Shown: in pieces, positions 1 through 64,000 of the stretch
Layout: each line of letters opens with the position of its first letter
How positions within the stretch are numbered: position 1 is the stretch's first letter
Assembly (NCBI RefSeq): GCF_900078335.1
Contig: NZ_FKBR01000006.1
Span: 248,001 to 312,000, forward strand
Direction: 5' to 3'
DNA: 64,000 nucleotides
Source of the DNA: Bordetella trematum
Lineage (GTDB): Bacteria > Pseudomonadota > Gammaproteobacteria > Burkholderiales > Burkholderiaceae_B
Notes under the pieces: model-generated
What the model was told of the DNA's origin: nothing
The model's database searches: none
Seen by the model: only the letters and a program-made list of their open reading frames with translations
Made by a program: the position numbers and the translations under genes

Positions 1-84
1 GACGTCGAACCCCACGCCATCGACGGCCAGCAGACCGCCAAAACGCATCGTGAGGCCAGAGACTTTCAACAAAGTGTCGCTCAT
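1..84 (-). CDS. livG: LivG-like ABC transporter ATP-binding protein (5' end only)
   Basis: Only the first 28 codons are in the window; the gene runs off the left edge. They read [20 protein letters not shown] and onward, the usual N-terminus of the LivG ATPase of branched-chain amino acid ABC importers, just before the Walker A region. The ATG overlaps the stop codon of livM as ATGA, so translation is probably coupled. It completes the livJ-H-M-G order of this operon; livF would be expected further left. The family call rests on a short stretch plus context. Confidence 0.8.
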
Positions 85-1324
85 TTACGCAGCTCCACGT
101 GAGGACGCTTCATGGGCAACAACCCCTGCGGACGCCACATCATCATCAACACCATCACCAGACCGAAGATCAGCATGCGGTACTCGGCAAACTCGCGCGC
201 CACCTCCGGCAGCACGGTCAGCAGCACGGCCGCGAGAATCACGCCGATCTGAGAACCCATGCCGCCCAGCACCACGATGGCCAGAATCAGGGCCGACTCG
301 ATGAAGGTGAAGGACTCCGGGTTGACCATGCCCTGGCGTGCCGCGAAGAACGCGCCACCGAAACCGGCGAACATCGCTCCCAGCGTGAACGCCGAGAGCT
401 TGATGCGCGTCGGGTTCAGGCCCAGCGAACGGCAGGCGATCTCGTCTTCGCGCAGGGCCTCCCAGGCGCGCCCGACCGGCATGCGGATCAGGCGGGTCGA
501 TACCCACAGCGTTGCCAGTGCCAGCACCAGTGCCATCATGTAGAGATAGATCACCAGGTCCTGGTTCTGAAAGGTCAGCCCGAAGAACTGGTGAAACGTC
601 TGTGCGCCCTCCTGGCTGGCGCGCCGGGTCAGTTCCAGGCCGAAGAACGTCGGCTTGGGTATGCCGGAAATCCCATCCGGCCCGCCCGTGAACGTGGTCA
701 GGTTGATCAGCAGCAGGCGAATGATCTCGCCGAAGCCCAGCGTCACGATGGCCAGATAGTCGCCACGCAGCCGCAGCACCGGAAAACCCAGCACGAAACC
801 GAACAGCGCGGCCATGGCGCCGGCAAATGGCAAGGCCTCCCAGAAGCTCCAGCCGCCCCAATGAAACAACAGCGCGTAGGTATAGGCGCCCACGGCGTAA
901 AAACCCACAAAGCCCAGATCCAGCAGGCCCGCGAAACCCACCACGATGTTCAGCCCGAGGCCGAGCATGACGTAGATCAGCACCAGGGTGGCGATGTCCA
1001 CCGAGCTGCGCCCGGCGAAAAAAGGCCAGCCCACCGCCACGGCCAACAGCAGCAGCAGCCAGACCCAGCGACGCCCGCCGCTGGTAATGCTGGACGGCAG
1101 CGTCGGCAACTCGACGGCCAGGCGCCTGAAAGGCCGGCTGAGCCAGGGCCGCAACAGCTGGAACACGAACACCACGGCAGCGGCCAGGCCGACCATTTCC
1201 CAGCGGGCTTCCATCACGGTGCGCGCGCCCTGGCGCACCAATTGCAGGCCGAAGATCGGCATGACGAGCACCGCCGTCATCACGGCGGCCATCACGGCGT
1301 TTTTGAGAGAAGAATTATTGGCCA

Positions 1325-1325
<1 letters not shown>
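81..1325 (-). CDS. livM: Branched-chain amino acid ABC transporter permease LivM
   Basis: An inner-membrane permease of 414 residues, longer than many LivM proteins because about 90 residues with extra hydrophobic segments precede the conserved core. The core begins near [20 protein letters not shown] and contains the family signatures [19 protein letters not shown] and [17 protein letters not shown]. It would pair with LivH to form the translocation path for leucine, isoleucine and valine or related amino acids. The start overlaps the livH stop as TGATG, and the end overlaps livG, so the three genes form a tightly coupled operon. Confidence 0.93.
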
Positions 1326-2251
<926 letters not shown>

Positions 2252-2266
2252 AGGGAATGGACTCCA

Positions 2267-2303
2267 AAAAGCTCCGGCTCCGGTAATGCAACCCGGAGCC
2301 GGA
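2267..2303 (-). terminator. Hairpin plus T5 between livJ and livH (probable attenuator)
   Basis: Read on the minus strand, an 11-bp GC-rich perfect stem (arms at 2273-2283 and 2293-2303, 9-nt loop) is followed within a few bases by five T residues. It sits after the receptor stop codon and before the permease start, in an otherwise co-directional operon. A partial terminator there would lower expression of the membrane genes relative to the receptor, a common design in binding-protein operons. Termination efficiency cannot be read from sequence. Confidence 0.65.
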
Positions 2304-2353
2304 AACCTTGGCTCTGCGGGGGAAGCGGCGGATATCCGCCCCCCATGGCTTGT

Positions 2354-3469
2354 TTACAGCTGGGTCTTCTTGCCGTCTTTGTCCCATTTGAAGACCGCGA
2401 ACTCGAAGTCCTTCAAATCGCCCTTGGCGTCGAAATCGACCTTGCCGATGGCGGTATCAAAGCCGGTTTTGTGCATGTGGTCGGCGACCTTGTTGGGGTC
2501 CTCGCCCACGGCGCCGATACTGTCGGCCAGCACCTGCACGGCAGCATAGGCCGGCATCTGGAAGGCGCCGTCCGGATCGCGCTTGGCATCCTTGAAGGCC
2601 TTCACGATGCCTTCGTTGCCCGGCATCTTGGTGAAATCTGCCGGCAACGTCACCAGCAGGCCATCGATGGCCGGGCCGGCGATCGCGACCAGATCCTGGT
2701 TGGCGGTGCCTTCGGGGCCCATGAACTGTACATTCAGGCCCTGTTCACGCGCCTGGCGCAGCAACAGCCCGAGCTCGGGATGGTAACCGCCGAAGTAGAC
2801 AAAATCCACGCCGGCCGACTTGAGCTTGGTGATGATGGCCGAGTAATCGCTATCGCCGACGTTGATGCCTTCGAACATCGCGATATTGACCTTTTCCTTC
2901 TCCAGCGCGTCTTTCACCTGCGTGGCCACGCCCGAGCCATAGGTCTGCTTGTCGTGCAGCACGGCGACCTTCTTGGGCTTGACGGTGTTGGCGATATAGC
3001 GGGCCGCGAACGGTCCCTGCTGATCATCCCGGCCGATGGTGCGGAAGAAATAATGCGGCTTGCCGGTGTCGGTCACCAGCGGCGAAGTGGCCCCCGGCGT
3101 AATGGCGACGATGCCTTCCTGCTCATAGACATTGACGGCGGCCACGGCCACGCCCGAGCAGGCATGCGCGACGGCGAACTTCGCGCCCGCGTTGACCACC
3201 CGGTTGGCAGCCGGCACGGCCTGCTTGGGCTCACAGCCATCGTCGATCAGAATGGCCTCGAACTTCTTTCCGTTCACGCCGCCCTTGGCATTGATCGCTT
3301 CGATGGCCGTGAGGGCGCCGGCCTGGATCTGGTCTCCATATTGGGTGTTGGGACCGGTCATGGGCTGGGGAATACCGATCTTGATGGTATCGGCAGCTTG
3401 CACGGCACCGGCCAGGGCCAGTGCGCCGATCGCGACGGCAAGGGGGGTGAAGCGTTGCGGCAATTTCAT
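2354..3469 (-). CDS. livJ: Branched-chain amino acid ABC transporter substrate-binding protein (LivJ/LivK family)
   Basis: A periplasmic receptor of 371 residues. The start at 3469 is chosen because it follows a GGGAG ribosome site and gives a clean signal peptide (MKLPQRFTPLAVAIGALALA, cleavage near VQAADT). The mature part begins with IKIGIPQPMTGPNTQYGDQI and contains the paired cysteines of the Liv/LAO-type fold (DDGCEPKQ and AHACSG). It is the first gene of livJHMG and feeds substrate to the permease. It is closely similar along its whole length to the orphan receptor at 9617-10741, including GRDDQQGP and DFVYFGGYHPELGLL. The ligand could be a range of amino acids. Confidence 0.92.
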   Translation of the reverse strand: MKLPQRFTPLAVAIGALALAGAVQAADTIKIGIPQPMTGPNTQYGDQIQAGALTAIEAINAKGGVNGKKFEAILIDDGCEPKQAVPAANRVVNAGAKFAVAHACSGVAVAAVNVYEQEGIVAITPGATSPLVTDTGKPHYFFRTIGRDDQQGPFAARYIANTVKPKKVAVLHDKQTYGSGVATQVKDALEKEKVNIAMFEGINVGDSDYSAIITKLKSAGVDFVYFGGYHPELGLLLRQAREQGLNVQFMGPEGTANQDLVAIAGPAIDGLLVTLPADFTKMPGNEGIVKAFKDAKRDPDGAFQMPAYAAVQVLADSIGAVGEDPNKVADHMHKTGFDTAIGKVDFDAKGDLKDFEFAVFKWDKDGKKTQL

Positions 3470-3757
3470 GCAGAATTCTCCCGGCAAGATTTATTTGAGC
3501 GGATCTGTTGTCGAAGGACAGGCGAACACACGTTCTTCCGCACAGGCCTTGCTTACACATCCCGTTCTCAGTGTCTGAAACACCAAAAACCAGACGTGCC
3601 GGGTATTCTGAAAGCATGCCCCAGGAGTGTCACTGCGTGTATTCCCGAATATTTCTCGCCTGATCACGAACCCGGCAATATGCGTGACGTAGGCGCACGT
3701 TGAGAGACGTAAGCCTCATGTAAGAAACAAAACGTCCTGCCGTGCGCGTTGCCCGCC

Positions 3758-4312
3758 TCAGCGCGCCTGCGGCACGTCCGAAGGGCGAGCCAGATTCCAC
3801 ATCAGGGCGCGGAACGGCGCCAGCATGCTGATGTTGACGGCAAGTTTGATGAGCAGGTCGCCAGCCAGCCAGGTGACCCATGGCGTGCCGGTGCCGGCAA
3901 AGGCCACGCTGAAGAAGACGGCCGTGTCGACCACGGCGCCGATCACGCCCGAGATCAGCGGTGCGCGCCACCAGGCGCCGTCGCGCAGGCGATCGAAGAC
4001 CCGGATGTCGATCAGCTGGGCGCAGAGGTAGGCCAGCCCCGAAGCCAGGGCGATGCGCGGCGATGCCACCCAGACCGACACCACCAGCGCCGCGGCAAAA
4101 CCCACCCATACCACGCGCCGTGCGGCGGCCGGGCCAAAGCGTCGGTTGAGCACGTCGGTGACCAGAAAGGCCACCGGATACGACAGCCCGCCCCAGGTCA
4201 GCCAATCATTGAGAGGGATCTGCACCAGGATATTGGAGCCGACCACCACCAGCCCCATGCAGAACACGGCCACCGCAAACTGCGAGCCGCGCATGGCGTC
4301 AAACCGTGTCAC
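3758..4312 (-). CDS. yhhQ: Queuosine precursor transporter (YhhQ/VUT family)
   Basis: A 184-residue membrane protein with about six hydrophobic segments. The family is recognised from SNILVQIPLNDW, SYPVAFLVTDVLNRRFG, the pair YLCAQLIDIRVFDRLR and GAVVDTAVFFSVAF, typical of the VUT/YhhQ family (DUF165) that takes up preQ0/preQ1 for tRNA queuosine synthesis. The GTG at 4312 overlaps the proC stop as GTGA, indicating translational coupling; an ATG six codons in (4294) is an alternative start. The pairing with proC has no obvious metabolic logic. No preQ1 riboswitch is recognisable, because the gene sits second in its operon. Confidence 0.85.
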   Translation of the reverse strand: MTRFDAMRGSQFAVAVFCMGLVVVGSNILVQIPLNDWLTWGGLSYPVAFLVTDVLNRRFGPAAARRVVWVGFAAALVVSVWVASPRIALASGLAYLCAQLIDIRVFDRLRDGAWWRAPLISGVIGAVVDTAVFFSVAFAGTGTPWVTWLAGDLLIKLAVNISMLAPFRALMWNLARPSDVPQAR

Positions 4313-5142
4313 TGCCCGAACTCCTGGGCCAGTTCACGCGAGCGGCGCGCGGCAGCCTGCATGGCCTGCTCGACGATGCCGCGCAGGTCGGCGCGGCCGA
4401 AGACATCCAGGGCGGCCGCCGTCGTGCCACCCTTGGAGGTGACCCGCTCACGCAGCACACCCGGCGCCTCGCTCGATTCGGCCGCCAGGCGGGTGGCTCC
4501 GGCCAGCGTGCCGAGTGCCAGGCGGCGCGCCTGATCGGCGCTCAGCCCCACTGCCACGCCGCCGTCGATGAGCGCTTCCAGAAACAGGAACACATAGGCC
4601 GGACCGCTGCCCGACAGGGCGGTCACTGCATCGAGGGCGGCATCGTCGGCGACCCAGACCACATCGCCCACCGCCGAGAGCATGGTTTCGGCCAGCTCAC
4701 GTCCCTGTGCATCCACGCCCGCCAGCGCCGCCATGCCGGTCACGCCCGCGCCCACCAGGGCCGGCGTGTTGGGCATGCAGCGCACCAGGCGTTGCCAGGG
4801 ACGGTCCGGTTCGCCCAGCCAGGCGGCCAGGGTGTCGGCGCGCAGCCCCGCCGCCACGCTGATCACCAGCGTATCGGGTTGCAGCCACGGGCGCGAGGCC
4901 TCGATGACGGGGCGCATCACCTGCGGTTTGACGGCATAGACCCAGACCTTGCAGCGCGACAGCGCCGCATCCGGTGCGGCCGAGGCCGTCATGCCTGCAG
5001 CCAGCCAGCTGGCGTGGGCGTCGGTGTTGATATCGACCACATGGATATTGGCGGCCGGGCAGACTTTGCCGGCCAGGCCCTGGGCCAGGGCCGACGCCAT
5101 GTTGCCGCCGCCGATGAAGGCAATAGAGAGAGCTTTGTCCAT
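4309..5142 (-). CDS. proC: Pyrroline-5-carboxylate reductase
   Basis: The last enzyme of proline synthesis, reducing pyrroline-5-carboxylate with NAD(P)H in the cytoplasm. The 277 residues match the family length. The N-terminal Rossmann motif IAFIGGGNMASALAQGL, the central RCMPNTPALVGAGVTGMAAL and the C-terminal signature (ALSGSGPAYVFLFLEALIDG, then GTTAAALDVF) are all present. It is the first gene of a two-gene unit with the queuosine transporter and is divergent from the ugp operon; about 127 bp separates the two starts. Confidence 0.96.
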   Translation of the reverse strand: MDKALSIAFIGGGNMASALAQGLAGKVCPAANIHVVDINTDAHASWLAAGMTASAAPDAALSRCKVWVYAVKPQVMRPVIEASRPWLQPDTLVISVAAGLRADTLAAWLGEPDRPWQRLVRCMPNTPALVGAGVTGMAALAGVDAQGRELAETMLSAVGDVVWVADDAALDAVTALSGSGPAYVFLFLEALIDGGVAVGLSADQARRLALGTLAGATRLAAESSEAPGVLRERVTSKGGTTAAALDVFGRADLRGIVEQAMQAAARRSRELAQEFGQ

Positions 5143-5178
5143 GGCGGGATTGTAAACCGGTACGGTTTTCCAGTCGGC

Positions 5179-5200
5179 ACGTCATATCGCCGTCATAAAG
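5179..5200 (+). promoter_or_regulatory. Pho-box-like PhoB site upstream of ugpB
   Basis: Two direct 11-bp repeats, ACGTCATATCG and CCGTCATAAAG, abut each other. Compared with two CTGTCAT half sites separated by 4 bp, 11 of 14 half-site bases match. A TAATGT sequence about 10 bp downstream could serve as the -10 element, as in PhoB-activated promoters that lack a good -35. ugp operons are classical members of the phosphate-starvation regulon, which supports the reading. Confidence 0.65.
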
Positions 5201-5269
5201 CCTTCCTAATGTGTGCCCCTCGGGCGTGGTTCCAATACCACGCCGGCTTACCACGGGAGAACCCAGTTC

Positions 5270-6580
5270 ATGCGCGCTTCACGTCTAGCCCTCGCCAGCC
5301 TGCTGGCGCTGACCTTCGCCGGCGCTTCAGCGCAGGCCGCCACTGAAATCCAGTTCTGGCACTCGATGGAGGGGCCGCTGGGAGAGCGGGTCAACGCCCT
5401 GGTGGAGGCTTTCAACAAGACCCATCCCGATATCCAGGTGCACGCCGTCTACAAAGGCAGCTATGGGGAGTCCATGAACGCCGGCATCGCCGCCTATCGG
5501 GCCGGCAATGCGCCAGACATCCTGCAGGTGTTCGAGGTCGGTACCGCCACCATGATGTACGCCAAGGGCGCCATCAAGCCGGTCCAGGAAATGTCCGAGG
5601 AAGTGGGCGACCCGATCGACCCGAAAGCCTTCCTGGGCGCCGTGGCGAGCTACTACTCCTCGCAGCAGGGCAAGCTGGTGTCCATGCCCTTCAACAGTTC
5701 GACGGTGGTGTTCTACTACAACAAGGACGCCTTCAAGGCCGCCGGCCTGGATCCTGAACAGCCGCCCAAGACCTGGGAGGAAGTGGCCCAGGCCGCCCGC
5801 AAGCTCAAGGCCGCCGGCCAGGAGTGCGGATACACCACCACCTGGCCGTCCTGGGTGCAGCTGGAGACTTTCTCGGCCTGGCACGATGTGCCCTACGCCA
5901 CCGAGAACAACGGCTTTGGCGGCCTGAATGCCCGGCTGGCCATCGACAGCCCGCTGCATCTGCGCCACCTGGACAATCTGGCCAAGATGGCCAAAGAAGG
6001 ACTCTTCACCTACGGCGGGCGCGGCGACGCCGCCGGCGCCCTGTTCATCAGCGGCAAATGCGGCATGGCCACCGGCTCCAGCGGCATGCGCGCCAACATT
6101 GCCAAGAACGCCAAGTTCGCTTTCGGCACCTCCACCCTGCCCTATTACGCCGGGGTGCCCAACGCACCGCAGAACACCATCATCGGCGGCGCCTCGCTGT
6201 GGGTGTTCGCCGACCGCAGCCCCGAGATCTATCGCGGCGTGACCCAGTTCTTCAAGTACCTGGCCAGCCCCGAGGTCGCGGCCGCCTGGCACCAGGAAAC
6301 CGGCTATGTGCCGATCACCGTGGCCGCCTACGACCTGACCCGCCAGCAGGGTTACTACGAGAAAAACCCCGGCACCGAAGTGGCCGTCAAGCAACTCAAT
6401 GTACAGACCACCGACCGCTCGCGCGGTCTGCGCCTGGGCTACCTGCCCCAGATCCGCGACATCGAAGACGCCGAAATGGAGCGCATCTTCAATGGCCAGA
6501 TCAGCGCCCAGGAAGGCCTGAAGACCATCACCGCGCGCGGCAACGAACTGCTCCAGAAGTTCGAGAAGAGCGTCAAGTAA
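5270..6580 (+). CDS. ugpB: sn-Glycerol-3-phosphate ABC transporter substrate-binding protein UgpB
   Basis: A periplasmic receptor of 436 residues. The start at 5270 follows a GGGAGAA ribosome site and yields a signal peptide (MRASRLALASLLALTFAGAS, cleavage near AQAAT). The mature N-terminus TEIQFWHSMEGPLGERVNAL is characteristic of UgpB. Further family matches are NAGIAAYRAGNAPDILQVFE, MPFNSSTVVFYYNKDAF and FGTSTLPYYAGVPNAPQNTI. It binds glycerol-3-phosphate or its diesters. It heads ugpBAEC; no ugpQ phosphodiesterase follows. Confidence 0.94.
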   Translation: MRASRLALASLLALTFAGASAQAATEIQFWHSMEGPLGERVNALVEAFNKTHPDIQVHAVYKGSYGESMNAGIAAYRAGNAPDILQVFEVGTATMMYAKGAIKPVQEMSEEVGDPIDPKAFLGAVASYYSSQQGKLVSMPFNSSTVVFYYNKDAFKAAGLDPEQPPKTWEEVAQAARKLKAAGQECGYTTTWPSWVQLETFSAWHDVPYATENNGFGGLNARLAIDSPLHLRHLDNLAKMAKEGLFTYGGRGDAAGALFISGKCGMATGSSGMRANIAKNAKFAFGTSTLPYYAGVPNAPQNTIIGGASLWVFADRSPEIYRGVTQFFKYLASPEVAAAWHQETGYVPITVAAYDLTRQQGYYEKNPGTEVAVKQLNVQTTDRSRGLRLGYLPQIRDIEDAEMERIFNGQISAQEGLKTITARGNELLQKFEKSVK

Positions 6581-6655
6581 GCCCTGCGGCGCATCTCCGC
6601 CATGAGATGCGCCGCCCCTGCCCGCCTGCCGGGCCTGCACCGCTGCCTGCCCCCC

Positions 6656-7537
6656 ATGGAAAAACGCGTCGTCTTCGGCCATCGCACTCTGCCTTATCTG
6701 CTGCTGGCTCCTCAGCTGGCCATCACCCTGGTGTTCTTCTTCTGGCCTGCCGGGCAGGCGCTGTGGCAGTCGCTGCGTCTGGAAGACGCCTTTGGCCTGT
6801 CATCCGAGTTCGTCGGCCTGGAAAACTTCACCGACCTGTTTGCCCAGGCCGCTTACCGGCAATCCTTCCAGGTCACGGCGCTGTTTTCCTTTCTGGTGGC
6901 GGCCATCGGCCTGTCGGTCTCCCTGTTGCTGGCCGTCATGGCGCAACGCGTGCTGCGCGCCTGCGGCGTCTACAAGACCCTGCTCATCTGGCCCTATGCG
7001 GTCGCGCCGGCCGTGGTCGGCGTGTTGTGGCTGTTTCTGTTCTCGCCCGCGGTGGGGATTCTTGCGGCCGGCCTGCAGGGCCTGGGCGTGAACTGGAACC
7101 CGCGCCTGGATGGCGCCCAGGCCATGGTGCTGGTGTTGATCGCCGCCGTCTGGAAGCAGATCTCCTATAACTTCCTCTTTTTCCTGGCCGGGCTGCAGGC
7201 CATTCCGCGCTCGCTCATCGAAGCGGCCGCCATCGACGGCGCCTCCCCGCTGCGGCGCTTCTGGACCATCGTCTTTCCGCTGCTCTCGCCCACCACCTTC
7301 TTCCTGCTGGTGGTCAATGTGATCTATGCCTTTTTCGACACCTTTGCCGTGATCGACACCACCACGCAGGGCGGCCCCGGGCATGCCACCGACATCCTTG
7401 TCTACAAGGTCTACAGCGACGCCTTCCGCGGGCTGGACCTGGGGGCTTCGGCGGCCCAGTCGGTAGTGCTGATGCTGATCGTAATCGCACTGACTGTCGT
7501 GCAGTTCCGCTACATCGACCGCAAGGTCCATTACTGA
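6656..7537 (+). CDS. ugpA: sn-Glycerol-3-phosphate ABC transporter permease UgpA
   Basis: A 293-residue inner-membrane permease. The start at 6656 is preferred over an in-frame ATG at 6602 because it begins at the usual UgpA N-terminus ([20 protein letters not shown]). About six membrane segments are visible. The cytoplasmic EAA loop [20 protein letters not shown] contacts the ATPase, and the C-terminus shows [20 protein letters not shown], typical of MalF/UgpA-type permeases. It lies 75 bp after ugpB and 16 bp before ugpE. Confidence 0.94.
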
Positions 7538-7553
7538 TCATTGGACGCCCATC

Positions 7554-8396
7554 ATGGTAGAACGCCGTCCCTGGCTCGACATCCTGGCCCACGCGGTGCT
7601 GCTTTGCGGCGTCGTGCTGGTCGCTTTCCCGGTTTATGTGGCCTTTGTGGCCTCGACCCAGACTGCCCAGGAGGTCGCCGCCGCGCCGATGTCGCTCGTG
7701 CCTGGCAGCCATCTGCTGGAGAACTATGCCCGTGCGCTGGGCAATGGCGCAGGGGGCAGCGCGCCGGTCGGGCGGATGATGTTCGTCAGCCTGGTCATGG
7801 CCCTGCTGATTGCCATAGGCAAGATCGTTATTTCGCTGCTGTCGGCCTTCGCGGTGGTGTATTTCCGCTTTCCCGGGCGGATGCTGTGCTTCTGGCTGAT
7901 CTTTCTCACCCTGATGTTGCCCGTCGAAGTGCGCATCGCCCCGACCTACAAGGTGGTGGCCGACCTGGGTCTGCTCAACAGCTATGCCGGACTGACCCTG
8001 CCATTGATCGCTTCGGCGACAGCTACGTTCCTATTCCGCCAGTTTTTCCTCAGCGTGCCCGATGAGCTGGCCGAAGCGGCCCGGATGGATGGCGCGGGCC
8101 CGCTGCGATTCTTCTTCGATATTCTGCTGCCGCTGGCGCGCACCAGTATCGCGGCCCTCTTCGTGATCCAGTTCATCTATGGCTGGAATCAATACCTCTG
8201 GCCCCTGCTCATCACGACCAAGGAAGACATGTACCCCGTGGTGATCGGCATCAAACGCATGATCAGCGGCGGCGACAGCGTCACCGAATGGAACCTCACC
8301 ATGGCAACCGCCATGCTGGCGATGCTGCCGCCGGCGCTGGTCGTCATCCTGATGCAGAAGTGGTTCGTGCGCGGTCTGGTCGACAGCGAAAAGTAA
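7554..8396 (+). CDS. ugpE: sn-Glycerol-3-phosphate ABC transporter permease UgpE
   Basis: The second membrane subunit, 280 residues, in the MalG-type permease family. The EAA loop is [20 protein letters not shown]. Flanking signatures include [20 protein letters not shown] and the C-terminal [20 protein letters not shown], both strongly UgpE-like. It pairs with UgpA to form the glycerol-3-phosphate channel. The 16-bp spacing from ugpA and 41-bp spacing to ugpC indicate one transcript. Confidence 0.94.
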
Positions 8397-8437
8397 CCGC
8401 CGCCCCTGCCTTTCCCCTTCCCGACCGCTCCTCTCTC

Positions 8438-9526
8438 ATGGCAACCCTGTCCCTACGTAAACTGCAGAAATCCTATCCCGGCGGCGCGCCCATTCTTCAT
8501 GGCATCGATCTGGACCTTGAAGACGGTGAGTTCATCGTGATCGTCGGGCCATCCGGTTGCGGCAAGTCCACTCTGTTGCGCCTGGTCGCGGGCCTGGAAC
8601 AACCCAGCGGCGGAGATATCCTCATTGACGGCCAATCCGTGAACCTGCGCGAGCCGGCCGAGCGTGACATCGCCATGGTGTTCCAGAACTACGCCCTCTA
8701 CCCCCACATGTCGGTCTACGACAACATGGCCTATGGGTTGAGGATACGCGGCCTGACGCGTGCCGAGATCGCCCAGCGGGTCAAGGAAGCGGCCGCCATA
8801 CTGGAGTTGGAGGCCCTGCTGGAGCGCCGTCCCCGCCAACTCTCCGGCGGGCAGCGCCAACGCGTGGCCATGGGGCGCGCCATCGTGCGCGAACCCAAGG
8901 TATTCCTGTTTGACGAGCCGCTCTCCAACCTGGACGCCAAGCTGCGCGTGACCATGCGCCTGGAGATCCTGAAACTCCAGCGGCGTCTGAACACCACCAG
9001 CCTCTATGTCACCCACGATCAGGTCGAAGCCATGACGCTCGCCCATCGCATGGTGGTCATGAACCAGGGGCACGCAGAACAGATCGGTACGCCGGCAGAA
9101 GTCTTCGAACGGCCCGCCTCGACCTTCGTGGCAGCCTTCATCGGCTCGCCCCCCATGAATCTGATCCCCGTCGATATCGCCGCAGACGGCACGGTCCGCC
9201 ATGCCGAAGGCGCCCGCCTCGGGCTGTCCTCCCAGGCGGTGCCGGCGGCCCTGCGCGCACGCCGCCTCATCCTCGGCATGCGCCCCGAACACATGGTGCT
9301 CGGCGCTCCCGGCATTGGCGGCGAGATCGAGATGATCGAAACCCTCGGATCGGAGCAACTTCTGCACCTACGCCACGGCGCCACCCGCCTGGTACTGCGC
9401 TGCGCCACGCGCGACCCAGGCCAAACCGCCATGCAGGTCGGACAGCAAGTGGAAATCGGCCCCGACGCCCGCCATCCCCTGCACTGGTTCGACGCCGACA
9501 CTGGCCGACGGGTGCCGGATTTCTAG
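8438..9526 (+). CDS. ugpC: sn-Glycerol-3-phosphate ABC transporter ATP-binding protein UgpC
   Basis: A 362-residue ATPase that energises UgpAE. The start at 8438 gives [16 protein letters not shown]. Walker A is GPSGCGKST, the signature is [15 protein letters not shown], Walker B is [12 protein letters not shown] and the H-loop is [12 protein letters not shown]-terminal MalK-type regulatory domain of about 120 residues follows ([11 protein letters not shown], then [11 protein letters not shown]). It is the last gene of ugpBAEC and ends just before the terminator of the convergent receptor gene. Confidence 0.95.
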
Positions 9527-9547
9527 CGCGCCACGACAGCTTTGTGC

Positions 9548-9583
9548 AAAAAAAAGCCCCGGATGCCGCGAAGCATCCGGGGC
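9548..9583 (-). terminator. Rho-independent terminator of the orphan Liv receptor gene
   Basis: On the minus strand an 11-bp perfect stem (arms 9556-9566 and 9573-9583, 6-nt loop) is followed immediately by eight T residues. It lies 33 bp after the receptor stop codon. On the plus strand the tract precedes the stem, so it does not look like a canonical terminator for ugpC. Confidence 0.88.
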
Positions 9584-9616
9584 GGCAGGCGCCATGGACT
9601 GGCACCTAAACGCGGC

Positions 9617-10741
9617 TTACTGGAAGCGCGTCTTGCTGCCGTCCTTGTGCCAGGTAAAGACTTCGAACTCGAAGTCGTTCAGGTCGCCCTGCTTGTTCCA
9701 GGAGGTCTTGCCGATCGGGGTCTGGAAGGTGTTGGAGTGCAGGTACTTGGCCACCTTCTCCGGATCGGTGCTGCCGGCGCCCTTGATGCCGTCGGCAATG
9801 GCTTGCGTAGCAGCGTAGGACGTCATCTGGAAAGCGCCATTGGGATTGCGCTTCTTGTCCTGGAAGGCCTTGACGATGGCAGCGTTGTCCGGGTTCTGGG
9901 TGAAATCGGCCGGCAGCGTCACCAGCATGCCCTCGACCGCATCGCCGGCGATGGCATTGATGTCCGGGTTGCCCGCGCCCTCCGGGCCCATGAAGCGGGC
10001 CTTGACGCCCTGCTCGGCGGCCTGACGCATCAGCAGGCCCATTTCGGGGTGATAACCACCGTAGTAGACGAAGTCCACGCCGTTGCTCTTGAGCTTGGTG
10101 ATCACCGCCGAGAAGTCGCTGTCACCGGCATTGATCCCCTCGAACACCGCCACCTTGACGCCGCCCTTCTCGAGGTCGTTCTTGACCGCCGTGGCAATGC
10201 CCTGGCCATACGACTGCTTATCATGCAGCACCGCCACATTGCCGGGCTTGATCTTGTCGAGGATGAACTTGGCCGCGGCCGGGCCTTGCTGGTCGTCGCG
10301 CCCGATGGTGCGGAAGATGAACTCGTAATCCTTGCCTTCGGTGACGGCCGGCGCGGTGGCCGAGGGCGTGATCATGATCACGCCTTCGTTGTTATAGATG
10401 TCGGTGGCGGCGATGGTGGCGCCCGAGCACACGTGGCCAACCACGAAGCCGATCTTCTCGTTGACAACGCGGTTGGCGGCTACCGGCCCCTGCTTGGGCT
10501 CGCAGCCATCGTCGATCACCACGGCCTCCAGCTTGGCGCCGTTGACGCCGCCCGAGGCATTGATCACCTCGATCGCGGTGTCGACCCCTTCGCGCACCAT
10601 GTCCCCGTACTGCGTCACCGGCCCCGTGGTCGGGCCGACCACGCCGATCTTGATGGTTTGCGCCTGCGCGCCGCCAAAAGCCAGCCCCATCGCGAGGCCG
10701 CAAGCGGCCAGCACGGGGGTCAAACGGAAATGCGTTTTCAT
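9617..10741 (-). CDS. Orphan branched-chain amino acid ABC transporter substrate-binding protein
   Basis: A 374-residue periplasmic receptor. The start at 10741 follows AAGGAGAG and gives a signal peptide (MKTHFRLTPVLAACGLAMGL, cleavage near AQAQT). The mature part starts IKIGVVGPTTGPVTQYGDMV, keeps both conserved cysteines (DDGCEPKQ, GHVCSG) and is very similar to the receptor at 2354-3469. No permease or ATPase gene lies beside it; it stands alone between ugpC and a divergent hydrolase and has its own terminator. It probably supplies an alternative ligand to a Liv permease encoded elsewhere, plausibly the LivHMG at the window start. Confidence 0.9.
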   Translation of the reverse strand: MKTHFRLTPVLAACGLAMGLAFGGAQAQTIKIGVVGPTTGPVTQYGDMVREGVDTAIEVINASGGVNGAKLEAVVIDDGCEPKQGPVAANRVVNEKIGFVVGHVCSGATIAATDIYNNEGVIMITPSATAPAVTEGKDYEFIFRTIGRDDQQGPAAAKFILDKIKPGNVAVLHDKQSYGQGIATAVKNDLEKGGVKVAVFEGINAGDSDFSAVITKLKSNGVDFVYYGGYHPEMGLLMRQAAEQGVKARFMGPEGAGNPDINAIAGDAVEGMLVTLPADFTQNPDNAAIVKAFQDKKRNPNGAFQMTSYAATQAIADGIKGAGSTDPEKVAKYLHSNTFQTPIGKTSWNKQGDLNDFEFEVFTWHKDGSKTRFQ

Positions 10742-10949
10742 GGGGGCTCTCTCCTTCTGTTGCTTATCTTCGTTGATCTTGGGCAAGCGCCGCAGCGGCT
10801 GCCTTTGCAGCCCAAGCATACACCGAAGGCCCTGCTCGCCGAGAGCCGGGTATGCCCTGGGAGCGGGCGGTCCGTTAATAACTCCAGCGGCATATACAAG
10901 GACAAAGATAGTCGTTGGAGTCAGCAGGCGTGGCGGGCAACATGGCCGC

Positions 10950-11609
10950 ATGAGACTGCAAACTATCCTTGTCCCCGGCTGGAAGAACTCCGGCCCCCGG
11001 CATTGGCAGACCCTCTGGGCCGAGCGCCTGCCCAACGTCCGCCGCCTGCAGCAGCACGACTGGCAGAACCCTTCGCGCGCCGCCTGGATCCAGAGTCTGG
11101 CCCAGGCTGTCGACGAGGCGCCCTGGCCTGTGCTGCTGATCGCCCACAGCCTGGGCTGCCTGGTCAGCGCCGGCCTGCCCGTTGCCTTGCACGCTCGCGT
11201 AGCCGCCGCCCTGTTGGTGGCCCCGCCCGATGTCGAGCAACCCGACACCCCGGTCTGTCTGCGGGACTTCGCGCCCGCGCCCCGCCGGCCGTTGCCCTTT
11301 CAGAGCGTGGTGGTCGCCAGCGACAATGACCCCTACTGCAGCCTGCCCCGGGCCGAGCGGTTCGCGCGCGATTGGAGCAGCCGCCTGGTAATCCTGCCCG
11401 CGGCAGGCCACATCAACGCCGACAGCGGCCTGGGTGAATGGCCTCAGGGCCTGAAGTTGTTGGCCGCGCTACGCCGGCGTGCCGTCTGGCGTGTAACGGC
11501 GCCGCCTCCGAGACGACCCCAAGCGCCGAAACCGGCCGGCGACCCGGCTGGCCGCCATGCGTGCACCGTCACCAACGCCAGGCTCAGGGGCGGGCTTCCC
11601 CTGCCCTGA
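10950..11609 (+). CDS. RBBP9/YdeN-family alpha/beta hydrolase
   Basis: A 219-residue predicted serine hydrolase. The N-terminus MRLQTILVPGWKNSGPRHWQ and the nucleophile elbow LLIAHSLGCL (Ser in HSLG) identify the RBBP9/YdeN family. A Ser-Asp-His triad is completed by VVASDNDPYCS and AAGHINADSG, followed by the family tail GEWPQGLKLL. The last 35 or so residues after that are basic and proline-rich and look like an unconserved extension. The substrate is unknown. It is divergent from the orphan receptor and convergent with dps. Confidence 0.85.
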   Translation: MRLQTILVPGWKNSGPRHWQTLWAERLPNVRRLQQHDWQNPSRAAWIQSLAQAVDEAPWPVLLIAHSLGCLVSAGLPVALHARVAAALLVAPPDVEQPDTPVCLRDFAPAPRRPLPFQSVVVASDNDPYCSLPRAERFARDWSSRLVILPAAGHINADSGLGEWPQGLKLLAALRRRAVWRVTAPPPRRPQAPKPAGDPAGRHACTVTNARLRGGLPLP

Positions 11610-11613
11610 AATG

Positions 11614-11647
11614 AAAACGCCCCGCCGGGCAAGCGCGCGGCGGGGCG
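11614..11647 (-). terminator. Terminator of dps
   Basis: A 10-bp perfect GC stem (arms 11618-11627 and 11638-11647, 10-nt loop) followed on the minus strand by four T residues, 16 bp after the dps stop codon. It may also stop transcription of the convergent hydrolase, but lacks a T tract on that side. Confidence 0.7.
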
Positions 11648-11663
11648 GACTCAGGCTAACGGT

Positions 11664-12164
11664 TTACTGCAACAGGCTGCGCAGCATCCAGGCATTCTTT
11701 TCATGGACGTCCAGCCGCTGGGTGAGCAGGTCGGCGGTAGGCTGGTCGTTGGCGGCATCGGCCTTTTCGAAGGCGGCGCGGGCGGTCTGGGCCACGGCTT
11801 CGTTACCCTTGACCAGCATGCGCACCATTTCCAGGGCCTCGGGGATGTCGCTCGGTTCTTCGATCGAAGTCAGTTTGCCATACTCGCGGTAGGTGCCCGG
11901 CGCATAGTGGCCCAGGGCGCGGATACGTTCGGCGATGGCGTCAAGCGCGCCCCACTCTTCCGTGTACTGCGTCATGAACATGTTGTGCAGCGTATTGAAA
12001 AGCGGCCCGGTGACGTTCCAATGGAAATTGTGCGTCATCAGGTAGAGCGAATACGAGTCAGCCAGCAGTTTGGCCAGCTCACCCGCAACAGCGGCGCGAT
12101 CCTTGTCGGAAATCCCGATATTGATACGCGGCGCGCTGGCGCTGCCTTTGGAAGTCTTTGCCAT
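11664..12164 (-). CDS. dps: Dps family DNA-binding ferritin-like protein
   Basis: A 166-residue ferritin-fold protein that forms a dodecamer, oxidises and stores iron with peroxide, and protects DNA. The ferroxidase region is visible as [20 protein letters not shown] followed by [19 protein letters not shown], with the His, Asp and Glu ligands at the dimer interface. The lysine-containing N-terminus ([12 protein letters not shown]) is a possible DNA contact. It lies 92 bp downstream of oxyR on the same strand, so OxyR control or partial read-through is plausible. Confidence 0.95.
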
Positions 12165-12256
12165 ACCGTGCTCCTTAACCTGGTTGAGGATCAGTCAAGA
12201 ATACCACCGCGCTCGTGACACGGCGACAGCCGCCGCATGACACGACCGGCGCGTTG

Positions 12257-13216
12257 TCAGTTCACATCGGCCTGGGTCGCCAGCGCTTCGCCATCGAGCA
12301 TGGTCACTCCGGGCAAGCCACAAGCATAGACGGCCTGCGCCAGCGCCTCGACCGCAGCCAGGCGCGGAAAGCTGCGCCGCCAGGCAAGCACCACGCGACG
12401 TACCGGCGGTTCGCCCTTGAAGGGCACGTAGCTCAGCAGACTCTTGGCGGCAGGATGCTCGGGCACGGCCGTCACCGGCAGCACCGTCACGCCGATGCCG
12501 GCGGCGACCATATGGCGGATGGTCTCCAGGGAGGAGCCCTCGAAGGTGCGCTGAATACCGTCGCTGGTGGCGGCAAAGCGCGACAGCTCCGGACAGACTT
12601 CCAGCACCTGGTCGCGAAAACAGTGGCCGCTGCCCAATAGCAGCATGGTCTGCTGTTTCAGATCCTGCGCATCGATGGCCTGGCGCCTGGCCCACTCGTG
12701 CTCGTGGGGCACGGCCACCACGAACGGTTCGTCATACAGGGGTTGGGTCACCAGCCCGGCCTCGGGCAGCGGCAAGGCCATGATGGCGCAGTCGATCTCG
12801 CCCTGACGCAACAGTTCCACCAGCCTCAGGGTGAAATTCTCCTGCAGCAGCAGAGGCATTTGCGGCGTGCGGGCGATCTGCTCGGGCACCAGCCGCGGCA
12901 GCAGATAAGGCCCGATGGTATGGATGACGCCGACGCGCAGCGGCCCGGCCAGAGGATCATGCCCCTGGCGGGCGATCTCCTTGATGCTGGCGCTTTCCTC
13001 GAGCACTTTCTGAGCCTGCGCCACGATGCGCTGCCCGATGGGCGTGACACCGACCTCGGAGCCGCCCCGCTCGAAGAGCGTGACGCCCAGTTCGTCCTCC
13101 AGCTTGCGTATCGCTACCGACAAGGTCGGCTGGCTGACGAAACAGGCCTCGGCCGCACGCCCGAAGTGGCGTTCGCGTGCGACCGCCACGATGTATTTCA
13201 ATTCGGTCAGGGTCAT
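12257..13216 (-). CDS. oxyR: Hydrogen peroxide-sensing LysR-type regulator OxyR
   Basis: A 319-residue LysR-type activator. The start at 13216 follows AGGAG and gives MTLTELKYIVAVARERHFGR, the OxyR helix-turn-helix region. The redox switch is intact: both cysteines are in GSGHCFRDQVLEVCPE, spaced as in the Cys199-Cys208 pair of Escherichia coli OxyR, preceded by the conserved LLLGSGHC. Downstream is dps, a classic OxyR target; upstream and co-directional is recG, 55 bp away. Confidence 0.95.
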   Translation of the reverse strand: MTLTELKYIVAVARERHFGRAAEACFVSQPTLSVAIRKLEDELGVTLFERGGSEVGVTPIGQRIVAQAQKVLEESASIKEIARQGHDPLAGPLRVGVIHTIGPYLLPRLVPEQIARTPQMPLLLQENFTLRLVELLRQGEIDCAIMALPLPEAGLVTQPLYDEPFVVAVPHEHEWARRQAIDAQDLKQQTMLLLGSGHCFRDQVLEVCPELSRFAATSDGIQRTFEGSSLETIRHMVAAGIGVTVLPVTAVPEHPAAKSLLSYVPFKGEPPVRRVVLAWRRSFPRLAAVEALAQAVYACGLPGVTMLDGEALATQADVN

Positions 13217-13271
13217 TGCTTCGGCTCCTGGAAAGTGTGCCCCGAGGGGCGGCAGGCATCGATGTGCCGTT

Positions 13272-15362
13272 TCAAGTACGCAGGAAATCTTCCCGGCCGC
13301 GCATCCAGCGCGCCAGATGGGCCTGGACAGCCTGCGGCGCCTGTTTGCGCAGCTGCACCGCTGCCTCGCGCGCCGCCTCGGCCAGCGCGAGGTCTTGTTC
13401 CATATCGGCAAAGCGCAGCAACGCCATGCCCGACTGACGCGTTCCGAGAAATTCTCCCGGTCCGCGTTGTTCGAGGTCCCGCCGCGCGATCTCGAATCCA
13501 TCGGTGGTTTCGAACATGGCCCGCAGGCGTTCGCGGGCCACCTGCGACAGCGGCGTCTGGTACACCAGCACGCACACCGACTCGGCCTGACCACGCCCTA
13601 CCCGTCCGCGCAACTGGTGCAGCTGCGCCAGCCCGAAGCGCTCGGCGTGCTCGATCACCATCAGGGAGGCGTTGGGCACGTCCACCCCGACCTCGATCAC
13701 GGTGGTCGCCACCAGCAGATCCACCTCGCCGGCGCGGAAAGCCTCCATCACGGCAGCTTTCTCGGCTTGCGGCAAGCGTCCATGCACCAGGCCGATGCGC
13801 AAATCGGGCAGATCGGTGCGCATGGCGTCATAGGTGTCGACGGCAGTCTGCAGCTGCAGCGCCTCGCTCTCCTCGACCAGCGGACAGACCCAATAGGCCT
13901 GACGGCCACTGCGGGCAGCCTGGGCGATATGCGCTATCAGTTCGTCGCGACGGGCCTCGGACAGCAGTTTGGTGATGACCGGCGTACGCCCGGGCGGCAA
14001 TTCGTCGATCACCGAAACATCCAGGTCCGCGAAAAACGTCATCGCCAGCGTGCGCGGAATGGGCGTGGCGCTCATGTTGAGCTGGTGGGGCACGACATGC
14101 CCGGTGTCCTCCTCGCCCTTGCGATTGAGCGCCAGCCGCTGGCCGACACCGAAACGATGCTGCTCGTCCACGATAGAAAGCCCCAGGCGACGGAAACTGA
14201 CCGTATCCTGGATCAACGCCTGGGTGCCGACCACCAGTTGCACTTCGCCCGACTCGGCGTCGGCAACGGCCTGCCGGCGGGCCTTGGCGGCCAGGCTGCC
14301 GCTCAGCCATGCCACCTTCACCCCCAAAGGTTCCAGCCAGGCCGCGAGTTTGCGGAAATGTTGCTCCGCGAGGATTTCGGTGGGGGCCATCAGGGCCACC
14401 TGAAAGCCGTTGGCAATGGCCTGGGCCGCCGCCAACGCGGCCACCACGGTCTTGCCGCTGCCGACATCGCCCTGCAGCAGACGATGCATGGGGAAAGGCC
14501 GGGCCAGATCTTCGGCGATTTCGGCCACTACGCGTTGCTGCGCACCGGTCAGTGTGAAGGGCAAGGCCCCATACAGTCTGGCCACCAGGCCATCGGCGGC
14601 TGTATCCGGCGGCATGGGCGGCGCCCGCTTGTCGCGGCGCGCCGCGCGCGCCGCGGCCAGGGATAACTGCTGCGCCAGCAGCTCGTCGAATTTGATGCGT
14701 TGCCAGGCCGGATGCGTGCGCTCCAGCAGCGCCTGCTGGGACGTGCCGGGCGGCGGGGCGTGCAGCAGGCGTACCGCGTCGCCGAAAGACATCAGCGCCA
14801 GCTTTGCGCGCAGCGCCTCGGGCAGCGTGTCGTGCAGCTCGACCTGCTGCAAAGCCTGCGTCACGGCGCGCCGCAACACCGGCTGGGCAAGCCCTTCGGT
14901 GCTGGGATAGACGGGAGTCAGGGCCGTGGGCAGTTCGGCATCGGCACGCGTCATGCGCGGGTGCACCATCTCGCGCCCGAAAAGGCTGCCGCGCACATCG
15001 CCACGCGCGCGCAGGCGGTGCCCGGCCTGCAACTGCTTCTGCTGACTAGGGTAAAAGTTCAGCCAACGCAGTTGCAGTTCGCCGCTTTCGTCGGCAATGA
15101 CCGCAGTCAGCTGGCGGCGCGGCCGATAGAGCACTTCCGAGCGCAGAATCTCGCCTTCGACCTGCGCGGCCATACCGGGCCGCAAAGCCGAGATCGGAGT
15201 GATCTGCGTTTCATCCTCGTAACGCAGCGGCAGATGCAGCACGAAGTCCTCGGACGCGTGCAGGCCCAGGCTTTGCAGTCGGCGCGCAGTATCTGAGTGC
15301 GCGCCGGCTGGCTTGCCGGCGGCGGGCTTGACGGCCTTGGCTGGCTGGCTTGGTGCAGGCAT
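13272..15362 (-). CDS. recG: ATP-dependent DNA helicase RecG
   Basis: A 696-residue superfamily 2 helicase that reverses stalled replication forks and migrates Holliday junctions. The N-terminal wedge/OB region (FVLHLPLRYEDET) is followed by Walker A GDVGSGKT, the DExH-type box IVDEQHRFGV, motif III NMSATPIPRTLAM and the C-terminal helicase motifs VATTVIEVGVDVPNASLMVI and LRGRVGRG. The length is normal. About 20 extra Ala/Pro/Lys-rich residues precede the conserved start. Its stop lies 55 bp before oxyR. Confidence 0.95.
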   Translation of the reverse strand: MPAPSQPAKAVKPAAGKPAGAHSDTARRLQSLGLHASEDFVLHLPLRYEDETQITPISALRPGMAAQVEGEILRSEVLYRPRRQLTAVIADESGELQLRWLNFYPSQQKQLQAGHRLRARGDVRGSLFGREMVHPRMTRADAELPTALTPVYPSTEGLAQPVLRRAVTQALQQVELHDTLPEALRAKLALMSFGDAVRLLHAPPPGTSQQALLERTHPAWQRIKFDELLAQQLSLAAARAARRDKRAPPMPPDTAADGLVARLYGALPFTLTGAQQRVVAEIAEDLARPFPMHRLLQGDVGSGKTVVAALAAAQAIANGFQVALMAPTEILAEQHFRKLAAWLEPLGVKVAWLSGSLAAKARRQAVADAESGEVQLVVGTQALIQDTVSFRRLGLSIVDEQHRFGVGQRLALNRKGEEDTGHVVPHQLNMSATPIPRTLAMTFFADLDVSVIDELPPGRTPVITKLLSEARRDELIAHIAQAARSGRQAYWVCPLVEESEALQLQTAVDTYDAMRTDLPDLRIGLVHGRLPQAEKAAVMEAFRAGEVDLLVATTVIEVGVDVPNASLMVIEHAERFGLAQLHQLRGRVGRGQAESVCVLVYQTPLSQVARERLRAMFETTDGFEIARRDLEQRGPGEFLGTRQSGMALLRFADMEQDLALAEAAREAAVQLRKQAPQAVQAHLARWMRGREDFLRT

Positions 15363-15379
15363 GGGCTGCCGGATCGGGA

Positions 15380-15766
15380 TCAGAGAACCAGAATGGCCTC
15401 GACCTCGAACTGCGCGCCCTTGGGCAGGCTGGCCACACCGATGGTCGAGCGCGCCGGGAACGGCTGCGGGATCAGTTCGGCCATGATGGCGTTGGCAGCC
15501 GTGAAGCGGCTCAGGTCGGTGAGAAACAGCGTCAGCTTGACGATGTTGTTCAACGTACCGCCGGCTTCCTTGATGACGGCTTCCATGTTGGCGAAGGCCT
15601 GACGCACCTGAGCGTCGAAGTTCTCCGACACCAGCTCGCCGCTGCCCGGCTCCAGCCCGATCTGGCCCGACAGGTAGACAGTCTTGCTGCCCGAGACGGC
15701 CACGGCCTGCGAATACGGACCCACGGCGGCCGGGGCCGCATCGGTATGGATGATCTCTTTGCTCAT
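15380..15766 (-). CDS. ridA: RidA family reactive intermediate/imine deaminase
   Basis: A 128-residue YjgF/YER057c/UK114 protein that hydrolyses reactive enamine/imine intermediates from PLP enzymes. The start at 15766 follows AAGGAG. Family marks are AAPAAVGPYSQAV, VYLSGQIGLEPGSGELV and the C-terminal PARSTIGVASLPKGAQFEVE, with the catalytic Arg and the later Glu present. It lies 17 bp upstream of recG on the same strand, so the two are probably co-transcribed. Confidence 0.94.
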   Translation of the reverse strand: MSKEIIHTDAAPAAVGPYSQAVAVSGSKTVYLSGQIGLEPGSGELVSENFDAQVRQAFANMEAVIKEAGGTLNNIVKLTLFLTDLSRFTAANAIMAELIPQPFPARSTIGVASLPKGAQFEVEAILVL

Positions 15767-15929
15767 AAAGCGGCTCCTTGGTGAGGGATAAACATTCCTA
15801 TCGACGCTTGAACAGTAATAGGTGTTTGCGAAATTGTATGCCGAAACGGCTTGCCTGAGGGCCTGATCATGATGCCATTGCCTGCAGCGCAACCGCCACC
15901 CGGCACGCCCTTGCGGGACACGGTCCAAC

Positions 15930-15959
15930 AAAAAATGCCGGCAAGGGAGTGCCGGCATT
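15930..15959 (-). terminator. Terminator of fpr
   Basis: A 10-bp perfect stem (arms 15934-15943 and 15950-15959, 6-nt loop) with a run of six T residues on the minus strand, 24 bp after the reductase stop codon. It separates fpr from the co-directional ridA-recG unit. Confidence 0.88.
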
Positions 15960-15983
15960 GCCTGTTGTCGCGGGAGCGGCGGA

Positions 15984-16760
15984 TTATTTGTCGACGAAGG
16001 CGCGCTCGTAGACATAATCGCCCGCTTCGCCAACGCCGGGAGACACCTCGAAGCCGCGCGCATCCAGCATGGCGCGGATATCGGCCAGCATGTGGGGGCT
16101 GCCGCAGATCATGGCGCGATCGGTGGCCGGATCCAGCGGCGGCAGGCCGATGTCCTCGAAGAGCTTGCCGCTCTCGACCAGTTCCGTCAGGCGGCCCTGG
16201 TTGCGGAAAGGTTCGCGCGTGACGGTGGGGTAATAGATGAGTTTGCCGCGCAGCATGTCGCCGAAGAACTCGTTCTCTGGCAGCTCGCGCTCGATGTAGT
16301 CGGCATAGGCCAACTCGCTGACGAAGCGAACGCCGTGCAGCAGCACCACTTTGTCGAAGCGCTCGTAGACCTCGGGGTCCTTGATGATGCTCATGAAGGG
16401 GGCCAGGCCAGTACCCGTGGCGAACAGGTACAGGTGCTTGCCGGGGCGCAGGTCATCGACCACCAGGGTGCCGACGGGCTTGCGGCTCACCAGAATGTTG
16501 TCGCCTTCCTTGAGGTGTTGCAGCCGCGAGGTGAGCGGGCCATCCTGAACCTTGATGCTGAGGAATTCGAGGTTTTCTTCGTAGTTGGCGCTGGCGATGC
16601 TATAGGCACGCATCAGCGGCTTGCCTTCGACTTCCAGGCCGATCATCACGAAGTGACCATTGTGAAAACGCAAGGCGCTGTCACGGGTCGTGGTGAAGGA
16701 GAAAAGGGTGTCGTTCCAGTGGTGCACGCTCAGCACGCGCTCAGTATTGAAAGCAGCCAT
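15984..16760 (-). CDS. fpr: Ferredoxin/flavodoxin--NADP reductase
   Basis: A 258-residue FAD enzyme that moves electrons between NADPH and ferredoxin or flavodoxin. The FAD-binding motif is RAYSIASANYEENLEFLSIK and the NADP-binding motif is FATGTGLAPFMSIIKDPEVY; the C-terminus GEAGDYVYERAFVDK is typical of the proteobacterial Fpr subfamily. It is divergent from fbpABC with a 289-bp intergenic region. Fpr often supports oxidative-stress and iron-release reactions, in keeping with neighbouring oxyR, dps and the iron importer. Confidence 0.94.
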   Translation of the reverse strand: MAAFNTERVLSVHHWNDTLFSFTTTRDSALRFHNGHFVMIGLEVEGKPLMRAYSIASANYEENLEFLSIKVQDGPLTSRLQHLKEGDNILVSRKPVGTLVVDDLRPGKHLYLFATGTGLAPFMSIIKDPEVYERFDKVVLLHGVRFVSELAYADYIERELPENEFFGDMLRGKLIYYPTVTREPFRNQGRLTELVESGKLFEDIGLPPLDPATDRAMICGSPHMLADIRAMLDARGFEVSPGVGEAGDYVYERAFVDK

Positions 16761-16955
16761 ATTTTTTCAGGGCGGCACACATGAGTGCTAGACGGAGCGT
16801 GCCAGACAGCAGTTTTAAGCCTAGGGTAAGCCCTGAGTTTACTCCATCTACCTGATAATTGCTCTCATTTGTTCGTTATACCGATATGCCTCAAACCGGG
16901 GGTCCGCCCCTGCGGAGCGACCGCCTAGGATCTGGTCCGCAACGCTGACATTCTG

Positions 16956-16984
16956 TTGAACAGCGAGAGTGTTCCTGATATCGT
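16956..16984 (+). promoter_or_regulatory. Candidate sigma-70 promoter of fbpABC
   Basis: TTGAAC (16956-16961) and TATCGT (16979-16984) are separated by 17 bp. The start of transcription would fall inside the adjacent Fur-like site. The -10 box is only a moderate match, so this is a prediction from position and spacing. Confidence 0.45.
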
Positions 16985-16988
16985 TCGC

Positions 16989-17007
16989 GTCTTGATAATC
17001 ATTTTCG
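16989..17007 (+). promoter_or_regulatory. Fur-box-like site upstream of fbpA
   Basis: The stretch GATAATCATTTTC (from 16994) matches the right-hand 13 bases of the 19-bp Fur consensus at 12 positions; the left six bases are poor, giving about 14 of 19 overall. It lies about 43 bp upstream of the fbpA start and just downstream of the candidate -10 box, a position suited to repression by iron-loaded Fur. The gene downstream encodes a ferric-ion receptor. Confidence 0.6.
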
Positions 17008-17049
17008 ATACGACGCCCGCCCCGGGCGTCAACAGCCGGAGATCCTTCG

Positions 17050-18090
17050 ATGACGTTCAAGCGCCCCGCCCTGAACACCCTGTTGCGCACGCTCATGCTT
17101 GCCGGCGCGGCCTCGCTGTCCTATCAGGCCAGCGCAGCGGAAGAGGTCAGCCTCTACACCACGCGCGAGCCCAAACTGGTTCAGCCCCTGCTGGATGCTT
17201 TCACCAAGGATACCGGCATCAAGGTCAACACCGTCTTCGTCAAGGACGGCCTGCTTGAGCGCGTCAAGGCCGAGGGCGACAAGTCGCCGGCCGACATCCT
17301 CATGACGGTCGACATCGGCAACCTGGTCGATCTGGTCGACGGCGGCGTCACCCAGCCCATCAAGTCCGAAACCCTCGACAGCGTGATCCCTGCCAACCTG
17401 CGCGGCGACAAGGGCCAGTGGTATGCCCTCTCCCTGCGCGACCGCGTGCTGTACGTCGACAAAGACATGAAGCTGGATGCCTTCCAGTACGAAGATCTGG
17501 CTGATCCCAAGTGGAAGGGCAAGGTCTGCATCCGTTCTGGCCAGCATCCCTACAACACTGCCCTGGTCGCGGCCATGATCGCCCACGACGGCGCCGAGGC
17601 CACCGAGAAGTGGCTGCGCGGCGTCAAGGCAAACCTGGCCCGCAAGGCCGCCGGCGGCGACCGCGACGTGGCGCGCGACATCCTTGGCGGCATCTGCGAC
17701 ATCGGCCTGGCCAATGCCTACTATGTCGGCCAGATGAAAAACGCCCAGCCCGGCACCGATGCCCGCAAATGGGGCGATGCCATCAACGTCGTGCGCCCGA
17801 CCTTCGCCAAGTCCAAGGGCACCCACGTCAACGTGAGCGGCGCAGCCGTGGCCGCGCATGCCCCGAACAAGGACAACGCCGTCAAGCTGATGGAGTACCT
17901 GGTTTCCGAACCGGCCCAGACGCTCTACGCCCAGGCCAATTACGAGTACCCCGTGCGCAAGGGCGTGAAGCTGGACCCCGTGGTCGCCAGCTTCGGCACG
18001 CTCGAGATCGACGCCCTGCCCGTGGCCGAGATCGCCAAGTTCCGCAAACAGGCCAGCGAACTGGTCGACAAGGTCGGCTTCGACAACTGA
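17050..18090 (+). CDS. fbpA: Ferric iron ABC transporter substrate-binding protein FbpA
   Basis: A 346-residue periplasmic iron-binding protein. The start at 17050 has a GGAG element upstream and gives a signal peptide ending near SYQASAAEE. The mature part starts VSLYTTREPKLVQPLLDAF, a FbpA/FutA hallmark. The two adjacent tyrosines that ligate ferric ion are in LANAYYVGQMKN. It delivers iron to FbpBC. The gene heads fbpABC; 120 bp separate it from fbpB. Confidence 0.93.
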   Translation: MTFKRPALNTLLRTLMLAGAASLSYQASAAEEVSLYTTREPKLVQPLLDAFTKDTGIKVNTVFVKDGLLERVKAEGDKSPADILMTVDIGNLVDLVDGGVTQPIKSETLDSVIPANLRGDKGQWYALSLRDRVLYVDKDMKLDAFQYEDLADPKWKGKVCIRSGQHPYNTALVAAMIAHDGAEATEKWLRGVKANLARKAAGGDRDVARDILGGICDIGLANAYYVGQMKNAQPGTDARKWGDAINVVRPTFAKSKGTHVNVSGAAVAAHAPNKDNAVKLMEYLVSEPAQTLYAQANYEYPVRKGVKLDPVVASFGTLEIDALPVAEIAKFRKQASELVDKVGFDN

Positions 18091-18210
18091 TCCGCCATGG
18101 CGGGTTAGAATTCCGGCCGGCCCAGTCCGGCCGGATGCCTTCGGCGAGTCCATGCTCGCCATCGCCAACACCACAGGGCGGCCCCACAGGCCGCTTTGTG
18201 CTTTTCGCTG

Positions 18211-19872
18211 ATGATGTCCAAATTCACTCTGGCTCGGTTTTCCGGCGCCGGCCTGCGCGGCCGGGGTTGGCTGCTGGCAGCCGTCCTGGTTGCACTCGCC
18301 GTCCTGGCGCCCCTGATCAGCCTGGGATGGTGGGCTTTCGACTCTGACCTGTCGCACTGGAACCACCTCGCACGCTACGTGCTGCCGCAGGCCCTGGCCA
18401 ACACCGCCTTGCTGCTGACCGGCGTCGGCGTACTGGTGACCCTGCTGGGTACCGGGGCCGCCTGGCTCGTCGCTGCCTACGATTTCCCCTCCCGCAAGAC
18501 CCTGGTCTGGGCCTTGCTGCTGCCGCTGGCGGTGCCGACCTATATCATCGCCTTCGCCTATCTCGATCTGCTGCATCCGATCGGCCCGATCCAGTCCACG
18601 CTGCGCGACCTGCTGGGCTACGACAGCCCGCGCCAGTTCCGCCTGCCGGACCTGCGCTCCATCGGCGGCGCCATCTTCGTGCTGGGTTTCGTGCTGTATC
18701 CCTACGTGTATCTCAGCACGCGCGTCATGTTCATGACGCAGGCGGCCAGCCTGATCGAGGCTGCGCGCACGCTGGGAGCCGGGCGCTGGGGGGTGTTCTT
18801 CCGCGTTGCGCTGCCGCTGGCCCGGCCGGCCATCGCCGTGGGTGTGAGTCTGGCCCTGCTGGAGACCCTCAACGATATCGGCGCCTCCGAATTCCTGGGC
18901 GTGCAAACCCTCACCGTCTCGGTCTACACCACCTGGGTGACGCGCTCCGATCTGGCCAGCGCTGCCCAGATCGCCCTGACCATGCTGGCCTTCGTGGTGG
19001 CCCTGGTGCTGCTGGAGCGGCGCGGGCGCAAGCGCCAACGCTATGCCAACACTCAGCGCATGCGGCCCATGCAGCCGCAACGCCTGCGCGGGACGGCGGC
19101 CGCCGTGGCCGTTGTGCTCGGCTGGACCCCGGTGGTCGTGGGCTTTGTGGCCCCGGCGCTCTATCTGGTGGCCGAAACCTACAAGCGCCTGCACCTGGTT
19201 GGCGCCGTGTCCGAACAGTTGCTCTCCAGCCTGGGCAATACCCTGCTGGTGGCCGGCTGCGCCACGGTCCTGACGGTCCTCGGCGGCCTGGCGGTGGCCT
19301 GGGCGGCACGCAACCTGGGGCCCGGCGCAGGTCTGGCGCGAGTCTGCGCTCGCGTGGCCAGCCTGGGCTACGCCGTACCGGGCACGGTACTGGCCATCGG
19401 ATTGCTGGCGCCGTTTGCCGCCATCGATCGTCTGGCTGGAGATCTCTTCGGCTTTCCGGGCATGTTGCTCATGGGCAGCATTGCCGCGCTGGTCGGCGCC
19501 TATGCGATCCGCTTTCTGGCCATCTCGGCCGGCGGCGTGGAAGCCGGGCTGGCACGCATTCCGCCCTCGCTGGAGCAGGCCTCGCGTCTGCTGGGCGAGA
19601 CTCCCAGCAGCACGCTGCGGCGGGTGCACCTGCCGCTGCTGCGCCCTGCCCTGGCCGCCGCCGCCCTGCTCGTCTTCGTGGACACCATGAAGGAACTGCC
19701 GGCCACGCTGCTGCTGCGGCCGCTCAATTTCGACACTCTGGCGACCTGGCTTTATGCGGAAGCGGCACGGGGCACCTACGAGGAAGGCGCCGTGGCGGCC
19801 CTGACCATCGTGGTGGCCGGCCTGCTGCCGGTGATCCTGCTTGCCCGCACCAACCTCAAGATGGGACATTGA
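18211..19872 (+). CDS. fbpB: Ferric iron ABC transporter permease FbpB
   Basis: A 553-residue fused-duplicate permease with about twelve membrane segments, as in FbpB/ThiP-type iron transporters. Two EAA-type loops are visible: AASLIEAARTLGAGRWGVFF in the first half and IPPSLEQASRLLGETPSSTL in the second. The C-terminal stretch DTMKELPATLLLRPLNFDTL is highly typical of iron permeases. Two ATG codons at 18211 and 18214 are the likely starts; an in-frame TTG at 18196 is less likely. The ribosome site is weak. Confidence 0.93.
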   Translation: MMSKFTLARFSGAGLRGRGWLLAAVLVALAVLAPLISLGWWAFDSDLSHWNHLARYVLPQALANTALLLTGVGVLVTLLGTGAAWLVAAYDFPSRKTLVWALLLPLAVPTYIIAFAYLDLLHPIGPIQSTLRDLLGYDSPRQFRLPDLRSIGGAIFVLGFVLYPYVYLSTRVMFMTQAASLIEAARTLGAGRWGVFFRVALPLARPAIAVGVSLALLETLNDIGASEFLGVQTLTVSVYTTWVTRSDLASAAQIALTMLAFVVALVLLERRGRKRQRYANTQRMRPMQPQRLRGTAAAVAVVLGWTPVVVGFVAPALYLVAETYKRLHLVGAVSEQLLSSLGNTLLVAGCATVLTVLGGLAVAWAARNLGPGAGLARVCARVASLGYAVPGTVLAIGLLAPFAAIDRLAGDLFGFPGMLLMGSIAALVGAYAIRFLAISAGGVEAGLARIPPSLEQASRLLGETPSSTLRRVHLPLLRPALAAAALLVFVDTMKELPATLLLRPLNFDTLATWLYAEAARGTYEEGAVAALTIVVAGLLPVILLARTNLKMGH

Positions 19873-19876
19873 CCTC

Positions 19877-20656
19877 GTGCCCAAGCTGCTAGAACTCGCT
19901 CATCTCGCCCTGGCCTACGACACCCCGCAAGGCCTCAAATCGGTGGTCAAGGACCTGAGCCTGACCTTGCCGGCCGGCCAGATCGGCTGCCTGCTGGGAG
20001 AGTCGGGCTGCGGCAAGACCACGGTGCTGCGCGCCATCGCCGGCTTCGAACCGCTGCGCGCCGGGTCCATCTCCCTGGGGGGGCGTGTCCTGTCTTCGGA
20101 ATCCGAACAAGTCGCGCCCGAAAAGCGCAATGTCGGCATGATGTTTCAGGATTACGCCTTGTTTCCGCACCTGACCGTGTCGCAGAACGTGGCTTTCGGG
20201 CTGCGTCGCCAGACGCGCGAGGCGCAGCGCCAGCGCGTGGCCGAAATGCTCGATCTGGTGGGCCTGGGCCATGTCGCGCATAGCTATCCGCACGAGATTT
20301 CCGGCGGGCAGCAGCAACGGGTTGCGCTGGCACGCGCCCTGGCACCTTCGCCGGAGCTGTTGCTGCTGGACGAACCGTTCTCCAACCTCGATGTGGACAC
20401 GCGCGAACGACTGGCCTTCGAGGTTCGGGAAATCCTCACTGCCACCGGCCATACCGCGATACTGGTCACCCACAACCAGGCCGAAGCTTTCGCCATCGCC
20501 GACCAGATCGGCATCATGGCCCAGGGCGAGCTGATGCAATGGGACAGCCCCTATAACCTGCGTCATGCGCCGGCCAGCGACTTCGTGCGCGACTACATCC
20601 GCCGCGAAACGCTGCAGGCGCAACGCGAGGCGGCCTACTCGCGCGGACGCGAATAG
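19877..20656 (+). CDS. fbpC: Ferric iron ABC transporter ATP-binding protein FbpC
   Basis: A 259-residue ATPase. I choose the GTG at 19877, four bases after the fbpB stop, because the conserved sequence begins there (PKLLELAHLALAYDTPQG). Walker A is GESGCGKTT, the signature ISGGQQQRVALARAL, Walker B LLLLDEPFSNLD and the H-loop VTHNQAEAFAIADQ. It is shorter than Neisseria-type FbpC and lacks most of the C-terminal regulatory domain. It powers ferric ion uptake with FbpAB. Confidence 0.92.
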   Translation: MPKLLELAHLALAYDTPQGLKSVVKDLSLTLPAGQIGCLLGESGCGKTTVLRAIAGFEPLRAGSISLGGRVLSSESEQVAPEKRNVGMMFQDYALFPHLTVSQNVAFGLRRQTREAQRQRVAEMLDLVGLGHVAHSYPHEISGGQQQRVALARALAPSPELLLLDEPFSNLDVDTRERLAFEVREILTATGHTAILVTHNQAEAFAIADQIGIMAQGELMQWDSPYNLRHAPASDFVRDYIRRETLQAQREAAYSRGRE

Positions 20657-20675
20657 GCCGCGGCTGCCCCCTCCC

Positions 20676-21575
20676 TCAGGAACGGGGTTCAGGCAAGGGA
20701 ATGAACTCGGTTTCGTCGCCGGGCACCACCTGATTGAATCGCCCCTGCTGCCAGTCGTGCTTGGCCTGCTCGATGCGCTCCTTGCGGCTGGACACGAAGT
20801 TCCACCAGATGAAACGCGGGCCATCCAAGGGTTCGCCCCCCAGCAGCGCAAAACGCGCCTCGCTTTCGGCACGGATCGTGATAGGACAGCCCGCCTTGAA
20901 CACCAGCAGACGGCCCGCCTCGAAACGCTGCCCGTCGACCGCCACGCTGCCCTGCGTCAGGTAGGCGGCACGCTCCTCGTGCTCGGCCGGCAGCTCCAAC
21001 CGGGCCCCGGCTCGCATGCGCACATCTCCCAGGAACAAAGGCGACAAGGTCTTGACCGGCGAGGTCTTGCCGAACAGGCTGCCGGCGACAATCTGGGCGC
21101 TTACGCCCTCGCCTTCGACCACAGGCTGCGCGTCGCGGCCATGGTGCCAGAAGCCCGGTTCGGTTTCTTCGTGCTCGCGGGTCAGACCTACCCAGAACTG
21201 AAGGCCGAAGAGTTGCTGCGGCGCCTGACGGCTTTCCGGCGAAGAACGCTCGGAGTGCACGATGCCGCGCCCAGCCGTCATCCAGTTGACCTCGCCCGGC
21301 AAAATGGTCTGCACATGGCCTGCGCCATCACGGTGCACGATACCGCCCTCATACAGATACGTTACCGTGGACAGCCCGATGTGCGGGTGCGGACGCACAT
21401 CCAGGCCCTGGCCTGCGCCAAAGGTAACCGGGCCCATTTCGTCGAGAAAGACAAAGGGACCCACCATCCGCCGCTGCGCGGAAGGCAGCGCGCGGCGGAC
21501 CTGCAGGTCGCCCAGGTCGCTGCTGCGGGGAACAACCACGGTCTCCAGCGGCGACACGGATTCGGGATGAGACAT
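20676..21575 (-). CDS. Pirin family protein
   Basis: A 299-residue bicupin. The start at 21575 follows a CTGGAG ribosome site. The N-terminal cupin has the metal-binding pattern [17 protein letters not shown], followed by [18 protein letters not shown] and, later, [11 protein letters not shown]. Pirins of this type include quercetin 2,3-dioxygenases and redox-sensitive regulators, so the reaction is uncertain. It lies 73 bp downstream of a second, shorter pirin on the same strand and probably shares its promoter and LysR control. Confidence 0.9.
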
Positions 21576-21648
21576 GCTAGGTTCTCCAGGGAAGTCGGGA
21601 TGCCGGCTGGCGGAGCACCTTGCCCCGCCAGCATCTTTGGGTCTTACT

Positions 21649-22347
21649 TTAGGGTAAATCAAACACCAGTACATCGGCCGCCTCGCCTGCGCTCAGAAGC
21701 AAACGACTCTCGGCTTGCACGGCCAACCCGTCGCCGGCGTTCAACACCTGCCCATTGACCGTCAGCCGGCCGCGCGCCAGGTGGACCCAGGCCCGGCGTC
21801 CCGCCGCCAGCGGCAGTTCCGCCTGCTCCTGACCGTCGAAAAGCCCCGCGTACAAACGGACATCCTGGTGCAATCTCATCGACCCCTGTGCGCCGTCGGG
21901 CGAAGCGACCAGACAGAGGCGGCCGCGCTTGCTGGCTTCGTCGAAAGTCTTCTGGTCATACTCGGGCTCGATCCCCGTGACGTCCGGTTCGATCCAGATC
22001 TGCAGCATATGCGTGGGCGCATCGGGCTGCGGATTGAACTCCGAATGCAGCACCCCGCGTCCGGCGCTCATACGCTGAACGTCTCCCGGGCGGATGACCG
22101 AACCCGTTCCCATGCTGTCCTTGTGCGCTACGGCGCCTTCCAGGACATAGGTGATGATCTCCATATCCCGGTGTCCATGCGTGCCGAACCCCCTGCCCGC
22201 CGCGATCCGGTCGTCGTTGATGACACGCAGCGGCCCGAAGCCCATGTGGGCCGGGTCGTAGTAGTTGGCGAAAGAAAAAGTATGGTGAGTGTCGAGCCAG
22301 CCATGGTTGGCGTGGCCGCGGTCAGCGGCCGGGCGCAGCGTGAGCAT
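21649..22347 (-). CDS. YhhW-type pirin/quercetin 2,3-dioxygenase-like protein
   Basis: A 232-residue bicupin close in size and sequence to Escherichia coli YhhW. It starts [20 protein letters not shown] and continues [18 protein letters not shown]. Metal ligands are in [19 protein letters not shown] and the following HKDSMG, with [13 protein letters not shown] after it. YhhW acts on quercetin in vitro; the natural substrate is unknown. It is divergent from a LysR regulator, and an operator-like palindrome lies 15 bp before its start codon. Confidence 0.9.
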
Positions 22348-22361
22348 GATGCCCTCCTGAT

Positions 22362-22375
22362 TTCAATAATTTGAA
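22362..22375. promoter_or_regulatory. Operator-like palindrome next to the pirin start
   Basis: TTCAATAATTTGAA, an AT-rich imperfect palindrome in otherwise GC-rich DNA, 15 bp upstream of the yhhW-like start. It shares the 13 bases ATAATTTGAATAC with the site at 22482-22496 in the same orientation. It is probably a binding site for the divergent LysR protein. Confidence 0.6.
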
Positions 22376-22481
22376 TACACAGCCGGTCGATTCACTTGAG
22401 GAAAACGCCCGATGTGTTGCCTATGAAGACCATTATCAAGCTTGGATGCCACCGCAGGGTGGCCTAGAATTGAAGATGTCA

Positions 22482-22496
22482 TTCAAATAATTTGAA
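22482..22496. promoter_or_regulatory. Operator-like palindrome next to the LysR start
   Basis: TTCAAATAATTTGAA has two perfect 7-bp arms around one central base and fits the T-N11-A form of LysR sites. It ends 5 bp before the LysR start codon, so bound protein would block its own translation start region or promoter clearance. It pairs with 22362-22375; the two centres are about 120 bp apart. Confidence 0.65.
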
Positions 22497-22501
22497 TACC
22501 A

Positions 22502-23464
22502 ATGTCTCCCACGCTTTCCCATACGCCCGCGCCGGGCGCCATCACGCCCGACCTGCTGCTGATGGTCGATGCCATTGCCCGTCACGGCAGTTTTGCCCGT
22601 GCGGCGCGCGAACTGGGCAAGGTGCCGTCGGCTGTCACCTACTCGGTGCGCAAGCTGGAAGATCGTCTCGATGTGCTGCTGTTCGATCGCAGCGGCCAGC
22701 GCGCCCGGCTCACGCCGGCCGGAGAAACGCTGCTCAAGGATGGCCGGCTGCTGTTGCAATCGCTGGATGAACTGGCCTGCCGCGTACGCCGCGTGGCGAC
22801 CGGCTGGGAAGTCGAATTGCGCATCGCCGTCAGCGCCGTGCTGCCCTGGGAACCGCTGTTCGACCTTGTGCGCGACTTCGAGAGCGAAGCCGGTGGGACC
22901 ACTCTGCAGTTTTCCGAGGAAGTGCTCAGCGGCACCTGGGACGCACTGGCCAGCGGGCGAGCCGATCTGGTGATCGGCGCCGATGCCGCCACCGCACCGG
23001 CCGGGGCCTATCGCAGTCTGGCCATGGGGCAAACCCAATTCGGCTTTTGCGTGGCGCCCGAGCATCCGCTGGCCGGGCTGCCGCGCGCATTGAGCGCGCA
23101 GGACATCGCCGCCCATTGCGCCATCGTGGTGGCCGATACGGCACGCGATCTGCCGCCGGGCACGCGCGGCTTGCTGGACAGCCAGCGACGCATCGTCATG
23201 CCCAATATGCGCGCCAAGCTACAGGCGCAGATCCAAGGCCTAGGTTGCGGCTTTCTGCCCTTGACGCTGGCTGCAACGGCCATCGCGCGGGGCCAGCTCG
23301 TGCTGTGCGAGGTGGAGGACGTGATCACGCCCACCGAACAGGTGCTGTACGCCTGGCGTGCCGGCCAGCCCGGGCGGGCCCTGCAATGGTGGCTGCAACG
23401 GCTGCAATCGCCACGTCTGTGCGAAAGCCTGCTGGGCGTGCGGCTGGAAGCGTCCGCCGAGTGA
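22502..23464 (+). CDS. LysR family transcriptional regulator (pirin locus)
   Basis: A 320-residue LysR protein. The helix-turn-helix is in MVDAIARHGSFARAARELGK followed by VPSAVTYSVRKLEDRLDVLL and FDRSGQRARLTPAG. The effector-binding domain follows from about residue 100. It is closest in feel to the YhaJ/DcrR-type regulators found beside yhaK/yhhW-like pirins. It is divergent from the two pirin genes and the matching palindromes suggest it controls both itself and them. Confidence 0.88.
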   Translation: MSPTLSHTPAPGAITPDLLLMVDAIARHGSFARAARELGKVPSAVTYSVRKLEDRLDVLLFDRSGQRARLTPAGETLLKDGRLLLQSLDELACRVRRVATGWEVELRIAVSAVLPWEPLFDLVRDFESEAGGTTLQFSEEVLSGTWDALASGRADLVIGADAATAPAGAYRSLAMGQTQFGFCVAPEHPLAGLPRALSAQDIAAHCAIVVADTARDLPPGTRGLLDSQRRIVMPNMRAKLQAQIQGLGCGFLPLTLAATAIARGQLVLCEVEDVITPTEQVLYAWRAGQPGRALQWWLQRLQSPRLCESLLGVRLEASAE

Positions 23465-23530
23465 TCCATGCCTGCCAGCGGCAGCCCCTGGCTTTGGCCG
23501 GCGGCACCCCCCAGCCAGAGCCCGAAAGCC

Positions 23531-23567
23531 GCGAGCCCCCTCCCGTCTGTGACAGGAGGGGGCTCGC
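23531..23567. terminator. Hairpin between convergent lysR and livF
   Basis: A 13-bp perfect stem (arms 23531-23543 and 23555-23567, 11-nt loop) in the 134-bp gap between two converging genes. No strong T tract follows on either strand, so efficiency is uncertain, but position and stem length suit a bidirectional terminator. Confidence 0.6.
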
Positions 23568-23598
23568 GCTCCGTGCATGCCGGCAGGACCCGCCAGGC

Positions 23599-24309
23599 TC
23601 AGGCGCCCAGATACGCCTCGAGCACGCGCGGATGACCCAGCAGCTCGCGGCCGGTGCCTTGTAAAGCCATCGCGCCATTCTCGAGCACGTAGCCGTACTG
23701 CGCAATCTTGAGCGCCTGGCGCACGTTCTGCTCTACCAGAAAGAGCGTCAAGCCGTCGGCGTTGATGGCGCGCAGCGAGCGGAAAATCTCCTGCACCACG
23801 ATCGGGGCCAACCCCATCGAGGGCTCATCAAGCAGCAGCACGCGCGGCTTGGCCATCAGCGCCCGCCCGATAGCCAGCATCTGCTGCTCGCCGCCGGAAA
23901 GGTTGCCGGCCATGCCGTTGATGCGTTCCTTGAGCCGGGGAAACAGGTTGAAGACGTACTCCAGGTCAGAAGCAATGTGCTTCAGCCCGCGCCGGTAGGC
24001 GCCCAGCTCAAGATTCTCGAGCACCGTCATGGTGGTGAGAATCGCGCGCCCTTCCGGCACCTGCACGATGCCACGCGCCACCAGCTGATGCGGCGGCAGT
24101 TGGGTGATGTCCTCGCCCTCGAACGTGACGCGGCCGCGCGCCTTGGGCAGCAGCCCAGAGAGCGCCAGCAAAGTGGTGGACTTGCCGGCGCCGTTGGCGC
24201 CCACCAAGGCGGTGATTTCACCCTGGTTCAGGTCCAGGTCGATGCCGCGTACCGCCTCGATGTGACCGTAGTTGACTTCCAGCCCGCGGACTTCCAGCAT
24301 GGCGCTCAT
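23599..24309 (-). CDS. livF: Branched-chain amino acid ABC transporter ATP-binding protein LivF
   Basis: A 236-residue ATPase. It starts MSAMLEVRGLEVNYGHIEAV, a LivF hallmark. Walker A is GANGAGKST, the signature LSGGEQQMLAIGRAL, Walker B VLLLDEPSMGLAP and the H-loop region LFLVEQNVRQALKIA. Its ATG overlaps the livG stop as ATGA. It is the last gene of the complete operon livK-H-M-G-F. Confidence 0.95.
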   Translation of the reverse strand: MSAMLEVRGLEVNYGHIEAVRGIDLDLNQGEITALVGANGAGKSTTLLALSGLLPKARGRVTFEGEDITQLPPHQLVARGIVQVPEGRAILTTMTVLENLELGAYRRGLKHIASDLEYVFNLFPRLKERINGMAGNLSGGEQQMLAIGRALMAKPRVLLLDEPSMGLAPIVVQEIFRSLRAINADGLTLFLVEQNVRQALKIAQYGYVLENGAMALQGTGRELLGHPRVLEAYLGA

Positions 24310-25121
24310 TGTGCTTCCTCCGCGCGCGCGGCGCGCCCGGGCGCCGCTTCGGTGTCTTCGTCCTCATCGTCTTCGCGGCCCAGATAAGCCTCGATGACCT
24401 GTTCGTTGTTGCGAATGGCGTCGGGGCCGCCGCGCGCGATGATCTTGCCGAAGTTCAGCACCGCGATCTCTTCGCACAGCCCCATGACGAAGCGCATATC
24501 GTGCTCGATCATGAGAATGGTGTAGCCGCGGTCGCGGATGGCGAAGATCTCGTTCATCAGTTCGGCGCGCTCGCCGGTATTCATGCCGGCCACCGGTTCG
24601 TCCAGCAGGAGCAGCTTGGGCTCGGTGGCCAGCGCACGCGCCAGCTCCAGACGGCGCTGCTCGCCGTACGACAGGTTATCGGCCAGGTCATTGGCCTTGT
24701 GATCCAGCCGCATCCAGCTCAGCAGTTCGTGGGCGCGTTCCCGGGCCCGCTGCTCATGCTCGCGAAAACCCGGCAGACCCAGCAACAGACTGGCGAAACC
24801 GTAGTTCATGTGCCGGTAGGCACCCACCACCACGTTTTCGAGCAGCGTCATTTCCTTGAACAGACGGATGTTCTGGAAGGTGCGCGCAATTCCCATGCGG
24901 GTAATGTTGTGCGGCGCACGGCGCAGCACGCTCTGGCCATTGAAGGTGATCGTACCGCCGCTGGGCGGCAGCAGGCCGGTGATCAGGTTGAACACCGTGG
25001 TCTTGCCGGCGCCATTGGGCCCGATCAGGCCATAGATGCTGCCCTCGGGGACCGACAAACTGACGTCATGCAGCACGTGCAGACCGCCAAAGCTCTTGGA
25101 GATATGAGACAACTCAAGCAT
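24306..25121 (-). CDS. livG: Branched-chain amino acid ABC transporter ATP-binding protein LivG
   Basis: A 271-residue ATPase. It starts MLELSHISKSFGGLHVLHDV. Walker A is GPNGAGKTT, the LivG-specific arm includes GIARTFQNIRLFKEMTLLEN, the signature is LSYGEQRRLELARAL and Walker B is LLLLDEPVAGMN. The C-terminal extension after the usual AYLG end is unusually acidic then alanine-rich (REDDEDEDTEAAPGRAARAE). It overlaps livM by 8 bp and livF by 4 bp. Confidence 0.95.
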   Translation of the reverse strand: MLELSHISKSFGGLHVLHDVSLSVPEGSIYGLIGPNGAGKTTVFNLITGLLPPSGGTITFNGQSVLRRAPHNITRMGIARTFQNIRLFKEMTLLENVVVGAYRHMNYGFASLLLGLPGFREHEQRARERAHELLSWMRLDHKANDLADNLSYGEQRRLELARALATEPKLLLLDEPVAGMNTGERAELMNEIFAIRDRGYTILMIEHDMRFVMGLCEEIAVLNFGKIIARGGPDAIRNNEQVIEAYLGREDDEDEDTEAAPGRAARAEEAQ

Positions 25122-25980
25122 GGCGCTTGCCTCCCTGACGCATCCAGCGCTTGAAGCGGGCCGGATCCCAGATGCCTTGCGGCAGGAACAGCACGATGAC
25201 CACCAGGATCACCCCGTTGACCACCAGGCGGAAATCCGCAAAACCGCGCAGCAGCTCGGGCAGCGTGGTGATGATGACACTGCCCAGCACCGGACCGGCC
25301 AGCCCGCCGATGCCGCCCAGGATGGCCATGGTCAGGATCTCGACGCCACGGTCAAAGCCATATTCGCTCGGCCCGATGAAAAAGGTCAGGTGGGCATTGA
25401 GCGCGCCGGCCAGGCCGGCAATCATCGCGCCGGCCACGAAGGCGAGCATCTTGTTGGAACGCACGTCGATGCCCATCAGGCCGGCGGCGGTCTCGTCGCC
25501 ACGGATGGCGTCAAAGGCGCGACCCACCTTGGACTTGCGCATGCGCCACAGAATGAACAGCACCACCACCACCGCCAGCAGCACGTGCCACCACTCGGTC
25601 ATTTGCGGAATGCCGTTAAGCCCCAGCGCCCCCCCGGTGATGGAGTCGGTATTGAGCACCACCACCCGCACCACCTCGCCAAAGCCCAGTGTGGCCATGG
25701 CCAGATAGACCCCGGACAGCCGTAAGGTTGGCAGCCCGATAAGCGCCGCCACGATCGCCGGGGCCACCATGCCGCCGGCCAGCGCCAGCGGAAAGGAAGC
25801 TTCGTAGTTCATGGTGAGCAGCGCCGCCGCGTAGGCGCCGATGCCCATGAAGGCGGCATTCGCCATGGCCAGCATGCCGCAGGCCAGCGTCAGCCAGATC
25901 GACAGCGCCAGCAAAGCGTTGGTGCCCAGCGTGAGCACCAGATTGCCATAAATGGCCCAGAAATTTTCGAATCCGCTCAT
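25114..25980 (-). CDS. livM: Branched-chain amino acid ABC transporter permease LivM
   Basis: A 288-residue permease without the long N-terminal extension of the other LivM in this window. Core signatures are FMGIGAYAAALLTMNYEASF, SGVYLAMATLGFGEVVRVVV and GGIGGLAGPVLGSVIITTLP. I use the ATG at 25980; a GTG directly before it (25983) is one base from the livH stop and could be the real start. It overlaps livG by 8 bp. Confidence 0.94.
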   Translation of the reverse strand: MSGFENFWAIYGNLVLTLGTNALLALSIWLTLACGMLAMANAAFMGIGAYAAALLTMNYEASFPLALAGGMVAPAIVAALIGLPTLRLSGVYLAMATLGFGEVVRVVVLNTDSITGGALGLNGIPQMTEWWHVLLAVVVVLFILWRMRKSKVGRAFDAIRGDETAAGLMGIDVRSNKMLAFVAGAMIAGLAGALNAHLTFFIGPSEYGFDRGVEILTMAILGGIGGLAGPVLGSVIITTLPELLRGFADFRLVVNGVILVVIVLFLPQGIWDPARFKRWMRQGGKRHA

Positions 25981-25983
25981 CAC

Positions 25984-26865
25984 TTATGCCTTTCGTTGAA
26001 CCACTTTGCCGAACAGGCCCTGCGGACGCACCAGCAGGATCAGGAACAGCAGACCGAAAGCCACGGCATCCCGCATCGTCGAGCCGATATAGGCCACCGA
26101 CAGCACCTCGGCGAAACCCAGGAACAGGCCGCCCAGCATGGCGCCACGGATGTCGCCCATGCCTCCCAGGATGATGACCGCGATGCCCTTGTGCAGCATG
26201 GGCTGGCCCATCAGCGGGAAGAGCGCATTGGAATAAAGGCCGATGAGCACGCCCGCCACGCCGCCCAGCGCAGCGGCAGCGAACGACGTGGTGATGAACA
26301 GGCGCTCGACGTTGATGCCCAGCAGCCAGGCCGCCTTGGGCGACTCGGCGATGGCGCGCAGCGCGCGACCGAACTGGGTGCGGCGCATCACGAACATCAG
26401 CACCGCCATCAGCGCAAAGGACAGGAAAATGATGCCCAGCTCGATCACGGTCAGGTGCATGCCGCCGATCTCGATCACTTCCTCGGGCACGGTGCCGTGC
26501 GGGAAGCGCAGATTGCTGGCGCCAAAGATGCCCTGAACGGTGTTGTTCAGGATGATGCCCACGCCGATGGTGGCGATCATGGGGATCAGGTGCGGTGCGT
26601 TGCGCTTGCGCAGCGGCTTGAGCACCAGGTAATCAATCAGCACGCCGGTCAGGCCGGCCACCATGAAAGCCACCGCCAGCGCCGCCCACAGCGGCAGCGA
26701 GAGCTGCTCGACCACGGTCAGCGCCGCATAGGCGCCCACCATGAACACCGCGCCATGCGCGAGGTTGATGACTCCGAGCACGCCGAAAACCAGCGTGAAG
26801 CCCAACGCAAAAAGCGCGTAGACCGCGCCAAGCGATAAGGCATTGACGAATTGTTGTTCCAACAT
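25984..26865 (-). CDS. livH: Branched-chain amino acid ABC transporter permease LivH
   Basis: A 293-residue permease starting MLEQQFVNALSLGAVYALFA, with VLGVINLAHGAVFMVGAYAA and the C-terminal AVIILGGMGDIRGAMLGGLF loop. It is diverged from the other LivH in the window, so the two operons are not a recent duplication. It lies 88 bp after the receptor gene, with a strong hairpin between them. Confidence 0.94.
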   Translation of the reverse strand: MLEQQFVNALSLGAVYALFALGFTLVFGVLGVINLAHGAVFMVGAYAALTVVEQLSLPLWAALAVAFMVAGLTGVLIDYLVLKPLRKRNAPHLIPMIATIGVGIILNNTVQGIFGASNLRFPHGTVPEEVIEIGGMHLTVIELGIIFLSFALMAVLMFVMRRTQFGRALRAIAESPKAAWLLGINVERLFITTSFAAAALGGVAGVLIGLYSNALFPLMGQPMLHKGIAVIILGGMGDIRGAMLGGLFLGFAEVLSVAYIGSTMRDAVAFGLLFLILLVRPQGLFGKVVQRKA

Positions 26866-26882
26866 TGGGGACGTTCCAAATC

Positions 26883-26923
26883 AAAAGCGCCTTGCGGACG
26901 GCGTCCTGGCCGTCCGCAAGGCG
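26883..26923 (-). terminator. Hairpin plus T4 between the receptor gene and livH (probable attenuator)
   Basis: A 14-bp perfect stem (arms 26888-26901 and 26910-26923, 8-nt loop) followed on the minus strand by a C and four T residues. It occupies the same place as the hairpin at 2267-2303 in the other liv operon and probably also protects the receptor mRNA 3' end or reduces read-through into the permease genes. Confidence 0.65.
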
Positions 26924-26953
26924 TATCCCTCGGTCGAGGGGACCCGTTACTGC

Positions 26954-28108
26954 TTAGTTCTCGATGACGTACTTGCCATCACGGGTCACGCTCACGATGG
27001 GCGCCTGATCGGCGTCGTAGCCGGCCGGCTTGCCGGCACGGTCATTGACCTGGCGGAACTTGAAGGGGCCGGTCGCACCGGTCCACTCCACGCCGGGCAG
27101 GGCATCGCGCAGCGCCGCACGGTCCTTGGCGATGTTGCCGCTGAACTTGGTGTTCTTCAGGGCCTGGGCCACGATGTACAGGGCGTCGTACGACTGGGCG
27201 GCGAACTGGTCGGGCGCGTTGCCGAACTTGGCCTTGTAGGCGTCGATGAACTTGGTGTTCTGCGGGGTCTGGTTTTCGATCGACCAGGGGCTACCGATCC
27301 ACAGGTTGTTGGAAGCGCCGCCCGGAGCCAGATCAAAAATCTTGACCGAGTTCATGCCGTTGCCGCCGATGACCGGCACGTTCAGGCCAAGCTGGCGGGC
27401 CTGCACCATGATGGGCGCGCCTTCGGCCAGCAGCGCCGACAGCACGATGGCGTCGGGGTTGGTGCCCTTGATCTTGGTGAGCTGGGCCTTGAAGTCCACG
27501 TCGCCCTTGGCGAAGGTTTCCGTCGTGGTGACGGGGATCTTCTGGTCTTCCAGCGCCTTCTTGAAGTTGTCGTAGCCGCTCTTGGTGAAGACGTCGTCAT
27601 TGCCATAGAGCACGGCCACGTTCTTCAGGCCGGTCTTCTCCTTGACGGTGGAGATGGTGGCCGGCAGCACGTCGGCCTCGGTGACCGAGTTGCGGAACAC
27701 ATAATTGCCGATGGTGGTGATGCCATCGGCGGTGTTCGAGGTGCCGAAAACGACGACCTTGGAGGCCTGGGCGATCGGGTCGGCAGCCTGGGCGGAGTTC
27801 GACAACGTGGGGCCGAACACCAGCAGCACGTTGTCCTTGAAGATCAGCTTCTTGAAGACGTTGATGGCTTCTTCTTTCTTGCCCTGCTCGTCCTCGACCA
27901 CCAGCACGATCTTGTCGCCGTTGATGCCGCCCTCGCCATTGATCTCGGCGGCAGCCAGCTCGAAGCCGTTGCGGATGGAGGCACCGTACTGTGCAGCGCC
28001 GCCGGACAGGGCCTCAGCCACGCCCAGCTTGATGTCGGCCGCGCTGGCCGCCGGAATGATGCCGGCCGCGATCAGGGCAGCCAGAAGCGTCTTGGTCTTG
28101 GATTGCAT
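26954..28108 (-). CDS. livK: Branched-chain amino acid ABC transporter substrate-binding protein
   Basis: A 384-residue periplasmic receptor. The start at 28108 gives a signal peptide (MQSKTKTLLAALIAAGIIPA, cleavage near ASAAD). The mature protein begins IKLGVAEALSGGAAQYGASI and contains NGEGGINGDKIVLVVEDEQG and GTNPDAIVLSALLAEGAPIM. It lacks the cysteine pair of the two LivJ-like receptors in the window and belongs to a different subgroup, so its ligand probably differs. It heads a complete livKHMGF operon. Confidence 0.92.
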   Translation of the reverse strand: MQSKTKTLLAALIAAGIIPAASAADIKLGVAEALSGGAAQYGASIRNGFELAAAEINGEGGINGDKIVLVVEDEQGKKEEAINVFKKLIFKDNVLLVFGPTLSNSAQAADPIAQASKVVVFGTSNTADGITTIGNYVFRNSVTEADVLPATISTVKEKTGLKNVAVLYGNDDVFTKSGYDNFKKALEDQKIPVTTTETFAKGDVDFKAQLTKIKGTNPDAIVLSALLAEGAPIMVQARQLGLNVPVIGGNGMNSVKIFDLAPGGASNNLWIGSPWSIENQTPQNTKFIDAYKAKFGNAPDQFAAQSYDALYIVAQALKNTKFSGNIAKDRAALRDALPGVEWTGATGPFKFRQVNDRAGKPAGYDADQAPIVSVTRDGKYVIEN

Positions 28109-28468
28109 GGTTGTTAGCACCTTATAGTCGGTCTCGGAATTTGGATCATCGAAGCCGCGCAATTTGCCCCTGACAGGGCGAACCTGCTGCGCGGGCCCCG
28201 ACTTCAAGCGTCAAGGTTTGAGAGCATACGCCTTTTGTTTCAGACAGAAACCCTTCTGGCCAGCGTGACGCAAGAAAAGGCCCCAAACGCAGGCCTGTCT
28301 TGCCGCTTGGGCAGAATCGGGAGGCTTTCAACCAGGGATCACGCTTGCCGCTGCAGCAGCGGCAGCCACTGCGCGCGATGCGGGCGGCGCGCCGATGTCA
28401 CCATCGCCCCGCCCAGTAGGCGGCGGGATGATACCCGGACTTGGGCACGCGGGACCAGGGTAGTTTCC
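28109..28468. other. 360-bp intergenic region between ntrC and livK
   Basis: This non-coding stretch lies downstream of ntrC and upstream of the livK operon, both on the minus strand, so it should hold the livK promoter. I see a 7-bp hairpin without a T tract (arms 28346-28352 and 28358-28364) and no convincing sigma-54 promoter or NtrC dyad. No small gene is supported. Confidence 0.5.
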
Positions 28469-29896
28469 CTAGGATGGCTCGCTTTCTGGTTCGTCGGAGA
28501 GCCCGAGCTCACGCAGTTTGCGGGTAATGGTATTGCGTCCGATGCCCAATCGGGCGGCAGCCTCGACCCGCCGCCCGCGCGTGGCCTGCAAGGCGCTTTC
28601 CAGCAAAATGGTCTCAAACTGACGGGTCAGGCTGGCCATCAAGGCTGGCTCGCCCGCGGCCAGGCGTTGCTGCGCTTCGCGTTGCAAGGCGCGCTGCCAG
28701 TCGCCGCCCTGCCCGGGCGCGGCGACCTGTGCCACGGACTGACGCAACTCGGGAGGCAGATCGTCGCGGTCGATGACCTGCCCGGCCGACATGACCGTCA
28801 TCCAGTGACAGAAATTTTCCAGTTGGCGCACGTTGCCCGGAAAATCAAAGCGCGCCAGCGCCTCCATGGCATCCTTGGTCAGCCGCTTGGCGGGCACGCC
28901 CAGCGTGCGCGCGCTCAAGGCCAGGAAATGACGCGCCAGTCCGGCAATATCCTCGGTCCGCTCGCGCAACGGCGGCAGACGCAGGCGGATCACGTTCAGG
29001 CGATGGAACAGGTCTTCGCGGAAAAGCCCTTGCTCGACCCGCTGCTCCAGCGGCTGGTGGGTGGCCGCCACGATGCGCACATCCACACGCAGCAACTGCG
29101 ACCCGCCCACCCGATAGAAGCCACCCTCGGCCAGCACGCGCAACAGGCGTGTCTGCAACTCGATCGGCATATCGCCGATCTCGTCCAGGAACAGCGTGCC
29201 GCCGTGCGCCTCCTCGAAACGCCCGCGGCGCAGCGTGTTGGCGCCGGTGAAGGCGCCACGCTCGTGGCCGAACAGCTCAGCCTCCAGCAAATCACGCGGG
29301 ATCGCGGCCGCATTGAGCGCCACGAAGGGCCCGCTGGCGCGCGCGCCGTGCGCATGGAGCGCGCGCGCCACGAGTTCCTTGCCCGTGCCGGACTCGCCGG
29401 TGATCAGCACGGTGACCTTGGATTGCGCCAGACGCCCGATGGCACGGAACACTTCCTGCATGGCCGTGGAAGACGATTGCGTCATCATCCACGGTTGCAC
29501 AGCCCCATCGGCGGCGGCGACCTCGACCGGCGGCTCGGATTCGCGCAGCGCGCGCTCGATCAGGGCTACCGCCTCGTTCACATCGAAAGGCTTGGCCAGG
29601 TAGTCGAAAGCCCCATCCTGGAAAGCGCTGACCGTGCTGTCCAGGTCCGCGTAGGCGGTCATCACGATCACAGGCAGGCTGGCATGGGTGGTCTTGATGC
29701 GGCGCAGCAGCGCCAGGCCATCGCCGCCCGGCATCCGGATATCGGAAACCAGCGCCGCCGGGGCGCCTTCCGACAGCGCGTCCAGCACGTCGGCCGCGTT
29801 GGAGAAGCTGCGGGTCGTGACGCCGGCGCGCGCCAGGGCTTTCTCGAGTACCCAGCGGATGGCCTGATCGTCATCAACGATCCATACGGACTCCAT
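28469..29896 (-). CDS. ntrC: Nitrogen regulation response regulator NtrC (NR-I)
   Basis: A 475-residue sigma-54 activator. The receiver domain starts MESVWIVDDDQAIRWVLEKA, with the phospho-acceptor Asp in LVSDIRMPGGDG. The AAA+ domain has Walker A GESGTGKE, the sigma-54-contacting loop ERGAFTGA and LFLDEIGDMP. The C-terminal Fis-type helix-turn-helix is AAARLGIGRNTITRKLRELG. Its start overlaps the ntrB stop as TGATG. Together with NtrB it activates glnA and other nitrogen genes when nitrogen is scarce. Confidence 0.96.
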   Translation of the reverse strand: MESVWIVDDDQAIRWVLEKALARAGVTTRSFSNAADVLDALSEGAPAALVSDIRMPGGDGLALLRRIKTTHASLPVIVMTAYADLDSTVSAFQDGAFDYLAKPFDVNEAVALIERALRESEPPVEVAAADGAVQPWMMTQSSSTAMQEVFRAIGRLAQSKVTVLITGESGTGKELVARALHAHGARASGPFVALNAAAIPRDLLEAELFGHERGAFTGANTLRRGRFEEAHGGTLFLDEIGDMPIELQTRLLRVLAEGGFYRVGGSQLLRVDVRIVAATHQPLEQRVEQGLFREDLFHRLNVIRLRLPPLRERTEDIAGLARHFLALSARTLGVPAKRLTKDAMEALARFDFPGNVRQLENFCHWMTVMSAGQVIDRDDLPPELRQSVAQVAAPGQGGDWQRALQREAQQRLAAGEPALMASLTRQFETILLESALQATRGRRVEAAARLGIGRNTITRKLRELGLSDEPESEPS

Positions 29897-30954
29897 CAGA
29901 GCGGCTCCATCGGAAATACCAGGCGGAACTCGGTGTGCCCGGGCCGGGACTCGAACTCGATGATGCCGCCATGTTGCTGAACCAGATCCTGGGCCAGGCT
30001 CAGGCCCAGGCCGGTGCCGCCGGCACGCGCGGTCACCAGGGGGTGGAAGATGCGTTCGCGGATGTCCTCGGGCACGCCCGGGCCGTTGTCGATCACCGAA
30101 AGCACGAGCGCCAGCCGGTGATAGCGCGCGCCCAGCATGAGCTGGCGCGCCACTCGGGTGCGCAGGATGATGCGCGGCGCAGTCACGGTCGCGCCGGCGT
30201 GCACCAATTCCTGTGCAGCATTGCGCGCCACGTTGAGCACCGCCTGCATCAGGCGCGCCGCGTCCGCCATCAACTCGGGCACCGATGCGTCATAGTCGCG
30301 CACCAGTTCCACGGCATGGCGAAACTCGGCACGGATCAGGGCGCACACGCGCTCGCAGATTTCGTGGATATTGACGGCATGCGTACGCAGGGGCACGCGC
30401 TGCGCCCCGCCCAGTCGGTCCACCAGCGCCTGCAGTCGGTCGGCTTCGGAAATGATCACCTGGGTGTACTCGGTGAGCGCCGGGGTGGGAAGTTCGGCCT
30501 CCAGCAATTGCGCGGCCCCGCGCAAGCCGCCCAGGGGATTCTTGACTTCGTGGGCCAGGTTGCGCAACAGCTGACGATGCGACTCGATCTCTTCGACCAG
30601 ACGATGATTGCGATCGGCCAGCACGCGCTGTTCGATCTCGCGGGTTTCGATCAGCACCGGCCAGGGCTGCCCGTTGCAGGCCACCGTAGTGACCGTGACC
30701 TCCAGCGGATCGCCTGCACGCCGGATGGCCGAGAGCTGACGCCGGTCGGCGAAACGGCCGGCAACCGCCGCGTCGATCGAATCCTGCAGGGTTTCGGGAT
30801 GCTCGAACAGCACGGGAGCGGCCAGCCCGCGCAGCTGCTTGCGGGAACGCCCGAAGAGATCCTCGGCCGCCGCATTGGCATGCTCGATGTGACCGCGCGC
30901 ATCCAGCAGAAAGACGGACGTGGCCAGCAGGTCAAAGACGTCGACATTCATCAT
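29896..30954 (-). CDS. ntrB: Nitrogen regulation sensor histidine kinase NtrB (NR-II)
   Basis: A 352-residue soluble kinase/phosphatase for NtrC. It has an N-terminal PAS domain (FDLLATSVFLLDARGHIEHA), the H-box NLAHEVKNPLGGLRGA with the phosphorylated His, the N-box VLNVARNAAQELV and the G-boxes VIDNGPGVPEDI and GGTGLGLSLAQDLV. I start at the first of two tandem ATG codons (30954); an upstream in-frame ATG at 30984 would add ten unconserved residues and fall inside a hairpin. An NtrC-like site lies just upstream. Confidence 0.95.
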   Translation of the reverse strand: MMNVDVFDLLATSVFLLDARGHIEHANAAAEDLFGRSRKQLRGLAAPVLFEHPETLQDSIDAAVAGRFADRRQLSAIRRAGDPLEVTVTTVACNGQPWPVLIETREIEQRVLADRNHRLVEEIESHRQLLRNLAHEVKNPLGGLRGAAQLLEAELPTPALTEYTQVIISEADRLQALVDRLGGAQRVPLRTHAVNIHEICERVCALIRAEFRHAVELVRDYDASVPELMADAARLMQAVLNVARNAAQELVHAGATVTAPRIILRTRVARQLMLGARYHRLALVLSVIDNGPGVPEDIRERIFHPLVTARAGGTGLGLSLAQDLVQQHGGIIEFESRPGHTEFRLVFPMEPL

Positions 30955-30970
30955 GGGCTCGCAGTCTGGT

Positions 30971-30993
30971 CGGCGCTCCGGCATGGAGCGCCG
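30971..30993 (-). promoter_or_regulatory. Hairpin between glnA and ntrB
   Basis: A 9-bp perfect GC stem (arms 30971-30979 and 30985-30993, 5-nt loop) without a T tract, 17 bp before the ntrB start. It may act as an attenuator or mRNA processing/stability element that keeps ntrBC expression below that of glnA. Confidence 0.45.
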
Positions 30994-31008
30994 CAGGCGG
31001 CCGCCGCC

Positions 31009-31025
31009 TGCACCAAGGTGGTGCC
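31009..31025. promoter_or_regulatory. NtrC-binding-site-like dyad between glnA and ntrB
   Basis: TGCACC-AAGGT-GGTGCC matches the NtrC consensus TGCACC-N5-GGTGCA at 11 of 12 defined bases. It lies in the 94-bp gap between glnA and ntrB, where enteric bacteria have an NtrC site that represses the internal glnL (ntrB) promoter. This suggests autorepression of ntrBC by phosphorylated NtrC. Confidence 0.7.
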
Positions 31026-31048
31026 CGCGGCGGGCCGGGCTTGCGGGC

Positions 31049-32461
31049 TTACAGGCTGTAGTACATATCGAACTCGACCGGGTGGGTCGTCATGCGCAGG
31101 CGCGTGACTTCGCCCATCTTCAGATCGATATAGGCGTCCAGCATGTCGTTGCTGAACACGCCGCCACGGGTCAGGAACTCGCGGTCCTTGTCCAGCGCAG
31201 CCAGGGCCTCTTCGAGCGAGGCGCAGACGGTCGGGATCTTTGCATCCTCTTCCGGCGGCAGGTCGTACAGGTTCTTGTCGGCCGGATCGCCCGGGTGGAT
31301 CTTGTTCTGCACGCCGTCCAGGCCGGCCATCATCAGGGCCGAGAAGGCCAGATAGGGGTTGGCCAGGGGATCCGGGAAGCGCGCTTCCACGCGACGGGCC
31401 TTGGGATTGCCAACGTAAGGAATACGGATCGAAGCCGAGCGGTTGCGCGCCGAATACGCCAGTTTCACAGGCGCTTCGTAGTGCGGCACGAGACGCTTGT
31501 ACGAGTTGGTACCCGGGTTGGTGATCGCGTTCAGGGCGCGGGCGTGCTTGATGATGCCGCCGATGTAATACAGGGCGAACTCGGACAGGCCGGCGTAGCC
31601 GTTGCCGGCGAACAGGTTCTGGCCATCTTTCCAGATCGACTGGTGCACGTGCATGCCCGAGCCGTTGTCGCCGACCACGGGCTTGGGCATGAACGTAGCC
31701 GTCTTGCCATAGGCGTGAGCCACGTTGTGGATCACGTACTTCATGATCTGGCTCCAGTCGGCGCGGTTGACCAGCGTGCTGAAGCGGGTGCCGATCTCCA
31801 GCTGGCCGGCGGCGGCGACTTCATGGTGGTGCACTTCGACCGGCACGCCCATCTGCTCGAGCAGCAGGCACATTTCCGAACGCAGATCCTGAAAGGCATC
31901 GACCGGCGGGACCGGGAAATAGCCGCCCTTGACGGCCGGGCGATGACCCATGTTGCCGCCCTCGAAATCGTGACCCGTGGACCAGGGGGCCTGCTCGGCC
32001 TTGATCTTCACGAAGGTGCCCGACATGTCGGTATTCCAGGTCACGCCGTCGAACACGAAGAACTCGGGCTCCGGACCGAAGTAGGCGGTATCGCCCAGGC
32101 CAGAGGACTTCAGGTAAGCCTCGGCGCGCTTGGCCAGCGAACGCGGGTCGCGGTCATAGCCCTTCAGGTCCGTGGGTTCGACCACGTCGCAGGTCAGGAT
32201 CAGCGTGGGCTCTTCGCGAAAGGGATCCAGGTTGGCCGTCGAGGCATCCGGGATCAGCAGCATGTCGGACGCCTCAATACCCTTCCAGCCGGGGATCGAC
32301 GAGCCGTCGAAGGCCTGGCCGCTTTCCAGCTTGTCTTCATCGACCGTATGGGCCGGCGCGGAGACGTGATGCTCGCGCCCGAGGGTGTCGGTGAAGCGGA
32401 AGTCCACGAACTTGACGTCGTTGTCCGCAATCATTTTCAGAACGTCTTGGGGGCTTGCCAT
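31049..32461 (-). CDS. glnA: Glutamine synthetase type I
   Basis: A 470-residue enzyme that makes glutamine from glutamate, ammonia and ATP. The start at 32461 follows GGAGATGAC. Signatures include [19 protein letters not shown] (under the beta-Grasp), the ATP-binding [20 protein letters not shown] and the adenylylation loop [14 protein letters not shown], whose Tyr corresponds to Tyr397 of the regulated GSI-beta subtype. It leads glnA-ntrB-ntrC and is preceded by a sigma-54 promoter and two NtrC sites. Confidence 0.97.
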
Positions 32462-32522
32462 GTCATCTCCATTGAGTAATAGCGTCACGGGCACCACGCC
32501 CGACCGGCAGCATCAGCACCTA

Positions 32523-32538
32523 AGCAATAAGCGTGCCA
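32523..32538 (-). promoter_or_regulatory. Sigma-54 promoter of glnA
   Basis: On the minus strand TGGCAC-GCTTA-TTGCT matches the sigma-54 consensus TGGCAC-N5-TTGCW at every defined position, with the essential GG and GC 10 bp apart. Transcription should start near 32512, about 50 bases before the glnA start codon. Confidence 0.88.
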
Positions 32539-32600
32539 ACGCCCGCGCCCGGGTAAGGCTAGGGGTTTTCCCGCCACGCAACGCCGAATGGCTTCAATTT

Positions 32601-32617
32601 AGCACCAAAATGGTGCA
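32601..32617. promoter_or_regulatory. Strong NtrC site upstream of glnA
   Basis: AGCACC-AAAAT-GGTGCA matches the NtrC dyad consensus at 11 of 12 bases. Its centre is about 97 bp upstream of the predicted start of transcription, a normal enhancer position. Confidence 0.82.
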
Positions 32618-32633
32618 GATCGCGAGGCCGCGA

Positions 32634-32650
32634 CGCCCCATCTTGGTGCC
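32634..32650. promoter_or_regulatory. Weaker NtrC site upstream of glnA
   Basis: CGCCCC-ATCTT-GGTGCC matches the NtrC dyad at 9 of 12 bases. Its centre is 33 bp (three helical turns) from the strong site, close to the spacing of the paired glnA enhancer sites in enteric bacteria, so cooperative binding is likely. It lies only 6 bp from the hemW stop codon. Confidence 0.65.
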
Positions 32651-32656
32651 AAACGA

Positions 32657-33880
32657 TTACAGAAAGATTTCCTGCAGGTCATTGAGAAAGCGCCAGCCCA
32701 GCGGCGTGGCCCGCAGGCGGGTGGGATCGGGGTCCAGCAGGCCGCGCGCGGTGGCCGCCTCAAGCTGGTGCGCAATCGCGGCCAGCGACAGCCCCGTACG
32801 TTCGGCAAACAGCGTGGCCGCCACCCCGTCCTTCAGGCGCAGCGCATTGAGCATGAATTCGAAAGGCAGCGCATCGGGCTGCACTTCGACGGACTCGGCG
32901 ACGTGGCTGCCATCGCCGGCCATGGCGCGCGTCATCCAGGACTCGGGATTGCGGTGCCGCGCCTGGCGCAGGATGCGATCGTGAAACGACAGCTTGCCAT
33001 GCGCCCCGGGGCCCAACCCAAGATAGTCGCCGAACTCCCAATAATTGGCGTTGTGCCGGCTGCGTGCACCCGGACGCGCATAAGCGGACACCTCATAGCG
33101 CTGCAGACCTGCCTGCGCCAGCGCGTCTTCGACCGCATCCTGCATCTGCGCGCTGCTGTCATCGTCAGGCAGTTCGGGCGGATACTTGGCGAAGACGGTA
33201 TTCGGCTCAAGCGTCAGGTGATACATCGACAGATGCTCGGTGCCGAAGGCCAACGCCTGGTTCACGTCGGCCAGGCAAGCGGCCAGATCCTGCCCGGGCA
33301 AGGCGAACATCAGATCCAGGTTGACCCGCCCGACGGCGGCCTGCGCCATCTCGATCGCAGCCCGGGCCTGGGCGGCGTCATGAATGCGGCCCAGTTTTTT
33401 CAACTGCGCATCGTCAAAGCTCTGGATGCCCAGCGACAGCCGGTTCACGCCACTGGCCGCGTAATCGCGGAAACGACCGGCCTCGGCCGTGCCCGGGTTG
33501 GCCTCCATGGTGATTTCCGCATCGGGCAACAGATTCAGGCAGGCCCGCAGCATCGCCAGCAACTCGTCCAGCCCCGCAGCCGACAGCAGGCTGGGCGTGC
33601 CGCCGCCGATGAACACCGAAATCACCTGGCGCCCCCAGATCAGCGGCACCGATTGCTCCAGATCGGCGCGCAGCGCGTCCAGGTAGGCGCGCTCGGGGAT
33701 GCCTTGCTGGGGCGAGGCATGCGAATTGAAGTCGCAATAAGGGCATTTGCGCACGCACCAGGGCACATGCACATAGACCGACAACGGCGGCAGGCTGGTC
33801 AGCGTGGCGCCTGCCGGCACGCGTACCGGATGCTTGGCCGGCGCAGCGCCGGCGGGCTGAATGGGAATGATGAGGGCCAT
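32657..33880 (-). CDS. hemW: HemW-type radical SAM protein (coproporphyrinogen dehydrogenase-like)
   Basis: A 407-residue radical SAM protein. The iron-sulfur motif CVRKCPYC (CX3CX2C) follows YVHVPWC. GGGTPSLLSAAGLDELLAML and EANPGTAEAGRFRDYAASGV match the HemN/HemW family. HemW proteins act in heme handling and do not show HemN oxidase activity; gene neighbourhood with rdgB is typical of hemW. A proline/alanine-rich stretch of about 30 residues precedes the conserved core. It is 11 bp downstream of rdgB. Confidence 0.92.
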   Translation of the reverse strand: MALIIPIQPAGAAPAKHPVRVPAGATLTSLPPLSVYVHVPWCVRKCPYCDFNSHASPQQGIPERAYLDALRADLEQSVPLIWGRQVISVFIGGGTPSLLSAAGLDELLAMLRACLNLLPDAEITMEANPGTAEAGRFRDYAASGVNRLSLGIQSFDDAQLKKLGRIHDAAQARAAIEMAQAAVGRVNLDLMFALPGQDLAACLADVNQALAFGTEHLSMYHLTLEPNTVFAKYPPELPDDDSSAQMQDAVEDALAQAGLQRYEVSAYARPGARSRHNANYWEFGDYLGLGPGAHGKLSFHDRILRQARHRNPESWMTRAMAGDGSHVAESVEVQPDALPFEFMLNALRLKDGVAATLFAERTGLSLAAIAHQLEAATARGLLDPDPTRLRATPLGWRFLNDLQEIFL

Positions 33881-33891
33881 GCTGGACGATG

Positions 33892-34515
33892 CTAGAGCGC
33901 TTGCAACTTGGCCATCAGCTCACGCAGCGCCCGCGCGCGGTGGCTGACGGCATTCTTTTCTTCGGGCGCCAGTTCGGCGGCGGTCCGGCCCAGGTCGGGC
34001 AGATAAAAGTAAGGGTCATAGCCGAAACCATGCTCGCCAGCGGCAGCGTGTGCGATCTCGCCGTGCCAATGACCTTCGCCCAGCAGCGGACAGGGATCGT
34101 CCGCGTGCCGCAGCAGCGCCAGCACAGCCACGTACCAGGCACGCCGGTCGGCCTGGCCGTGCAGTCGCTCCAGCAACAACGCATTGTTCTGGGCGTCGCC
34201 CTTGGCCGCGCCCGTTTCGCGCTGCGCGTAGCGCGCCGAATAGACGCCCGGCGCACCGGCCAGGGCGCGCACGCACAGACCGGAATCGTCGGCCAGCGCC
34301 GGCAGACCGGTCACGCGGCTGGCGTGGCGCGCCTTGGCCAGGGCGTTTTCGACAAAGGTCACATGAGGCTCATCGGCCTCGGAGACACCCAGCTCGCCCT
34401 GCGGCAGCAACTCGATGCCCAAGGGCGCAAACAAAGCCGCGAATTCGCGCAATTTGCCGGGGTTGTTGGACGCCAGCACGACGCGGCGCAAAGAAGAAGG
34501 AATGGCAGCAGACAT
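33892..34515 (-). CDS. rdgB: RdgB/HAM1 family non-canonical purine NTP pyrophosphatase
   Basis: A 207-residue enzyme that hydrolyses dITP, XTP and related nucleotides to the monophosphate, keeping them out of nucleic acids. Motifs are VVLASNNPGKLREF at the N-terminus, ALADDSGLCV with the catalytic Asp, GAPGVYSARYA, and GFGYDPYFYLPD followed by SHRARALREL. It is the first gene of an rdgB-hemW pair and is divergent from the c-di-GMP protein gene, 84 bp away. Confidence 0.95.
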   Translation of the reverse strand: MSAAIPSSLRRVVLASNNPGKLREFAALFAPLGIELLPQGELGVSEADEPHVTFVENALAKARHASRVTGLPALADDSGLCVRALAGAPGVYSARYAQRETGAAKGDAQNNALLLERLHGQADRRAWYVAVLALLRHADDPCPLLGEGHWHGEIAHAAAGEHGFGYDPYFYLPDLGRTAAELAPEEKNAVSHRARALRELMAKLQAL

Positions 34516-34599
34516 GCCGGCATTGTATCTGCCCGCGCGAGTGTCCCCAGGTGTCAATAAACATGACAAATCGCAACATTTCGGACATAAACCCCGTTC

Positions 34600-36447
34600 A
34601 TGATGGAGCATCCCGCCGCCCAGGCGGCTCCTTTCGCCCGACGCATGACGCCCTTGCTTGATGCCCCCTCCCCGGCCGCCACTTTGCCGCGACTGCTGCA
34701 ACGCCGCCACCTGCAGCCCCGCTACCAACCTGTTGTCGATCTGGGGCAGGCGCGCCTGCACGGGCACGAAAGCCTGATCCGTGGCCCCGAGGACAGTCCG
34801 TTGCACCTGCCCGATGCCTTGTTCGCCGAGGCCACCCGCCTTGGCCTGCGCAACGAGCTGGAATGGGAGTGCTTTCGGGCCGGAGCCAGCGGCTACGCCC
34901 GCCAGCAGGGTCAGGGGCGTCTGTTCCTGAACCTGTCCGGCGCCGCCATCCTCGCCTACTGGCAGCGCCACGGCACAGAGCTGGCAAGCCGGCTGCTGGC
35001 CGGCACCGGCATGCCGCCCGAACGCATCGTGATCGAGCTGACCGACCACGACCCGCGCTGCGAAGACTTGGACGAGCTGCGGCAAGCCCTGCAGGCCCTG
35101 CGCCAGCGCGGCATGAAGCTCGCCCTGGACGACTATGGAGTCGGCCACGCCAGTCTGCACCTGTGGCTGGAACTGCGTCCCGATCTGGTCAAGATCGATC
35201 GCTATTTCTTTCGCGACATCAGCCGTGACGAAAACCGCCTTGCCTTGCTGCGCGCGCTGCTGGCCGTGGCCCACCAGCTGAAGGCCGTCGTGGTCGCCGA
35301 AGGCATCGAAACCCAGGAGGACCTGCAGACTGCCGCCGACCTGGGTATCCGCTATGCCCAGGGCTGGCACCTGGGCCATCCGCAGGCTGCGCCGGCAAGC
35401 GGCCTGCCCGCCACCCTGGCGGCCAGCCTGCCTTCGACCAGCCTGTCGGCGCAATCCGGCGGCAGCGGCCGCACGGCGCTGCATCTGCGCGTGCAGGCGC
35501 CGGCCGTCTACATCGAGCGCCACAGCAACGACGATGTGCACCGGCTCTTTCAGGAGCAGCGCCTGTTGCATGCCCTGGCCGTGCTCGACGCCCGGGATCA
35601 CCCCGTGGGCATCATCAACCGGCGCGATTTCCTGGAGCATTACGCCCGCCCCTACACCCGCGACCTGTTCGGCCGCAATCGTTGCGACACCTTCATGAAC
35701 CCGGCGCCGGTGCTGGTGGATATCGGCACCTGCATCGACCAGCTCAGCCACGTACTGACCTCGGAAGACCAGCGCTACCTGGCCGACGGCTTCATCATCA
35801 CGCGCAACGGTCGCTATGACGGGCTGGGCACCGGCGAGGCGCTGGTGCGCTCGGTTACCGAGATCCGCCTGGAAGCGGCCCGCTACGCCAACCCGCTGAC
35901 CTCCCTGCCCGGCAACATCCCCATCAGCAAGCGCATTGCACAATTGCTGGATCAACCCGAAGAATTCATCATCGGCTATGCCGACCTGAACAGCTTCAAG
36001 CCTTTCAATGATGTCTACGGGTATTGGCGCGGTGACGACATGATTCTGCTGTGCGCCGAAGCGATACGGCGTCATTGCGACCCGCAGCGGGATTTCGTCG
36101 GCCATGTCGGCGGCGACGATTTCGTGATCGCCCTGCGCAGCGCCGACTGGCAGGCGCGCCTGTCGGCCAGCGTGGCCGAGTTCAATACCCGCGCCATCGG
36201 CCTGTATGACCAGCAGGCCCGCCAGGAAGGCGGCATCCATGCCGAAGACCGATATGGCAGCCTGCGCTTCTTTCCTTTCGTGACGCTGGGCATCGGCGTG
36301 CTGCGGGTGCAGCCTGCGGCGCTGGCCACCGAAGGCAGCCCGCGCGTGCTGCCCGAAGACATCGCCTCAGCGGCCGCCCATGTCAAGCGCCAGGTCAAGC
36401 AACGCAACCTCGCGATGGTGGTCGAGCCCTACCTGCACCGGCTCTGA
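34600..36447 (+). CDS. c-di-GMP signalling protein with EAL-CBS-GGDEF order
   Basis: A 615-residue soluble protein. EAL domain, about 30-265: GHESLIRG (E-S-L version), NLSG, VIELTDHD, LALDDYGVGHASL, VKIDR, VVAEGIET and AQGWHLGH, so the metal and catalytic residues look intact. Two CBS-like repeats, about 295-420 (VYIERHSNDDVHRLFQEQRL, TFMNPAPVLVDIGT). GGDEF domain, about 430-600, with ADLNSFKPFND and the altered signature GGDDF in HVGGDDFVIA. It is likely a phosphodiesterase with a weakened or regulatory cyclase domain that may sense a nucleotide through the CBS pair. The last 81 bp overlap the chemoreceptor gene on the other strand. Confidence 0.85.
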   Translation: MMEHPAAQAAPFARRMTPLLDAPSPAATLPRLLQRRHLQPRYQPVVDLGQARLHGHESLIRGPEDSPLHLPDALFAEATRLGLRNELEWECFRAGASGYARQQGQGRLFLNLSGAAILAYWQRHGTELASRLLAGTGMPPERIVIELTDHDPRCEDLDELRQALQALRQRGMKLALDDYGVGHASLHLWLELRPDLVKIDRYFFRDISRDENRLALLRALLAVAHQLKAVVVAEGIETQEDLQTAADLGIRYAQGWHLGHPQAAPASGLPATLAASLPSTSLSAQSGGSGRTALHLRVQAPAVYIERHSNDDVHRLFQEQRLLHALAVLDARDHPVGIINRRDFLEHYARPYTRDLFGRNRCDTFMNPAPVLVDIGTCIDQLSHVLTSEDQRYLADGFIITRNGRYDGLGTGEALVRSVTEIRLEAARYANPLTSLPGNIPISKRIAQLLDQPEEFIIGYADLNSFKPFNDVYGYWRGDDMILLCAEAIRRHCDPQRDFVGHVGGDDFVIALRSADWQARLSASVAEFNTRAIGLYDQQARQEGGIHAEDRYGSLRFFPFVTLGIGVLRVQPAALATEGSPRVLPEDIASAAAHVKRQVKQRNLAMVVEPYLHRL

Positions 36448-38013
36448 GCGCTTCGGCGCCGCCGGCGCCTGCAATCTGAATACCGCCACCGCCTCGCGCA
36501 GGGCCTGCCCCTGCGCTTCCAGCGTCTGGGCAGCGGCGGCGGTCTGCTCGGCCATGGCGGCATTTTCCTGCGTGTCGTGATCGACCTGCGCCACCGCAGC
36601 ATTCACGGCGGCGATGTCGGCAGCCTGTTGGGCGCAAGCCAGGGAAATCTCGCGCACCTCCCCCGTGACGCCCTCGACGGCCTGCACGATGCCCTCCATC
36701 ATCTCGCCGGCCTGCGCCACATGGCGCGCCCCGGCGGCCACACGCTCACGCGAAGTGTCGATCAGGGTCTTGATTTCCTGGGCCGCCTGCGCACTGCGTT
36801 GCGCCAGCGACCGCACCTCGGCCGCCACCACGGCAAAACCCTTGCCCTGCGCACCTGCCCGGGCCGCCTCTACCGCCGCGTTGAGTGCCAGGATGTTCGT
36901 CTGAAAGGCAATGCTTTCCACCACGCCGACGATCTCGCCGATGCGTTCGGCCGAGGCCGAGATTGCCGCCATGCCGGATACCGCATTCTTGACCGCCTTG
37001 CCGCCGGCGCGGGCGAGCTGCGCGCCTTGCCCGACCCGCTGATTGACCGTTTCGGCGTGCGTGGCCGTCGCCGCCACGGTGTCGGCCAGGCGCAGCATGC
37101 TGGCGGCCGTCTCCTGCAGGGCCGCGGCCTGCCGCTCGGCGCGACGCGACATCTCGGCCGCGCCGCTGGCGATCTCCCCGGCGCTTTCATGCATGTGCTC
37201 GACGCCGCTGCGCACACTGAGCACCGCCTGGGTCAGCCCGCCCTGCATACGCGCCATGGCGCGATAGAGCACACCGATCTCATTCGTGCCCCGATCCTCG
37301 ATGCGCTGCGTCAGATCGCCATCGGCAATGCGCCCGAAGTGCTGTCCGGCAGCGCCCAAAGGCCGCAGCACCGTGCGTCGAAAGCCCTGGCGGATCAGCA
37401 ACGCCAGCAAGGCCACCAGCAGCAGCATCGCCAGTGCGCCCCAGGTCATGAAGTCCATCACCCGGGCGGCCTGCGCCAGCCGCTGCTGCCCCTGGGCGCG
37501 GGCGTAGGCCTGGTAGCCCTCCGCCGCCGCCACATAGGCATCGGTGGCCGCCGGCAGCACCCGTTCGACCAGTTGATTGGCCTGGATGCCGTTCCACCCC
37601 TGGATCGCCGCCGCCAGAGGGGCCAGGGCCTGCAACGCCAGCCCCTCATAGGCCTGCAACACCTGCCCATAGCCAGAGCCGGCCTCATCCGGGTTGGCCG
37701 CCAGCCGCGCCTGGCTCTCAGCTGCCAGCTCCAGCAGGCGGCCGGCGCGCTGCAGCGCTTCGTCGCGGCCCTCTTCGAGGCCGCCTTCCATCAGCGTCTT
37801 GGCGTCGGTCAGTTGAGCGCGCGCCTGAAACAGACGCGCCGTGGTGTCGCTCAGGGCATTGGCGCGCTCGATGTCGCCGCGCCCCAGCGCCTCGATGTGG
37901 GCGCGGTTGATGTTCAAGGCGCCCAGCCCCGCTGCAGCGCCCAGCGCGAACAGCAACACGAACACGGCCATCGTGGCGGTCAGGGCCGTAGCGACCCGCA
38001 GATTTCCAGTCAT
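36367..38013 (-). CDS. Methyl-accepting chemotaxis protein
   Basis: A 548-residue transmembrane chemoreceptor. TM1 is about residues 8-30, followed by a periplasmic four-helix-type sensor (about 30-190) and TM2 (WGALAMLLLVALLALLIRQG). A HAMP domain follows (LRPLGAAGQHFGRIADGDLT) and then the signalling coiled coil with the conserved tip SIAFQTNILALNAAVEAARA. It ends with a glutamate-free basic/acidic tail and no CheB/CheR pentapeptide. The ligand is unknown. No che or flagellar genes are in the window. The 3' end is antisense to the EAL-CBS-GGDEF gene. Confidence 0.92.
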   Translation of the reverse strand: MTGNLRVATALTATMAVFVLLFALGAAAGLGALNINRAHIEALGRGDIERANALSDTTARLFQARAQLTDAKTLMEGGLEEGRDEALQRAGRLLELAAESQARLAANPDEAGSGYGQVLQAYEGLALQALAPLAAAIQGWNGIQANQLVERVLPAATDAYVAAAEGYQAYARAQGQQRLAQAARVMDFMTWGALAMLLLVALLALLIRQGFRRTVLRPLGAAGQHFGRIADGDLTQRIEDRGTNEIGVLYRAMARMQGGLTQAVLSVRSGVEHMHESAGEIASGAAEMSRRAERQAAALQETAASMLRLADTVAATATHAETVNQRVGQGAQLARAGGKAVKNAVSGMAAISASAERIGEIVGVVESIAFQTNILALNAAVEAARAGAQGKGFAVVAAEVRSLAQRSAQAAQEIKTLIDTSRERVAAGARHVAQAGEMMEGIVQAVEGVTGEVREISLACAQQAADIAAVNAAVAQVDHDTQENAAMAEQTAAAAQTLEAQGQALREAVAVFRLQAPAAPKRSEPVQVGLDHHREVALLDLALDMGGR

Positions 38014-38088
38014 GATTCCCCATCGGCAAACGCCCCGCGAGATGCGGGTTATGCCGGAGGATTATCCCGAGCGCTGGTAACAGTTTGT

Positions 38089-39009
38089 TTACATCCGGGG
38101 CGCCACCAAGGCGCCGGCCGCATCTTCCACCAGGGTCTGCACCAGCGCCTGCGCAAACGCCGGCAGCGCCGCCAGGTCGCGCACGCATATATGCAGCTGC
38201 CGCACGCTCCAGTCATCGGTCAGGGGCACCACCGCAATATCCTGGTTCTGCGCCTGGCGCAACGCCACCGACTCGGGCACCACACCCAGGCCGACGCCGC
38301 TGGCCACCATGCGGCAAGCCGCTTCGAAATTACCCACTTCGATGCGAAAGCGAAACGTGCGCCCCAGCGCCGCAGCGGCCTGCAGGAGAAAAGGATGGAT
38401 CGCGCTCCACTCCGACAAGCCGACGAAATCATCATTGAGGGTCTCGGCAAAGGCCACCGTCTTGCGCGCCGCCAGGCGGTGGCGGCTGGGTGCAACCAGC
38501 ACCAGTCGGTCGCGCCGATACGGGATGAACTGCAGCTTGGGATCGGGCGCACAGCCGGCCACCACACCGATATCGGCAGCCCCTTCGGCCACCGCCCGCA
38601 CGATCAGGTAGCTCAGGCGCTCGCGCAGCTCGACATGCACGTCCGGAAAACGCGCCAGGTAGTGCGCCAGCACCGCCGGCATGAATTCGGTGCTGGCCGT
38701 GGTATTGGCCAGTACCCGCACATGCCCCTTCACGCCCTGGGCGAACTCCTGCATCCCGCCGCGCAGCTGCTCGACCTGCTGCAGCACCAGACGCGCATGG
38801 CGGGTCAGCGCCTGGCCGGCCGGCGTCAGCGTGACCCCCTGATTATTGCGCCACAGCAACTGCGTGCCGAACTGCTCTTCCAGATTCTTCACCCGGGTGC
38901 TGGCCGCAGGCAGGGAAAGGTGGGCTTTTTCCGCCGCCCGGGTCAAGCTGTGCCAATCGCCGACATGCACCATGAGCTGCAGGTCGGTCAGGTCAAAATG
39001 GGTTGCCAT
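38089..39009 (-). CDS. LysR family transcriptional regulator
   Basis: A 306-residue LysR protein. The DNA-binding region is LTDLQLMVHVGDWHSLTRAA followed by EKAHLSLPAASTRVKNLEEQ; the effector domain covers about 95-300. It is divergent from the acyl-CoA dehydrogenase gene with a 124-bp gap, the classical arrangement for a regulator of that catabolic pair. The inducer is not known. Confidence 0.88.
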   Translation of the reverse strand: MATHFDLTDLQLMVHVGDWHSLTRAAEKAHLSLPAASTRVKNLEEQFGTQLLWRNNQGVTLTPAGQALTRHARLVLQQVEQLRGGMQEFAQGVKGHVRVLANTTASTEFMPAVLAHYLARFPDVHVELRERLSYLIVRAVAEGAADIGVVAGCAPDPKLQFIPYRRDRLVLVAPSRHRLAARKTVAFAETLNDDFVGLSEWSAIHPFLLQAAAALGRTFRFRIEVGNFEAACRMVASGVGLGVVPESVALRQAQNQDIAVVPLTDDWSVRQLHICVRDLAALPAFAQALVQTLVEDAAGALVAPRM

Positions 39010-39133
39010 GCCTGGAATATCTCGCGCGCTTCTGGCTTGGGAAAGCCGGTGTTAAGCAATGTTGAATAGGCAATTCCGCCGTGCTGCGGCAAAGTCCTGC
39101 CTGTCACCATTCAAAACAAACATCATAGCCCTC

Positions 39134-40294
39134 ATGTCCGACGCCCAGAACGACTATCAAGACATCCGCGAAGCGGTACGCGATCTCTGCAGCCAATTTC
39201 CTTCCGAGTACTTTCGTCGCATCGACGAGGAGCGCGGCTATCCGGAAGAATTCGTCGAGGCCCTGACCAAGGCCGGCTGGCTGGCGGCGCTGATTCCCCA
39301 GGAGTACGGCGGCTCGGGCCTGGGGCTGACCGAGGCGTCGGTCATCATGGAAGAAATCAACCGCAGCGGCGGCAACTCAGGCGCCTGCCACGGCCAGATG
39401 TACAACATGGGCACGCTGCTGCGCCACGGCTCGCAGGCCCAGAAGCGCGAGTTCCTGCCGCGCATCGCCAGCGGCGAGCTGCGCCTGCAATCGATGGGCG
39501 TGACCGAACCAACCACCGGCACCGACACGACGCGCATCAAGACCACCGCCGTGCGGCGTGGCGACCATTACGTGATCAATGGCCAGAAGGTCTGGATCTC
39601 GCGCGTGCAGCATTCCGACCTGATGATCCTGCTGGCGCGCACCACCCCGCTGGAACTGGTGACGCGCAAATCCGAAGGCATGTCGATTTTCCTGGTCGAC
39701 ATCCACCAGGCGCTCAAGAATGGCATGGAGTTGCGCCCCATTGCCAACATGGTCAACCACGAAACCAACGAACTTTTCTTCGACAATCTGGAAATCCCGG
39801 CCGCCAACCTGATCGGCGAGGAAGGCCTGGGCTTCCGCTATATCCTGGACGGCCTGAACGCCGAACGCACCCTGATCGCTGCCGAGTGCATCGGTGATGG
39901 CTACTGGTTCGTCGACAAGGTCAGCGCCTACGCCAAAGAGCGCGTGGTGTTCGGACGCCCCATCGGCCAGAACCAGGGCGTGCAGTTCCCGATCGCCCGC
40001 GCCCACATCAATGTGGAAGCGGCCAGCCTGATGCGCTATGAAGCCGCCCGTCGCTTCGATGCGCACCAGCCCTGCGGCGCCCAGGCCAATATGGCCAAGC
40101 TGCTGGCCGCCGACGCCTCGTGGGAAGCGGCCAACGCCTGCCTGCAGTTCCATGGCGGCTTCGGCTTTGCCAACGAGTACGACGTCGAGCGCAAGTTCCG
40201 CGAAACGCGCCTCTACCAGGTCGCCCCCATCTCGACCAACCTCATCCTTTCCTATATCGCCGAGCACGTGCTTGGCCTGCCCCGTTCCTTCTGA
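39134..40294 (+). CDS. Acyl-CoA dehydrogenase family protein
   Basis: A 386-residue flavoenzyme. The start at 39134 begins at the conserved N-terminus (MSDAQNDYQDIREAVRDLCS). Family signatures are AALIPQEYGGSGLGLTEASV, MGVTEPTTGTDTTRIKTTA (FAD/substrate binding), FGRPIGQNQGVQFPIARAHI and the C-terminal FHGGFGFANEYDVERKFRET. It oxidises an acyl-CoA thioester; the chain is not predictable. It lies 5 bp before a MmgE/PrpD gene, so both act in one catabolic pathway under the divergent LysR. Confidence 0.9.
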   Translation: MSDAQNDYQDIREAVRDLCSQFPSEYFRRIDEERGYPEEFVEALTKAGWLAALIPQEYGGSGLGLTEASVIMEEINRSGGNSGACHGQMYNMGTLLRHGSQAQKREFLPRIASGELRLQSMGVTEPTTGTDTTRIKTTAVRRGDHYVINGQKVWISRVQHSDLMILLARTTPLELVTRKSEGMSIFLVDIHQALKNGMELRPIANMVNHETNELFFDNLEIPAANLIGEEGLGFRYILDGLNAERTLIAAECIGDGYWFVDKVSAYAKERVVFGRPIGQNQGVQFPIARAHINVEAASLMRYEAARRFDAHQPCGAQANMAKLLAADASWEAANACLQFHGGFGFANEYDVERKFRETRLYQVAPISTNLILSYIAEHVLGLPRSF

Positions 40295-40299
40295 TCGCC

Positions 40300-41679
40300 A
40301 TGACGAATACGCCTTCCTCCAATGGCTGCGCAGCCCTGGCAACCTTTGCCAGCGAACTGCGCTACGACGACATCCCGCCGGCTGTGCTGCGGCGCGCCGA
40401 AGATCTGCTGCTCGACACGCTGGGCTCCATACTTGCCGGCGCGCAGGCCCCGGCCGTGCGACACATCGCCGCCTATGCGCGCGCCATGGGGCCGGCGGAC
40501 GGCCCCTGCGAGATCCTGATCGAACGGCGCGGCAGCTCCCCGCTGTTCGCGGCCATGGTCAATGCCGCTGCCGCCCACGTGGTCGAGCAGGATGACGTGC
40601 ACAATGGCTCCGTATTTCATCCGGCGGCGGTGGTGTTCCCCCCGGCGCTGGCCGTGGCCCAGGCCCTGGGCGCCAGCGGCCAGGCCTTGCTGACGGCCGC
40701 CGTGGCCGGCTACGAGGTCGGCATCCGCATCGGTGAGTTCCTCGGCCGGTCACACTACAAGATATTCCATACCACCGGCACGGTAGGCACGCTGGCCGCC
40801 GCCGTGGCCGTGGGGCGGCTGCTCGAACTCAACCCCGAACAGATGTTGCACGCCCTGGGCTCGGCCGGCACCCAGGCCGCAGGCCTGTGGGAGTTCCTGC
40901 GCGATGCCGCCGACTCCAAGCAACTGCACACCGCCCACGCGGCAGCGGCAGGCTTGACGGCCGCCTATCTGGCTCGCGATGGTTTCACCGGTGCACGCGA
41001 TATTCTGCAAGGGGCGCAAGGCATGGCAGCGGGCATGTCGCGCGACGCCAGTCCCGCCTGCCTGACCGACGGCCTGGGCCGTCGCTGGGCGCTGGCCGAG
41101 ACCTCGTTCAAGTACCACGCCTCCTGCCGCCACACCCATCCTGCCGCCGATGCCCTGGCAGCCCTGATGCAGGAGCACGGCTTGCAAGCCGCCGACATCG
41201 CCGCCGTTCAGGCGCAGGTGCATCAGGCGGCACTGGATGTGCTGGGCCCGGTGCGCAACCCCAGCACCGTCCATCAATCCAAGTTCTCCATGGGCACCGT
41301 GCTGGCCCTCATCGCCCTCAAGGGCCGCGCCGGGCTGGCGCAATTCGACGCCGCCCTACACGATCCGGAAGTGGCGGCCTGGCGCGAACGCGTGACGATG
41401 ATCCTCGATGAGGAAGTCGAGGCCGCCTATCCGCAGCGCTGGATCGGCAAGGTCAGTGTGACCACGACCGATGGGCGTGCGCTCAGCGCCCGGGTGGACG
41501 AGCCCAAGGGCGATCCGGGAAACACCCTGTCGCGCCCGGAGATCGAAGCCAAGGTGCTGAGCCTGGGCCAATATGCCAACGCGGCCAGCGCGCCGGAGAT
41601 GCAAGCCTTGTCAGCGCAGATCTGGCGCCTGGCCGAACAGCCCGCCGTGGGCGTGCTGTTGCCGGCGGCCGGTCGCTAG
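40300..41679 (+). CDS. MmgE/PrpD family protein
   Basis: A 459-residue protein of the 2-methylcitrate dehydratase/cis-aconitate decarboxylase fold. Signatures are DLLLDTLGSILAGAQAPAV, HVVEQDDVHNGSVFHPAAVV, GRSHYKIFHTTGTVGTLAAA and FKYHASCRHTHPAADALAAL. Family members handle tricarboxylates or related dicarboxylates, but many in proteobacteria have unknown substrates. The start at 40300 is 5 bases after the dehydrogenase stop. It converges on rph with a 14-bp gap. Confidence 0.88.
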   Translation: MTNTPSSNGCAALATFASELRYDDIPPAVLRRAEDLLLDTLGSILAGAQAPAVRHIAAYARAMGPADGPCEILIERRGSSPLFAAMVNAAAAHVVEQDDVHNGSVFHPAAVVFPPALAVAQALGASGQALLTAAVAGYEVGIRIGEFLGRSHYKIFHTTGTVGTLAAAVAVGRLLELNPEQMLHALGSAGTQAAGLWEFLRDAADSKQLHTAHAAAAGLTAAYLARDGFTGARDILQGAQGMAAGMSRDASPACLTDGLGRRWALAETSFKYHASCRHTHPAADALAALMQEHGLQAADIAAVQAQVHQAALDVLGPVRNPSTVHQSKFSMGTVLALIALKGRAGLAQFDAALHDPEVAAWRERVTMILDEEVEAAYPQRWIGKVSVTTTDGRALSARVDEPKGDPGNTLSRPEIEAKVLSLGQYANAASAPEMQALSAQIWRLAEQPAVGVLLPAAGR

Positions 41680-41693
41680 CCGGCTGCGAGGCT

Positions 41694-42431
41694 TCAGGCG
41701 GCGCGCGCAGCGCGCTGCGCCGCCACCAGCCGGGCGATGCCGCCCTCGGCCAGGCCGAGCATTTCATCGAGCTGCGTGCGGGTGAAGGTGGCCTCTTCGC
41801 CGGTGCCCTGCACTTCCACAAAAGCGCCTGCGCCCGTCATCACGACGTTGACGTCGGCCTCGCAGCCCGAATCTTCCTCGTAGTTCAGATCCAGCACGGC
41901 ACGCCCCTGCACCAGGCCTACCGACACCGCCGCGACGTGATCGCGAATGGGGTTGGCCGTCAGCACCCCGCGCTCCATCAGCCAATGCACGGCATCGGCC
42001 GCCGCCACCCAGGCGCCGCTGATGCTGGCGCAGCGGGTGCCCCCATCGGCCTGCAGCACATCGCAATCAAGATGCAGCGTGCGTTCGCCCAGCGCCTTGA
42101 GATCGAAGACGGCGCGCAGGCTGCGGCCGATGAGGCGCTGGATTTCCTGCGTGCGCCCGCTTTGCTTGCCACGTGCGGCTTCGCGGTCGCCGCGGGTGTG
42201 CGTGGCGCGCGGCAGCATGCCGTACTCGGCGGTGACCCAGCCCTCGCCCCGCCCCTTCAGGAAGGGCGGCACCTTCTCCAGTACGCTGGCAGTGCAGAGC
42301 ACCTGGGTATGGCCCGCCGTCACCAGCACCGACCCTTCCGCATACCGCGTGAAACTGCGCGTCAGGGTGAAAGGACGCAATTCATCGGCGGCGCGGCCAT
42401 CGGCGCGCAGGCATTGGGCGGCAGGGATCAA
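41694..42431 (-). CDS. rph: Ribonuclease PH
   Basis: A phosphorolytic 3'-5' exoribonuclease that trims tRNA 3' ends. Conserved parts are [59 protein letters not shown] and [20 protein letters not shown]. No ATG exists at the expected N-terminus. I choose a TTG at 42431 because it has a GGAG ribosome site 6 bases upstream and gives 245 residues, the normal size; another in-frame TTG at 42461 has no such site. A TTG start would limit translation. It is divergent from yicC. Confidence 0.9.
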
Positions 42432-42559
42432 GACGGACTCCAACAAGGAAACGGAAATCAAGCCTGCATTGTACGTGTGAGGGCTGCCCCATCGGTTATC
42501 CTGCGGGCATCATTCCCGCCTTGGCGCCTTCTGGCGCCCGTTTTCCAGGATATTCCGCC

Positions 42560-43471
42560 ATGATTCGCAGCATGACCGCGTTTGGCAACGCCCGCGTCGA
42601 CCTCGAACAAGGATCGCTCGCCCTCGAATTGCGCAGCGTCAACAGCCGTTTTCTTGACCTGCACTTCCGGCTGCCGGATGAACTGCGCCACGTCGAAACG
42701 CCCCTGCGTGAGCTGCTGACCGCCCAACTGGCGCGCGGCAAGGTCGAGGTGCGCGCCAGCTTCACCCGCGCCACCGCCACCGAACTGCCGCCCCTGGATC
42801 CGCAATGGCTGGCGCGCGTGGCCGAACAGCTTGACGCCGCGCGCCGCGTGCTGCCCGACGTGGCTGCGCCGCGCCTGACCGAACTGGTCAACTGGCCCGG
42901 CATGCGCAACAACGACGCCATGGACCCGCAAGCATGGGGTGCAGCCTGCATGCAGGCTGCCCAGCAGGCCCTGGCGCAATTGCAGGAAGGCCGCCAGCGA
43001 GAAGGCGAACGGCTGGCCCAGATGATGCGCGACTGCGCCGACGGCGTGGCGCGCATCGTCGAACTGGTCGAGGCCCATCTGCCGCAACTGTTGGCCGATC
43101 ACCGCGAAAAGCTGATCACCAAGCTGCGCGACAGCCTGGAAGCGGCCTTTCCTGCCGGTTTCGCTCACATCAGCGGCGCCGAGCTCACCGAGCGCGTGGC
43201 CCAGGAGGCCGGCCTGTTTGCCCTGCGCATCGACGTGGCCGAAGAATTGTCGCGACTGCGCTCGCACCTGGAAGAACTGCAACACCTGCTGACCGGCAAA
43301 GCCAAGGCCAAGGGCAGCGCCGGCAAGCGCCTGGACTTCCTTTTCCAGGAAATGAACCGCGAAGCCAACACCCTGGGCTCCAAGGCCGGAAGCCTGGAGG
43401 TCACCCGCGCGGCCATGGACCTCAAGCTGCTGATCGAGCAGATGCGCGAACAGGCGCAGAACCTGGAGTGA
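42560..43471 (+). CDS. yicC: YicC family endoribonuclease/stress protein
   Basis: A 303-residue protein with the YicC_N and DUF1732 domains. It starts MIRSMTAFGNARVDLEQGSL, has LRSVNSRFLDLHFRLPDELR, and ends with the family tail GKRLDFLFQEMNREANTLGS followed by LKLLIEQMREQAQNLE. YicC proteins have been described as an RNase family acting on small RNAs. Its neighbour rph is also an RNase; gmk, which often follows yicC, is 4.7 kb further right. Confidence 0.93.
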   Translation: MIRSMTAFGNARVDLEQGSLALELRSVNSRFLDLHFRLPDELRHVETPLRELLTAQLARGKVEVRASFTRATATELPPLDPQWLARVAEQLDAARRVLPDVAAPRLTELVNWPGMRNNDAMDPQAWGAACMQAAQQALAQLQEGRQREGERLAQMMRDCADGVARIVELVEAHLPQLLADHREKLITKLRDSLEAAFPAGFAHISGAELTERVAQEAGLFALRIDVAEELSRLRSHLEELQHLLTGKAKAKGSAGKRLDFLFQEMNREANTLGSKAGSLEVTRAAMDLKLLIEQMREQAQNLE

Positions 43472-43551
43472 TCCCTGACGGCGGGCGCCATCTCCGCGGC
43501 CCGCCGCCTGCCTACGCCAGACGCCCGCTGCTGCCACAGACGTGGCACGGG

Positions 43552-45042
43552 CTATTGAAACGCCGTTTCCATGAACGAGCGCAGTTTGCGTGAATGCAGC
43601 CGTTCCGGGGGCATCTGGCGCAAGAGTTCAAGCGCCCGGATGCCGATTTCCAGATGCTGATTCACCTGCCGCCGATAGAAGGCGCTGGCCATGCCCGGCA
43701 ATTTCAGTTCGCCATGCAAGGGCTTGTCGGACACGCACAGCAAGGTGCCGTACGGCACGCGGAACCGGAAGCCATTGGCCGCGATGGTGGCTGACTCCAT
43801 GTCCAGCGCGATCGCGCGCGACTGGCCAAAGCGCTGCACCAGTTCGCCCTGGTCGCGCAGCTCCCAGTTGCGGTTGTCGATGGTCGCCACCGTGCCGGTG
43901 CGCATGATGCGCTTGAGATCCCAGCCCGACAGCCCCGCGACCTGCTGAACGGCCTGCTCCAGCGCGACCTGCACTTCGGCCAGGGGCGGCACCGGCACCC
44001 AGGTGGGCAGATCCGCATCCAGCACATGGTCATCGCGCACATAGCCATGCGCCAGCACATAGTCACCCAGGCGTTGCGAATCGCGCAGCCCGGCGCAGTG
44101 CCCCAGCATCAACCAGGCATGCGGACGCAACACGGCGATATGGTCGGTGATCGTCTTGGCGTTGGACGGCCCGACCCCGATATTGACCAGCGTGATGCCG
44201 GAGTGATCGGGGCGCGTCAGGTGGTAGGCCGGCATTTGCGGAAGGCGTTGCGCGGGATCCGGCGGCGCAGCCGTCTCGCCCCGACGGGTGACGCGATTAC
44301 CCGGCTCGATCAGGGCATCGTAGTCGCCGCCGCCCTTGGCCATCAGTTCGCGGGCGCGCGCGCAGAACTCGTCGACATAGAACTGATAATTCGTGAACAG
44401 CACGAAGTTCTGAAAATGCGACGGCGCCGTCGCGGTGTAATGCTGCAGGCGATGCAGCGAATAATCCACGCGGGTGGCGGTAAAAGGCGCGAGCGGATTC
44501 GGCTCGCCTTCGCGCCCACGCCAGGACCCGTTCACGATCGCATCGTCGGTCACGGCGAGATCCGGCACGTCGAACAGATCGCGCAAGGGACGCTTCAAGC
44601 GCTCCAGGTGTTCGCCTTCGACATAGGTGCCCTCGGGAAAGGCAAAATGCAGCGGAATGGGCATATCCGACTCGCCCACCTCCACCGGCACGCCATGGTT
44701 CTGCAGCAGCAGGCCGATCTGCTCCAGCAGATAATCGCGAAACAGCGCCGGCTGGGTAATCGTGGTCTGATACTGCCCCGGCTCGGCCACATGCCCATAC
44801 GACAAGCGGGAGTCGATCGGATCATAGGTCTGGACTGCAATACGGATGGCCGGATAGCAAGCCCGCACCCGCCCCTGCTGCTCCTGCCCGCCAAGCACCT
44901 GCCTGAAGGCCTCGCGCAGGAATGCCGTATTGCGGTCATAGATTTCGATCAGGCGCTCCACGGCGGCGCGCGCATTATCGAAGCGCGCAAACGGCACCGG
45001 CGGCGGGCGATGAAAATGGCTGGCGGAATAGACTGCGCTCAT
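43552..45042 (-). CDS. amn: AMP nucleosidase
   Basis: A 496-residue enzyme that splits AMP to adenine and ribose-5-phosphate, regulating adenylate pools. The start at 45042 has AGGAA upstream. The N-terminal AMP nucleosidase-specific domain (about 1-175) is followed by the nucleoside phosphorylase-type domain with VNIGVGPSNAKTITDHIAVL, LMLGHCAGLRDSQRLGDYVL and ALDMESATIAANGFRFRVPY, then CVSDKPLHGE. The length agrees with Escherichia coli Amn (484). It stands alone. Confidence 0.95.
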   Translation of the reverse strand: MSAVYSASHFHRPPPVPFARFDNARAAVERLIEIYDRNTAFLREAFRQVLGGQEQQGRVRACYPAIRIAVQTYDPIDSRLSYGHVAEPGQYQTTITQPALFRDYLLEQIGLLLQNHGVPVEVGESDMPIPLHFAFPEGTYVEGEHLERLKRPLRDLFDVPDLAVTDDAIVNGSWRGREGEPNPLAPFTATRVDYSLHRLQHYTATAPSHFQNFVLFTNYQFYVDEFCARARELMAKGGGDYDALIEPGNRVTRRGETAAPPDPAQRLPQMPAYHLTRPDHSGITLVNIGVGPSNAKTITDHIAVLRPHAWLMLGHCAGLRDSQRLGDYVLAHGYVRDDHVLDADLPTWVPVPPLAEVQVALEQAVQQVAGLSGWDLKRIMRTGTVATIDNRNWELRDQGELVQRFGQSRAIALDMESATIAANGFRFRVPYGTLLCVSDKPLHGELKLPGMASAFYRRQVNQHLEIGIRALELLRQMPPERLHSRKLRSFMETAFQ

Positions 45043-45138
45043 AATCGTTGTTCCTGCGGTGCGCGCCAAACGGCGCGGATTGCCCCGGATTATGCCCCAT
45101 GTGCATGACGCTCCCGCATCTGCTGCGGGGCTTGCGCA

Positions 45139-46332
45139 TCAAACCTTTTTCAAGCGGCTGAACGCTGCGAGGCTGGCTGCCGGCATCAGCACACAGTATG
45201 CCGCCAGCGGCCCCGCGCTGCCGTCGTCGAAAAGCGCCAGCAACGTCGTGCCCACCACGGCTACCAGCAGGCTTTGCAGGCCATAGTAAAGCGCCACCGC
45301 GAGGCCGGCCGCGGCGCCGAAATCAGCCAGCGCTCCATTGGCCGTCACGCTGACCATCAATACCAGCCCGGCTGCGGCGATCCACATGGGGACCACGAAA
45401 CACAGGAACAGCGGCCCACCGATCCATGCCGCGCCGCCCAGCGACAACCCCGCTGCAAGGATCAATGCCGCCCCGCTGGCAAAGCAAGCCGCGTGGCCCC
45501 ATCGCTGCACGGCGCGCCCGGCCAGCCGGGACACGACCAGCATGACCCCGGCCACGGACGCAAAAGCGAGGCTGAAACTCAGCCCGTCGTAGCCGCCACG
45601 TCGCATCAAGACGCCGGGCGCGCTTGAAAAGAATACGAAGAATGCCCCCATCGCCGTGGCGAAACCCAAGGTATGCACCAGAAAGCTCCGGTTGCACATT
45701 ATCCGCGCCACCCGGATGCGACTGTCGGTCGCCGGCGACACCCGGGTCTCGGGCCATCGCCGCCAGGCACGCCAGCCGCTCGCGAGGGACAACAAAGCCA
45801 GCATCCAGAAGATCGCGCGCCATCCCGCCCACGCGTCCACAGCAGCGCCGAGCAAAGGACCCAGAGCAGGGACAAAAGCCAGCATGGCGCTGAAAAGCCC
45901 GTAGATCGTGGCGCTTTCGGGCCGTTCAGCGTAGACATCGCGCACCGTGGCGAAGGTCGCCACCAGCGCGGCCGAGGCGCCCAGGGCCTGCGCAATGCGC
46001 CAGGAAAGAAAGCCCGCGCCACTGTCGGCCAGGGCCATCCCTACGGAGGCAACGGCATAGAGACTGGCGCCGCCCAACAGAATGGGGCGCCGGCCGCAGC
46101 GATCGGACAAGGGGCCGAATATCAATTGGCCGCAGCCCAGGATCAAGAGATAGAGACTGAGGGTCAGCTGAATCAGAAATGCCGAGGTGTCCAGCGCTTG
46201 GGGCATGCCCGCCACCACGGGCAGGTACACATCCATGGCCAGAGAGGCCAGCAGATCGAAAGGCGCCATCAGCACCAGCGCGCCAAAGAGCGAAGCGGGC
46301 CAGGGACGAACAGGAGAGAAACAGACAGGCAT
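45139..46332 (-). CDS. CmlA/Bcr-CflA-type MFS drug exporter
   Basis: A 397-residue twelve-helix major facilitator. It resembles chloramphenicol exporters of the CmlA/FloR group throughout: PFDLLASLAMDVYLPVVAGM, GQLIFGPLSDRCGRRPILLG, LVATFATVRDVYAERPESAT, VPALGPLLGAAVDAWAGWRA and GAFFVFFSSAPGVLMRRGGY. The role is probably proton-driven efflux of phenicols or similar compounds from the inner membrane; actual resistance is not proven. The ATG at 46332 is preferred over an upstream TTG at 46410. A perfect inverted repeat lies 72 bp upstream. It appears chromosomal, with no integron or IS nearby. Confidence 0.85.
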   Translation of the reverse strand: MPVCFSPVRPWPASLFGALVLMAPFDLLASLAMDVYLPVVAGMPQALDTSAFLIQLTLSLYLLILGCGQLIFGPLSDRCGRRPILLGGASLYAVASVGMALADSGAGFLSWRIAQALGASAALVATFATVRDVYAERPESATIYGLFSAMLAFVPALGPLLGAAVDAWAGWRAIFWMLALLSLASGWRAWRRWPETRVSPATDSRIRVARIMCNRSFLVHTLGFATAMGAFFVFFSSAPGVLMRRGGYDGLSFSLAFASVAGVMLVVSRLAGRAVQRWGHAACFASGAALILAAGLSLGGAAWIGGPLFLCFVVPMWIAAAGLVLMVSVTANGALADFGAAAGLAVALYYGLQSLLVAVVGTTLLALFDDGSAGPLAAYCVLMPAASLAAFSRLKKV

Positions 46333-46671
46333 GACAAGACATCCGTACAGACATGAGGATCTGACGGCGAACTGTCCTGAGCCGGAACCAGCCGAGGGCG
46401 ATCGCCGCAATAACGAAACAACGGTTATTGCGGCTTAGCGAAGTGCGAGAGACACCATTAATGAAGGAGGCTGATAAAAATCACGGAACCGATGATAGCC
46501 GCGGTTTATAACCAAGACTCACTGACGCATTCCGCATAAATCGAAAAAAAGTGTAATGAAATACGTTTTTCCGGCCCTTGGCGAGAAGCCCGCTGGTAAG
46601 GTTGTGCCTTGCCGCCGGCTTGCACGTCCGTCCAGCCATCCGCTCAACACTTTGCTGTCCAAAGTGCCGCA
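46333..46671. other. 339-bp intergenic region between the drug exporter and the NlpC/P60 gene
   Basis: This divergent, relatively AT-rich spacer must hold both promoters. It contains the inverted repeat at 46404-46434 and an A/T-rich stretch near 46535-46575 that could be the promoter side of the NlpC/P60 gene, but I cannot define -35 and -10 boxes with confidence. A 7-codon frame on the minus strand (46435-46458) has no ribosome site. Confidence 0.5.
46404..46434. promoter_or_regulatory. Perfect 11-bp inverted repeat upstream of the drug exporter
   Basis: Arms GCCGCAATAAC (46404-46414) and GTTATTGCGGC (46424-46434) enclose a 9-nt loop. There is no T tract on either strand, so it is not a simple terminator. 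It could be a repressor operator or, as RNA, an attenuator hairpin in the exporter leader. It is placed 72 bp upstream of the exporter start. Confidence 0.55.
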
Positions 46672-47259
46672 ATGACTCCACCAACGCGAAAAGTCCTCCG
46701 ACAACGGTCCTGGCTTGCAGGGCTGTTCTGCGCCCCTCTGATGGCGCTTGCCCTGCCCTTCGCCGCCCAGGCCATGCCCGAACCCGTGGCGCTGTCCTCC
46801 ATCAAGGGGCTGCGCGCCATAGACCAGCCCACCGTCCCGACACTGCGCGACCGCATCGTCCAATCCGGCCTGGACAAGCTCGGCACCCCCTACACCTGGG
46901 GCGGCAACGATCCCATCGATGGTTTTGACTGCAGCGGCCTGACGTTGTTCGTCTTTCGCGAAACCGCCGGCATCGACCTGCCCCGCACCTCACGCGCGCA
47001 ACGCCAGAGCGGCGAATCCATCGCCCGCAAGGATCTGCGCCCCGGCGACCTGGTGTTCTTCGCCACTGCCCGTCGTGGCGTAACCTCGCACGTCGGCATC
47101 TATATCGGCCAGGGCCAGTTCGTCCATGCCCCCTCGCGCGGCAGCAAGGTACGCGTCGACCGCCTGGACAACAGCTATTGGTCCAAGCGCTACATGGGTG
47201 CGCGCAGCTACGTGCAGGATCCCCAGCGCCAGCAACTGCTGGCCGCCAGCCGCCCCTGA
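46672..47259 (+). CDS. Secreted NlpC/P60 (C40) cell-wall peptidase
   Basis: A 195-residue exported cysteine peptidase. The signal sequence is about residues 1-36 (RQRSWLAGLFCAPLMALALP then FAAQA). The catalytic domain has GTPYTWGGNDPIDGFDCSGL with the nucleophile Cys, TSHVGIYIGQGQFVHAPSRG with the catalytic His, and the third residue His. It would cleave peptide bonds in peptidoglycan stems, for example during growth or recycling. It resembles Spr/NlpC proteins but has no lipobox. It converges on an SDR gene. Confidence 0.9.
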   Translation: MTPPTRKVLRQRSWLAGLFCAPLMALALPFAAQAMPEPVALSSIKGLRAIDQPTVPTLRDRIVQSGLDKLGTPYTWGGNDPIDGFDCSGLTLFVFRETAGIDLPRTSRAQRQSGESIARKDLRPGDLVFFATARRGVTSHVGIYIGQGQFVHAPSRGSKVRVDRLDNSYWSKRYMGARSYVQDPQRQQLLAASRP

Positions 47260-47261
47260 CA

Positions 47262-47278
47262 GGGCGGGCAGCCCGCCC
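47262..47278. terminator. Hairpin between convergent NlpC/P60 and SDR genes
   Basis: A 7-bp GC-only stem (arms 47262-47268 and 47272-47278) with a 3-nt loop, directly after the NlpC/P60 stop codon. There is no T tract, so it is a weak prediction. Confidence 0.4.
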
Positions 47279-47293
47279 GCTCCCGATGCCGGA

Positions 47294-48067
47294 TCAGCCT
47301 CGCCCCACAAAGGGCATATTGGTAGCCATGATGGTCATGAACTGCACGTTCGTGTCGAGCGGCAGGCGCGCCATGTCCAGCACGGCCTTGGCCACGTGCG
47401 CCACGTCCATGCGCGGCTCCGCGCGGGTGGTGCCGTCGGCCTGCAGCACGCCCTTGGCCATCCGGTCGGTCATGTCGGTAGCGGCGTTGCCGATATCGAT
47501 CTGGCCGCAGGCAATACCGTAGGCGCGGCAATCCAGCGAAATCGACTTGGTCAATCCGGTGACCGCGTGCTTGGTTGCCGTATAGGCAATGGAGTAAGGC
47601 CGCGGCGCATGCGACGAGATGGAGCCATTATTGATGATGCGCCCGCCTTGCGGCTGCTGCGCCTTCATCAAGCGGATGGCCGCCTGTGCGCACAGAAACA
47701 TGCCGGTCAGATTGGTATCAACCACGGAACGCCAGACCTCGACCGGCAGATCTTCGATCGGCACAGCCGGTCCATTGCGCCCGGCATTGTTGAACAGCAC
47801 ATCCAAACGGTTGTACTCGCGCTGGATCTCGTCGAACAGGGCGCGGACATCGGCCTCCTGGGTCACGTCGGTGGGTACCACGAGGGCACGCACGCCGTCT
47901 TCGCCGGCCGCAATACGGGTTTCTTCGAGAGGCTCACGCCGGCGACCGGCCAGCACGACCTTGTAGCCCCGGGCCAGAAACTCCAGCGCCACGGCACGCC
48001 CGATACCCGTGCCGGCACCGGTAACCAGAGCCACGCGCGAGCCCGGTATTTCTTGGGATTGCATCAT
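47294..48067 (-). CDS. Short-chain dehydrogenase/reductase
   Basis: A 257-residue SDR of the classical type. The NAD(P)-binding motif is [12 protein letters not shown], followed by NNAGRNGP, the catalytic Ser in [13 protein letters not shown], and [14 protein letters not shown] with the Tyr-X3-Lys pair. The basic cluster [10 protein letters not shown] after strand 2 suggests NADP preference. The substrate is unknown. Two tandem ATG codons (48067, 48064) are possible starts; the second has better spacing to AGGGGAAG. It is divergent from gmk. Confidence 0.88.
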
Positions 48068-48212
48068 CTTCCCCTATCATCTGTTGGACGCGGCAATCCT
48101 ACCCCAATCCCGGCATGACGACTGCAAGCGCCCGTGACAAGGCGCGCGGCGCTTTCCCCCCGGGCGGACGATTTGCTATGCTTCGCCTCTCGCTACGCGC
48201 CTGTTTCACATC

Positions 48213-48845
48213 ATGTCCGCACCTTCCGGCAATGTCTTTATGGTCGTCGCGCCCAGCGGCGCCGGCAAATCCAGCCTGGTTCGCGCGCTGCTCGCGCAGG
48301 ACCCCTCCATCATGCTGTCCATCTCCTGCACTACGCGCGCGCCGCGCCCGGGCGAGCAGGACGGCCGCGAATATCGGTTCGTGAGCAAGGAGGATTTCCT
48401 GGCCCAGCGCGAGGCCGGCATGATGCTGGAGTGGGCCGAGGTTCACGGCAATTACTACGGCACGCCGCGTGATCGCATCGACGAGGCCATCGCAGCCGGG
48501 CGCGACGTGCTGCTGGAAATCGACTGGCAGGGCGCGCGCCAGGTGCGCCAGCGCTATCCGCAGGCCATCGGCGTTTTCATCCTGCCGCCTTCCATCGAAG
48601 AGCTCGAATCGCGCCTGAAGGCGCGGGGTCAGGATTCCGAGCAAGTGATCTCGCGCCGTCTGCTGGCGGCGGGCGGAGAAATCGCTCACGCGCCGGAATG
48701 CGAATATGTTATTATTAATCAAGAATTTAGCGTAGCCCTCTCGGAGCTGTTACAGATCATCAGCGCCGCGCGGCTGCGTTTTTCGTCTCAGGCCCTGCGA
48801 AATGCCGATTTGTTTGCGCAACTCGGCATCCCCGCAAGTCACTGA
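48213..48845 (+). CDS. gmk: Guanylate kinase
   Basis: A 210-residue enzyme phosphorylating GMP to GDP. The P-loop is [20 protein letters not shown]-binding residues are in [20 protein letters not shown] and [16 protein letters not shown], and [17 protein letters not shown] follows. It begins the conserved gmk-rpoZ-spoT order, which ties GTP metabolism to ppGpp signalling. rpoZ starts 37 bp downstream. Confidence 0.96.
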
Positions 48846-48882
48846 AGCGTTCGTCCCCTACACCCCGAATTCAGGTATTTCC

Positions 48883-49086
48883 ATGGCCCGTATCACTGTC
48901 GAAGATTGTCTGAACCAGATTCCCAACCGCTTCAAGCTCACCCTGGCGGCGACTTACCGTGCGCGTGAACTGGCCCAGGGTCACGCCCCGCGCCTGGACA
49001 CCAAGGACAAGCCCACCGTGACCGCGCTGCGCGAGATCGCCTCGGGCCTGACCGGCCTGGAAATGCTGCGTAAAGTCCCGACCTGA
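48883..49086 (+). CDS. rpoZ: RNA polymerase omega subunit
   Basis: A 67-residue protein that aids assembly of beta-prime and forms part of a ppGpp site in proteobacterial RNA polymerase. The start [20 protein letters not shown] is the highly conserved omega N-terminus, followed by [12 protein letters not shown] and [13 protein letters not shown]. It lies between gmk and spoT, as in most proteobacteria. Confidence 0.96.
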
Positions 49087-49109
49087 TACGAGCCGGGAGG
49101 GCGGCAGGC

Positions 49110-51395
49110 ATGGCTTTTCCCGGACTGAAGCACGCATCTTCAGGACTCCTCGCGGCGCTGCGCGCCGGCTCCCGGCTGGGCCGGCGTGGCAGCAAGAAAA
49201 ACGCCAAGCAACCGCCCCAGGCCGATGTGGCGGCCGTTGAGGCCAGCGCATCGCCCATTGCGTCGCTGGCGCCGCTGACGGAAATCATCAGCACCTATCT
49301 CAAGCCTGCCGAAGTCGAGCGGGTGCGCGAAGCCTACCGCTTCGCCGACCAGGCCCATCTGGGCCAGTTCCGCGCCTCCGGCGCGCCCTACATCTCCCAC
49401 CCCATCACCGTCACGGAAATCTGCGCCGGCTGGAAACTCGACGCCAATGCGCTGTCTGCCGCCCTGCTGCACGACGTGATGGAGGATCAGGGTGTCAGCA
49501 AGCAAGAACTCGCCGAGCGCTTCGGCCCGGAAGTCGCCGAACTGGTCGACGGACTCTCCAAGCTGGATCGCCTGGACTTCGCCTCCAAGGCTGAACAGCA
49601 GGCCGAGAGCTTTCGCAAGATGCTGTTGGCGATGGCGCGCGACGTGCGCGTCATCCTCATCAAGCTGGCGGACCGGCTGCACAACATGCGCACGCTGGAC
49701 GCCGTCAATCCCGAGAAACGCCGCCGCATTGCGCGCGAAACCCTCGAGATCTACGCGCCCATCGCCCATCGTCTGGGCCTGAATCTGCTGTTCCGAGAAC
49801 TGCAGGATCTGTGTTTTGCCGCGATGTATCCCAACCGCTACCAGGTGCTCTACCGGGCGGTGCTGGCCGCGCGCGGCAACCGGCGCGAGGTCATCAGCAA
49901 AATCGAGGACGCGGTGCGTGCCGCGCTGCCGGCTGCCGGTATCGAGGCCGAGGTCACCGGACGCGAGAAAACGCTCTACGGCATCTACCGCAAAATGGTA
50001 GAGCAGAAAAAGAGCTTCTCCGAAGTGCTGGATATCTATGGCTTCCGGGTCATCGTCCACACGCTGCCGGAGTGCTATCTCGCGCTCGGCACCCTGCACC
50101 AGCTCTACCGCCCGGTGCCAGGCAAGTTCAAGGACTACATCGCCATTCCCAAGGTCAATGGCTACCAGTCCCTGCACACCACGCTGGTGGGCCCCTATGG
50201 CACGCCGGTGGAATTCCAGTTCCGCACGCGCGACATGCATCACGTGGCCGAAGAAGGCGTGGCCTCGCACTGGCTCTACAAAGACGCCGACCTGACGCTC
50301 AACGAACTGCAGAAACGCACGCACCAGTGGCTGCAGTCGCTGCTCGACATCCAGAGCCAGACGGGCGACTCCGGCGAGTTCCTGGAACACGTCAAGGTTG
50401 ACCTGTTCCCCGACGCGGTCTATGTCTTCACGCCGCGCGGCAAGATCATTTCCCTGCCTCGTGGCGCCACGCCGGTAGATTTCGCCTACGCCATCCACAC
50501 CGACATCGGCAATCAGGCGGTGGCGGCCAAAATCAACAATGAGTTCGCACCGCTGCGTACCGCGCTGGCCAGCGGCGACACGGTCGAGATCATCACTTCG
50601 CCGGCCTCGCGCCCGAATGCGCAGTGGCTCAACTACGTGCGCACCGGCAAGGCGCGCTCCGAGATCCGCCACTTCCTGCGCACCGTGCGCTATGAAGAGT
50701 CGGTCGCCTTTGGCGAACGCCTGCTCAGTCAGGCCATGCAGGAGCTGCACCTGTCGATGCCGGCCAGCGACGATCCGGCCTGGGAAAAACTGGCCCGCAG
50801 CAGCGGCGCCATCTCCCGCGACGAGATCCTGGCCGACATCGGTCTGGGCAAGCGCCTGGCTGCGGTCGTGGCGCGCCGCTTCGGCCCCGAACACGATCTG
50901 GTGGCCACCACGGCCGCTGCGGTCGACCAGATCACCTCGGCGCGCGCCGCCCCCATCCTGATTCAGGGCAGCGAAGGCCAGGCGGTGCAGCTGGCGCCTT
51001 GCTGCGGCCCACTGCCGGGCGACCCCCTCATTGCAGGCATGCGTCTGGGCCACGGCCTGGTGGTGCATACCGCAGACTGCCCTGTGGCCATCCGTCAGCG
51101 GCTGCGGGAGCCCGACCGCTGGGTGACGGTCGCCTGGGACGAAGACACCGCCAAGCATCTGTCCACCCGGCTGGATATCGTCACGCGCAACGAGCGCGGC
51201 GTGCTGGGCCGCATTGCTGCCGAAGTCACGGCGGCCGATGCCAACATCGTGCACGTCACGATGCACGATGACGCCGTCTCCACGGTTTCGCTGCATCTGA
51301 CCGTGCAGGTCGACAGCCGCAAGCATCTGGCCCAGGTGATCCGGGCGATCCGGCACGTGCCGCAGGTACAGAAAATCGTTCGCGTCAAAGGCTGA
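49110..51395 (+). CDS. spoT: Bifunctional (p)ppGpp synthetase/hydrolase SpoT/Rel
   Basis: A 761-residue stringent-response enzyme. The HD hydrolase domain has YISHPITV, LLHDVMEDQG and ILIKLADRLHNMRTL. The synthetase domain has EKTLYGIYRKM, LDIYGFRVIV and IPKVNGYQSLHTTLVGPYG. A TGS domain (VFTPRGKIISLPRGATPVDF) and a C-terminal ACT domain (VLGRIAAEVTAADANIVHVT) follow. The N-terminal 50 residues are a non-conserved basic/alanine-rich extension. It lies 23 bp after rpoZ and converges on the 5-oxoprolinase gene. Confidence 0.95.
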   Translation: MAFPGLKHASSGLLAALRAGSRLGRRGSKKNAKQPPQADVAAVEASASPIASLAPLTEIISTYLKPAEVERVREAYRFADQAHLGQFRASGAPYISHPITVTEICAGWKLDANALSAALLHDVMEDQGVSKQELAERFGPEVAELVDGLSKLDRLDFASKAEQQAESFRKMLLAMARDVRVILIKLADRLHNMRTLDAVNPEKRRRIARETLEIYAPIAHRLGLNLLFRELQDLCFAAMYPNRYQVLYRAVLAARGNRREVISKIEDAVRAALPAAGIEAEVTGREKTLYGIYRKMVEQKKSFSEVLDIYGFRVIVHTLPECYLALGTLHQLYRPVPGKFKDYIAIPKVNGYQSLHTTLVGPYGTPVEFQFRTRDMHHVAEEGVASHWLYKDADLTLNELQKRTHQWLQSLLDIQSQTGDSGEFLEHVKVDLFPDAVYVFTPRGKIISLPRGATPVDFAYAIHTDIGNQAVAAKINNEFAPLRTALASGDTVEIITSPASRPNAQWLNYVRTGKARSEIRHFLRTVRYEESVAFGERLLSQAMQELHLSMPASDDPAWEKLARSSGAISRDEILADIGLGKRLAAVVARRFGPEHDLVATTAAAVDQITSARAAPILIQGSEGQAVQLAPCCGPLPGDPLIAGMRLGHGLVVHTADCPVAIRQRLREPDRWVTVAWDEDTAKHLSTRLDIVTRNERGVLGRIAAEVTAADANIVHVTMHDDAVSTVSLHLTVQVDSRKHLAQVIRAIRHVPQVQKIVRVKG

Positions 51396-51398
51396 GGA

Positions 51399-51429
51399 AC
51401 GCCACCGAGCCGCATCGGCGCGGTGGCGT
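51399..51429. terminator. Hairpin between convergent spoT and 5-oxoprolinase genes
   Basis: A 9-bp perfect stem (arms 51399-51407 and 51421-51429), with further pairing possible in its 13-nt loop, between two converging stop codons. It lacks T tracts and could act on both strands. Confidence 0.5.
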
Positions 51430-51434
51430 CTGCG

Positions 51435-54400
51435 TCAGGCTGCGCCGTAGCCCCCGCCGCCAGGGGTTTCCACCACAAAGACATCGCCGGGCTGAAGCTC
51501 GGTGCAATCCTGCGGCCCCAAGGCATCGATGCGGCCATCGGCACGCTCGACATAGTTGCGACCGACCAGCCCCGGACTGCCCCCGGCCAGGCCGAACGGC
51601 GCATGCAGCCGGTTGTTCGACAGAATGGCCGCCGTCATCGCCTCCAGGAAACGCACCCGGCGCACCCCCCCGTCGCCTCCCCGATAACGCCCTGCCCCAC
51701 CCGAGCCCTTGCGGATCTCGTACGACTCCAGCCGCACCGGAAAGCGCAGCTCCAGGATCTCGGGGTCGGTCAGGCGCGAGTTGGTCATGTGGGCCTGCAC
51801 CACCGACGTGCCCGCAAAGCCCGGGTCCTGCGGGCCGGTCCGGTCGATGCGCCGGGGCCCGGCGCCCGTGCCGCCGGAAATGGTTTCGTAGTACTGGTAG
51901 CGGGCATTGCCGAAGGTGAAATTGTTCATCGTGCCCTGGCTGGCCGCCAGCACGCCCAGGGCGCCATACAGCGCGTTGACCACGCACATGGACGTCTCCA
52001 CATTGCCGGCCACCACCGATGCCGGCGGATCGGGCTTGAGCATCGAGCCGTCCGGAATCACGATGTCCAGCGGTTTGAGACAACCTGCGTTAAGCGGGAT
52101 ATCGTCGTCGACCAGGGTGCGGAATACATACAGCACCGCCGCCACCGCGATCGCGCTGGGTGCGTTGAAGTTGTTGTCCAATTGCGCCGAACTGCCCGTG
52201 AAATCGACCACCGCGCTGCGGGCCTCGCGGTCGACCCTGACCTGCACGCGGATCACTGCGCCATTGTCCAGCGGATAGCTGTACTCGCCGTCCTTGAGCA
52301 CCGAGATCACGCGCCGCACGGCCTCTTCGGCATTGTCCTGGACATGCCCCATGTAGGCACGCACGACCTCCAGACCAAAGTGATCGCACATCGCCAGCAG
52401 CTCCTGCACCCCCTTTTCGTTGGCAGCGATCTGGGCGTGCAGGTCGGCAATGTTCTGGTCCGGATTGCGTGCCGGCCAGCGGCCCGACGCCAGGATGGCG
52501 CGCGCCGCCTCATCGCGGAACTCGCCATCCCTGACCAGTTGGAAGTTGGTGAACAGCACCCCTTCGTCGTCGATGGTGCGCGAGTCGGGGGGCATGGAGC
52601 CGGGCGTGGTGCCGCCGATGTCGGCGTGGTGGCCGCGCGAGCCCACATAGAACAGGATATCCCGGCCCTGGCGATCGAACACCGGCGTGATCACGGTGAC
52701 GTCCGGCAGGTGGGTGCCGCCATGATAGGGGTCGTTGACGACATAGGCGTCACCCGGCCGCATGCGCCCCGCATTGGCCCGCATGACCGTCTTGATCGAT
52801 TCGCCCATCGACCCGAGATGCACCGGCATGTGCGGCGCATTGGCGATCAGGTTGCCTTCGTCATCGAAGATCGCGCAGGAGAAATCCAGCCGCTCCTTGA
52901 TGTTGACCGAATAAGCCGTATTCTGCAGCCGGTAGCCCATCTGCTCGGCAATGGACATGAAAAGGTTGTTGAACACCTCAAGCATGACCGGATCGGCCTG
53001 GGTGCCCACCGCGCGACGCTGGGCGCGGGCCTGCACGCGCTTGAGCACGAGATGGCCGCGGGTATCGAGCCGAGCCTGCCATCCGGCCTCGACCACTGTG
53101 GTCTGATTCGAGTCGGAAATGATCGCGGGTCCGTCCAGCACATCGCCGGCCATCAGATCGTCGCGCACATAGAGCGGCGTATCGTGCCAGGCGCCAGCGC
53201 TGTACATGCGCACGGTCTGCCGCGCACTCAGGGGCTGTTCGCGCGGCATCGTGCTCACGGCTTCGCTGATCTGCTGTCCGCCGCCGGTGGCCTCCACCGA
53301 AATGGTTTCAACCACCAGCTCGCGGCCCGGCATCAGAAAGGAATAGCGCTGACGATAGGCGGCCTCGAAATCCGCCCGCACCTGCTCCAGTGGCCCGGCG
53401 GAGATTTCCAGCGCCGTGTCGGTGCCGCGATACTTGAGATGCAGCCGCCGCGCCACACGCATGGCCTGCGGCTCGACGTGCTGGCGCGTCAGCTCCTCGC
53501 AAGCCTGGCCGGCGAGCACATCGAGCTCGCCTTCCAGCTCTTGCAGCAAGGCCGTGCTCAGGACCTGCTCGACGGTCTTCTGCCGCATTTCCGTCTGATC
53601 CGCCAGACCCATGCCATAGGCTGACAGCACCCCGCCCAGGGTGTGCGCGAACACCGTGGTCATACCCAGCGCATCGGCAACCAGGCAGGCATGCTGCCCC
53701 CCGGCGCCGCCGAAGGTGGTGAGCGTGTATTCCGTGACATCGTGGCCGCGCTGCACAGAAATGCGTTTGATGGCCTCGGCCATGCTGCCGACCGCGATTT
53801 CCAGGAAACCTTCCGCCAATTGCTCCGGCGTCATGCTGCGCCCGGTGGCGGCGCCGACCTCATCGGCCAGCGCCTCGAAGCGGGTGCGCACCACCTCGGC
53901 ATCCAGCGGCTGATCGGCCTGGGGCCCGAAGACGCTGGGGAAAAATGCCGGCTGTATCTTGCCCAGCAGCACGTTGCAGTCGGTCACGGCCAGCGGACCG
54001 CCGCGTCGATAGCAGGCCGGCCCCGGGTTGGCGCCGGCCGAATCCGGGCCCACGCGCAGCCGCGAACCATCGAAATGCAGGATGGAGCCGCCACCCGCAG
54101 CCACGGTATGGATGCTCATCATCGGCGCGCGCATGCGCACGCCCGCCACCAGCGTTTCAAACTCGCGTTCGAACTCGCCGGCGTAGTGCGACACATCGGT
54201 GGACGTACCCCCCATGTCAAAACCGATCACCTGCCCGAAGCCGGCCAGGGCGCTGCTGCGCGCCATGCCCACGATGCCGCCGGCCGGACCCGACAGGATG
54301 GCATCCTTGCCCCGAAAGCGATGGGCATCGGTCAGGCCGCCGTTGGATTGCATGAACATCAGGCGGATGCCGGGCAGCTCGGCGGCCACCTGCTCCACAT

Positions 54401-55058
54401 AACGTCTCAGAATCGGCGACAGATAGGCGTCCACCACCGTGGTGTCGCCGCGCGACACGAACTTGATAAGGGGGCTGGTCTCGTAAGAGGCCGATACCTG
54501 CGAGAAACCGGCCGCGCGGGCCAGCTCGGCGGCGCGCGCTTCGTGCTGCGGATTCTTCCATGCATGCATGAACACGATGGCGGCAGTGCGAAAGCCCTGC
54601 GCATAAGCTTGCGCAAGCGCGCGCTGCAAAGCCGCCTCATCGAGCGCCTGCACCATCTCGCCGGCCGCATCCAGCCGCTCGTCGGCCTCGATCACGTCGT
54701 CATAGAGCATTTCCGGCAGCAGCACTTCGCGGTCGAACAAGCGCGGCCGGTTCTGATAGGCAATGCGCAGCGCATCGCGCATGCCGCGTGTGGTGACCAG
54801 CACGGTGCGCTCGCCCTTGCGTTCGAGCAAGGCGTTGGTGGCGACCGTCGTGCCCATTTTCACGCACTCGACCTGATCGGCAGGCACAGGCTGGCCTGGC
54901 GCCAGGCCGAGGAGCTTGCGAATGCCGGCGACGGCGGCATCCCGATACTGCTCGGGGTTTTCCGAGAGCATTTTGGCTGTCACCAGCGCCCCGTCGGGGC
55001 GGCGGCCGACAATGTCGGTAAACGTGCCCCCACGATCGATCCAGAATTGCCACTTCAT
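51435..55058 (-). CDS. ATP-dependent 5-oxoprolinase (HyuA-HyuB fusion)
   Basis: A 1207-residue cytoplasmic enzyme close in size to eukaryotic OPLAH, which opens 5-oxoproline (pyroglutamate) to glutamate with ATP. The HyuA half (about 1-690) has the nucleotide-binding [27 protein letters not shown] and [19 protein letters not shown]. The HyuB half (about 700-1207) has [55 protein letters not shown] and a final ETPGGGGYG. It follows a MarR-like regulator by 54 bp and is divergent from a TRAP transporter probably specific for the same substrate. A hydantoin substrate is the alternative. Confidence 0.88.
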
Positions 55059-55112
55059 AGAAACCTCTAGCGAAGTAAAAATCGGCCCGGCGCGCCCCTG
55101 CGCCCGGCGCCC

Positions 55113-55619
55113 TTACAGCGAAGTCGCGGCCCGCGCCGCCTGGTCGTACAGGCCGGACAGGGCACGCAGGGTATTGGCCAGCTGGCGGGTGAACTCCAGA
55201 CTGCCGGCGCTGGCCTCAAGGCCCTCCAGCAGGCATTGCTCGCGGATCACGCCATAGCGCTTGATATGTTCGGCGCCCAGTTCGGTGACGCCGTAGAAGA
55301 CTTCCTTGCCGTTGCGCTCGCCTCGCACCACGCCCAATCGCTCCAGCTTCTTAAGGGCGTAGCTGACGATATGCGTGTCTTCGACATTGAGCGTGAAGCA
55401 GATATCGGCGAGTTTCTTGGAGCGCTGGCGGTGATAGACGTGGTGCAGCACCATCACATCGGTCGCGGTCAGCTCGGGCAGGCCAGCCGCCGCCATGCAG
55501 CGCACGGTCCAGCGGTCGAAGGCATGGCTGGCGATCATCAGGCCGAACTCCACCTCCGAGAGATCCGGGGCACGCCCGGCTGCCAAATGGGCCGATGAGG
55601 CGATCAGATTGGTTTTCAA
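55113..55619 (-). CDS. MarR-like winged-helix transcriptional regulator
   Basis: A 168-residue DNA-binding protein. The winged helix lies about 60-125 (TATDVMVLHHVYHRQRSKKL, LNVEDTHIVSYALKKLERLG, GERNGKEVFYGVTELG), as in MarR-type proteins of the HTH_27 group. The start is a TTG at 55619 with GGGAGAG upstream. It precedes the 5-oxoprolinase gene on the same strand. Its own promoter contains a perfect 10-bp palindrome, so it probably represses itself and the neighbouring catabolic and transport genes, with pyroglutamate or a product as inducer (inference). Confidence 0.85.
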   Translation of the reverse strand: MKTNLIASSAHLAAGRAPDLSEVEFGLMIASHAFDRWTVRCMAAAGLPELTATDVMVLHHVYHRQRSKKLADICFTLNVEDTHIVSYALKKLERLGVVRGERNGKEVFYGVTELGAEHIKRYGVIREQCLLEGLEASAGSLEFTRQLANTLRALSGLYDQAARAATSL

Positions 55620-55650
55620 GGCGCTCTCCCGAGTGAATTTCAGCGTGGAA

Positions 55651-55679
55651 ATACTAATGATTTATCGATAATTTCTCAA
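55651..55679 (-). promoter_or_regulatory. Sigma-70 promoter of the marR-oxoprolinase operon
   Basis: On the minus strand TTGAGA (55679-55674) and TAGTAT (55656-55651) are separated by exactly 17 bp. The predicted transcript starts about 25 bases before the TTG start codon. The spacer contains the palindrome at 55662-55671. Confidence 0.75.
55662..55671. promoter_or_regulatory. Operator 1: perfect palindrome TTATCGATAA
   Basis: A self-complementary 10-mer lying within the -35/-10 spacer of the marR promoter, where a bound repressor would exclude RNA polymerase. A near copy lies 34 bp away. Confidence 0.65.
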
Positions 55680-55694
55680 TGAAAAACCTTTTTA

Positions 55695-55706
55695 TTTACC
55701 GATAAA
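55695..55706. promoter_or_regulatory. Operator 2: TTTACCGATAAA
   Basis: Its 10-bp core differs from operator 1 at one base. The centres are 34 bp apart, about three helical turns, so two regulator dimers could sit on the same face. It is upstream of the marR -35 box and towards the TRAP operon, which it may also control. Confidence 0.6.
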
Positions 55707-55987
55707 AAGAAAAGGGTTTTCCCCAATCGTGCAAACCCCCCGTCCGTCGCGAAAATGCGCAACGTCCACGACACAGGTTTTTCCGCCGCATGCGCATCGT
55801 TTTCCCGGACAAGGCAGCCCCCAGAGACATGGCGCAGTGCGGCCACGCACCACCCCTGGGACTTACCCGAACAACGGGTTTCCTCTGGCCCGGCCGCAAA
55901 ACCGCAATCGTAGAATCCAACAGGTCGAAAGCCACATATCGCGGCGCTTTCGCTCCCCCATCACTACGTCAACAAGAGGGATACACC

Positions 55988-56962
55988 ATGTACAAGAAGC
56001 TCAGCCTGCTTGCCGGCAGCGTCCTGCTTGCCTTCGGCGCCAGCGCCCAGGCTCAGACCAAATGGGATCTGCCCACGGCCTATCCGGCCAGCAATCTGCA
56101 TGTCGAAAACCTCGTTGATTTCGTCAAAGACGTGGACGCTCTGTCAGGCGGCAAGCTCAAAATCACGCTGCACAACAATGCGTCGCTGTACAAGGCGCCG
56201 GAAATCAAGCGAGCGGTCCAGGGCAACCAGGCCCAGATCGGCGAGATCCTGCTGACCAACTTTGCCAACGAGGCGCCCATCTACGAGCTCGACGGCCTGC
56301 CTTTCCTCGCTACGGGCTACGACGCCTCATTCAAGCTCTATCAGGCCCAGAAACCCTTTCTTGAAAAGCAGCTCAACAAGCAGGGCATGACGCTGCTGTA
56401 TGCGGTGGCGTGGCCGCCGCAAGGCATCTTCGCCAACCGCGACATCAAGGAGGTGGGCGACATGAAGGGCCTGAAATGGCGCGCCTACAGCCCGGTCACG
56501 GCCAAGATCGCCGAACTGGTCGGCGCGCAGCCTGTCACGGTGCAACAGGCCGAACTGGCCCAGGCCATGGCCACGGGCGTGATCGATTCGTATATGTCGT
56601 CCGGCTCCACCGGCTACGACACCAAGACCTACGAGTACATCAAAAAGTTCTATGACACCGAGGCATGGCTGCCCAAGAACGCTGTCGTGGTCAACAAGAA
56701 GGCTTTCGACGCGCTGGACGCCCCGACCCAGCAGGCGCTGTTGAAAGCCGGCGCCCAGGCAGAGGCTCGTGGCTGGAAGCTCTCCCAGGACAAGAACAGC
56801 TGGTACAAAGAGCAGCTGAGCAAGAACGGCATGGAAATCATCAAGCCCACGCCGCAGCTCACCGAGGGCCTGGACAAGATCGGCAAGCGCATGCTTGAAG
56901 ACTGGCTCAAGAAGGCAGGCCCCGACGGCCAGGCCATGATCGACGCCTATCGCAAGCCCTGA
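55988..56962 (+). CDS. dctP: TRAP transporter substrate-binding protein DctP
   Basis: A 324-residue periplasmic receptor. The start at 55988 follows AAGAGGG and gives a signal peptide ending near FGASAQAQT. The DctP fold is recognised from KWDLPTAYPASNLHVENLVD, GLPFLATGYDASFKLYQ, DMKGLKWRAYSPVTAKIAEL and VTVQQAELAQAMATGVIDSY. Bordetella pertussis DctP6/DctP7 form a pyroglutamate-binding subfamily; the adjacent 5-oxoprolinase makes that ligand likely here. It is the first gene of dctPQM. Confidence 0.92.
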   Translation: MYKKLSLLAGSVLLAFGASAQAQTKWDLPTAYPASNLHVENLVDFVKDVDALSGGKLKITLHNNASLYKAPEIKRAVQGNQAQIGEILLTNFANEAPIYELDGLPFLATGYDASFKLYQAQKPFLEKQLNKQGMTLLYAVAWPPQGIFANRDIKEVGDMKGLKWRAYSPVTAKIAELVGAQPVTVQQAELAQAMATGVIDSYMSSGSTGYDTKTYEYIKKFYDTEAWLPKNAVVVNKKAFDALDAPTQQALLKAGAQAEARGWKLSQDKNSWYKEQLSKNGMEIIKPTPQLTEGLDKIGKRMLEDWLKKAGPDGQAMIDAYRKP

Positions 56963-56967
56963 GCAGC

Positions 56968-57468
56968 ATGCGCCGTTTCCTGGATACCCTGTACGGCGCG
57001 GCCGGCCTGCTGGCCGGCCTGAGCACCGTGGGTGTGCTGCTGTCCGTGCTGGCCGCCATCGTGGCGCGCCAGCTCGGCATGAACATTCCCGGCACCGACG
57101 CCTATGCCGGTTATTTCATGGCCGCCGCCGGCTTTCTGGCGCTGGCCAGTACGTTCAAGCATGGCGAGCACATCCGCGTCACCCTGGTGCTCAATGCACT
57201 GCAACCGGCCAATCGTCGCCGTCTGGACATCGTCGCGCTTGCGGTGGCGACCGTACTGGCCGCGGCCTTCGCCTTTTTCAGCATCAAGCTCACGCACGAC
57301 TCCTGGGCCTACAACGACATCTCCACCTCCAACGACGCCACGCCGCTCTGGATTCCCCAGACAGCCATGGCCGTGGGCACCGTGCTGTTCTTCATTGCCT
57401 TGCTTGATGAACTGATCCGCCGGCTGTGCGGACACGCCGCCGCCACCTCGCAGCAAACCCATGAATGA
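56968..57468 (+). CDS. dctQ: TRAP transporter small permease DctQ
   Basis: A 166-residue membrane protein with four hydrophobic segments. DctQ family features are the N-terminal helix (TLYGAAGLLAGLSTVGVLLS), VAAIVARQLGMNIPGTDAYA-like loop, GYFMAAAGFLALASTFKHGE and HIRVTLVLNALQPANRRRLD. It bridges the receptor and the large permease. It starts 5 bp after dctP and overlaps dctM by 8 bp. Confidence 0.92.
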   Translation: MRRFLDTLYGAAGLLAGLSTVGVLLSVLAAIVARQLGMNIPGTDAYAGYFMAAAGFLALASTFKHGEHIRVTLVLNALQPANRRRLDIVALAVATVLAAAFAFFSIKLTHDSWAYNDISTSNDATPLWIPQTAMAVGTVLFFIALLDELIRRLCGHAAATSQQTHE

Positions 57469-58756
57469 AATCCTCGTCATCACCATGCTGGTTGTCTCCA
57501 TCTTCGCCTTGCTGGCGGGAGGAGTCTGGGTCGGGCTGACATTGGCCGGCACCGCCTGGATCGGCATGGAGATCTTCTCCAGCCGTCCGGCCGGCGACGC
57601 CATGGCCGTCACGATCTGGGGCGCGGCCTCGAGCTGGACGCTCACCGCCCTGCCCTTGTTCCTGTGGATGGGAGAGATTCTGTTCCGGACGCGGCTGTCA
57701 GAAGATCTTTTCAAAGGGCTCGCCCCCTGGCTCAACCGCCTGCCCGGCCGCCTGCTGCACACCAACGTGATCGGGTGCGCGATCTTTGCGGCCGTCTCGG
57801 GCTCCTCGGCGGCCACCTGCGCGACCGTGGGCAAGATGACCATTCCGGAGCTCAAGCGCCGGGGCTATCCCGAATCCAAGATTCTCGGCACGCTGTCCGG
57901 GGCAGGCACGCTGGGCCTGCTGATCCCGCCTTCCATCATCATGATCGTCTATGGGGTCGCTGCCGATGTCTCGATTGCCCGGCTCTTCATGGCGGGCGTC
58001 ATCCCGGGCATGATGCTGGCCCTGCTGTTCATGGGCTATATCGCGTGGTGGGCCATCCGCAATCCGAAGGAAGTGCCCGAGGCCGACCCGGCCATGTCGT
58101 TGCGCCAGAAGCTGGCGCAATCCCGCCACCTCATTCCGGTCGTGCTGCTCATTGCGGCCGTGCTGGGCTCGATCTATACGGGCATCGCCACGGCCACCGA
58201 GGCGGCAGCCGTCGGCGTGGTTGGCGCCCTGGCCCTATCGGCCCTGCAGGGCTCGCTCAATCGCAGCAGTTTCATGCAGTCCTTGCTGGGCGCCACCCGG
58301 CTGTATTGCATGATCGCGCTCATTCTGGCTGGCGCTCAGTTCCTGACGCTGGCCATGGGCTATATCGGCCTGCCACGAGCGCTGGCCGAATGGATCGGTA
58401 CACTCGGTCTGTCGCGCTTTGGCCTGATCATCGCGCTGATGCTGTTCTTCATCGTTCTGGGCTGCTTTCTGGACGGCATTTCCATCGTGGTGCTGACCAT
58501 GGGCGTGCTGCTGCCCACCGTGCAGGCTGCGGGCATCGACCTGATCTGGTTCGGCATTTTCATCGTGTTCGTGGTGGAAATGGCCCAGATCACGCCGCCG
58601 ATCGGGTTCAACCTGTTTGTGCTCGCCGGCATGAGCGGGCGCCAACTGCCTTACATCGCCCGGGTCTCGCTGCCCATGTTTTTCCTGATGACCCTCGGCG
58701 TACTGTTGCTCTATTGTTTCCCGGCCATCGCCACCTGGCTGCCGCGGCAGATGTAG
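57461..58756 (+). CDS. dctM: TRAP transporter large permease DctM
   Basis: A 431-residue, about twelve-segment membrane protein that carries the sodium-driven transport. Family signatures are FAAVSGSSAATCATVGKMTI, GTLSGAGTLGLLIPPSIIMI, ATEAAAVGVVGALALSALQG and VEMAQITPPIGFNLFVLAGM. It forms dctPQM with the two upstream genes. It ends 9 bp from the convergent fhaC stop codon, with no terminator visible between them. Confidence 0.93.
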   Translation: MNEILVITMLVVSIFALLAGGVWVGLTLAGTAWIGMEIFSSRPAGDAMAVTIWGAASSWTLTALPLFLWMGEILFRTRLSEDLFKGLAPWLNRLPGRLLHTNVIGCAIFAAVSGSSAATCATVGKMTIPELKRRGYPESKILGTLSGAGTLGLLIPPSIIMIVYGVAADVSIARLFMAGVIPGMMLALLFMGYIAWWAIRNPKEVPEADPAMSLRQKLAQSRHLIPVVLLIAAVLGSIYTGIATATEAAAVGVVGALALSALQGSLNRSSFMQSLLGATRLYCMIALILAGAQFLTLAMGYIGLPRALAEWIGTLGLSRFGLIIALMLFFIVLGCFLDGISIVVLTMGVLLPTVQAAGIDLIWFGIFIVFVVEMAQITPPIGFNLFVLAGMSGRQLPYIARVSLPMFFLMTLGVLLLYCFPAIATWLPRQM

Positions 58757-58765
58757 GCTGGCGGC

Positions 58766-60661
58766 TCAAAAGCTGAGCGTGGTGTTCAGATACCAGACCG
58801 GCGTCTTGCCCCTGCCCTCGGCGGCCAGCAGCGGTTTGCTGTAGGTCGCCGAGAAGCTCAGCAAAGGCGTGCTCAGCCGCAGCCCGATGGCCGCGCCCGC
58901 CATCTTCTGGCTGCGGCTGTCCTTCGCGTTGTTGTACAACATGCCCACATCGAGCCCGACGAAGGGAGCCAGGCGCGCCTGGCCGCCTGCGAACCACGGC
59001 AGGTTCAAGGGAAGCGTCACGGTGTTGGACAGATAGAAACCCCGGTCGCCGCTTTGCAGCGAATGGCGGTTGTACCCCCGGACGGTGTACTCATCGCCCA
59101 GGGTGAGCTGGTAACTATTGAGCAGGATCTGGCGCGAGTACTGAAACCCCAGTTGCGATTGCACCGTCAGAAACTGCCCGCCTGGGGCGAAGCTGGCTTG
59201 CCACGACAGCACGCCGTTCACGCGCGAGACATGGCCCCGGGGTTCGACCTCATCAAACGCGGCATACTGGCCTTGGTTGATGTTAAGCCCCCGGTTCCAG
59301 GAAAGGTCGACAAACCCCGCATGCCGCCCGAATTGCTTGCTCCACTGGAGCCCCAGCGTGGCATCGCTGTAGTGCTTGCTGCTGACTTCCAGCCGCGTAC
59401 CGGCCAGGTAGTTCTTGTTCTGGCGGGTTTTCAAAGCGCCGTAGAAACTCAGCTGGCTGGTGGCGTCGCGGAATACGGTTCGGGTCACGCGCAGCCCCAC
59501 GCTGCGGGAATTGCCCGCCGATTGATAGCTCAGGCCCCCGCTGCGCAGCAGGTTCTTGTATGAGTTGTAGCCGGCCTGCAGATCGATGCGCGTATAACCC
59601 AGGGGCAGGCGCAACGCCATGTCATATGACTGCTCGCCATCGTGAACGCGGTCGGCGTACCAGCGTCGGCTGGTGAACAGGGTCAGCGTATCGTTCCAGC
59701 CCAGCAGATCGCCGAAGCCCAGCGTCAGGTTGTACTTGTCCCGGCCCTGCGCCGGCACGCCGAAGCCCGAATTATCCCGTCCGAGCGAAGCCTGCATCCA
59801 GGCATTGCGCTGCACCGAGAGATTCAGATAGGAATCGCCCAGGGTGTCTGCCGGCTCGATCGCGACGGTCACCCGCTTGAAGCCGTTGTTCATGGCCTCG
59901 ATCGCCTGATCGATATCGCGGATGTTCAGGATGGCATTGCGCCAGTTCGGCATGGCCCAGCCCACCATGGAAAACTCGCGCCAGCTGCTGATCGGCCTCC
60001 CGTCGATGCGCCAACCCTTGATCCTGCCCCAGTTGACCCGCAGCTTCAGCCGCCCCGCCACCACAGCCGGCTGACCCAGGGAGATATTGGAAGTCACGTA
60101 GCCCCGCTCGTAGAGTTCGGCGGTCAGGGCGCGCACCAGCTCGAACACGCCCTGGTTGTCGAGCGGGCGATCCAGATAAGCGGCCGACTTGCGCGCCACA
60201 TTGAACAGCGGTCGCTGACCGCTGAAATCCAGGTCGACGCCGGTCAGCGTCACGGTATGGCCGCCTTTGCCCTGCGCGGGCGCGGGTGGCGCGGGCGGCG
60301 GGACCAGCGGCGTGCCCGGCGGCGCGGTCAGCGCCCGTTCGATATCCTGCTGTTGCTGGCGACGCTCCAGCAGCTGCTGCCCCAGGTTCAGGTCGCGTTG
60401 GCCCGGCGTGATCGGCAACTGACCCAGGGGTGGCGGCAGGCGCGGCGCCAGCGGGCCGCTGGCTCGCGGCCCGGCACCGGCAGGCAGGCCCTGATGGCCG
60501 GGCGCCGCGGCGGGGGTAGCCAGCGGCGCCATTCCCGGCTTGGCAGCCGGCCGGTGCTGCGCCTCGGCCGGCAGGGCTGCCAACCCCAAGCAGACAAGCA
60601 AACCGGCCCGCATCGCGGGGCGAAACAGGGCGGCATGGGATCGAAGCTTCGGCTCAGTCAT
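58766..60661 (-). CDS. fhaC: FhaC/ShlB-family two-partner secretion outer-membrane transporter
   Basis: A 631-residue Omp85-type porin that exports a large TpsA exoprotein. I start at the ATG at 60661, which gives a plausible signal peptide (ALFRPAMRAGLLVCLGLAAL, cleavage near AEAQ). A Pro/Ala/Gln-rich stretch of roughly 100 residues follows, then POTRA domains (VTLTGVDLDFSGQRPLFNV, YERGYVTSNISLG) and a beta-barrel with the loop-6 motif DEYTVRGYNR; it ends in the barrel signal YLNTTLSF. A GTG at 60835 overlapping the fimD stop would add 58 residues before the signal peptide. The fim-fhaC order matches Bordetella, so FhaB is the likely cargo; fhaB is not in the window. Confidence 0.88.
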   Translation of the reverse strand: MTEPKLRSHAALFRPAMRAGLLVCLGLAALPAEAQHRPAAKPGMAPLATPAAAPGHQGLPAGAGPRASGPLAPRLPPPLGQLPITPGQRDLNLGQQLLERRQQQQDIERALTAPPGTPLVPPPAPPAPAQGKGGHTVTLTGVDLDFSGQRPLFNVARKSAAYLDRPLDNQGVFELVRALTAELYERGYVTSNISLGQPAVVAGRLKLRVNWGRIKGWRIDGRPISSWREFSMVGWAMPNWRNAILNIRDIDQAIEAMNNGFKRVTVAIEPADTLGDSYLNLSVQRNAWMQASLGRDNSGFGVPAQGRDKYNLTLGFGDLLGWNDTLTLFTSRRWYADRVHDGEQSYDMALRLPLGYTRIDLQAGYNSYKNLLRSGGLSYQSAGNSRSVGLRVTRTVFRDATSQLSFYGALKTRQNKNYLAGTRLEVSSKHYSDATLGLQWSKQFGRHAGFVDLSWNRGLNINQGQYAAFDEVEPRGHVSRVNGVLSWQASFAPGGQFLTVQSQLGFQYSRQILLNSYQLTLGDEYTVRGYNRHSLQSGDRGFYLSNTVTLPLNLPWFAGGQARLAPFVGLDVGMLYNNAKDSRSQKMAGAAIGLRLSTPLLSFSATYSKPLLAAEGRGKTPVWYLNTTLSF

Positions 60662-60831
60662 GGCCTGGAGTCTTGAAGGGACGGTCTGAGCCGGGCGCGC
60701 TCGTGGGGCACGAGGCGTCATGCTCATGCCCACGCCTTGCGGTGGACGGGGCCCGCGACCAGGCGAGCAGGCCCCAGGGCCCTCCCGGCCGTCGGCACAG
60801 GCGAGCCCCGTTGCCGGGGTCGACGCGGTTT

Positions 60832-62052
60832 TCACTCATACTGGAAGGTCACCGTGAAACCCACGGTCAGGCGACCGGGCCGCACGGTTGCGGCAGTCTG
60901 GTAGTAGCGTGCCCGCAGAGGAACGGCGAACGCCGTATTGCCGCTTTCACCCACATTGGCTTCGTTCAGGGTCATGGCGTTGTCGAAGTTCCAGGGCGTA
61001 TCGCCCGAGGCGCCCGACAGCAACTGGATACCCATTCCGCCCGCGCCCGCCGTGGTCCCGCTGGTAGCAGCAGGCTGCCCGACGCCCACGCCCGAGGTGA
61101 AGGGGTTGTTGGCATTGATCGACAGCTTCACCAGGGTGGTGCCCTGGCAGTTCACCTGCAGGTTGAAGGACTTCATGGCCTCAGAGGTCGAGCCAACCCC
61201 CGTGAAGGAAGACCGCGGCGTCTTGGGCAGGGTTTCGTGCAGCGACCCCAGCGAGCAGCCGGACACATTGATCTTCAAGGGCGCCGAGCCGATGCCCAGC
61301 ATCATGCTGATGGGCGTGGTCAGGATCAGGCGCTTCTTGGCAGGATCGTAGTAATCCACATACCAGTCCACATTGAATATGTCGGTGTAGTTGCTCAGGT
61401 AGAAAACGCCCGACTCGGTCGAGGGCTTCACCTTGACGGCCTGATAGCTCAACATCGTATTGGCCGGGAAAACCGACACTTTGCTGCCGTCGAAGAAATA
61501 AAGCACCAGGCCGGCCTCCTTGGAAGCGTGGCCGATGACGATATCCTCTTCCGAACCGGTCAACGCCACGCCGTTGGCGCTCACCAGCTTGAGGCCCACC
61601 CCGATGCGGTCCGTGATATCGGGCAGCGACAGCACATAACCGACGCTAGACTCCACCTTGCTGAAGCGCGCGTTCGGGCGCAGCACCATAGTGAGGCCCT
61701 TCTCGTCGTTCCACGCCGCCGCCTCTTCTTCATTGCCGACGTCATACTCGCAGCTGTTCCTGACAAACCCGCTGGTCGTGACCATCCGGCCCAGCAGGGT
61801 GCCTACGGGCGTGCTGGGCGTGACCCGCGCCTCGCCCCGGATATTGGGGATCTCTCCACTGGCGCAGACCGCGGTCGCCGCTGCCGCCGGGGCGACCGCC
61901 GCCAGGCTGGCCGCAAGCAGCCACAATGACCAGCTGGTGCGCCGCCTCACGCCAAGGGCCCGGGATGCCCAGATCGCGGGGAGAAAACCAGGGTTTGTCT
62001 GATTGCGGTCAGGCTTCGCATCGACGCGAAGCCTCGTTTGCCATTCACTCAT
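60832..62052 (-). CDS. FimD-like fimbrial tip adhesin, second copy
   Basis: A 406-residue exported protein closely similar over its full length to the next gene (62045-63145). Shared blocks are GEARVTPSTPVGTLLG, SCEYDVG, TMVLRPNAR, TDRIGVGLKLVSANG and VSGCSLGSLHETLPK. The C-terminal pilin-like domain ends VGFTVTFQYE, like a chaperone-usher donor-strand motif. Its ATG overlaps the preceding stop by 8 bp; that start gives 35 residues before the hydrophobic core. A GTG at 61950 would give a standard signal peptide (RRRTSWSLWLLAASLAAVAP). The likely role is a second tip adhesin or a receptor-specificity variant. Confidence 0.8.
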   Translation of the reverse strand: MSEWQTRLRVDAKPDRNQTNPGFLPAIWASRALGVRRRTSWSLWLLAASLAAVAPAAAATAVCASGEIPNIRGEARVTPSTPVGTLLGRMVTTSGFVRNSCEYDVGNEEEAAAWNDEKGLTMVLRPNARFSKVESSVGYVLSLPDITDRIGVGLKLVSANGVALTGSEEDIVIGHASKEAGLVLYFFDGSKVSVFPANTMLSYQAVKVKPSTESGVFYLSNYTDIFNVDWYVDYYDPAKKRLILTTPISMMLGIGSAPLKINVSGCSLGSLHETLPKTPRSSFTGVGSTSEAMKSFNLQVNCQGTTLVKLSINANNPFTSGVGVGQPAATSGTTAGAGGMGIQLLSGASGDTPWNFDNAMTLNEANVGESGNTAFAVPLRARYYQTAATVRPGRLTVGFTVTFQYE

Positions 62053-63145
62053 ATTCGAGCGTCGCCGTGAAGCCGACGCTCAGCCCGCCTGGGCGAACCG
62101 TATCGTCGGTTTGGTAATAACGCGCCCACAGGGGCACGTTGAAAGTCCTGTTTACGCCCTCGCCGACATTGGCCTCGCCCAGCAGGATGCGACGGTCGAA
62201 ATCCCAGGCGGTCTTGGTGGTGCCGTCCGACAACAGCTGAATGCCGACCCCCTGCGACAGCCCCTCGCCGCTGCCGGTGGGCAGACCCACGCCCTGCGCG
62301 TCGCTATAGCGTTTGTTCGGGCTGATGGACAGATTGACCGTGCCGGTGCCGTAGCAGGTGACCGGCAGGCTCAGCGCCTTTTCATCCGAGACTGTGCCCC
62401 GCGCGCGAAAATCCGCGCGCGGCTTCTTGGGCAAGGTCTCCCGCAAGCTGCCCAATGAGCACCCGGAAACATTCAGCTTCAGCCCCCCGATGCCCAGGAT
62501 CATGCCGACCGGAGTGGTTGCCACCAGACGCCGGTCGGCGGTGTCGTAATCGACGTACCAGTCGACCTCGAACAGGTCCGGGTAGTTGCTGACATAGAAG
62601 ACCCCGGACGTCTTGCCCTCCTTGACCTTGATGGCCTGGTACTGGATGTTGGTGTTGGCCGGAAACACCTGGACATTGCTGCCATTGAAAAAATACTGCA
62701 CCACATCGTCTGTCTTCGGGCTATGGCCGATGACGATTTCCGTCGCATCGGCGCTGATCGGCTTGCCGTTGCTGCTGACCAGCCGCAAGCCCACCCCGAT
62801 CCGATCCGTAAGGCCGGGCAAGGCCAGCACAAAACCATAGGGGTTCTCCACCTTCGGATGGCGCGCATTGGGGCGCAGCACCATCGTCACGGATTTCTCG
62901 AAGCTCCAGGCGGCCGCCTCGGTCTCGTCACCCACGTCGTACTCGCAGGAACCCGTCACAAAGGAAGAGCTGGAGGTCAGATTGCCCAGCGGCGCGCCCA
63001 GCGGGGTGGCGGGAGTCACGCGCGCCTCGCCCTGGACATTGAGGATCCGTCCCGAACCGCAATTGGCAGTCTGGGCCATGACGGGTCCGCAACCCAGGGC
63101 CAGCCCCAGCCACAGGTAGAGGCCCCAGCCATGGAGACCGCTCAT
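62045..63145 (-). CDS. fimD: FimD-like fimbrial tip adhesin, first copy
   Basis: A 366-residue exported protein. The ATG at 63145 overlaps the usher stop as ATGA and gives a clean signal peptide (GWGLYLWLGLALGCGPVMAQ). The N-terminal half has no common domain name but matches Bordetella FimD in context; cysteine pairs are in TANCGSG with GSCEYDVG and in VSGCSLG with VTCYGTG. The last 120 residues look like a pilin domain ending VGFTATLEYE. FimD proteins cap Bordetella type 1-like fimbriae and bind host receptors. It lies between the usher gene and its own paralogue. Confidence 0.82.
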   Translation of the reverse strand: MSGLHGWGLYLWLGLALGCGPVMAQTANCGSGRILNVQGEARVTPATPLGAPLGNLTSSSSFVTGSCEYDVGDETEAAAWSFEKSVTMVLRPNARHPKVENPYGFVLALPGLTDRIGVGLRLVSSNGKPISADATEIVIGHSPKTDDVVQYFFNGSNVQVFPANTNIQYQAIKVKEGKTSGVFYVSNYPDLFEVDWYVDYDTADRRLVATTPVGMILGIGGLKLNVSGCSLGSLRETLPKKPRADFRARGTVSDEKALSLPVTCYGTGTVNLSISPNKRYSDAQGVGLPTGSGEGLSQGVGIQLLSDGTTKTAWDFDRRILLGEANVGEGVNRTFNVPLWARYYQTDDTVRPGGLSVGFTATLEYE

Positions 63146-64000
63146 GACGGCCCCCCGCAGCGCAGCGGGATCAGCGGGACCCTGCCCTCGCCCCGGGCCC
63201 CATCGCCCTGCAGGCGATAAGGCACGCGGCATGATTCGCCATTCGTGAAGCGCAGGATCAGTACGCCCTGATCGGTGACGCCGCGCAGCAGGGCGCGCCC
63301 GCCCTGCCCGATGGTGCCGATGATGGTGCCGTCCTGGTCGTGAATGGGCGTGCCGAAAGGCAGACGCGCGCGATCCTCCGGCCCGATCACCAGCAAGGCC
63401 GCCCGCTCGCGCTTCGTTTTGAAGACCAGCGGCACCACGGCGCCGGCGCGCGGGATCGCCTCCTCGGTGGTGGACTGCAACTCGACATCCAGAGAGAGGT
63501 TTTCGGGCGAGATCTGCACCTCGTTGACCGAGTATGGCGACAAGGAAACCAGGCCGTAGCCATTGCCATCCAGCTTGGCGTTGCCCATATTGGCGATGGT
63601 GGCCCCGCCGGCGTCGCGTGCCTCGATCAGCCCGATGCTGTCAGGCAGCGTCTGGCCCAGGGTGACCCCACCGCCGTGGATCACCAATCCGCCATTGCCG
63701 TTGACCGACCATTGGGTCGTCTCGCCCTGGCGGCTGGCGGCGGCCGACACGTAGCCGTAGCGCCCCACGTAGGAGGCGTTCAGCCCGTAGCCTTGCTGGC
63801 GCTGCGCATCGCGCGTGATGTCCAGCCCATAAGAGAGCGCGCGATTGCGTCCCACGGTGTTGTCATAGGAAATCCGCTCGGTGCGGCCCCGACCGGAGTC
63901 CTGCAGCACGGTACTGCGCAATACGCCGCCCGTTTTCCAGCCGGACAGGGGAATGGACAGGTTCAACATCACCTGACGCCCGGACCCGAAACCGCCCTGG
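63142..64000 (-). CDS. fimC: Fimbrial outer-membrane usher protein (3' part)
   Basis: The C-terminal 285 residues of an usher; the gene continues beyond the right edge. It shows late barrel strands (RQVMLNLSIPLSGW, QQGYGLNASYVGRYGYVSAA), GLVIHGGGVTLGQTLPDSIG, YGLVSLSPYSVNEVQISPEN, and the C-terminal domains (VPLVFKTKRERAALLVI, FTNGESCRVPYRLQGDG), all usual in PapC/FimD-type ushers. In Bordetella nomenclature the usher is FimC. It exports and polymerises chaperone-bound fimbrial subunits, including the two tip-adhesin paralogues downstream. Confidence 0.9.
   Translation of the reverse strand, partial: QGGFGSGRQVMLNLSIPLSGWKTGGVLRSTVLQDSGRGRTERISYDNTVGRNRALSYGLDITRDAQRQQGYGLNASYVGRYGYVSAAASRQGETTQWSVNGNGGLVIHGGGVTLGQTLPDSIGLIEARDAGGATIANMGNAKLDGNGYGLVSLSPYSVNEVQISPENLSLDVELQSTTEEAIPRAGAVVPLVFKTKRERAALLVIGPEDRARLPFGTPIHDQDGTIIGTIGQGGRALLRGVTDQGVLILRFTNGESCRVPYRLQGDGARGEGRVPLIPLRCGGPS

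Follow-up and report, generated by a model that had tools for sequence, protein, structure and literature searches.

Bordetella trematum carries two consecutive genes, fimD1 and fimD2, for predicted FimD-type tip adhesins (D1 and D2) between the usher gene and fhaC of its fim–fha operon. Sequence comparison confirmed a tandem duplication within the operon: D1 and D2 are identical at 208/369 positions (56%; BLASTP, E 3e-141), far above chance, and both minus-strand ORFs are complete, as the first-pass annotation had proposed when it described two diverged tip-adhesin genes. We favor the reading, which we consider probable, that the two are paralogous tips competing for one usher, with one adhesin per pilus. 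The window, the whole stretch of DNA analyzed, spans 64 kb (G000:C6:248001-312000, GC ~65%) of a 4.44-Mb B. trematum genome in 50 contigs (G000). The T2SS gene GspG is missing from this genome, a weak pointer to the species, as nine of 15 genomes lack it; B. hinzii has it. The window stops inside the usher gene, and the remaining operon was taken from the same contig (locus L002). The features of the window are:

58766..60835, minus strand: fhaC, TpsB-type outer membrane transporter gene (PF03865, PF08479, PF17287), downstream of fimD2
60832..62052, minus strand: fimD2, second predicted two-domain tip adhesin gene (ORF, 56% identity to fimD1, predicted fold)
62011..62034, minus strand: perfect 9-base-pair hairpin without a T run in the fimD1-fimD2 spacer (RNA fold)
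62045..63145, minus strand: fimD1, predicted two-domain tip adhesin gene (ORF, Pfam Fimbrial PF00419 in the C-terminal part, predicted fold)
63142..64000, minus strand: fimC, C-terminal part of the usher gene (PF00577, PF13953), which runs past the window to G000:C6:313745

The fimD pair within the fim–fha operon

The operon lies on the minus strand in the order fhaB-fimB-fimC-fimD1-fimD2-fhaC. The whole fimC gene (L002 6143-8746) encodes 867 aa, and fhaB, named by its position and by matches to congeners, encodes 2912 aa. Many usher and chaperone matches in NCBIfam have strong E-values and lie under the curated equivalog cut-offs. The start of fimD1 is an ATG that overlaps the fimC stop by 4 bases; positions 63146-63232 are an upstream extension of the ORF inside the usher gene. 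Between the listed ATG of fimD2 and the fimD1 stop the overlap is 8 bases. A GTG at 61950, 34 codons past this ATG and immediately before the signal peptide, fits the signal peptide better. For fhaC, reading the translation made an ATG near 60661 the likelier start.

Neither fimD ORF contains a stop besides the terminal one, GC3 is 0.82 in both, and the mature parts have two cysteines in each domain. An N-terminal hydrophobic stretch was recognized by eye in D1 and in D2. The blocks TMVLRPNAR and TDRIGVGL, singled out earlier as kept, are identical in the two proteins. The similarity described at that point as whole-length extends across the alignment of D1 and D2 and fails in the signal region, where the sequences are unrelated (6/26 identical). 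Recent gene conversion between the copies was rejected: sliding identity ranges from 0.38 to 0.72 in 120-base steps, with no near-identical tract. D2 matched no Pfam family at E 0.1 and nothing in PHROGs. NCBIfam returned no match for D1 and two weak fimbrial matches far below cut-off for D2 (StiA, 20.8/229 bits; FimF, 13.4/200). A single-sequence search of the PDB at E up to 1 gave no match for D1 and only chance matches to scribble for D2.

The spacer hairpin is a possible boundary between mRNA segments. Its energy is unremarkable, and shuffled sequences fold as well as the whole stretch 61940-62060 (z -0.35). The spacer holds no terminator-like site, site counts being equal to those of shuffles. 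A promoter between fimD1 and fimD2 was rejected: the region has two promoter-like sites, both on the opposite strand, and their counts match shuffles.

We searched a genus set of 15 genomes, two of them <80% complete and one from B. trematum, with D1 as the query (E 1e-10). Seven had a FimD match, and the pair was present in B. trematum only. The other six, B. hinzii LMG 13501 (G004), B. genomosp. 12 AU6712 (G010), B. pseudohinzii 8-296-03 (G007), G003, G005 (3.7 Mb) and the pertussis-like G006, each have a single fimD sited between usher and fhaC. The earlier expectation that other Bordetella loci have one fimD at this place thus holds for six of six congeners with the locus, and the copy-number search suggested with it found the pair in one of seven genomes. 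D1 and D2 group as sisters in a tree of eight FimD proteins (support 100/100), which places the duplication on the B. trematum lineage within the sampled genomes. A FimD profile (E 1e-15) matched 23 of 268 family genomes, with two matches in B. trematum alone; the scan scored at most eight candidates per genome, so that weak second copies could escape. Outside the genus this profile matches the pilin domain only. The count is therefore compatible with tandem pairs there, and one family genome (G057) has such a pair.

The neighborhood of the locus varies among the congeners. The TRAP large-subunit gene beside fhaC is in the same place in B. hinzii and B. pseudohinzii (93% identical). In G006 it is matched in two overlapping pieces (87%, L016 4912-6202), as if frameshifted, and it had no match in the fetched stretches of the other three congeners. 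In G005 the fimB match is in three pieces (L014 11335-13856), and a transposase-like ORF, by eye of ISL3 type, enters the fimA region on the same strand.

Predicted architecture and divergence of D1 and D2

Structure models of D1 and D2 were built from 15-row alignments and reached mean pLDDT values of 77.9 and 82.1, respectively, with blocks of pLDDT 50-70 in the pilin-domain half of the D1 model. In fold comparison, residues 1 to ~205 of both models match receptor-binding domains (UcaD and relatives) and the remainder matches type 1 pilins. Both proteins are therefore predicted to consist of an N-terminal receptor-binding domain and a C-terminal pilin domain. Whole-chain Foldseek TM-scores of D1 are 0.15-0.34 by query among the 50 rows listed, perhaps because the angle between the domains differs. 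A Bordetella-only profile finds pilins and no receptor-binding domain, leaving MrkD, Abp1D, Abp2D, UcaD and F17G unmatched by sequence. As matches to Abp and MrkD depend on distant rows in alignment A2, it is the fold comparison that carries the receptor-domain assignment.

In donor-strand exchange, a subunit that has no donor strand can only be terminal. With the mature start cut by eye, D1 has four residues before its first cysteine and D2 has three, against 14 in the 51 shaft-type pilins listed, counted from DGT. The donor-strand motif of the shaft pilins is absent from D1 and D2. The two adhesins should therefore exclude each other on one fiber.

The first-pass annotation had placed the differences between the copies in loops and had proposed that a concentration there would signal selection on binding surfaces. 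The first part is only weakly right: identity is 71/139 in loops and 122/190 in predicted strands and helices (Fisher nominal p 0.02, 10 protein pairs tested). At the level of domains the second part is not supported. D1 and D2 share 118/188 residues in the receptor domain (62.8%) and 76/140 in the pilin domain (54.3%), the opposite of the order in all six pairs among four hinzii-group orthologs, where the pilin domain is the more alike (receptor vs pilin, 62.5 vs 72.1% for hinzii/pseudohinzii and 58.7 vs 75.0% for genomosp. 12/G005). The receptor domain is ahead in only two of 28 protein pairs, D1-D2 and, narrowly, D1-pseudohinzii (36.8 vs 34.6%). Set against three close ortholog pairs, the domain contrast of D1-D2 gave interaction z values of 1.56, 2.44 and 1.98, which are nominal, rest on a small number of non-independent pairs and were computed with domain limits that differ slightly. 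Nei-Gojobori dN/dS comes to 0.35 overall, with 0.34 in the receptor domain and 0.30 in the pilin part; at a dS of about 1, near saturation, these ratios are rough, and a pairwise ratio says nothing of the constraint on each copy alone. Diversification of binding surfaces is at most weakly indicated, by the less conserved loops. The assembly half of the two proteins has moved at least as much as the receptor half. As the receptor domains have not diverged faster than the pilin domains, the sequences do not indicate different receptors.

Shaft pilins and the proposed alternative tips

The gap between fhaB and fimB in B. trematum is 65 bases (L002 9651-9715) and holds no fimA. A fimA ORF lies at this place in all six congeners with the locus (L011-L016), in a shorter version of 145 aa in G006. 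The pilin tree, of 57 rows, left out G004:C18:58105 (motif not found), G007:C19:80, two partial G010 matches and the short G006 fimA. In it, a branch with SH-aLRT 100 sets off the five full-length FimA proteins, with no B. trematum member among them; long branches meet at this group, as the tree's own warning states.

A FimA query gave 25 matches in B. trematum; each of the six other genomes that matched had between 4 and 11. The 25 matches correspond to 24 FimA-like pilin genes: an array of nine on contig 46 (L082 6138-12813), an array of 14 on contig 33 (L083 5986-16178) and a single gene on contig 19. In the contig 33 array, two genes have disrupted C-termini, which were used as they stand and may be draft errors. 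By eye, each array is flanked on one side by an RND-efflux-like gene. The genome has only two usher genes at E 1e-10, fimC and one on contig 19, which leaves both arrays usher-less. All 24 pilins have almost identical donor strands. Unlinked fim genes of B. bronchiseptica use FimB and FimC, as stated in PMC12952627; by analogy, the array pilins of B. trematum most likely use FimB and FimC as well. Poly-C phase variation as in classical fim genes was rejected, since no C run >7 was found between 330 and 45 bases upstream of DGT in any of the 24 pilins, in a draft of a kind in which assembly can misread such tracts. In the same upstream stretch, three pilins of the pertussis-like G006 have C runs of 8, 11 and 19.

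In the mechanism that we favor, D1 and D2 would each enter the periplasm, bind the FimB chaperone and be able to start a pilus at the FimC usher. Each pilus would end in one or the other two-domain adhesin, giving a mixed population of tips on the cell, and the tips may bind different or complementary receptors. The operon being without fimA, the shaft pilins would be supplied from genes elsewhere in the genome. Counted against this mechanism are the signal region of D2, which is unlike that of D1, and its two candidate starts, receptor domains that are not the faster-diverging part, the rough dN/dS, the single B. trematum genome and the low-confidence blocks in the pilin half of the D1 model.

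The idea that two tip proteins serve one usher had initially been put forward in two forms, alternative binding or a two-part tip; the former gives the best reading, and the latter fares badly. For one adhesin to sit atop the other in the same fiber, as the adjacency of the genes in one operon might suggest, one of them would need an N-terminal donor strand, and with three to four residues before the first cysteine and no donor motif there is no room for it in either copy; we regard this arrangement as extremely improbable. That one copy is silent or decaying is also quite improbable: the two candidate starts of D2 and the hairpin in the spacer before it would fit, against which stand two intact ORFs with a GC3 of 0.82, the conserved cysteines and a fairly confident predicted fold of D2.

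Two further readings keep both copies functional. If the tips were equivalent, a second gene would raise pilus initiation through dosage or be plainly redundant, with binding alike, in line with the receptor-domain identity and the overall pairwise dN/dS. Redundant gene copies are usually lost, whereas these are long-lasting at a dS of about 1 and differ at 37% of receptor-domain positions, which makes dosage or plain redundancy rather improbable. Alternatively, the tips could share one receptor and specialize in assembly, their pilin domains fitting different shaft pilins or different chaperone or usher conditions. Among the rivals, this one best matches the domain pattern: the pilin domains are less alike than the receptor domains, as in only one other pair of the 28, the interaction z values point the same way, and B. 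trematum is without fimA and has far more other pilins. The z values are nominal and the pairs behind them few and non-independent, and near-identical donor strands leave the acceptor grooves little to tell apart. So weakened, assembly specialization appears unlikely. With alternative tips as the preferred reading, a broader scenario may be sketched, tentatively and with considerable doubt: the lineage could have rebuilt Fim as a mix-and-match pilus, in which fimA was lost, the shaft pilins expanded to 24, of which the usher-less arrays hold 23, and the tip was duplicated, keeping its receptor fold and changing its base. One usher would then build many shaft-by-tip combinations and vary the surface without poly-C phase switching. 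If both tips are assembled, the pair offers a clean natural system for how one usher picks its tip when a single operon encodes two terminal adhesins.

Tandem tip adhesins in other bacteria and related systems

Two complete two-domain adhesin ORFs in tandem were found in six of 37 loci fetched by FimD similarity and in one of 16 loci from family genomes; for the latter the flanks were about 1.5 kb and further pairs could escape, and enlarging the regions of G057, G019, G056 and G044 revealed a pair in G057 only. The seven pairs belong to Cedecea davisae, C. neteri, Rahnella woolbedingensis, Cupriavidus lacunae, Dyella sp. ASV24, D. solisilvae and G057. In front of each of the seven, on the same strand, lie a pilin ORF and matches to a chaperone and an usher.

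The domain patterns of these pairs differ. In Cupriavidus, both Dyella species and G057 the receptor domains are far more diverged (20-45% identical) than the pilin domains (53-94%), the reverse of B. trematum. For the Cupriavidus and Dyella pairs (L072 9071-11367, L073 9131-11419, L076 9029-11589), identity is 20-34% in the receptor domains and 53-61% in the pilin domains. In G057 (L132 7081-9591), 129/138 pilin-domain and 72/161 receptor-domain positions are identical, a pattern that would fit either diversification of the heads or homogenization of the bases. In both Cedecea species and Rahnella the two domains are about equally identical. Among the eight pairs, the receptor domain is ahead by >5 points in B. 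trematum only.

In a tree of the copies, those of B. trematum and, loosely, those of G057 group together. In Cedecea, each copy groups with the corresponding copy of the other species, which dates the duplication to before the species split. The paired copies do not form sisters in Dyella or Cupriavidus, and an in-place duplication is thus not indicated for these pairs. With eight tandem pairs, one of them with near-identical pilin domains under very different receptor domains, the question of tip choice would become testable across genera.

At the level of the adhesin, D1 and D2 are predicted to have the receptor-binding domain fold of MrkD, Abp1D, Abp2D, UcaD and F17G, at a low sequence identity of 8-15% among the matches listed. 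PMC9942807 terms MrkD, GafD and Abp gamma4, and the predicted adhesin fold, taken alone, points to this clade for the B. trematum Fim system. At the level of the operon, B. hinzii, B. pseudohinzii, B. genomosp. 12 and the three further congeners have a chaperone, an usher, a FimD-type adhesin and fhaC in the same order behind fhaB. B. trematum differs from this Bordetella locus (fhaB-fimA-fimB-fimC-fimD-fhaC) in having two fimD genes and no fimA. In Bordetella outside the classical species, fimbrial make-up can thus differ in tip and shaft. Among the literature matches listed, the only precedent for tandem tip adhesins is the Salmonella ste fimbrial gene cluster, described with a tandem adhesin pair in PMC3373541. 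It belongs to a different genus and is likened to the B. trematum locus on gene arrangement alone, two tandem adhesin genes behind one usher. Tandem tip adhesins are therefore a known kind, and the pair is less novel than the first-pass annotation suggested; B. trematum itself stands apart in its unusual domain pattern, its lack of fimA at the locus and its pilin arrays.
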